A DNA stretch of 25,421 nt from a virus. A program made the position numbers and the translations under genes. Positions 1-25,421 of the stretch are shown here, in pieces. Each line of letters opens with the position of its first letter. The stretch's first letter is position 1. Below the pieces are notes generated by a model that worked only from the letters and a program-made list of their open reading frames with translations, had not been told where the DNA came from and did not search any database. The stretch lies in the IMG/VR virus record IMGVR_UViG_3300028025_002715, positions 1 to 25,421 of that record; one strand, written 5' to 3'.

Positions 1-2
1 CA

Positions 3-911
3 GTAGGCGGGACTGCGGGTTCTGGTGGTGGCGGTGCGGGCGGTGGCTCCAACGCCTCGACGACTGGCACGCCGATAAAGGCCGGTAACGGAGCCTCTGG
101 CGGACTTTATGGTGGTGGTGGTGGCGGATCTGGTTCAGGCCTCACGGACGGGGCGTTGGCTGGTTCCGGTGCTCAGGGTGCGGTCCTTGTAACCTACACT
201 GTGACCGCGACAACGGAGGCTGACGCAACTGGATCATCCTCCACTTCTGGGAGCGCTGGGGCCGTCAAAATTTTGCCGGGTGCCGCTTCTGCGGGAAGTG
301 CATCCGATGGATCGGTTACGCCTGCAATCGTAGTCATCTCAAGCGCTTCGGCCACGACCCAGTCGGACGCCTTTGCATTTGATTTTGAAAACGGTGATTA
401 CGGCTATGTGGATTATGGGTTAGGCGTCTATGGAGAAAGTTCTTTTATTGAGGCAGACGCTACTGGAGCCTCCACATCTGGAGCAACGTCAGCAGCAGTC
501 CGCGTCATCTCAGCAGATGCCTCTGGCGCGTCTAGCTCTGACGGAAGTTCAGCAGCGTATGTAGCTACAACGGTTTCTGCTTCCGCTGGGTCCACATCCT
601 TGATGGAGGCTTCCGCATCTTTAGTCGTCCAAGCGGGAGCGCTAATAGAAGTCTCCTCTTCCGTTGTAGCAACGGCGAATGTAGTTTATAGTTCCTCCTT
701 AGATATAGGCATTGTATCTTCTGTATCTGCCGGAGCTACAGCTCGTTACAGTGTTCAGTTTGTTGCTCCCATTCTGTCTAATATGACGGCAAACGGGAGG
801 TACTTGTGGGAAAAAGAGAGCGTCGCGGCGGAGTCGTGGACACAGCAATCTTCGACCGCAGCAGCTTGGGTTCCAAAAGTTGTCTCGCCAGAGACGTGGA
901 CAGTCAATTAG
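3..911 (+). CDS. Glycine-rich phage tail protein, 5'-truncated by window edge
   Basis: The reading frame is open from the first complete codon (position 3), so the real start lies outside the window. The visible N-terminal part is very glycine-rich, with runs of four to six Gly, and ends in GAQGAVLVTYT. This is the layout of the collapsed Gly-rich C-terminal domains seen in many phage tail and receptor-binding proteins. After it come about 190 residues dominated by Ala, Ser, Thr and Val in loosely repeated units of the form EADATGxSxSG. The C-terminus is Trp-containing (YLWEKES, AAWVPK, PETWTVN). It lies directly upstream of another tail-fibre-like gene, with an AGGAGG ribosome site just after its stop. 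The likely role is an exposed tail or adhesin component. The low-complexity sequence prevents a finer assignment, and the missing 5' part may hold the attachment domain. Confidence 0.7.
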   Translation, partial: VGGTAGSGGGGAGGGSNASTTGTPIKAGNGASGGLYGGGGGGSGSGLTDGALAGSGAQGAVLVTYTVTATTEADATGSSSTSGSAGAVKILPGAASAGSASDGSVTPAIVVISSASATTQSDAFAFDFENGDYGYVDYGLGVYGESSFIEADATGASTSGATSAAVRVISADASGASSSDGSSAAYVATTVSASAGSTSLMEASASLVVQAGALIEVSSSVVATANVVYSSSLDIGIVSSVSAGATARYSVQFVAPILSNMTANGRYLWEKESVAAESWTQQSSTAAAWVPKVVSPETWTVN

Positions 912-920
912 GAGGCTAAT

Positions 921-1823
921 TTGGCCGACGCATTTACAGCCAATCTTAACCTTACCAAGCCAGAAGTTGGCGCGTCTCGCGACACTTGGGGCGGCAAGCT
1001 TAACAGCGATCTGGACACGCTTGACGCACTGTTTAATGCAGCGGGCACCGGCACGTCTGTCGGACTAAAGGTTGGGTCAGGAAAGACGCTGAACGCGACT
1101 GATGGCACTGTTTTAATCCCGGCTGTCGCCAGCCCTGCCCAAACGGCTGACGGCTCCATGGTGTGGGACAGCGATGACAATCTTTTGACGGTTGGCGATG
1201 GTTCGTCGCGCAAGGTTATGGTTGATACAACGACTGCCCAGACGTTGACTAACAAGACCCTGACGTCGCCGACAATGACTACACCTGCTCTTGGAACCCC
1301 AGCGTCTGGTGTACTTACAAACACGACTGGCCTTCCGTTGACCACTGGAGTCACCGGCTTGTTGCCTATTGCAAACGGCGGAACGAATGCAGCTACGGCA
1401 GCAGACGCAAGAACAAGTCTGGGGCTTGGGGATCTTGCAACCAAGTCAACAATTGTTTCTTCTGACATAACTGACGGAACAATCACGGCAACTGACATGG
1501 CCGAGGGGTCCGGCAGCTTCCGTAGCGTACCCCAGAGCGCTAAGACCGGCGCATATGTTCTTCTCGCCAGCGACAACGGGGATCACATTTCGATCACCAC
1601 AGGCGGCGTTACGGTGCCATCTGGAGTGTTTGCTGCGGGCGACACGGTAACGATCTTCAACAACAGCGCCAGCAACCAGACGGTCACGCAGGGCGCATCA
1701 GTGACCATGTACCTTGTCGGCACGGCAACTACCGGCAACCGCACGCTTGCGCAGCGCGGCCTTTGCACGGTCCTGTGCGTGGCCTCCAACACGTTCGTAA
1801 TCACCGGCGGAGGACTGACGTAA
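921..1823 (+). CDS. Tail fibre-like protein
   Basis: A 300-residue protein starting at TTG, chosen because a strong AGGAGG (910-915) sits six bases upstream. The N-terminus ([28 protein letters not shown]) is the short helical segment common at the start of phage tail fibre proteins. The middle holds the fibre signatures [11 protein letters not shown] and [18 protein letters not shown], which recur in trimeric tail fibres. The C-terminal third is a beta-rich Ser/Thr/Val domain that could form the receptor-facing tip. There is no chaperone or peptidase motif. Its stop overlaps the next start (TAATG at 1821-1825), coupling it to the beta-propeller gene. It probably forms part of the host-recognition apparatus. 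The assignment to tail fibre is fairly sure, but the receptor and exact position in the virion are not visible. Confidence 0.75.
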
Positions 1824-2866
1824 TGTCTGTTCTCAATTTGCTGCTTGCTGCGAAAAAAAGCATTGTCTCGCAGTTTGTGGCCGCAGTGCACTTTACCACC
1901 CCTTTTGTTACGGCCTATCCTTGGTCGGTCGCGGGTTTTGGCACTAAGTTCGCTAATCCCGCTACACTTCCGACATCTACTGCGGTCAGTGTAGCTTTTA
2001 CTCAATCTGGCGACGCAGTTGCCGTTGGTCACGCTACAAGCCCTTTTATTACAACCTACCCGTGGTCAGGTGCGGGGTTCGGAACAAAGTTTGCTAACCC
2101 GTCCACTTTGCCCGCAGGGTCAACTGGCTACGGCGTAGCCTTCAGTCCATCTGGCGACGCTGTTGCTGTTTCTCACAGCGTAAGTTCTTTTGTTTCCGCA
2201 TACCCTTGGTCAGGTGCTGGATTTGGTACTAAGTTTGCCGACCCATCTACTCTACCGGCAGGTGATTCCCGTTCCATAGCCTTCAGCCCCTCTGGCGACG
2301 CTGTCGCTGTTGGACACGCCAATTCGCCTAACATTACGGCCTATCCTTGGTCTGGTTCGGGGTTTGGTACTAAGTTTGCCGATCCATCTACACTTCCAGT
2401 GGGGACGTGTTGGGGAACAGCATTTAGCCCCTCTGGCGACGCTATCGCAGTTAGCCACAATGCTTCCCCTTTCATTAGTGTCTATCCTTGGTCCGTGTCA
2501 GGGTTTGGAACAAAATTTTCTAATCCTTCCACTCTTCCGACAGGGGTTGGGGACGGCGTGGCCTTCAGTCCATCTGGAGACGCTGTTGCTGTTGCCCACG
2601 CCATTTCCCCCTTTATTACGGCTTACCCTTGGTCGGGTTCAGGGTTCGGCACTAAGTTCACCAATCCGGCCACACTTCCAACTGGGCTTGGATGGGGCGT
2701 AGCCTTTAGCCCTTCCGCAGACGCCATTGCTGTTGGGCACGAAGTCTCGCCCTTCATTACAACGTACCCGTGGTCGGGGTCAGGGTTCGGCACTAAGTTT
2801 ACCAATCCGGCCACACTTCCGGCGGGTATTGTGCGCGGTGTAGCCTTCACACAAATCGTCTCTTAA
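1823..2866 (+). CDS. Seven-repeat beta-propeller (WD40-like) virion protein
   Basis: The ATG at 1823 overlaps the preceding stop and gives 347 residues. An upstream in-frame start at 1763 would run through the preceding gene and is not needed. From residue 27 the protein is seven repeats of about 47 residues with the pattern PFITxYPWSGxGFGTKF, NPxTLPxG, then VAFSPSGDAVAVGH. Seven blades is the classic beta-propeller number. The seventh repeat stops after VAFTQ and lacks the DAVAVGH strand, while residues 18-24 (FVAAVHF) resemble exactly that strand. This suggests the N-terminus closes the ring in a velcro arrangement. It sits with tail genes, so a role in binding a host surface ligand is plausible. 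No catalytic motif is seen. The propeller fold is well supported and the role is inferred. Confidence 0.75.
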   Translation: MSVLNLLLAAKKSIVSQFVAAVHFTTPFVTAYPWSVAGFGTKFANPATLPTSTAVSVAFTQSGDAVAVGHATSPFITTYPWSGAGFGTKFANPSTLPAGSTGYGVAFSPSGDAVAVSHSVSSFVSAYPWSGAGFGTKFADPSTLPAGDSRSIAFSPSGDAVAVGHANSPNITAYPWSGSGFGTKFADPSTLPVGTCWGTAFSPSGDAIAVSHNASPFISVYPWSVSGFGTKFSNPSTLPTGVGDGVAFSPSGDAVAVAHAISPFITAYPWSGSGFGTKFTNPATLPTGLGWGVAFSPSADAIAVGHEVSPFITTYPWSGSGFGTKFTNPATLPAGIVRGVAFTQIVS

Positions 2867-2881
2867 AAAAGGAAAGACACA

Positions 2882-3142
2882 ATGGACAACACAGTAGTAC
2901 AGCCGACTCGCGAAGAGATCCTGAAGGCATCCTTGGACTCTCGCACCCAAGAAGTCATGCACTACCAGATCAATATCGACAACTACCGGATTGCATTGGA
3001 AGAAATCTCCAAAATGTCGGCTGACGACCAGTCCCTACTATCGGGCTTTTCGGATCAGCTACGCACGCTGATGGCGTCTGAAAAGATGGAGCAGATGAAG
3101 GCTCAAGTCATGCTGACGGTACTTAAGCAGCAGGTTATGTAG
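2882..3142 (+). CDS. Small helical phage protein, unknown function
   Basis: An 86-residue protein with ATG at 2882 behind AAAGGAAAG. The sequence is polar and largely helical, with the segment TRTQEVMHYQINIDNYRIALEE broken only by short loops and a C-terminal stretch rich in Met, Gln and Lys. It has no signal peptide, membrane segment or cysteine. It lies between the tail genes and the lysis cassette. Small helical proteins at this position are common in podoviruses and are usually uncharacterised. A tail-fibre assembly chaperone or minor virion role is possible but has no specific support. I do not recognise the family. Confidence 0.6.
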   Translation: MDNTVVQPTREEILKASLDSRTQEVMHYQINIDNYRIALEEISKMSADDQSLLSGFSDQLRTLMASEKMEQMKAQVMLTVLKQQVM

Positions 3143-3187
3143 GCACACACGCTCTTGTCTTTGGTCTCGCAGGAAGGCATATAACCT

Positions 3188-3361
3188 ATGAACAGTCACA
3201 ACCAAGAGGCTGCAAAGCTAATAACTGACGGCCTTTCGGTTGTGACCGTTGTCGGCACTTTGGCTGGTCTGCTCCCAGCTATCGCTGCTTTGTTTACGAT
3301 TATATGGACAGGCATTCGGATTTACGAAACAGCAACCGTACAACGCTGGCTGGGTAAATAG
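3188..3361 (+). CDS. Holin-like small membrane protein
   Basis: A 57-residue protein starting at ATG 3188, with AGGAAGG about ten bases upstream. Its stop abuts the next start at 3362. A short polar N-terminus is followed by a hydrophobic helix (about residues 17-42, LSVVTVVGTLAGLLPAIAAL) and a polar tail with an IRIYETATVQ-type motif. This kind of single-helix protein is frequent just before endolysin genes in podoviruses and is usually called a holin. The next gene also encodes a membrane protein, so either one (or both) could be the pore former. The proposed role is timing of inner-membrane permeabilisation. Gene reality is well supported by spacing and context; the holin label is inferred from size, topology and position. 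Confidence 0.65.
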   Translation: MNSHNQEAAKLITDGLSVVTVVGTLAGLLPAIAALFTIIWTGIRIYETATVQRWLGK

Positions 3362-3853
3362 ATGGCGACCACAGAAGAGAAGCAGGCAAAAATATCTGAG
3401 GATATGGCCGCGAGCGCCAGCAAGGGGGCCTTGGTCGAAAAGGTTGTCTTTGCAGGCGTCCCGATACTGTTCTCCTGCGTCGTCTATCTGATGAACAGCT
3501 TGTCGTCTGCCAATTCAGAAATCATCCAGCTAAAGTCCAAAATATCTGTTGTTGTCAGTTCAGAGAACAAGGCCATACCGCCACAGGGTACGACCATCGA
3601 CATGGCTGTGATCCGCGAGCAACTGAACGACAAGATCGACAAAGTCGAACGAGACGCAGCACTGGCCAGAGCGGCTATGACCCTCGACCGCGAGAAGTCG
3701 ATGGCCGCGATTGAGAAGGCTCGCCTTGAAATGACAGCCGACGCGGCGCAGGCGAGGTCGGCAATCCGATCAGATGCTGCTTTAGCCAGAGCATATCTTG
3801 AACAGAAGATTGTTCTGCTAGAGCGCGACCTTCAATCAATCAAAGGGAAGTAA
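3362..3853 (+). CDS. Membrane-anchored coiled-coil protein of the lysis region
   Basis: A 163-residue protein starting immediately after the holin-like gene's stop. It has a short charged N-terminus, one hydrophobic helix at about residues 27-46 (VVFAGVPILFSCVVYLMNSL), and a long Ala/Arg/Glu/Lys-rich helical region from about residue 85 to the end, with heptad-like DAALARA units appearing twice. The layout of one N-terminal membrane helix followed by a coiled coil resembles holin-associated proteins and inner-membrane spanins. However, a better spanin pair lies downstream of the endolysin. It may oligomerise in the membrane and assist or regulate lysis. The domain is familiar from phage lysis regions but I cannot give a precise function. 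Confidence 0.6.
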   Translation: MATTEEKQAKISEDMAASASKGALVEKVVFAGVPILFSCVVYLMNSLSSANSEIIQLKSKISVVVSSENKAIPPQGTTIDMAVIREQLNDKIDKVERDAALARAAMTLDREKSMAAIEKARLEMTADAAQARSAIRSDAALARAYLEQKIVLLERDLQSIKGK

Positions 3854-3856
3854 GAC

Positions 3857-4576
3857 ATGAGGATGTCGGCAGCAGGTCTTGCAACGGTCAAGGAATTTGA
3901 AGGTCTTCGGCTTAAGGCATACAAGTGCCCTGCGGCTGTCTGGACGATTGGTTATGGTCATACCTCAGCCGCCGGGGCACCAGAAGTAACGCCTAAGCTT
4001 GAGGTCACAAAAGAAGAGTGCGAGGCTATCCTCAAGCGTGACATGAAACAGTACGAGGACGGCGTGAACAGGCTGGTCACTGTCAGCATCACTCAGGGTC
4101 AGTTCGATGCTCTGGTTGACTTTGCCTACAACGCTGGCGTCGGCGCACTGCAAAAGTCTACACTTCTCAAGAAGGTAAACGCTGGCAAGTTCGACGAAGT
4201 TCCCGCAGAGTTCATGAAATGGACCAAGGGCGGCGGCAAGGAGCTTCCGGGCTTGGTCCGTCGCCGCCGTGCCGAAGTGAAACTGTGGCGCGGTCTTGAT
4301 GTTAAGGCTCCGGTTGTTACGTCTCAGGCTCGACTTTCCCCAGACCAGCCGCAGGCATCCAAATCAATCATCCAGTCTAAAGAAGCAAACGCAGCGGTGG
4401 CTGCGGGCGGCTTGGGTGCTGTGGCCGTTGTCCAAGAAGTGATGCCGATGGTGAAAGAGGGTGGCGACCTTTTAAGTTCACTCAGCCCGACTGTAATGAT
4501 ATTGTTCGTAATCATCGCGGCAGCAGGTGTTGTGTGGTACTTCCGCAAGCGGAGGTTGGACGAGGAGGGGTCATGA
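3857..4576 (+). CDS. Endolysin, GH24 lysozyme with C-terminal membrane segment
   Basis: Muramidase cleaving the MurNAc-GlcNAc bond of peptidoglycan. The start at 3857 has AAGGGAAG seven bases upstream. The GH24 catalytic pattern E-(8)-D/C-(5)-T is intact as E15, C24 and T30 (from EGLRLKAYKCPAAVWTIGYG), with Cys in the position of the T4 aspartate, a variant known in this family. Further family marks are ALVDFAYNAGVGAL and LPGLVRRRRAEVKLW. After residue 150 there is an Ala-rich linker, then a hydrophobic helix at about 212-229 followed by RKRR, giving a C-terminal membrane anchor absent from ordinary T4-type lysozymes. No N-terminal signal is present. The gene overlaps the i-spanin by ATGA. 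The lysozyme call is secure, while the purpose of the tail helix is inferred. Confidence 0.92.
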   Translation: MRMSAAGLATVKEFEGLRLKAYKCPAAVWTIGYGHTSAAGAPEVTPKLEVTKEECEAILKRDMKQYEDGVNRLVTVSITQGQFDALVDFAYNAGVGALQKSTLLKKVNAGKFDEVPAEFMKWTKGGGKELPGLVRRRRAEVKLWRGLDVKAPVVTSQARLSPDQPQASKSIIQSKEANAAVAAGGLGAVAVVQEVMPMVKEGGDLLSSLSPTVMILFVIIAAAGVVWYFRKRRLDEEGS

Positions 4577-4803
4577 TTGCCCTTCTTCTAACTCCGGTAG
4601 GAAAGTATCTTGCTGCTGCATTTGTGGTAGTGATGATATTTGGCTCTGCTTATGTTAAGATCAGAGCTGACGCTGTGCGAGAAGTGGTCGCGCAATCAAC
4701 AACTGAGGCATTGAAGAGGACACAGGATGCGATTGCTGCTGGCGATTCCGTTGATGTTAGTCCTGAACGGCTGCTCGAAAATGATGGAAGTAGGCGCGAC
4801 TAA
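4573..4803 (+). CDS. Inner-membrane spanin, Rz-like
   Basis: A 76-residue protein from ATG 4573, which overlaps the endolysin stop (ATGA) and is preceded by GAGGAGGGG. An earlier in-frame start inside the endolysin gene has no such ribosome site. The N-terminal helix (about residues 10-28, KYLAAAFVVVMIFGSAYVK) is a membrane anchor with the rest predicted to lie in the periplasm. The remainder is polar and helical. In the +1 frame its 3' half contains the start of a lipoprotein gene, the classic nested arrangement of Rz and Rz1. Together they would span the periplasm and fuse inner and outer membranes at the end of lysis. It is shorter than lambda Rz (153 residues), as is common for phages of other hosts. 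The call depends mainly on architecture and the partner gene. Confidence 0.72.
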   Translation: MIALLLTPVGKYLAAAFVVVMIFGSAYVKIRADAVREVVAQSTTEALKRTQDAIAAGDSVDVSPERLLENDGSRRD

Positions 4804-4921
4804 GCCTGCTGCTTGTTCTGTATGGCGCGATGTTTCTTGGTCTACAAAAGATACCCGGCAAACCATTGTCGAGGTTAAGGTAAACAATGCGCGCCGACAA
4901 GGCTATTGCGAGGGTAAGTAA
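4727..4921 (+). CDS. Outer-membrane spanin lipoprotein, Rz1-like
   Basis: A 64-residue protein starting at ATG 4727 inside the i-spanin gene in another frame and extending past it. It has a short basic N-terminus, a hydrophobic stretch, and the lipobox LVLNGC with Cys16 as the predicted lipidation site, so it should be sorted to the outer membrane. The mature part has a Trp-rich segment (VWRDVSWSTKDT) followed by a conserved-looking IVEVKVNNARRQGYC ending. Proteins with this ending are common directly behind phage endolysins. It is less proline-rich than lambda Rz1. Its stop overlaps the next start (TAATG, 4919-4923). The role is outer-membrane partner of the spanin complex. The lipobox and nested position make this one of the clearer calls in the cassette. 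Confidence 0.8.
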   Translation: MRLLLAIPLMLVLNGCSKMMEVGATKPAACSVWRDVSWSTKDTRQTIVEVKVNNARRQGYCEGK

Positions 4922-6657
4922 TGCCTTTAGTCCCGATTGATGTTCCTCCCGGAGTCGTAAGGCGTGCCACGCCATTGCAGTCTGCCGGGCGCTATTGGGA
5001 CTCCAACCTTATCCGCTGGCGCTCAGGCAAGCTGTTGCCGGTCGGAGGGTGGAGCAGAATTACATCATCTCCGCTTGATACGACGCCATATGCTATCTTT
5101 TCTTGGAAGACGAACAGCAGCGTTTCGCTAACCTTGATTGGCGGCGACACCAAGCTGTTCTCTCTTGAGGGCAGTGTCTACACGGATATAACTCCTGATG
5201 ATTTTGTAACGCCTGCTGCTAGTCAGTTTGGTGGTTATGGAGCTTATGAATACGGCGCTCTGTTATACGGAGATGATACCGACCCAACCTATCCACGTCC
5301 GCCGTCTGCTCAGTTTCTGCTGCCTTTCTCTTGGACGATGGACACTTGGGGTAGCGATGTTTTGCTTGTTGCCTCCAGCGACGGCAGGCTTCTCCATTTT
5401 GAAGAGGGTGAGACCAAAGCCCATCAGGTCGGCGTTTCTGACATCACGACTGCCGTTCGCTCCTCAAACGTCATAACTATTACAACGCCTGAACATCATG
5501 GCTTCGCCAATGGCGATAGCGTTGTGATTGCTGGCGTTAGTGTTGGAAGTATGAATGGGACAGTCACCATAACGTCCGTCCCGACAGACACTACTTTTAC
5601 TTATGCAAACTCCGGCACTGACACAACCGGAACTGGTGGGACGGCATCTACTCTTATTCCTTGCCCAACCAACAATCGTGGCGTCTTCGTGACTCCTGAG
5701 CGCTATGCCGTTTTGTTTGGTGCCGGAGGAAATACCCGTCGCGTTGCTTGGTCCAATCAGGAAGACTACACGAATTGGGACTTTGCCAACGTAACGACAA
5801 CCGCCGGATTTCTTGATCTCGACACGTCAGATTCCATAATCATGGCCGCTGGCGTCAGAGAGGGAACTCTGATCTGGACGAACAATGAGGCGTGGATCAT
5901 GCGCTACATTGGTCTTCCATTTGTCTACAGCATCGAGCGGATAGGCCAAGGCTGCGGGCTGATGGCTCCTCAGTCGTTTGCGACCTTTGCTGGCCGTTGC
6001 GTTTGGATGGGCAAGGAAGGATTTTGGATTTACGACGGTGGAGTTGCGAAGCCGTTGCCTTGCGATGTCGGGTCTTATATTTTCGAGTCGATTGACCCAA
6101 ACTCCGGCGCTCTGTACTCGCACGGATCAGACAGTGGCATCTTCCCAGAGGCTTGGTTTTGGTACCCCGAGTTGGGGGAGTCCACCCCAAACAAGTATGC
6201 AATTTATAACTATGCCGAGGGTTGGTGGTCGATAGGCGAAATGGAGCGAACGGCTTCTTCGCCTGCTGGCATCTACACCTACCCTATTCTTGGGTCTAGC
6301 GATGGCAACCTGTACTTCCAAGAGGATGGGTGGACTGCCGCTGGCGTTCCGATCACGACTGACAGGTATGCTGAGACGGCTTCCATAAATGTCCTGAACG
6401 GCAATAGAATTGCTAATATCACTCAGGCCATTACGGACAGCGGATATAGCTACGACAACACGCAGCTTACCCTGTTCAGCACATTTGCTCCGCAGGGGGC
6501 CGAGACTTCTTTTGGACCCTACATTTCGCGCTCTGATGGGTATACAGATATGCGGGCTTCAGGTCGCGACTTCAGGGTCAAGATCGAGTCAACAAAAGAT
6601 GAGGAATGGAGCATCGGAGCGATAAGGCTTGAGGTCAAACCCGGAGGGCAGAGATGA
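4921..6657 (+). CDS. Large phage virion/tail protein with inserted Ig-like segment
   Basis: A 578-residue protein whose start overlaps the o-spanin stop. The N-terminus (VPIDVPPGVVRRATPLQSAGRYWDSNLIRW) with a following GGWSRI belongs to a group of phage structural proteins found in alphaproteobacterial and marine podoviruses. Trp/Gly-rich short beta units recur throughout (for example GVFVTPERYAVLFG, EGWWSIGEMERT), suggesting a beta-propeller-like body. Around residues 175-245 a Thr/Ser/Val-rich segment (ITTAVRSSNVITIT, then HGFANGDSVVIAGV and TFTYANSGT) looks like the Ig-like or fibronectin-like inserts found in many phage tail proteins. It is located before the internal-virion genes, so a tail tube or nozzle component is likely. 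I cannot name a T7 or P22 equivalent with confidence. Confidence 0.65.
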   Translation: MPLVPIDVPPGVVRRATPLQSAGRYWDSNLIRWRSGKLLPVGGWSRITSSPLDTTPYAIFSWKTNSSVSLTLIGGDTKLFSLEGSVYTDITPDDFVTPAASQFGGYGAYEYGALLYGDDTDPTYPRPPSAQFLLPFSWTMDTWGSDVLLVASSDGRLLHFEEGETKAHQVGVSDITTAVRSSNVITITTPEHHGFANGDSVVIAGVSVGSMNGTVTITSVPTDTTFTYANSGTDTTGTGGTASTLIPCPTNNRGVFVTPERYAVLFGAGGNTRRVAWSNQEDYTNWDFANVTTTAGFLDLDTSDSIIMAAGVREGTLIWTNNEAWIMRYIGLPFVYSIERIGQGCGLMAPQSFATFAGRCVWMGKEGFWIYDGGVAKPLPCDVGSYIFESIDPNSGALYSHGSDSGIFPEAWFWYPELGESTPNKYAIYNYAEGWWSIGEMERTASSPAGIYTYPILGSSDGNLYFQEDGWTAAGVPITTDRYAETASINVLNGNRIANITQAITDSGYSYDNTQLTLFSTFAPQGAETSFGPYISRSDGYTDMRASGRDFRVKIESTKDEEWSIGAIRLEVKPGGQR

Positions 6658-6884
6658 AGGCGAACCTTCCTCCTGCTCCAGACAGGTATGATTCGGCTTA
6701 TCTTACGCGGGCCTTGTCTGAACTGGATCGCCTCATAGGCCTTAGCCTTTCCAAGTCAGAAGCTTCGTCTTCAGTTCTACTTCTCTCTCCGGGGGGCTTG
6801 GTGTATAAGGTAACGGTAGATGACAGTGGAACTCTAATTACGACTTCGGTGCCGCTTGGACAATCGGGAGCAACTTCTTTCTAA
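6654..6884 (+). CDS. Small phage structural-region protein, unknown
   Basis: A 76-residue protein whose ATG at 6654 overlaps the preceding stop (ATGA), with GGAGGG at 6643-6648. The N-terminal half is helical (RYDSAYLTRALSELDRLI), and the C-terminal half is a beta-prone GLVYKVTVDDSGTLITTSV segment. Proteins of this size and layout often sit between tail tube proteins and internal virion proteins in podoviruses, but their function is not established. There is no membrane segment or signal. It probably belongs to the virion or to its assembly. Gene reality is supported by the coupled start and the next gene following within two bases. Confidence 0.6.
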   Translation: MKANLPPAPDRYDSAYLTRALSELDRLIGLSLSKSEASSSVLLLSPGGLVYKVTVDDSGTLITTSVPLGQSGATSF

Positions 6885-6885
6885 A

Positions 6886-7257
6886 ATGGAAAAAGCGCTT
6901 CGCCTGTCTGGTGGAACGCATACCATAGAAGACGTAGTGGAGGCTCTCCGCGACGGGCAAATGCAAGCTTTCTGGAATGATACGTCTATTGTCATAACAG
7001 AGGTTGCCCATACCCCCAGAAGACAGTTTGTTAGTATCTTTCTGTCGGCTGGTGATCTTGACGGTGTAATGGCCCTGCATGACAAAATCTATGACTGGGC
7101 TGTTGAAAGCGGGTATGATTTTGCAAGGATACTTGTTCGCCCCGGCTTTTCGCGACTACTTGAACGCAAGGGCTGGAAAAAGCGTCAAACCGTAATGGAG
7201 CTAGAATTACATGGGCGGCAGCACTCCGGCAACAACAACGTCAATCAGCAAGACTGA
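6886..7257 (+). CDS. T7 gp13-like (GNAT-fold-like) virion morphogenesis protein
   Basis: A 123-residue protein from ATG 6886, one base after the previous stop. An upstream TTG at 6856 would overlap that gene without a better ribosome site. The sequence AFWNDTSIVITEVAHTP, then FVSIFLSAGDLDGVMALHDKI and FARILVRPGFSRLLERKGW, matches the layout of small acetyltransferase-fold proteins found at the head of internal-virion gene sets, of which T7 gene 13 is the known example. The acetyl-CoA binding loop (Q/RxxGxG/A) is not evident, so catalysis is doubtful. It overlaps the following gene by 47 bases in another frame. Its likely job is assembly of the internal core or ejection apparatus. The family resemblance is by pattern only and would need a profile search. 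Confidence 0.55.
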   Translation: MEKALRLSGGTHTIEDVVEALRDGQMQAFWNDTSIVITEVAHTPRRQFVSIFLSAGDLDGVMALHDKIYDWAVESGYDFARILVRPGFSRLLERKGWKKRQTVMELELHGRQHSGNNNVNQQD

Positions 7258-8137
7258 GCTTCCTGCTTGGCTTGAAGATGTTACTAAGGAAAACCTTAAA
7301 AAGGCGACAGAAATTGCTGATCGCCCCTATGAGGCTTATGGCGGAGAGCTTACCGCTGGGTTCGCCCCTGAGCAGGAATCTGCCTTTAGCTATGCGATGT
7401 CAAATGTTGGCCGCGAAGATCCAGCATATTTGGCAGCCATCAATGCGGCAGGCGGAGTTGCTGGGTACACGCCGGGTACGGTGTCAGCAGGAAACTTTCT
7501 TAGTGGCAATGTAGATGCTTATATGAATCCCTACATTCAGAATGTAGAAGATCGAGCAATTGCCAACGCCCAGCGCTCCGCTCAGATGAACATCAATCAG
7601 CTTGGTGCAAGCGCAGCTCGTTCTGGCGGATTCGGTTCTCGTCTTGGGGTTGCTGAAGGAGTTGCCGCATCTGAAGCCGCTCGCGGAGTTGGGGACCTGT
7701 CTGCAAAGCTGCGCGCTGACGCATTCACTAACGCTTCTGGACTGATGACCAGCGACATGGATCGGGCTCTTAAAGCTGCTACAACCAATGTTGAGTCAGG
7801 GCTTTCTGGTGCCGGATTAAATCTCAAGGCAGCGGATGTTATGGGCGGGCTTGCTGATCGCTCTCTTAGCGCCAGACTTGCCGACACCGGAGTTATGTCA
7901 GCCGTTGGCGAGGAAAGGCGCGCACTGGCGCAAAGAAAGGCAGATGAGGAGTATGCTCGCTGGCTTGAGGAGCGCAATTACCCAGTTGAGGGTCTTAACC
8001 TTCGTCTTGCTGCAACTTCGGCTACGCCGTACGGAGAAACTAAAACAACGACTGGGCCGGGTGCTGCGCAGCCAAATGCTTTGATGACTGGCCTTGGAGC
8101 TGCGGCGAGCATTGCATCCGTGATCGGCGCTCTCTGA
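7211..8137 (+). CDS. Internal virion / DNA-ejection-type protein
   Basis: A 308-residue, Ala/Gly/Ser-rich, mostly helical protein starting at ATG 7211 inside the 3' end of the preceding gene, with TGGAG upstream. The segment YMNPYIQNVEDRAIANAQR, followed by QLGASAARSGGFGSR, is a recurring motif in podoviral proteins of this map position. The C-terminus has a short hydrophobic stretch (ALMTGLGAAASIASVIGAL), compatible with membrane insertion during ejection. Charged helical segments in the middle (RRALAQRKADEEYARWLEERNY) could form coiled coils. It likely belongs to the set of proteins carried inside the capsid and released with the DNA. No enzymatic motif was found. Its stop overlaps the start of the PAPS-reductase-like gene. 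Confidence 0.62.
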   Translation: MGGSTPATTTSISKTELPAWLEDVTKENLKKATEIADRPYEAYGGELTAGFAPEQESAFSYAMSNVGREDPAYLAAINAAGGVAGYTPGTVSAGNFLSGNVDAYMNPYIQNVEDRAIANAQRSAQMNINQLGASAARSGGFGSRLGVAEGVAASEAARGVGDLSAKLRADAFTNASGLMTSDMDRALKAATTNVESGLSGAGLNLKAADVMGGLADRSLSARLADTGVMSAVGEERRALAQRKADEEYARWLEERNYPVEGLNLRLAATSATPYGETKTTTGPGAAQPNALMTGLGAAASIASVIGAL

Positions 8138-8826
8138 TGATTACGACTGCGCTTCACTTCTCTGGTGGTAAAGATAGCTTGGCCTGCCTGTATATGTATC
8201 GCCATCGCTGGAAGGATATGTATGTCATCTGGGTCAATACAGGCTCTCTCTACCCCGAGATGCAGGCGTATATGGACAGGTGGAAGGCGATCCTTCCGCA
8301 CTTCATTGAAGTTAAGACAGACCAGCCAAAGCAGGTAGTTGAGAATGGCTGGCCTGTTGACGTTCTGCCAGTAAACAGCATGCCTCTTGGTCGTGTTATT
8401 TCTGGCAACGATGGGCCTCTGATGCAGCCGTATACAAGTTGCTGCGCGACGAACATTTGGTTCCCACTGCATGAGGCCACGCTCAAGTTGGGTGTGACTG
8501 AGGTGATTAAGGGGCAGAGGGTTGAAGATGGGTTCAAATCTCTTGCTCGCAATGGAACCAAGTTTCAGGGCTTAACCTACATTATGCCCATTGAGGACTG
8601 GACCACTGACGAAGTGTTCTCGTACCTGAATATGATGGAAGTCGAGCTTCCTCCGGGGTATAATGATGGTGAGAAGACTGGCCGCGATTGCTGGGATTGC
8701 ACTGCGTTCTTGGGCGACAACCAGCGCAGAATTGCCAACCTGCCTGAAGATCGAAAGAATGAGATCAAGCGCCGTCTTGGGATTATAAAGAAGTCCATAG
8801 ACGATCAGTGGAATTGGGTGGATTGA
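8137..8826 (+). CDS. PP-loop [4Fe-4S] PAPS/APS-reductase-like protein (CysH superfamily)
   Basis: A 229-residue adenine-nucleotide alpha-hydrolase-fold protein. The PP-loop SGGKDS is at residues 9-14, so it should bind ATP or an adenylylated substrate. Cys102-Cys103 and Cys185-x-x-Cys188 form the CC...CxxC pattern that holds a [4Fe-4S] cluster in bacterial APS reductases and related enzymes. GQRVEDGFKSLAR (126-138) resembles the family's substrate loop. The C-terminal ECGxH catalytic cysteine motif of true reductases is absent, as the protein ends after a charged helix. A sulfate-assimilation role is therefore doubtful, and a sulfur-transfer or nucleotide-modification role (as for DndC-like relatives) is an alternative. 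It is embedded, by one-base overlaps on both sides, in the virion gene row, an unusual place for a metabolic enzyme. Confidence 0.82.
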   Translation: MITTALHFSGGKDSLACLYMYRHRWKDMYVIWVNTGSLYPEMQAYMDRWKAILPHFIEVKTDQPKQVVENGWPVDVLPVNSMPLGRVISGNDGPLMQPYTSCCATNIWFPLHEATLKLGVTEVIKGQRVEDGFKSLARNGTKFQGLTYIMPIEDWTTDEVFSYLNMMEVELPPGYNDGEKTGRDCWDCTAFLGDNQRRIANLPEDRKNEIKRRLGIIKKSIDDQWNWVD

Positions 8827-9635
8827 TGGTTGACTACAGGTCTCTTGAACAGAGGTATGGGCTGCCAGAAAACTATCTTGTCCCGACAAGGCAAGTAGAA
8901 AGCGCGGGCGGTCGCAATACTTTCAATCCTCTCTCTAGGGCTGCCGGAGACTTTCAGTTTATTCCGAAAACAGCTCGCGCCTATGGCCTAACGAACCCCT
9001 ATGATCCTGCTGCTTCAGCAGATGCCGCAGCTAGGTTGGCCCGTGACAATATGGCTGCGCTACGTCGGGCTGGCATAGAGATTACGCCTGAGAACCTTTA
9101 TCTTGCCCATCAGCAAGGCGCTTCGGGTGCTGCTAGGCTCTTGTCTGGCGGCAGCACTCCTGCACAGCAGATTGTTGGTCAGCGGGCGGTGGACTGGAAC
9201 TCGGGCAACGCTCAGATGACTGGACCACAGTTTGCTGACACAGTACGGGGTAAGTTCCTAAGCGCGGCTGGATCACCACAAGTGGCTGCTCCTGTAGCTC
9301 AAAGCCAAGCTCAAGTAGAGCCCGCCGCTCAACAACCGGCAGCACCTGTCTACGCCAACGACTTCACGACTATGGCTCGCAGGGCTGGCAACTTCTTGGC
9401 TCCTAGCCTTGTCGATGCACCAGTAGAGCTGACGCCAGAGCAGATTGCTGCGCAGCAGGCTGCGACGACCGCCAATGCTGAAACGTCCAAGCAGTACAAT
9501 GCTGCGGCTGCGGGGCTGCTCAATCTTGCCAGAATTTCGGCGCAGCCGGGGCAAGCACCAATGATGCCGATGCTCGCAAGCGAGCCGGTACGTGGTCAGT
9601 ATCGACCCATCCCAAGAACGAGAGGATTATTGTAA
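8826..9635 (+). CDS. Virion-associated lytic transglycosylase (SLT-like)
   Basis: The ATG at 8826 overlaps the preceding stop (TGATG) and gives 269 residues. A GTG further upstream lies inside the preceding gene and is less likely. The first 115 residues are a soluble-lytic-transglycosylase domain: LVPTRQVESAGG with Glu25 as the expected catalytic acid, then AAGDFQFIPKTARAYGL matching the family GxxQFxPxTAxxYG block, then YLAHQQGASGAARLL. The rest is Ala/Gln/Pro-rich and low in complexity with a short helical segment. Its place among ejection-type proteins suggests it travels in the virion and opens peptidoglycan at DNA entry, as T7 gp16 does with its N-terminal domain. It is distinct from the GH24 endolysin, which acts at lysis. 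The domain call is strong and virion location is inferred. Confidence 0.82.
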   Translation: MVDYRSLEQRYGLPENYLVPTRQVESAGGRNTFNPLSRAAGDFQFIPKTARAYGLTNPYDPAASADAAARLARDNMAALRRAGIEITPENLYLAHQQGASGAARLLSGGSTPAQQIVGQRAVDWNSGNAQMTGPQFADTVRGKFLSAAGSPQVAAPVAQSQAQVEPAAQQPAAPVYANDFTTMARRAGNFLAPSLVDAPVELTPEQIAAQQAATTANAETSKQYNAAAAGLLNLARISAQPGQAPMMPMLASEPVRGQYRPIPRTRGLL

Positions 9636-10189
9636 TGGCATCTTTGATGGACAGCATTATGAACCAGTACTATTCTGGATCGCCATTCAGCTCTGTGGGC
9701 GGAGTAGTCCCTCCTTCTGGTGCGCCTACGATGGGTATGTTCTCCCCGCAGCGTATGGGCTCCAATATGCCTGATCGCACTTTAGGGAGCCAGCCCACAC
9801 TACAGCAAGGGCCATTTGGCGCGCTTCCGCCATTCACTCCAATGCCACAGGGCGGAGCCGGTCTAGCGCAAGCTGGTGCCGACATGGTTATGCGGCGGAA
9901 CGCAGCAGATGTTGGACTCCCTACATCAAACATCCCCACGACTCCGCCGCGCCCTAGAGACCTGCCCGGTCGCACGCCCGGATTTTTGGATCAGATTTTG
10001 TCTGGTCCGAGCTACCAGTCGAACAATATGCCTGTTGATGTTCGCGCTCAGGGTCCGTCTATGCCGGGTCAGGAGATGCCTATCCAGTCCATCAACTATG
10101 GCGACCCGAATAGCGCTGCCGACTTCTTTCGCGCAGACCAGCTTGCAATGCAGAACCCCAACATCCCCGGCTTTCTGGGAGGATACTAA
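9635..10189 (+). CDS. Pro/Gly/Met-rich low-complexity phage protein
   Basis: A 184-residue protein with start overlapping the previous stop (TAATG). It is rich in Pro, Gly, Met, Ser and Gln (PPFTPMPQGGAG, RPRDLPGRTPGF), with few charged residues and probably little stable fold apart from a short helical end (SAADFFRADQLAMQNP). There is no signal peptide, membrane helix or catalytic motif. It sits between the transglycosylase and a larger ejection-type protein in an unbroken row, so it is probably a minor internal virion component or a linker for packing the ejection proteins. I do not recognise a family. Its reality is supported by coupling and by codon use like that of its neighbours. Confidence 0.58.
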   Translation: MASLMDSIMNQYYSGSPFSSVGGVVPPSGAPTMGMFSPQRMGSNMPDRTLGSQPTLQQGPFGALPPFTPMPQGGAGLAQAGADMVMRRNAADVGLPTSNIPTTPPRPRDLPGRTPGFLDQILSGPSYQSNNMPVDVRAQGPSMPGQEMPIQSINYGDPNSAADFFRADQLAMQNPNIPGFLGGY

Positions 10190-10191
10190 CG

Positions 10192-11490
10192 ATGGCTGAA
10201 GGTTTTTTGGGCGGTCTTAGCGACTTTGCCGGAGGCGTAGGCGACTTCTTCACGGGCGGTGGTGTTTACGGCGACCCGAAGAACATTAACCAGCGCTACG
10301 GTGTGCCGGAGGCCGATGTACGTCAGGCTGGACTTGGGGCGTTGGGGAATGTTGGTGCGCTGCTTCTTGCTGCCGGGCAGTCTCCAGATCGGGGCCAACG
10401 GGCGCAGTTCTTGGGGCAACTTGGTGGTGCCGTAAGCGGTATGAACACCGACATCTACAAGTCCTCGCAGGCCCGTCTGATGAACGCGCAGCAGCAGCAG
10501 GCCCGTCAGGAGATGGAAGAGCTTTCTGCAATTGACCAGCGCCGCAAGTCTGACCCGACTGGCCTTGCAAGAGAAATGAACCTTCCTGAGCAGGCTATCC
10601 GCGCTCTTCCTGCTAAAGATTTGCGCGAGCTTGCGAAGAAGATCATCATTCAGCAAGCAACTGTTGATCCAGCCACTCGCGCCCTTCAAGCCGCATCCGC
10701 TGCTGTCCCTCCAATCGGTTCAGCCGCTCCCGGCGCATCTGCTGAGGCTGGAGTTACTGCTCCGCAGGCTGCTGCCCCGACAGGTATCGCCCCTCAAATT
10801 TCTCAATCTCTAATGTCGTCTCTATCTCCAGAGGCGCGCAGGACGGTTGAGGTTTACCAGAGGGCGCTTAATGATCCTGCTATTCAGAGCAATCCTTCAA
10901 AAGTGAAAGAGCTTTTGGAAAACATTGATCGCTTGGTGCCCGGCGCGAAGGAGGCCTCGGCAGCAAAAGGCAAGGCGCTCGGCGCACAAGAGGCGGCTGC
11001 GCCTTTGGCTTACTCTCAGGCTGGAGAGATGATTAAGCTCATTGATGCCACAGCTACTCACCCCGGTCGCGAGATGGGTACTGGCGTTTCTGCGTTCATG
11101 TCAAATCTTCCGGGTGCTGCCAGCATGGGAGCTCGCGACTTCAGAAACTACGTAAATCAGCTACAGGGCAAGACCTTCTTGGAGGCATACGAAACCCTAA
11201 AAGGCACAGGTCAGATCACCGAAGTTGAAGGCGCAAAGGCAACGCAAGCCATCAGCCGCATTGGTGATCCGTATGTTGAGGAGAAGGACTACCTCAAGGC
11301 TCTCAAAGACCTCAGAGACGTGGTTGAGAACACGAGAGAGCGGCTATCTGGAAAGCTTGGCACAAAGTATGAGGCGTCTCAGGTGCCCGATGTTTATAAG
11401 ACCTTGGGCGGCTCTTCGTCTACGTCGCCTACGCAGCCGACAACCCGCGTTCGTAGGTTTAACCCTGCAACTGGAAAGATCGAGGACTAA
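10192..11490 (+). CDS. Internal virion / ejection protein, medium size
   Basis: A 432-residue protein starting two bases after the preceding stop, with GGGAGGA at 10177-10183 as ribosome site. A Gly/Phe-rich N-terminus (FLGGLSDFAGGVGDFFTGGG) is followed by a Gln-rich helix (RLMNAQQQQARQEMEELSAI), an Ala/Pro-rich linker around residues 165-205, and a helical C-terminal domain. The segment FLEAYETLKGTGQITEVEGA then AISRIGDPYVEEKDYLKALKDL is a motif I associate with podoviral DNA-ejection proteins. It most likely assembles inside the capsid and leaves with the genome to form part of the periplasmic channel. It has no catalytic signature. A ribosome site overlapping its 3' end serves the next, larger ejection-type gene. 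Confidence 0.65.
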   Translation: MAEGFLGGLSDFAGGVGDFFTGGGVYGDPKNINQRYGVPEADVRQAGLGALGNVGALLLAAGQSPDRGQRAQFLGQLGGAVSGMNTDIYKSSQARLMNAQQQQARQEMEELSAIDQRRKSDPTGLAREMNLPEQAIRALPAKDLRELAKKIIIQQATVDPATRALQAASAAVPPIGSAAPGASAEAGVTAPQAAAPTGIAPQISQSLMSSLSPEARRTVEVYQRALNDPAIQSNPSKVKELLENIDRLVPGAKEASAAKGKALGAQEAAAPLAYSQAGEMIKLIDATATHPGREMGTGVSAFMSNLPGAASMGARDFRNYVNQLQGKTFLEAYETLKGTGQITEVEGAKATQAISRIGDPYVEEKDYLKALKDLRDVVENTRERLSGKLGTKYEASQVPDVYKTLGGSSSTSPTQPTTRVRRFNPATGKIED

Positions 11491-11492
11491 GA

Positions 11493-13109
11493 ATGGCTCA
11501 AAGAATTGACGTTCCGGGTCAGGGCATTATCGAGTTTCCAGATGGAATGTCTGACGACCAAATCTCTGCGGCTATCGTTGGTCTAGGTGGACCAAGGCAA
11601 GACCAAACTCTAGGGCAGGCTCTTGGCCGCGCTTACGAGAACTTGGGGCCAAGCGCTGTTGAGTTTGGAAAGAACGTCATTCAGCCGTTTATTGCTCCTG
11701 TCGAAACTGCTCAAGCTCTTGGGCAGATCGGAAGGGGGCTATACTCTAAAGCTCAAGGCGCAATTGGTGTTCAACAAGACCCTGCGCAAAAAGCTATGGC
11801 AGAGGCCGCAGCAAATGCTGTCGGAGAGATGTATGCAAAGCGCTACGGCTCTGGGGCGCAAGCTATGGAGACTTTGGCTACTGACCCAATAGGGCTGTTG
11901 TCGGATGCTGCGTCTGTTCTTACCCTTGGTGGTGGTGCGGCTGCTAGGGCTCCGGGTGTTGTTGGTCAGGTAGCCCGTGGAGCGCAAACTGTTGGGACCG
12001 CAATAGACCCGCTGTCTCTTGCTGCCAAGCCTGTCGCTGCTGCTGGCAGATACATTGCGGAGCCGATCCTTGCTAACACGTTTGCTGCGACAACAGGCGC
12101 GGGCGCTGAGGCAATTAGGGCTTCCGGTCGTGCCGGAGTAGAGGGAAGTCCCGAGTTCCTTGCTGCGATGCGTGGAGCTTCTGCCCCAGAAGAGGCTGTC
12201 GCGCTGGCGCGCAGTGCGCTAGACAAAATGAAGGCTGAGCGCTCTGCTGAATACACAAGCGGAATGGTCCCAATTAAGTCGGATGTTAGCGTTATCAATC
12301 AGGCTCCAATCCTCAAATCGCTTGATGATACGAAGAGCGTATTTACTAAGGACGGCTTTGTTCGCAACAAAGAAGCCGCCGGTGTGTGGGATTCCATCTC
12401 TACGACCATTGATGACTTTAGGAATAATCCCGCCATCAGAGGGACGCCTGATGACCTAGACTCACTAAAGCAGGCGATTGGAGAGATACGGTCCGGTACT
12501 CGCCAAGGATCGCAATCTCGCGTCGTCGCGGATCGGGTCTACAATTCAATCAAGGATCAGATTGTTAAGCAGGCTCCTGCATACGAAAAAACAATGCGTG
12601 ATTACGCTAATGCGTCTAAGCAGCTTAGCGACATCTCGCGCACATTTTCTCTTGGCGAAAAGTCTGCGCCCGACACTGCGCTCCGCAAGTTGCAGTCAAT
12701 CATGCGAAACAACGTCAGCACCAACTACGGGGCAAGAACACGACTTGCTGATGTTCTGGCACGATATGAGCCAGCGCTTCCGGGGATGATCGCCGGTCAG
12801 GCTATGAGTTCCGCCCTGCCTCGTGGCCTAAGCAGAGCTGGAGCTACCCTGCAAGGCGGAGCTGCTGCGCTTCTGGGTGCCGGTGGAGCCGTATCTCCGG
12901 GGGCGCTGCTCGCAATTGGTCCGATCCTAGCTGCATCTTCCCCCCGTCTCGTGGGCGAGGCTCTGTACGCTGGAGGCAGGGCTCGCGGCCTTCTCGGCCA
13001 AGCTGGCGTAACACCTGCGAATATTCGCAGGGCCGGTCAAGCTGGTTTCCAAGTTGGACGGGCAGAAGAAGAGTACGCCCGTCGCATAGGTGGTCTCCTC
13101 GGACAATAA
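11493..13109 (+). CDS. Large internal virion / DNA-ejection protein
   Basis: A 538-residue protein, last gene of the late row, with GAGG about eight bases before ATG 11493. The N-terminus (IDVPGQGIIEFPDGMSDDQI) is a small domain repeatedly seen at the start of large phage internal proteins. Long Ala-rich helices follow, including hydrophobic segments at about 125-150 (LATDPIGLLSDAASVLTLGG) and at about 448-478 (GGAAALLGAGGAVSPGALLA) that could insert into the host membrane. The central part (250-400) is charged and helical. It resembles in layout the large ejection proteins of T7- and P22-like phages but is shorter than T7 gp16. No peptidoglycanase motif is present, consistent with that activity being carried by the separate gene at 8826. 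No clear terminator follows its stop. Confidence 0.65.
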   Translation: MAQRIDVPGQGIIEFPDGMSDDQISAAIVGLGGPRQDQTLGQALGRAYENLGPSAVEFGKNVIQPFIAPVETAQALGQIGRGLYSKAQGAIGVQQDPAQKAMAEAAANAVGEMYAKRYGSGAQAMETLATDPIGLLSDAASVLTLGGGAAARAPGVVGQVARGAQTVGTAIDPLSLAAKPVAAAGRYIAEPILANTFAATTGAGAEAIRASGRAGVEGSPEFLAAMRGASAPEEAVALARSALDKMKAERSAEYTSGMVPIKSDVSVINQAPILKSLDDTKSVFTKDGFVRNKEAAGVWDSISTTIDDFRNNPAIRGTPDDLDSLKQAIGEIRSGTRQGSQSRVVADRVYNSIKDQIVKQAPAYEKTMRDYANASKQLSDISRTFSLGEKSAPDTALRKLQSIMRNNVSTNYGARTRLADVLARYEPALPGMIAGQAMSSALPRGLSRAGATLQGGAAALLGAGGAVSPGALLAIGPILAASSPRLVGEALYAGGRARGLLGQAGVTPANIRRAGQAGFQVGRAEEEYARRIGGLLGQ

Positions 13110-13136
13110 AAAATCAACATACTCCCAAAATAATTG

Positions 13137-13166
13137 TTGACTCCCCCGTGATCTGGCAACTATGGT
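13137..13166 (+). promoter_or_regulatory. Sigma70-like promoter for the accessory gene block
   Basis: TTGACT at 13137-13142 and TATGGT at 13161-13166 are separated by 18 bases. The -35 matches the consensus in five of six positions and the -10 in four. It lies in the only sizeable non-coding gap between the late genes and the small-gene block, so transcription of that block probably begins near 13173, about 22 bases before the first start codon. The -10 sits on the loop of the hairpin at 13141-13188. Confidence 0.5.
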
Positions 13167-13188
13167 TGTCAAGTGGATCGCGGGGGAG
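13141..13188 (+). promoter_or_regulatory. Long hairpin enclosing the ribosome-binding site of the 13195 gene
   Basis: Arms 13141-13153 and 13176-13188 pair over 13 positions (one G-U), and the inner arms 13154-13160 and 13165-13171 pair over seven more (one G-U). The hairpin is closed by the four-base loop TATG, with a four-base bulge at 13172-13175. The 3' arm contains GGGGGAG, the ribosome site for ATG 13195. No T-tract follows, so it does not look like an intrinsic terminator. A transcript reading in from the late genes would fold and hide the ribosome site, whereas one starting at about 13173 would lack the 5' arm. Confidence 0.6.
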
Positions 13189-13194
13189 GAAAGC

Positions 13195-13296
13195 ATGGAA
13201 CCAATAACAATCGCTTTGATGGTGTTTTTCGTAGCGCCAATTGTGTTTCTTGTCCTTGTCTCCCTCCTTGCGATTTTCAAAGGAGAGGGAAAATGA
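13195..13296 (+). CDS. Tiny single-helix membrane protein
   Basis: A 33-residue peptide, first gene after the promoter, with the very strong ribosome site GGGGGAGGA (13182-13190). After MEPI it is almost entirely hydrophobic (TIALMVFFVAPIVFLVLVSL) and ends in FKGEGK, so it should be one membrane-spanning helix with the basic end in the cytoplasm. The stop overlaps the next start (ATGA). Small early membrane peptides in phages often act as inhibitors or superinfection factors, but nothing here points to a specific target. The reading frame is short, yet the ribosome site, the coupling and the composition argue that it is real. Confidence 0.6.
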   Translation: MEPITIALMVFFVAPIVFLVLVSLLAIFKGEGK

Positions 13297-13493
13297 ACCC
13301 AATAGACCTTATCAAGAATGACGACGGAACTTATACGCTTGAGTATTTCCGTCGCGTAATCGGATACATCAATCAATCATATCTCGAAGGAACATCCAGC
13401 CCGATATTTCGCGCTGTATCTACAGTTGGCGGCATCGCTTATGCACCAACTCTTGATGACGCTAAGAAGAGCTTGCTGGAGATGTCGCAATGA
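13293..13493 (+). CDS. Small unknown phage protein
   Basis: A 66-residue protein from ATG 13293, overlapping the preceding stop by four bases, with AGGAGAGG (13281-13288) as ribosome site. A longer version beginning upstream at 13173 would cover the hairpin and the tiny membrane gene and is rejected. It contains a beta-hairpin-like start (DLIKNDDGTYTLEYFRRVIG), a short variable middle and a helical end (TLDDAKKSLLEMSQ). It is soluble, with no cysteine or known motif. It lies at the head of a chain of coupled small genes, so it is probably made early. No family is recognised. Confidence 0.6.
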   Translation: MNPIDLIKNDDGTYTLEYFRRVIGYINQSYLEGTSSPIFRAVSTVGGIAYAPTLDDAKKSLLEMSQ

Positions 13494-13762
13494 ACGATGT
13501 CGATCCACTAGCTGTTGGGTTGCGCGGATTTAGGGTTAGAGAGCTGATCCTTCCAATCCTTCAGAGGAGCGCCATTCCTTGGGAGATCATCAGTGGCCCC
13601 AGAAAGATGGCGCACATCGTGTCGGTTCGGCATGAGGTCTACTACACGCTTAAGAGGGCCGGGTACTCGAACGTAAAGGCCGGAGAAATCTGCAACAGAG
13701 ATCCGACCACGATAATCAATGGAGCCAGACGGCATAAGGAGAAGTGCAGTGAAGGATGTTGA
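13490..13762 (+). CDS. DnaA domain IV-like DNA-binding protein
   Basis: A 90-residue protein coupled to the previous gene by ATGA. Residues 44-82 follow the C-terminal DNA-binding domain of the replication initiator DnaA: VRHEVYYTLKRAGYS corresponds to the first helix pair (in DnaA, RQxAMYLxRxxTxxS). It is followed by the turn and the signature NRDPTTIINGARRH (69-82), where DnaA has GRDHTTVxxAxxxI. The usual His of RDHTT is Pro here. No AAA+ ATPase domain is present, so it could bind DnaA boxes but not melt an origin. It may compete with or recruit host DnaA, or act as a regulator. A perfect DnaA box lies at 17542. The domain match is by eye and should be read as a family resemblance. Confidence 0.68.
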   Translation: MNDVDPLAVGLRGFRVRELILPILQRSAIPWEIISGPRKMAHIVSVRHEVYYTLKRAGYSNVKAGEICNRDPTTIINGARRHKEKCSEGC

Positions 13763-14027
13763 TAATACGCTCGACACACGGGAGCAGGAATACGGCTCTT
13801 ACGAAACGCTGTCTGAGCTTCTGGAGACGATTGTCGATGCGTACAAGTGTTCAAACAATTACTGGAAGCTTGCCCCATACCAGAGAGTATCCCTCTACAT
13901 GGATGCAATGAAGACGGCGAGGATACTTAACGGAAACCCTAATAACATCGACTCGTGGCATGACAAGGCTGGATATGCTGAGCTGGTTGTAAAGCAACTT
14001 AAAAAGGAAATTGAAAATGACAAATAA
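13749..14027 (+). CDS. DUF6378-like small phage protein
   Basis: A 92-residue protein. The chosen start is GTG 13749, because AAGGAG (13736-13741) lies seven bases upstream; it overlaps the preceding gene by 14 bases in another frame. The sequence has REQEYGSYETLSELLETIVD, then YQRVSLYMDAMKTARIL, then a C-terminal DSWHDKAGYAEL. This R..YG ... K.aR ... DsW.D.aGY arrangement is typical of a widespread family of small phage proteins that I believe corresponds to DUF6378, related in layout to all-alpha nucleotide pyrophosphohydrolases. The metal-binding ExxE of MazG-type enzymes is not clear. Function is unknown, although a link to nucleotide metabolism is possible. The start could also be a downstream codon. 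Confidence 0.6.
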   Translation: MKDVDNTLDTREQEYGSYETLSELLETIVDAYKCSNNYWKLAPYQRVSLYMDAMKTARILNGNPNNIDSWHDKAGYAELVVKQLKKEIENDK

Positions 14028-14289
14028 TCAGATCAAGTCCATCGTCGAGCGCGTCGAGAGAATGGAAGAAGAGAAGCTGGCGATCACAACTGACATCAGC
14101 GAGATTTACAAAGAGGCTAAAGCCAACGGCTTCGACACGAAGATTATCAAGAAGATCGTGGCTATGCGCAAGAAGGACGCGAACAAGCTTGCTGAAGAGC
14201 AGGCGATTATGGATGTGTATATGGCCGCTCTTGGTATGCTTGCGGATACTCCGCTTGGTCAAGCAGCCATTGCACGAGGCATAGAATGA
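14017..14289 (+). CDS. GapR-like nucleoid protein (DUF2312)
   Basis: A 90-residue protein from ATG 14017, with AAGGAA seven bases upstream. It matches the GapR/DUF2312 family almost end to end: IERIERLEEEK is IVERVERMEEEK here. It continues with DISEIYKEAKANGFDTKIIKKIVAMRKKD and ends in the YMAALGM block (family: YlhALGM). GapR is an essential alphaproteobacterial protein that forms tetramers around over-twisted, AT-rich DNA ahead of replication forks and aids topoisomerase action. A phage copy could protect or organise phage DNA, or divert host GapR. It sits two genes from the DnaA-like gene and in the same coupled chain as GcrA-like genes. The family assignment is strong; the role is inferred. 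Confidence 0.88.
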   Translation: MTNNQIKSIVERVERMEEEKLAITTDISEIYKEAKANGFDTKIIKKIVAMRKKDANKLAEEQAIMDVYMAALGMLADTPLGQAAIARGIE

Positions 14290-14804
14290 GGGTCGCGGCT
14301 GCTGCTGCTGTTTTACTTGCGTCAGCGAGTTCTATGCAAGCATCAGAGCTGGCGTCTGAATACTTTGCCAAAGATAGGAGCATAAATCATGTTGAGGAGA
14401 AGCCTTCTAATTCCTCAAAAATTGCGTCCGGGCAAAAGGTTAAAGAAGCGATCACAAGGGAGGTTACGAAAAAGATCGGGGAGAAGTGGCTACCCGTGGC
14501 CTTTAATCAGGCTAAACGCGAGTCGAACTTCAACCACAAAGCGCTCGGTGTGCGACTTGGAAAGCGACACGGAGGACAGAGAGCAGTCGGTACTTTTCAG
14601 GTGCTTCCTTCAACTGCTGCTGGTCTCGGCTTTGATCGTCGGCGTCTTCTTGATCTAGAATATGGCGTCATGGTTGGAGTTGCTTACATGGATGCCTGCA
14701 TCAAGTCGGGCGTTACTAATGACAGTCAAATGAACAAGTGCTTCCTGTACGGAACGCATGGTTGGAGGGGAAAGAATGGAAAGCGAATTAAACGTAAAGC
14801 ATGA
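14286..14804 (+). CDS. Exported lytic transglycosylase-like protein
   Basis: A 172-residue protein coupled to the GapR gene by ATGA. Residues 1-19 form a Sec signal peptide (basic start, AAAAAVLLASASSM, cleavage likely after MQA), so the product should reach the periplasm. After a polar linker comes an SLT-type domain: FNQAKRESNFNHKALG with Glu79 as the expected catalytic acid, then AVGTFQVLPSTAAGLGFD (family GxxQxxPxTA), then YGVMVGVAYMDAC. It lacks the long N-terminal regions of host Slt enzymes. It is encoded among small regulatory genes rather than with the late lysis genes, so it may be made early, for instance for wall remodelling or exclusion of other phages. Catalytic domain and signal are clear; timing and purpose are inferred. 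Confidence 0.78.
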   Translation: MRVAAAAAVLLASASSMQASELASEYFAKDRSINHVEEKPSNSSKIASGQKVKEAITREVTKKIGEKWLPVAFNQAKRESNFNHKALGVRLGKRHGGQRAVGTFQVLPSTAAGLGFDRRRLLDLEYGVMVGVAYMDACIKSGVTNDSQMNKCFLYGTHGWRGKNGKRIKRKA

Positions 14805-15105
14805 GCTTCGAGATGTTCTGTCTTCTGGGCAGCTTCCGACTGTATCCGTTCCTCGCTCGCTACTTAGCGACATCTACCAGATGTTAGTAGCCAACGCGAT
14901 TGAGCGCGAGAAGTTGCAAAACCTTTTAGACATTGCTCGGGATGATCGCTATACAGAGCGCCGCCGACACTCGGAGATATGGGGTTTATTGATGAACGTC
15001 ATCAAGCCTCACGCCTGCGAATGTGAAGAGCAATGCGAAACAGCACCACACGATGCGTCGTATTGTGGGTGGGGTGCAAAGCAAGCCTTAGAGGGGAAGC
15101 TGTAA
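14776..15105 (+). CDS. Unknown phage protein with Cys-rich tail
   Basis: The start is ATG 14776, seven bases after GGAGGGGA, giving 109 residues; ATG 14758 is a weaker alternative. It overlaps the transglycosylase gene by 29 bases. The N-terminal two thirds are helical and charged (LSDIYQMLVANAIEREKLQNL), and the C-terminal part carries HACECEEQCETAPHDASYC, with four cysteines and two histidines that could bind zinc. The final CGWGAKQALEGKL adds another Cys. I do not recognise a family. Its stop overlaps the next start (TAATG). Confidence 0.55.
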   Translation: MESELNVKHELRDVLSSGQLPTVSVPRSLLSDIYQMLVANAIEREKLQNLLDIARDDRYTERRRHSEIWGLLMNVIKPHACECEEQCETAPHDASYCGWGAKQALEGKL

Positions 15106-15338
15106 TGACCGATGAAGATATAGCTGCCATCGTTGTCCAAAACAGAAAAATGTACCATCGCTTGAGGGAGGTCGAGCAAGAGCTTCGCAAGGTTCGTATC
15201 GCAATGAAAGACGCAGCCTTGGAAGCCGGAGACATATCTGAGTTTATATCCCAAGGCATGACCATGCGAGCAGCAACCTACGCCATAGCGCTTCAGAGAA
15301 AGCTGGATGTAGAAAGATCAGGCGGGCCGCTCGTCTAA
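15105..15338 (+). CDS. Small coiled-coil protein, unknown
   Basis: A 77-residue protein from ATG 15105, overlapping the preceding stop by one base. An earlier start at 15033 lies within the preceding gene and is not preferred. Residues 15-40 are a strong amphipathic helix (MYHRLREVEQELRKVRIAMK), probably a coiled coil. The rest is helical and polar, ending in a basic tail. It has no membrane segment, cysteine or catalytic motif. Neighbouring small genes encode regulatory or nucleotide-related functions, so it may be an adaptor or inhibitor, but this is a guess. No family is recognised. Confidence 0.55.
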   Translation: MTDEDIAAIVVQNRKMYHRLREVEQELRKVRIAMKDAALEAGDISEFISQGMTMRAATYAIALQRKLDVERSGGPLV

Positions 15339-15363
15339 ATAAAATCTTACAAAGGGGAATGTG

Positions 15364-15825
15364 ATGATACTTGCAGGACAACAGATTAGAAAGATCAAGC
15401 CTATCCGTCCGTTTTACGAGCGCACAGTACTGCATGGAATGAGCTACGGACTTTCACACGCAGGATATGATGTGCGAGTTGCTGAGAACATTTACCTGAA
15501 CCCCGGAAATTTTACTCTCGCGTCTACTGTCGAAGAGTTTCTTATGCCAACCGACCTTGTGGCGTTTGTCCATGACAAGTCTTCTTGGGCGCGTCGGGGG
15601 CTGTCTTTGTTCAACACAGTGATTGAGCCGGGCTGGTGCGGGTTCCTAACACTTGAGCTGTCGAACCAATCCAATGATGCGATCTGCATCAAGGCTGGAC
15701 TTCCTATCGCGCAGATCATTTTTATGCGAATGGAGGAGCCTGCCGAGAATCCATACAGCGGCAAATATCAAAATCAGAGGCGTGGTCCGCAGGTGGCTAT
15801 TCATGAGCAGAACTCTAAGGATTGA
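15364..15825 (+). CDS. dcd: dCTP deaminase (Dcd/dUTPase superfamily)
   Basis: A 153-residue enzyme from ATG 15364, with AAAGGGG seven bases upstream; a GTG at 15361 is also possible. It has the trimeric dUTPase/Dcd fold signatures: SHAGYDVRV (31-39), then HDKSSWARRGL (70-80) with the Ser-Ser and Arg77 of the active site, then EPGWCGFLTLELSN (88-101), where Glu98 corresponds to the deaminase catalytic Glu, then GLPIAQIIFMR. It should convert dCTP to dUTP (and, if bifunctional, to dUMP), feeding dTMP synthesis. It is shorter than the E. coli enzyme (193 residues), mainly through loops and ends. It is the only clear nucleotide-metabolism gene in the block. A plain dUTPase is less likely because of the retained Glu98. 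Confidence 0.82.
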   Translation: MILAGQQIRKIKPIRPFYERTVLHGMSYGLSHAGYDVRVAENIYLNPGNFTLASTVEEFLMPTDLVAFVHDKSSWARRGLSLFNTVIEPGWCGFLTLELSNQSNDAICIKAGLPIAQIIFMRMEEPAENPYSGKYQNQRRGPQVAIHEQNSKD

Positions 15826-16228
15826 TGAAACAGGAAACCGATACGGCAGCCTTGTTGTAACCGGAGTAGTTTATCGACCGCTTGATAGCAGGATCAAAAG
15901 ATCAAAGGCAAAGTGGTTTTGCAAATGCGACTGCGGCGAGATGACGGCTGTCTTCGGAGACAAACTAAGGAACGGCCACATTAGCCGCTGCCTGAGATGC
16001 GAAAAAGAAATTAGGAACAGACCGATGGATACTTTGGTGAAGCGACTGCGGAAAGAACAACAGTGGGGAAATTCGCTGGATGGTGAAGCCGCCGACCGCA
16101 TCGAGAAAATGGAGGCGGCGCTAAACAAAATCTTGCAAAAGTGCCCATATTCAAAACGAGACAAGTGGTGCAGCAATCTTGATTGCAATTGCGTTGTTGC
16201 TCGCGCCGCATTGGGGGAAACAAAATGA
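15803..16228 (+). CDS. Zinc-ribbon protein fused to a DLVxRLR/AADRIE helical domain
   Basis: A 141-residue protein from ATG 15803, six bases after AGGTGG. It overlaps the dcd gene by 23 bases in another frame; much longer versions starting inside dcd are not credible. Residues 10-66 form a zinc-ribbon-like domain (GNRYGSLVVTG, then WFCKCDCGEM with Cys40, 42 and 44, then SRCLRCEKE with Cys63 and 66). This layout is found at the N-terminus of many phage HNH or AP2 proteins, but no nuclease domain follows. Instead residues 74-112 carry DTLVKRLRKEQ and EAADRIEKMEAAL, the same domain as in the next two genes, followed by another four-cysteine segment. It may bind DNA or a host protein. The domain join looks like a recombination product. 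Confidence 0.68.
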   Translation: MSRTLRIDETGNRYGSLVVTGVVYRPLDSRIKRSKAKWFCKCDCGEMTAVFGDKLRNGHISRCLRCEKEIRNRPMDTLVKRLRKEQQWGNSLDGEAADRIEKMEAALNKILQKCPYSKRDKWCSNLDCNCVVARAALGETK

Positions 16229-16519
16229 CCGATGATCTTGTGAAGCGGTTGCGTGATAAGTGGAAGCACAATGAGGACGATTGTTATGCCGCCGCCGACC
16301 GCATCGAGGAACTAGAGGCTGTATTGCTTGCCGTCTTTGAGATGTTATCAAAACGCCTCCCAGCCGAAGAGATGTGCGAAATGGCTTATGAATATCTTTT
16401 AGAGATGTACCAAAATGACCGATGATCTTGTGGAGCGTCTGCGGGGGTTAGCTGGGCGCACTGTTGACCTTCCTTCGCACTTTGAAATGACAGCAGCAGC
16501 CGACCGCATCGAGGAACTA
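16221..16519 (+). repeat. Duplicated DNA blocks in the DLVxRLR gene pair
   Basis: Two blocks recur. Bases 16221-16242 equal 16411-16432 (start region), and bases 16294-16314 equal 16499-16519 (AADRIE codons). A third, partial match of 15 bases to the second block lies at 16091-16105 in the zinc-ribbon gene. Between the blocks the sequences differ, so the copies diverged or were reshuffled while keeping these anchors. Confidence 0.85.
16225..16425 (+). CDS. DLVxRLR/AADRIE small protein, copy 2
   Basis: A 66-residue protein from ATG 16225, which overlaps the preceding stop by four bases and has GGGGGAAA upstream. It begins TDDLVKRLRDKWKH and continues with CYAAADRIEELEAVLLAV, matching the C-terminal domain of the preceding gene and the whole of the next one. 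This DLV-RLR ... AADRIEeLE layout is common in small phage proteins, sometimes in Ead/Ea22-like products, and forms a short helical hairpin. The tail (MLSKRLPAEEMCEMAYEYL) is unique. Function is unknown, and paralogues in a row suggest either dosage or variable partners. Confidence 0.65.
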   Translation: MTDDLVKRLRDKWKHNEDDCYAAADRIEELEAVLLAVFEMLSKRLPAEEMCEMAYEYLLEMYQNDR

Positions 16520-16624
16520 CAGGACACCATCGCAAAAATCCAATACACAAATTTGCGGCGCGACATGAACATCGACAACCGCACGAAGGAGATCGAGCGG
16601 TTGTGTAAGAGGACTCAATCATGA
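16415..16624 (+). CDS. DLVxRLR/AADRIE small protein, copy 3
   Basis: A 69-residue protein from ATG 16415, overlapping the previous gene by 11 bases. It begins TDDLVERLRGLAGR, then FEMTAAADRIEELQDTIAK, and ends in a charged helix (NIDNRTKEIERLCKRTQS). The first 22 bases of the copy region (16411-16432) are identical to 16221-16242 before copy 2, and a second block around the AADRIE codons is shared as well, so the duplication is visible at DNA level. The function is unknown. Its stop overlaps a possible 24-residue peptide start. Confidence 0.65.
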   Translation: MTDDLVERLRGLAGRTVDLPSHFEMTAAADRIEELQDTIAKIQYTNLRRDMNIDNRTKEIERLCKRTQS

Positions 16625-16695
16625 AGCTGATCTGTAAGTGCAACAAGAGCGCCAAGCTGGCTTGTGTATATGTGGGAAAAGCAGATGAACGATGA
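16621..16695 (+). CDS. Possible 24-residue cysteine-containing peptide
   Basis: The reading frame starts at ATG 16621, overlapping the previous stop (ATGA), with AGAGGA seven bases upstream, and ends at TGA 16693-16695 inside the next gene. The product contains Cys-x-Cys near the start (MKLICKCNKSAK) and another Cys at position 15, reminiscent of a tiny zinc knuckle. The coupled start is the only real support. It could equally be a leader or chance frame bridging two genes. Confidence 0.4.
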   Translation: MKLICKCNKSAKLACVYVGKADER

Positions 16696-16945
16696 ACGCA
16701 ACTTGAAAATAGTTAGGCTATGGAATAGCGGGTTGAGCGCGAAGGAGGTTGGAGCAATGCTAGGCGTTACGAAGAACGTGGTTCTTGCCGCAGTCGTAAA
16801 ACACAGGGCGCTCGGAGACATCACGCGACCTATGATCTACAGCAGGGGGGAGCGTAGCAAGCTGGCAATCATCGCAAGGTTTGGGTTCAGGAGAAAAAAG
16901 AATGATCGACCGCAACAGCGAAATCATCAGGCTTTGGAACGATAA
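16685..16945 (+). CDS. GcrA-like N-terminal-domain protein
   Basis: The start is taken as ATG 16685, giving 86 residues; ATG 16670 would add five. Residues 2-38 match the GcrA helix-turn-helix: ERNLKIVRLWNSGLSAKEVGAMLGVTKNVVLAAVVKH against the family LW..GLSxxxIAxxLG.VTRNAVIGKVHR. The TRNAVIG block is altered (TKNVVLA), so DNA recognition may differ. The rest is basic and does not contain the Cys-rich sigma-interacting domain of GcrA. GcrA is an alphaproteobacterial cell-cycle regulator that binds sigma70 and acts on GANTC-methylated promoters. A DNA-binding-only version could act as a competitor. It overlaps the next, full-length GcrA-like gene by 44 bases. Confidence 0.65.
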   Translation: MNDERNLKIVRLWNSGLSAKEVGAMLGVTKNVVLAAVVKHRALGDITRPMIYSRGERSKLAIIARFGFRRKKNDRPQQRNHQALER

Positions 16946-17396
16946 CAAGAGCGCGTCAGAAATAGCCAAGTCTGTTGGGGTGACTAGAAACTCTGTTATC
17001 GGCGTCGTAACCCGCGCAAGACCTATCGGGCTAATCACTCGCCAACAAGAACTTAGCAAGGCACCTCGTGGAAGGCTTGGCGACTTCAGAAAATACGGAC
17101 CTCGAAAGATGCCAAAGATTTTTCACATCGAGTTCAAGTCTGAAGTTGCCGAAGAGCGCGAGGAACAAGACAGCAGCATCATCGGTGTGCCGATTATGGA
17201 GCTGGAAACAAGCAGTTGTAGGTTTCCCACAAGCAGAGTTGACGACCAGCATTATTTTTGTGGCAAGCCAAGGAGGGACTACAGAACGAGCTACTGCGCA
17301 GAGCATCACGCCGTTGTGTGGGTCAGACCAAGACGAATCGGACCTGCGCATTCAAAAAACGAAAGACGTCCATTCTCGCTCAGAAAGATTTCATAA
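16902..17396 (+). CDS. GcrA-like cell-cycle regulator, two-domain
   Basis: A 164-residue protein from ATG 16902 with AGGAG about ten bases upstream. Residues 5-40 are the GcrA HTH (EIIRLWNDNKSASEIAKSVGVTRNSVIGVVTRA), close to the family VTRNAVIGKVHR. After a basic linker, residues 95-137 match the GcrA C-terminal domain: GVPIMELETSSCRFP, then HYFCGKP, then SYCAEHH, with Cys106, Cys120, Cys132 and His135 in the expected order. That domain contacts region 2 of sigma70 in Caulobacter. The phage protein could therefore redirect host RNA polymerase at methylated promoters. It follows a shorter GcrA-like gene. The family assignment is good and the regulatory role is inferred. Confidence 0.82.
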   Translation: MIDRNSEIIRLWNDNKSASEIAKSVGVTRNSVIGVVTRARPIGLITRQQELSKAPRGRLGDFRKYGPRKMPKIFHIEFKSEVAEEREEQDSSIIGVPIMELETSSCRFPTSRVDDQHYFCGKPRRDYRTSYCAEHHAVVWVRPRRIGPAHSKNERRPFSLRKIS

Positions 17397-17405
17397 GGGA
17401 ACAAA

Positions 17406-17642
17406 ATGACTAAGCCAGCAAAGCCTTGGACCGAAGAGGAAGATTCCTACATCGAAGAACACTACAGCGGTCTTTTTTCAATCCCTATCATGGCTCGGGT
17501 TCTTGGCCGCACAGAGGTAGCAACAGAGCGGCGCATTAGGATTATCCACAGCCAGCCTGCGAAGATCGGGGAAGACGCCGACCTAATGGCCTGTATCAGG
17601 CATGGGGAGGATCTGAGGCGCTCTGGCAAAAGGTGGACCTAA
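17406..17642 (+). CDS. Myb/SANT-like HTH protein
   Basis: A 78-residue protein from ATG 17406, nine bases after the GcrA-like stop, with AAGGGAAC upstream. Residues 8-46 (WTEEEDSYIEEHYSGLFS, then MARVLGRTEVATERRIRII) follow the SANT/Myb-like or GcrA-like three-helix layout: an initial Trp, acidic run, then a helix-turn-helix with LGRTxxAxxxR. The C-terminus is a short charged helix. It is the third small HTH protein in a row, which suggests these genes form a regulatory set. Its target is unknown. A perfect DnaA box lies within its codons. Confidence 0.65.
   Translation: MTKPAKPWTEEEDSYIEEHYSGLFSIPIMARVLGRTEVATERRIRIIHSQPAKIGEDADLMACIRHGEDLRRSGKRWT
17542..17550 (+). promoter_or_regulatory. 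DnaA-box sequence
   Basis: The 9-mer TTATCCACA matches the strong DnaA box exactly. A second, weaker match (TTATCCATT, seven of nine) begins at 17645, just past the end of the gene containing the first. One perfect box in 25 kb is not far above chance, so this is only suggestive, although the phage also encodes a DnaA-domain-IV-like protein at 13490. Confidence 0.35.
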
Positions 17643-17727
17643 AGTTATCCATTGGCGCGCAGGCTTCAGGCTATATGAAAATCAAAACAATAGTGCCAAA
17701 AGCTATTGATAGAAGAAAGGGGACGAT

Positions 17728-18537
17728 ATGAGAAACGAACGAATTGAGGACATGCTTGCGAGCGACTATCACAAGATCGAGGCGCTATCTGCGTCCGGTG
17801 CTAAGTCGCTGCTACGCTCTCCTGCCCACTATGTGGCGATGAAGGAGACATTCAAAGAGCCGACTCCGGCAATGCGCTTGGGGACTGCTGTCCACACAAT
17901 GATCTTGGAGCCTGAAAAGTTTGACGACGAAATCGCAGTGATGCCAAAGTTTGACAAGCGCACGAACATTGGCAAGAAGGCGATTGAAGAATGGTCTTCC
18001 GATCAGTCTGGAAAATGCGTCATCGACCATTATCAGCACGAGCGCGCAAAGCAGATAGCTGAAAGCGTTTGGGCGCATCCTTTCTTCAAGGAGCGAGTGA
18101 ACGGCGGCTGCTCTGAGTCTACGCTTCTCTGGGAGCAGTACGGGGTTCAATGCAAGGCTCGCTTAGATTATTGCGCCGGGCAAACGATATACGACGTCAA
18201 GACGTGCCAAGATGCATCGCCTGAAGGGTTCGCAAAGCAGATCGCCAACTTCCAGTATCATGTGCAGGCCGCTCATTACACGATGGGCTTCCGTCGCGTT
18301 ACCGGCCAAAAGCTTGAGCGGTTTGTATTCATTGCGGTAGAGAGCGACTTCCCACACATGGTTGGAATTTACACGCTCGACCGCAACTCGCTTTATGCTG
18401 GGCAGATGAAGATGGAGGCTGCGGCGAAAGCCTATAAGCACGTTCTGGACGGCTCTGCTGACCGCAACTATTCCAGCAAGGTCGTTGAACTTAGTGTTCC
18501 CACTTGGGCAATGCCTGAACCGTTTGCGAGGGGTTAA
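17728..18537 (+). CDS. RecE/exonuclease VIII-like PD-(D/E)XK nuclease
   Basis: A 269-residue protein from ATG 17728, with AAAGGGG six bases upstream. It follows the RecE C-terminal nuclease family (DUF3799-like): LSASGAKSLLRSPAHYVAM (20-38), then MRLGTAVHTMILEPEKF (49-65) with His56. The metal-binding core follows as Glu130, Asp147 (CKARLDY) and Asp156-x-Lys158 (IYDVKT), then a Gln/Tyr helix (FQYHVQAAHYTMG). It should degrade double-stranded DNA 5' to 3', producing 3' tails for annealing. No RecT/Erf-type annealing protein is seen next to it, but an SSB gene follows. It is shorter than host RecE because it contains only the nuclease domain. The catalytic set is complete. Confidence 0.85.
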   Translation: MRNERIEDMLASDYHKIEALSASGAKSLLRSPAHYVAMKETFKEPTPAMRLGTAVHTMILEPEKFDDEIAVMPKFDKRTNIGKKAIEEWSSDQSGKCVIDHYQHERAKQIAESVWAHPFFKERVNGGCSESTLLWEQYGVQCKARLDYCAGQTIYDVKTCQDASPEGFAKQIANFQYHVQAAHYTMGFRRVTGQKLERFVFIAVESDFPHMVGIYTLDRNSLYAGQMKMEAAAKAYKHVLDGSADRNYSSKVVELSVPTWAMPEPFARG

Positions 18538-18538
18538 G

Positions 18539-18748
18539 ATGAAAGAAAAGGAAATCCTCAAGCTATTGGAAAAGCGTAGGCTGGAGGCTGGTGTTTCTAA
18601 GCGTGAGTTCTCTACTCGCGCGAAATTATCACATGCCACCTATTCATCATTATTCAAGCCCAAACATGAGATGAGCCTTCGAGTTGCGTCAGCAATGCTA
18701 AAGGTAGTGGGTGCAAGGCTGGAGATCGTCGATGATTCTGGCCATTGA
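18539..18748 (+). CDS. Xre/Cro-like HTH protein
   Basis: A 69-residue protein from ATG 18539, one base after the nuclease stop, with GAGGGG upstream. Residues 5-50 form a Cro/C1-type helix-turn-helix (LLEKRRLEAGVSKREFSTRAKLSHATYSSLF), followed by LRVASAMLKVVGARLEIV. It has no effector domain. It is encoded inside the recombination gene chain rather than opposite a repressor, so it may fine-tune this operon. A lysogeny role is unlikely without an integrase in view. It overlaps the next gene by 17 bases. Confidence 0.68.
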   Translation: MKEKEILKLLEKRRLEAGVSKREFSTRAKLSHATYSSLFKPKHEMSLRVASAMLKVVGARLEIVDDSGH

Positions 18749-19202
18749 TCCGGGCGCTAAGGGGGCTCTGGCTTTCTTTAATCCCGCAACGGGGGCTTTA
18801 GAGCTGGTGGACACGCCGACCGTTGAAGTGAAGCGCGGGGCGAAGACAAAGAGCGAGATCAGCGCGCAGATGCTTGCTGGGATTATCAGGGCTCGGTCGC
18901 CCTCTGAAGCTGTGGTCGAGAAGGTCGGGGCAATGCCGGGACAAGGTGTCTCTAGCATGTTTCAATTCGGACGCGGCGTCGGGATGATTGAAGGCATACT
19001 CGCAGCGCTGGAGGTTCCAATCACCTATGTTGCTCCGCAAAAGTGGCAGAAGGATGTAGGCACAAGGTCGGGGAAGGACGGAAGCCGGCAGCGTGCATCT
19101 GAACTGTTCCCGGCCTATGCGCAGAGCTTCGCGAGGGTGAAAGACGACGGGCGGGCAGATGCAGCGCTCATGGCGTGGTGGAGAGCGGCAAATGAAAAAT
19201 GA
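18732..19202 (+). CDS. RuvC-like Holliday-junction resolvase
   Basis: A 156-residue protein from ATG 18732, eight bases after GGAG. The RNase H-fold catalytic acids are in place: Asp6 (LAIDPGAKGA), Glu63 (AVVEKVGAM), and the C-terminal pair in DDGRADAALM (Asp139 and Asp143). The segment FQFGRGVGMIEGIL after the second acid is also typical of RuvC. It should resolve branched phage DNA before packaging or during recombination. It is near the usual size of RuvC (about 170). It overlaps both neighbours slightly and belongs with the RecE-like nuclease and SSB as a recombination set. Confidence 0.85.
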   Translation: MILAIDPGAKGALAFFNPATGALELVDTPTVEVKRGAKTKSEISAQMLAGIIRARSPSEAVVEKVGAMPGQGVSSMFQFGRGVGMIEGILAALEVPITYVAPQKWQKDVGTRSGKDGSRQRASELFPAYAQSFARVKDDGRADAALMAWWRAANEK

Positions 19203-19431
19203 ATTTCTTGAGATCGAACCAGAGTCGATTGAGCTTGCCTATGAAATATTGAGCGAGTTCGGCGGAGAATATGCAGCCGTTGTAATCTCCGCGCTGGTGG
19301 TCGTCCTGACAGAATTGACGTCACAGGTTTGCGAAGATCAAGAGGAGGCGAGGGCGCTTGTTCTAAGCATCTGCGACTCGGTGATCGAGAACTTGAAGCA
19401 CCGCGAAGAAATTGTGCGGACTTCCAACTGA
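19192..19431 (+). CDS. Small acidic helical protein, unknown
   Basis: A 79-residue protein from ATG 19192, overlapping the resolvase by 11 bases, with GGAGAG upstream. It is acidic at the N-terminus (EFLEIEPESIELAYEIL) and then has a hydrophobic helix (AAVVISALVVVLTELTS), followed by an acidic helix (CEDQEEARALVLSICDS). The middle helix is too polar at its ends for a sure membrane segment. It lies between resolvase and SSB in the same chain, so it may assist recombination. No family is recognised. Confidence 0.55.
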   Translation: MKNEFLEIEPESIELAYEILSEFGGEYAAVVISALVVVLTELTSQVCEDQEEARALVLSICDSVIENLKHREEIVRTSN

Positions 19432-19437
19432 TCCCAG

Positions 19438-19454
19438 CCTTGGGGGTTCCAAGG
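19438..19454 (+). promoter_or_regulatory. Short hairpin upstream of the SSB gene
   Basis: CCTTGG (19438-19443) and CCAAGG (19449-19454) are perfect inverted arms around a five-base loop, in the 47-base gap before the SSB start. The SSB ribosome site is weak (AAAGAGTAAGAAC before ATG 19479). The hairpin could affect translation or mRNA processing, but no terminator T-tract follows. Confidence 0.35.
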
Positions 19455-19478
19455 TATAACAAGCGAAAGAGTAAGAAC

Positions 19479-20096
19479 ATGGCACTTGGTATGAATTTCG
19501 ACACGTCTGGTTCGGGCCGTAAGTTTTTGCCCGTTGTGAAGTTTGATGCGAAAAGCGGCGACATGATGATTGTCAACCGCGACCCGCAATCGGATGGGAC
19601 GTGGGAAAAAACAGAGATCGAACTGAAGTTCCCAACGCACGCAATCTGCGACTTTGCAAACATCGAGATTGGTTGGATCGGGTTCGTCGATAATAAGTTC
19701 GATTATGTAATGGCCAAGGCCGGTCAAAAGATGCCTGCCTGCCCGTCACCGGACCATAAGCAGGGCATCCGTCTTCGCATGTTCTTCAAGGAGCACGGAG
19801 TTCGCGAGTTTTCGCATACGTCCAAAAACGTTCTGCGCGTGATCGATGCAATCCACACGCAGGCGGAGAACGAAGCGGCAGCTAACCCCGGCAAGGTTCC
19901 GGTCGTTTTGATTAGCGGCACGGAAACGATCAAGATGCAGACCAAGCAGGGGGAGCTTCGCTTCAAGGTTCCGACCATGGAGATCGTGAAGTGGGTTGAC
20001 GTACCGGCTGAAATGAAAGAAGCGGCATCAGCGCCTGCCGCGGTAAAGGCTGCTCCTGCGGCAAAGCCTGTTGCGGAACTTGACGACGACTTCTAA
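19479..20096 (+). CDS. Phage single-stranded DNA-binding protein
   Basis: The ATG at 19479 is preferred (205 residues) because longer versions would run through the preceding gene. The body is beta-rich with aromatic residues (WEKTEIELKFPTHAICDF, IEIGWIGFVDNKFDYV) and a middle rich in Lys/Arg, compatible with an OB fold. The C-terminus is an Ala/Pro/Lys linker followed by the acidic aromatic tip VAELDDDF, the usual partner-binding end of SSBs such as T7 gp2.5. A cysteine-poor, single-domain layout and position directly before the primase-helicase support the call. It would coat single strands at the fork and during recombination. Confidence 0.75.
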   Translation: MALGMNFDTSGSGRKFLPVVKFDAKSGDMMIVNRDPQSDGTWEKTEIELKFPTHAICDFANIEIGWIGFVDNKFDYVMAKAGQKMPACPSPDHKQGIRLRMFFKEHGVREFSHTSKNVLRVIDAIHTQAENEAAANPGKVPVVLISGTETIKMQTKQGELRFKVPTMEIVKWVDVPAEMKEAASAPAAVKAAPAAKPVAELDDDF

Positions 20097-20097
20097 T

Positions 20098-20139
20098 AAA
20101 AAACGGGGGCGATGGGCGGGAGAACTCACCATCGCCCCC
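20098..20139 (-). terminator. Intrinsic terminator read leftward; leader hairpin read rightward
   Basis: Arms 20105-20115 and 20129-20139 are a perfect 11-bp GC-rich inverted repeat with a 13-base loop. On the minus strand the stem is followed by one G and six T (20103-20098), the classic intrinsic-terminator layout. On the plus strand no T-tract follows; the stem would lie in the leader of the primase-helicase mRNA, about 10 bases before AGGAAGGGG. It may stop leftward transcripts that run antisense through the primase gene. Confidence 0.6.
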
Positions 20140-20168
20140 AGACCGCGCAGGAAGGGGATTACGCGGCT

Positions 20169-22445
20169 ATGCAAAATATAACAGAAAACAAATTCAGTGA
20201 TAGCACTTCAATAACTTTGGGCATCGCCACAGGCGGGGCTACAGATGTTAAGCTCAAGCCAACATTGTTTTCTTGGGAATCGTTCAAAAACCGCCTGCGC
20301 ACGCCCCGGATCGGTGATAAGGGCGGAAGCTACTACATCCGTGGCGGCGACCTGATCGAGAACAAGCGGGCGGATGAAAACCTGAGAAGCGGCGAGCTGA
20401 TCATTCTGGACGGAGATAGCAGCTTCGACCCTGAAACAGGCGAGATTATCAACGGCGCGCCTGATCTTAACAAGGTCTGCGCTGCGCTGGAAGATATGGG
20501 CATAACCTTTTGCGCTCATACTTCGCATAGCTACATTCCAGACCAGATTTGGAAATATAGGATCGCAATCCCAGCTAAGCTGGGGAGTGGTGAACAGCTC
20601 ACGGCTTGCGTGGCCTATCTGATCGACAGCCTTGTTGCGCGTGGCGTTCACCTTGCTGACGTGCCTGAGAACCATAGATGGTCGCAGCCTTGGTTTACGT
20701 CGCGGGTTCGTGATCGCGCAGCCAATGAAGAGTTTTTGTTCTTTGAACACACTGGTTCGGTCTTCGACGTGCGCGGTGCTGTTGCGTGGAATGATGCGCG
20801 AGTATTCGCTGCAGAGGCTACAGCAAAGGCGCGGGCGCCTGCTGCTGGGCCTGTTGAGAAGTCGGGCGCCATCGCAGAGTTTAACGACAGCCATGGGCTT
20901 GAATGGGTCCGCTCTGAGCTTGAAGGTGCGGGCTATCGCTTCGGCTACTTTGACCGGACGCATGAGGCCTATCGCTATATGCGCCCCGGATCGTCCACCA
21001 AAACCTTTGGGCTTGTGGTGTTCAAGGGCTCAATGGGTCATTGGTGCACATATTCGCATCATGGCAGCGCCGATAGGCTTTCTAACCGGGTCTGCGATCC
21101 GTTCCAGCTTGTGGCCGAATTGCGTTATGGTGGCGACCTGAAAGCGGCTGCGGCTGGCGTGTTGCAGAAGGTAGCCAAGCCAAGCGTGGTGGAGCAACTT
21201 GCACAGCGCGCAGAGAAGCGCAACCTTGAGCGAGAGCTTGAGGCGTATAATTCGGAAGGCTTGCAGGACGCGCCGTCAGGCGCTCAATCTGTAGAGGCAC
21301 CAAAGGAACCCAAGCGCCGGATCGAGCTTATTAAGTGGGGTGAGTTGCGCGATGAACCTATTCGCTGGACGATCAAGGACATCCTTCCCGCAAATAGCTT
21401 TTGCGCGCTCTACGGGCATCCGGGCAGCTACAAGAGCTTCGCGGCGTTCTATCTTGCGTGTTGCATTGCGGGCGGCTTAGAAGCCTTCGGGAAGCCCAGC
21501 GTTCAAGGCCCAGTCGTCTACATAGCATTAGAGGGCGGAGCCGGACTGAAGCGTCGTCGGGATGCTCTGAAGCGCTCAATGAACCTGCCGGACGATCTGC
21601 CATTGTACTTTATCAAGTCGCAGCTTAACCTTGGATCGACACTAGAGGATCGCGATGCACTGGTGGCAGAGATCGTGCGCATAGGCGTCAAGCCGTCTTT
21701 GGTTATTATTGACACGTTCGCCAGAGCGACACCGGGGCTTGAGGAGAACAGCGCAAAGGACGTCGGTTCCGCCATTACGATCATGTCGTCGCTACAAGAC
21801 GATCTAGGCTGCGGCGTTCTTATCATTCACCATAGCGGCAAGGATCAAGCACGGGGAATGCGCGGATCGTCGGCTCTGCTTGGTGCGGTCGATCTGGAGC
21901 TAGAATGCCAAAAGATAAGCCAAGGGGGATCAGCCGATAGGATTGGCAAGCTTACGGTCACAAAGCAAAAGGACGGAGAAGACGGCATCGTTCTTGGCTA
22001 TCGAATGGACGTCGTGTCGCTATCGCAGATTGATCCAGAGGCCACTTCGCTTGCGCTTGTGCCAATCGCCACAGAGGAGCTGGAAAGCGCCAGCAAGGTA
22101 AAGAGTGCGAAAGAGCAAAAGATCAACGTGGATGCGAAGGTAGCCATTCAGGCATTGGAGCAAGCGATAAGTGAGGGAGGCGAGCAGCCACCCATCGGCG
22201 ATAGGGCTCCGCGTGGGACTAAGGCTGTCAGGGAAACCTTGTGGCGTGAATACTGGCGTAAGATAACCACAAAGGAGGGAGGGGCGGAGCGTGCGGGCTG
22301 GTCAAGGGCGAAAGAGAACCTTGTGGCTACGTCTCGGGCTACGCATTGGGGGGATTGGTGGTGGCTTATCAAACAGGAAGAAAAGCACGCCTACCCCTTC
22401 CAGAGCGAGCGCGCTTTAGATCGTTCCGATGATATTCCGTTTTAG
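20169..22445 (+). CDS. Primase-helicase with RepA/DnaB-like ATPase domain
   Basis: The ATG at 20169, with AGGAAGGGG about ten bases upstream, gives 758 residues; a start at 20112 would lie within the leader hairpin. The N-terminal region carries LIILDGDSSFD (Asp81-x-Asp83), then AHTSHSYI and KYRIAIP, a layout of PrimPol-type primases. The C-terminal half is a RecA-fold ATPase: GHPGSYKS at 416-423 (Walker A), VVYIALEGG, LVIID at 511-515 (Walker B), and GCGVLIIHHSGKDQ, as in RepA/DnaB-like helicases. It ends in SDDIPF, identical in its last five residues to the tip of E. coli SSB. It should prime and unwind phage DNA, using the host polymerase. Its stop overlaps the stop of a leftward gene. Confidence 0.78.
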   Translation: MQNITENKFSDSTSITLGIATGGATDVKLKPTLFSWESFKNRLRTPRIGDKGGSYYIRGGDLIENKRADENLRSGELIILDGDSSFDPETGEIINGAPDLNKVCAALEDMGITFCAHTSHSYIPDQIWKYRIAIPAKLGSGEQLTACVAYLIDSLVARGVHLADVPENHRWSQPWFTSRVRDRAANEEFLFFEHTGSVFDVRGAVAWNDARVFAAEATAKARAPAAGPVEKSGAIAEFNDSHGLEWVRSELEGAGYRFGYFDRTHEAYRYMRPGSSTKTFGLVVFKGSMGHWCTYSHHGSADRLSNRVCDPFQLVAELRYGGDLKAAAAGVLQKVAKPSVVEQLAQRAEKRNLERELEAYNSEGLQDAPSGAQSVEAPKEPKRRIELIKWGELRDEPIRWTIKDILPANSFCALYGHPGSYKSFAAFYLACCIAGGLEAFGKPSVQGPVVYIALEGGAGLKRRRDALKRSMNLPDDLPLYFIKSQLNLGSTLEDRDALVAEIVRIGVKPSLVIIDTFARATPGLEENSAKDVGSAITIMSSLQDDLGCGVLIIHHSGKDQARGMRGSSALLGAVDLELECQKISQGGSADRIGKLTVTKQKDGEDGIVLGYRMDVVSLSQIDPEATSLALVPIATEELESASKVKSAKEQKINVDAKVAIQALEQAISEGGEQPPIGDRAPRGTKAVRETLWREYWRKITTKEGGAERAGWSRAKENLVATSRATHWGDWWWLIKQEEKHAYPFQSERALDRSDDIPF

Positions 22446-22672
22446 GCTTCAACGTCACACAGCTTGAACTTTTCTTTGAAGGCTTGGCGCTTGGCGCGTC
22501 GGGCCTTCAAAGCTAATTCTATTCTAGCGACGGCTCCGGCGGCCAATGGTTCGGCTGATCGCGTATCTACCCAACGTCTAACCGTTCGCTCGCCAGCGCC
22601 GGAAAGACGCGCAAGCTCAACCTGTGAGATATTGAGGCGCGCCAGCTCTGCGCGTAATTCGTGCGGGGTCAT
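22442..22672 (-). CDS. Xre-type HTH protein, end of leftward operon
   Basis: A 76-residue protein on the minus strand, coupled by ATGA to the gene before it. Residues 4-33 are a helix-turn-helix (HELRAELARLNISQVELARLSGAGERTVRRWV), the common layout of small phage and plasmid regulators, followed by AGAVARIELALKARR and a basic tail. Its stop overlaps the primase-helicase stop tail-to-tail, so there is no room for a terminator between them. It could repress its own operon or neighbouring promoters. No sensor or cleavage domain is present. Confidence 0.7.
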   Translation of the reverse strand: MTPHELRAELARLNISQVELARLSGAGERTVRRWVDTRSAEPLAAGAVARIELALKARRAKRQAFKEKFKLCDVEA

Positions 22673-22908
22673 AGCGTTCCCTTTGCTGCGAGAAGTGCGA
22701 TACGTGCGTCAACATAGACGTCGTGCTGTATCATATCTGCCGGGATAACTTTTAGCATCCGCTCCAAGGCATCCAAGAGGGAGGGGGCGGCAGCTAGCAG
22801 GCACCCGTGCTCCATTGCGATCTGCTTATTGGTGAACGTGGCGACGCGCCCGCAATAGGGATCGCTCTTGTCGCTCAAGCCGAAGCCGTCGAATGAATAA
22901 GCGCGCAT
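22669..22908 (-). CDS. Small unknown protein with AAAPSLLDALE motif
   Basis: A 79-residue minus-strand protein. The ATG at 22908 is preferred since GGAG lies seven bases upstream; a TTG at 22920 would be further into the preceding gene. It contains SDPYCGRVATFTNKQIAMEHG and then LLAAAPSLLDALERMLKVIP, a helical segment similar to the NAxLIAAAPELLEALE block found in very many small phage proteins of unknown function. It has no membrane part and no enzymatic signature. It is part of a leftward operon of small accessory genes. Confidence 0.6.
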   Translation of the reverse strand: MRAYSFDGFGLSDKSDPYCGRVATFTNKQIAMEHGCLLAAAPSLLDALERMLKVIPADMIQHDVYVDARIALLAAKGTL

Positions 22909-22909
22909 T

Positions 22910-22993
22910 TTATTCTCCAATAATTGCGAGGAAGGAAACGCTCAACATGAGCGCAAGCATAGCAAGGCGGAAGATTGTGGGATTGTCGTTCAT
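22910..22993 (-). CDS. 27-residue single-helix membrane peptide
   Basis: The minus-strand ATG at 22993-22991 overlaps the preceding stop (TAATG), and the frame ends at 22910, one base before the next gene. The product (MNDNPTIFRLAMLALMLSVS, then FLAIIGE) is a polar start, one hydrophobic helix, and an acidic end, so it should sit in the inner membrane. Its last codons contain the GGAG ribosome site of the next gene. Length makes it easy to miss, but the exact fit between two genes supports it. Function unknown. Confidence 0.55.
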   Translation of the reverse strand: MNDNPTIFRLAMLALMLSVSFLAIIGE

Positions 22994-23274
22994 TACGCGG
23001 CCTCATTTTCTTGCGGATAAGCTTCCATCATATGCTTGGCGATTTGGTAAAAATTCACCTCTGACAAGAAAGCGCGCGCCCAACCTTGAACAAACCAGCC
23101 GCTGTTTTCGTCTACATAGTCTTGAGCATAAGACCGCAGGCAATCAGAAAGATCGCCAGCGCCAATATATTCGTCACCAAACAGGTCGTTCGGGTCCATG
23201 CCGTCGAATAGCTCCAAGTGAACCTTCCACGTCGCGAAATTTTGCCAGCCGTTGTATTCGTTTGGATTGCTCAT
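22993..23274 (-). CDS. YNGWxNxATW-type small phage/plasmid protein
   Basis: A 93-residue minus-strand protein from ATG 23274, with AGGGGAAA about six bases upstream and a promoter about 45 bases further up. It begins with YNGWQNFATWKVHLELFDG, the signature of a widespread family of small proteins found in phages and conjugative plasmids, continues with a helical part (LRSYAQDYVDENSGWFVQGW), and ends in an acidic tail. The function of the family is not established; placement with other accessory genes suggests a host-interaction role. It leads the leftward operon. Confidence 0.7.
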   Translation of the reverse strand: MSNPNEYNGWQNFATWKVHLELFDGMDPNDLFGDEYIGAGDLSDCLRSYAQDYVDENSGWFVQGWARAFLSEVNFYQIAKHMMEAYPQENEAA

Positions 23275-23317
23275 TGTGTTTCCCCTAGTCGCGCCGTAGC
23301 GCCGTTTCGATGGATTG

Positions 23318-23347
23318 GTTATAGGACATGGTGGCCTATGGCGTCAA
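23318..23347 (-). promoter_or_regulatory. Leftward sigma70-like promoter of the small-gene operon
   Basis: On the minus strand TTGACG (23347-23342) and TATAAC (23323-23318) are 18 bases apart, giving five of six matches to each consensus. The leader that follows, down to ATG 23274, resembles the leader of the leftward gene at 24607 almost base for base (CGGCGC and CTAGGGGAAA blocks), so the two units share a duplicated control region. Confidence 0.6.
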
Positions 23348-23433
23348 CAGGCATTTGCAATTATTTTGAGATTGTGCGAAGTTTTTTTTGGCGCGTTATT
23401 GTTCCGGCAGCTTGTGCTTGTGCGTAACAAAAA

Positions 23434-23583
23434 GCGCATCAAAAAAGCGTTCAGCGCATCAATTCTGTTTTGAATTGCACAAGCTTGAGCGCACCGCATC
23501 AACAAAACTCTATAAGAGTTGTTGATGCGTGCGCTTTAGCGCATCAAAAATGGGTTGCAACGCATCAAAAACTGTAACGCATA
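23434..23583. repeat. Iteron-like array of GCGCATCAA motifs
   Basis: Direct copies of (G/A/C)CGCATCAA start at 23434, 23454, 23494, 23539 and 23560, an inverted copy ends at 23530 (TTGATGCGT, 23522-23530), and a truncated copy (ACGCATA) starts at 23577. Start-to-start spacing is 20, 40, 45 and 21 bases, so several copies lie on the same face of the helix at about two turns. This is the layout of plasmid and phage iterons or of a multi-site operator. The rightward gene at 23608 starts 25 bases after the last copy. Confidence 0.7.
23496..23528. repeat. Imperfect palindrome inside the iteron array
   Basis: GCATCAAC (23496-23503) and GTTGATGC (23521-23528) are perfect inverted copies of the array motif. 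Between them AACTC (23506-23510) and GAGTT (23516-23520) also pair, leaving a TATAA loop and a two-base bulge (23504-23505). It may extrude as a hairpin or bind a protein dimer. Confidence 0.65.
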
Positions 23584-23607
23584 GGCTTAACAGTAAAGGG
23601 GTATAAA

Positions 23608-24174
23608 ATGGTAAAGCAAGCAAGGAAGATGCAGCAACAACCAAAGGCCGTGGCTCCTATAGACCCGCCCGCAGATTGCTACCAAGAGATACAGGAGCCT
23701 TTGCAGGTGCTAGAGCAAACGGAGCTATATCTGTCGCGCATGTACGGCCTAGGCAATGTTTTACGATTTGCAGGCGTTGAGCTGGCGCAAAAACTCGGGC
23801 AGGCAAAAGATCAGGTGACACGCGCAATTCACAAGCCGGATCGTGACGCTGCAGCGCAAGCTGTCGGTCGCGTTGTCAAAGGCTGGAGCGTGCTGGAACG
23901 CAAAGCGTTAGACGCCGGTCTAACAGTGCTGCCGCCGGATATTGTTTCGACCCTGTACAAAGGCCGAGAGCATTGGATAGTCACAGGGTCACGCTATGAC
24001 GCGGCAACGGATCAAGCGCCTGAGCATGTTCGCGTGGTCCATGTGGGGGAGCTGTTGGCGGCTTATGACATCATCGCCGAACGCGTGCGCTTGGAAGCTA
24101 TCAAGGGGGCTTTCCCCGGCGCACAACTAGTGTCTAGTACCATACCGTCCAAGGGCGACGCCATGCCGTTCTAG
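23608..24174 (+). CDS. Unknown phage protein next to the iteron-like array
   Basis: A 188-residue protein from ATG 23608, with AAAGGGG six bases upstream. It is mostly helical: VLEQTELYLSRMYGLGNVL, then LGQAKDQVTRAIHKPDRDAA, then VVKGWSVLERKALDAGLTV. A beta-prone middle (YKGREHWIVTGSRYDAA) precedes a last helix and a tail ending in SKGDAMPF, which ends in Pro-Phe like SSB tips. I see no HTH or nuclease motif and do not recognise a family. It follows the iteron-like array directly, so it may be the protein that binds it or be controlled by it. It is followed by an intrinsic terminator, making it a one-gene unit. Confidence 0.65.
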   Translation: MVKQARKMQQQPKAVAPIDPPADCYQEIQEPLQVLEQTELYLSRMYGLGNVLRFAGVELAQKLGQAKDQVTRAIHKPDRDAAAQAVGRVVKGWSVLERKALDAGLTVLPPDIVSTLYKGREHWIVTGSRYDAATDQAPEHVRVVHVGELLAAYDIIAERVRLEAIKGAFPGAQLVSSTIPSKGDAMPF

Positions 24175-24206
24175 GGGCTTCCTAGGCGGCAAGGCGTTGA
24201 ATACAG

Positions 24207-24239
24207 AAAACCCGCCAGCAAGCGCCAGCGGGTTTTTTT
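24207..24239 (+). terminator. Intrinsic terminator after the 23608 gene
   Basis: AAAACCCGC (24207-24215) pairs with GCGGGTTTT (24228-24236), with a 12-base loop that can pair partly, followed by an uninterrupted T-run to 24239. It ends the rightward gene 33 bases after its stop. The four T on the opposite strand may also slow leftward transcripts coming from the convergent gene at 24607. Confidence 0.85.
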
Positions 24240-24319
24240 AGTGCGTTAGATGGTTGGTTTCCTTTGGTGGCGCTTTAGGCGCGGGTTAAGTTAGGGTAGG
24301 TAGGGGGCTTGCGCCCCTG

Positions 24320-24607
24320 TTAGTCGTTGTAATTGATGAACATAACCGTGCATGAACCATAGGGGCGAAATTCGATCATGTCGCCATGATGGTCAACCTT
24401 GCCGCGGACGCCAGTCAAGCCAACCTTTGCTTTAGCTTGCTTCATTAGTTCACGGTTAAAGATTTTGTTGGCGCGCACATAGTTGGCTCCGCCGTCATAG
24501 CCGTAATGCGTCAACTCTGGCATGGCTACAGATGCGCGCTTTACCCATGAATAATTGGCTTCGCCAGCGAATGTGTCTGTGTATTCAATGCTGTAATTGT
24601 TGGACAT
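24320..24607 (-). CDS. Small phage/plasmid protein, YTDTFxGEANYSW type
   Basis: A 95-residue minus-strand protein from ATG 24607, with AGGGGAAA about seven bases upstream. It begins with IEYTDTFAGEANYSWVKRAS, then MPELTHYGYDGGANYVRANK, then KAKVGLTGVRGK and EFRPYGSCTVMFI. I have met this pattern in many phages and plasmids without an assigned function. It is soluble, with mixed alpha/beta character. It has its own promoter and leader, very similar to that of the leftward operon at 23274, so both units may be expressed together, probably early. A short GC hairpin (24304-24317) lies just past its stop. Confidence 0.68.
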   Translation of the reverse strand: MSNNYSIEYTDTFAGEANYSWVKRASVAMPELTHYGYDGGANYVRANKIFNRELMKQAKAKVGLTGVRGKVDHHGDMIEFRPYGSCTVMFINYND

Positions 24608-24650
24608 GTTTCTTTCCCCTAGTTGCGCCGCAGCGCGTTTTCATGGGTTG

Positions 24651-24679
24651 AATATAGGCCGCAATGTCCTATCTAGCAA
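24651..24679 (-). promoter_or_regulatory. Leftward sigma70-like promoter of the 24607 gene
   Basis: On the minus strand TTGCTA (24679-24674) and TATATT (24656-24651) are 17 bases apart, with matches in four and five of six consensus positions. The 43-base leader after it is closely similar to that of the promoter at 23318-23347, including the CGCTxCGGCGC block and CTAGGGGAAA ribosome-site region. Confidence 0.55.
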
Positions 24680-24788
24680 CTGCTATTTACAAGATTTACA
24701 AAAGTATTTTGGGGCGCGTTTGGAGGATAGGCGGGATAGTGTTAGATAACAGTGACTTGCTGATTTTGAACGGGGAAGGGGACTAGGC

Positions 24789-25238
24789 ATGAGCGGTGCT
24801 CAGATACCACAAGAAGAACAGCGGAAGCCGAAGCGCAATGCAAAGGGCCAACTGCTACCGGGGGAGAAACTAAACGGTTCAGGGTTGGAGCGATACAAAG
24901 CCCGCATGAAAAACCAACTGGACCAGCTAACGCCCCGCGCGATCGGTAGGTTATCGAAACTCTTGGATAGTGAGGACGAAAAGGTGGCCATTGTGGCCGT
25001 CAAAGAGATTCTCGACCGAAACCTCGGGCGCCCCAAAGCGTCGCTCGACGTGAAGGTGGAAGCGTCCTTATCGGCCCTGCACCTAGAAGCCCTCGAACAA
25101 CTGGCGAACCGCGCAAGCGAGGCTCGAGCGTCCCGCATGATAGACGTCACGCCCACGGTTAAGCCTGACGATATGTCGAACGACGATATAGTCGTACAAC
25201 GAATAAATCGTATGACGATTATATCTGGTGACGATTAG
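24789..25238 (+). CDS. Small-terminase-like protein
   Basis: A 149-residue protein from ATG 24789, eight bases after GGGGAAGGGG. The N-terminus is basic and flexible (RKPKRNAKGQLLPGEKLNGS), followed by helices (RMKNQLDQLTPRAIGRLSKL, then VAIVAVKEILDRNLGRPKAS). The LTPRAI..L..LL.s.DekvA..A..eiLDR.lGRPK layout occurs in proteins encoded just before large terminase genes in phages, where they are usually called small terminase subunits. It would recognise phage DNA and hand it to the packaging motor. Its last 20 codons lie inside the 16-bp tandem repeat, so the C-terminus (SNDDIVVQRINRMTIISGDD) is written by repeat units. The large subunit is not in the window, so the call is moderate. Confidence 0.5.
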   Translation: MSGAQIPQEEQRKPKRNAKGQLLPGEKLNGSGLERYKARMKNQLDQLTPRAIGRLSKLLDSEDEKVAIVAVKEILDRNLGRPKASLDVKVEASLSALHLEALEQLANRASEARASRMIDVTPTVKPDDMSNDDIVVQRINRMTIISGDD

Positions 25239-25380
25239 ATCGTAGTGCGATCATATCGTAGTACGACTATATCGTGATGCGACTATATCGTAGTACGAAC
25301 ATATCGTAATGCGAACATGTCGTATGACGAATAGCTCGTAACGCGAATGGTTCGTAATGCGATTAGGTCGGAATGCGACT
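25173..25380. repeat. 16-bp tandem repeat array (13 units), candidate pac site
   Basis: Thirteen consecutive 16-base units, in exact register, run from 25173 to 25380. The consensus is near ATATCGTAATGCGAAT, with the most regular units at 25253, 25269, 25285 and 25301. Each unit contains TCGTA-N-(T/G)(A/G)CGA-like halves, perfect as TCGTAGTACGA at 25257 and 25289, an 11-base palindrome apart from its centre. The outer units are more divergent. The first four units are inside the end of the small-terminase-like gene. There are no unique spacers. Clustered protein-binding sites beside a terminase gene suggest a packaging initiation site. Confidence 0.85.
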
Positions 25381-25421
25381 GATCCTACAGCGGCGCTTGT
25401 GCTAGACATGGACCTGACCAT

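Follow-up and report, generated by a model that had tools for sequence, protein, structure and literature searches.

A repeat array beside gene 23608

A dense cluster of short repeats lies between two divergent genes of this phage, which raises the question of what the cluster does and which protein reads it. The preliminary description of the window (the whole stretch of 25,421 nucleotides analysed here) had suggested an iteron origin or an operator, bound by the product of the gene at 23608. The features discussed below are the following:

20112..22445, plus strand: RepA-type primase-helicase gene (Pfam, PHROG and PDB matches)
22128..22367, plus strand: predicted winged-helix domain, proposed reader of the array (AlphaFold2, Foldseek, identity follows the word)
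22281-22328, plus strand: predicted candidate for the recognition helix of the winged helix
23435..23568, plus strand: array of six CGCATCAA words (word count, shuffles)
23495..23529, no strand: central dyad, an inverted pair CGCATCAACAA / TTGTTGATGCG around AACTCTATAAGAGTT (pairing, fold, relatives)
23608..24174, plus strand: conserved replication-module protein of no known fold whose C-terminal tip, GDAMPF, is SSB-like (homologues, C-termini, structure)

The array adjoins gene 23608; the helicase gene is 1 kb away. As described before, it contains five direct copies and one inverted copy of the motif. All six CGCATCAA words were located within 134 bp (plus strand: 23435-23442, 23455-23462, 23495-23502, 23540-23547, and 23561-23568; minus strand: 23522-23529), and none of 2000 dinucleotide shuffles of the region 23275-23607 contained six copies of any 7-mer or 8-mer. 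The 25.4-kb window harbors seven copies of CGCATCAA compared to 1.5 expected, and the sole copy outside the array is found at 19543. The start-to-start steps are 20, 40, 27, 18, and 21, so several spacings are indeed close to two helical turns. The region had also been called AT-rich; it does lean towards AT, but with 57% AT for the array and its margins it is just moderately so. A supposed truncated copy, CGCAT at 23578-23582, is probably no real site, since the related locus L004 (IMG/VR 3300012667_000477) still has CGCAT at this position despite its switch of the word, while its true copies all read CGTAT. Compact, non-coding short repeats tied to an initiator gene, as found here, are characteristic of iteron origins. 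A DNA search of phage records with the array region gave no match, and an Rfam search returned nothing above the gathering score.

The center of the array is the palindrome CGCATCAACAA-N13-TTGTTGATGCG (23495-23529) with perfect 11-nt arms. It encloses the inner near-palindrome AACTCTATAAGAGTT, with the core CTATAAG at 23510-23516. The single-stranded DNA fold of 23488-23540 has a free energy of -21.2 kcal/mol (z = -8). An exact search of viral contigs for the window palindrome found none. The palindrome also prompted us to consider a protelomerase (telomere-resolution) site. Its imperfect symmetry and the fact that words of the array form its arms make this unlikely.

The array is conserved downstream of RepA-type helicase genes

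Relatives of the primase-helicase gene were gathered from phage records and IMG/VR, and a scan with the primase-helicase of the window yielded 79 loci. An array was defined as at least six copies of one 6-mer within a span of 250 bp in the sequence following the helicase gene. Of 73 non-redundant loci, 61 have such an array downstream of RepA, and 63 exceed their own shuffles. Among the non-redundant loci that also encode a member of the 23608 family, the proportion is 54 of 57. Applied to control regions, the same definition identified none of 55 upstream of RepA and two of 66 inside RepA. In most relatives, the helicase gene and the 23608 homologue are codirectional and the array follows the helicase gene. 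The combination of helicase, array and 23608 homologue is also found in a Bradyrhizobium genome (L102) and in a genome bin of the Hyphomicrobiales (L094). In the complete genomes of relatives, GC skew tracks the coding strand and is uninformative about the position of an origin.

The arrays comprise 5-17 copies of a word of 6-9 bp, which differs between lineages and falls into many classes (CGTATCAA, CTACAAA, GTATAAA, CGTGACA, CGGGACA, CAGCACA, and others). In L004, whose 23608 homologue is 75-76% identical, the array occupies the same place as in the window; its copies are CGTATCAA and the palindrome center is altered on both sides (ACACTATAGTGT). MW202711, with a 23608 homologue of 28% identity, carries GGGACA repeats and GGGACACTC...GAGTGTCCC directly before that gene. 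The word is CTACAAA in the Roseobacter phages CRP-811 and CRP-823 and GTATAAA in CRP-821 and CRP-831, and both types have the center ACCCTTTAGGGT in common. In the complete genomes of CRP-811 and CRP-831, 11 of 11 and 10 of 11 word copies, respectively, are located inside the array. The annotated start of UOF80886 (MW202711 31177-31833) is apparently too early and crosses the array; the likely start is L005:5944.

Equivalent dyads are present in most relatives. Their cores mostly read CTTTAG, CTATAG, CTTAAG or CTATAAG with paired flanks, and in most arrays inverted words surround a core like ACCCTTTAGGGT. The flanks change on both sides together in 26 distinct cores, and none of 1000 arm shuffles paired as well as the observed arms; since the dyads were selected by their pairing score, which shuffled sequences seldom reach, this covariation is partly built in.

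In close relatives, the word changes with the helicase C-terminal domain

The window had been described as encoding a primase-helicase but no obvious initiator. The primase-helicase, which likely starts near 20169 ('MQNITENK'), consists of a primase-like N-terminal part, an AAA_25 / RSF1010-RepA-like helicase core and a C-terminal winged helix. It matches Pfam AAA_25 (E 3e-38), primase/helicase families of PHROG, and PDB 1g8y (RSF1010 RepA, E 3e-5), and this homology to the RSF1010 RepA fold suggests helicase activity. The primase-like part was recognized by inspection of the sequence, and Pfam gave no match there. For the C-terminal domain, AlphaFold2 predicted the order helix-strand-helix-helix-strand-strand with a pLDDT mostly >90, and the nearest Foldseek matches were DNA-binding proteins of the CRP/CAP family. 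PDB 1KA8, the P4 domain, was absent among the 50 Foldseek matches listed. A PDB sequence search with this domain gave weak, unconvincing matches at best, and Pfam scans gave no match to RepA_N.

Between near-identical phages the word changes at nearly all sites at once while the spacing is kept, and the switch accompanies the winged-helix domain. In close relatives the helicase core is nearly constant and the C-terminal ∼100 residues come as types: one type occurs in CRP-811, CRP-823, and L010 with the word CTACAAA, another in CRP-821 and CRP-831 with GTATAAA. We examined pairs with at least 85% identity of the 23608-family proteins. The word was the same in all nine pairs whose C-terminal domains were at least 85% identical and different in 15 of 17 pairs below 82%, these pairs being non-independent, as they were drawn from a few lineages. 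Two pairs, L019/L020 and L026/L029, have different domains and share the word. Two pairs illustrate the switch. L028 and L048 are 99% identical in both the helicase core and the 23608 homologue, but 50% identical in the C-terminal domain (words CGGGACA and CAGCACA); for L008 and L009 the corresponding values are 100, 93, and 68% (CTACAAA and GTATAAA).

The nucleotide identity of L028 and L048 is 98-100% at first, just 55-67% over the C-terminal domain and the array, and 97-100% again within the 23608 homologue. The profile of L007/L008 is similar. In both pairs the dip (52-69%) mainly covers domain and array with flanks of 88-100%, a pattern in which domain and putative origin are exchanged and the rest of the initiator is conserved. 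The steps within the array are 10,46,9,9,12,20,9,19,7 with one word and 10,46,9,10,12,19,9,19,8 with the other, which indicates that the geometry is constrained and the word is free. A global partial Mantel test of word against C-terminal domain gave r = -0.02 with the helicase core controlled, and just r 0.13 (p 0.009) when the 23608 family was controlled in addition to the core; the value near zero is probably due to saturation of the word distances, so that close pairs alone are informative. In loci whose array directly abuts the helicase gene, physical linkage could by itself keep word and domain together.

Since the word follows the winged helix, the phage probably does not lack an initiator: an origin-binding domain appears to be part of the primase-helicase itself. 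And since the word tracks this domain and not the 23608 protein, the origin part of the earlier proposal is probably right and its choice of binder probably wrong.

Origin, operator or packaging site?

We consider it likely from these sequence comparisons that the array is a replication origin, or one of two, read by the C-terminal winged helix of the primase-helicase. A conserved site next to the primase-helicase gene, dense repeats, a dyad core and preserved geometry all argue for a candidate origin. If the 23608 product instead bound the array as an origin or operator, this would explain why the array adjoins gene 23608 or its homologue in the window, L004, L005, L013, and L031 even with the helicase gene 1-2 kb away, and this gene is conserved in the replication module (homologues downstream in 66 of 86 RepA loci examined). 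But homologues of 93-99% identity face different words (L008/L009, L053/L057, and L028/L048), and the arrays of L015 and L016 adjoin the helicase gene rather than the 23608 homologue. Moreover, some loci in which no homologue was detected still have an array, namely, L076, L077, L080, and L088, which have the dyad as well, and L079, which has the array only. The predicted 23608 structure (pLDDT 88) matched nothing in the PDB, including any DNA-binding protein. This reading is therefore unlikely, and the 23608 product is probably an accessory protein. Most proteins of this family end in SSB-like tips (DDDIPF, DDEIPF, or GDAMPF, the latter at 24159-24171 in the window), which may recruit SSB-binding host proteins. 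The C-terminus of the window helicase (22425-22442) also has an SSB-like sequence, DDIPF.

We likewise see little chance that the array serves purely as a multi-site operator of the divergent early genes 23274 (leftward) and 23608 (rightward) with no role as an origin. Multi-site operators can resemble such arrays, and the array does separate two divergent genes and precede the start of 23608. However, the flanking genes are mostly not divergent in relatives, whose arrays come after the helicase gene; a conserved dyad in a better position (23321-23339) belongs to the leftward gene; and the word tracks part of a replicative helicase, its C-terminal domain. It is highly improbable that the array is a packaging (pac/cos) site or is recognized by the terminase. 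A small-terminase candidate (24789-25238) is encoded 1.2 kb from the array, and in L004 and MW202711 the word recurs in a second array, located on the terminase side of the block. Against this stand the association of the word with the helicase C-terminal domain and the single arrays of CRP-811 and CRP-831, in which essentially all copies cluster at the helicase and the terminase genes (∼30-32 kb) have none nearby. Arm-type sites of an integrase are unsupported, given that the word follows the helicase domain.

Both second arrays lie between the small- and large-terminase genes. In L004 (∼8495-8640, 185-330 bp past the small-terminase gene) it is near-identical to the first array, with 93% identity over the 46-nt dyad; in MW202711 (30340-30431) its core is CACCCCTATAGGGTG. 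The window stops 183 bp past its own small-terminase gene, close to the expected beginning of a second array, and L004 leads us to predict a further CGCATCAA array no more than ∼0.5 kb beyond 25421.

Proposed mechanism

The array, the conservation of its position and layout, the dyad core and the association between word and domain can be read directly from the sequences. From them we infer the following course of initiation. The winged helix of the helicase would bind the CGCATCAA words, and the inverted words flanking the dyad would set helicase subunits face to face for bidirectional loading. The AT-containing core CTATAAG may be the place of first strand opening or of hairpin extrusion. 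The same primase-helicase would then unwind and prime, and the 23608 product might, via its SSB-like tail, help to load replication proteins of the host or the phage. The sequence patterns are best explained by an origin that the C-terminal domain of the primase-helicase recognizes, functionally like phage P4 alpha, and that is exchanged together with this domain as a cassette.

We extend this only tentatively, with less than even confidence, to the idea that these phages carry an exchangeable replication address. It would be a cassette of ∼0.5 kb, winged helix plus origin, in which layout and dyad core are fixed and the 6-9-bp word is free. Recombination would swap it and allow escape from origin-directed antagonists (nucleases, satellites, origin decoys, or competing phages), with two arrays flanking the block from 23608 to the terminase genes in some members.

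Relation to known replication systems

Phage P4 needs a second repeat region, crr, and L004 and MW202711 have two arrays as well. The helicase of P4 alpha belongs to superfamily 3, whereas the core found here is AAA_25 / RSF1010-RepA-like. The course of initiation inferred above agrees with the description of P4 alpha (PMC4234260), but because the helicase type differs, the present system would work like P4 and not be a P4 alpha. No sequence relation between the winged helix described here and that of P4 alpha was found, and in contrast to P4 the word changes between near-identical phages. The similarity lies in the architecture: in P4 alpha a winged helix binds the origin repeats, and primase and helicase reside in one protein (PMC4234260); here, a winged-helix domain predicted by AlphaFold2 is fused to a primase-helicase.

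The exchange of domain and putative origin resembles the PLE satellites of Vibrio cholerae, in which RepA varies together with the origin in its DNA-binding domain but is otherwise conserved, modules were swapped repeatedly, and cognate pairs alone replicate (PMC8263062). The PLE initiator is of the RepA_N type without helicase or primase and acts on three semi-palindromic iterons of ∼30 bp (PMC8263062, PMC7145576), whereas we found 5-17 copies of a much shorter word, a different domain order and no RepA_N domain. With RSF1010/IncQ our system shares the homologous hexameric RepA helicase core (1g8y, AAA_25) and iterons beside helicase-primase functions. In RSF1010, however, initiation is spread over three polypeptides (PMC4234260), while primase-like part, helicase and DNA-binding domain form one chain here; a separate iteron-binding protein is not apparent, as the 23608 family fails to track the word. 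As in the origins of plasmid pRN1 and Bordetella phage BIP-1 (PMC4234260), the array typically directly follows a primase-helicase-winged-helix gene and includes a potential stem-loop conserved in structure but not in sequence. Those origins have a large stem-loop, lack iterons and are served by an SF3 helicase, as opposed to the dense word array with a dyad in our case.

Self-recognizing primase-helicases with adjacent origins are thus already known, as is domain-origin swapping in PLE satellites (PMC8263062). In the openly licensed papers searched, we found neither the RepA-helicase family described nor the switching of its word nor the plan of the dyad, and the CRP phage paper (PMC12629253) was not found to mention origin repeats. 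Our analysis predicts where the origin lies and which protein likely reads it in a wide range of uncultured phages and a few cultured ones. The matched domain-word pairs are a natural series for deriving a recognition code of the winged helix, and origin specificity could be exchanged between the near-identical CRP-811/823 and CRP-821/831. They also raise the question of what selects for a change of the origin word; for PLE satellites, an origin-cutting nuclease was proposed as the driver (PMC8263062).

Additional sequence elements

A conserved dyad, ATAGGNC-N5-GNCCTAT, is found upstream of leftward small genes in the window (23321-23339 and 24654-24672), L004 (5724 and 7748), and MW202711 (31970). 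The copy at 23321 overlaps a promoter-like sequence on the minus strand, TTGACG-N18-TATAAC, and the dyad is likely the operator of these genes. A degenerate 16-bp tandem repeat with the consensus TGACGAATATATCGTA (25166-25378) overlaps the end of the small-terminase gene and extends beyond it; this is possibly a packaging-related site. The second origin-like array of L004 occupies the corresponding place. The small protein encoded at 13490-13762 resembles the DNA-binding domain IV of DnaA, with a match to Pfam Bac_DnaA_C (E 0.006) below the cut-off. Finally, on visual inspection the ORFs at 16664-16945 and 16881-17396 resemble cell-cycle regulators of the GcrA type, which would fit a host among the Alphaproteobacteria.
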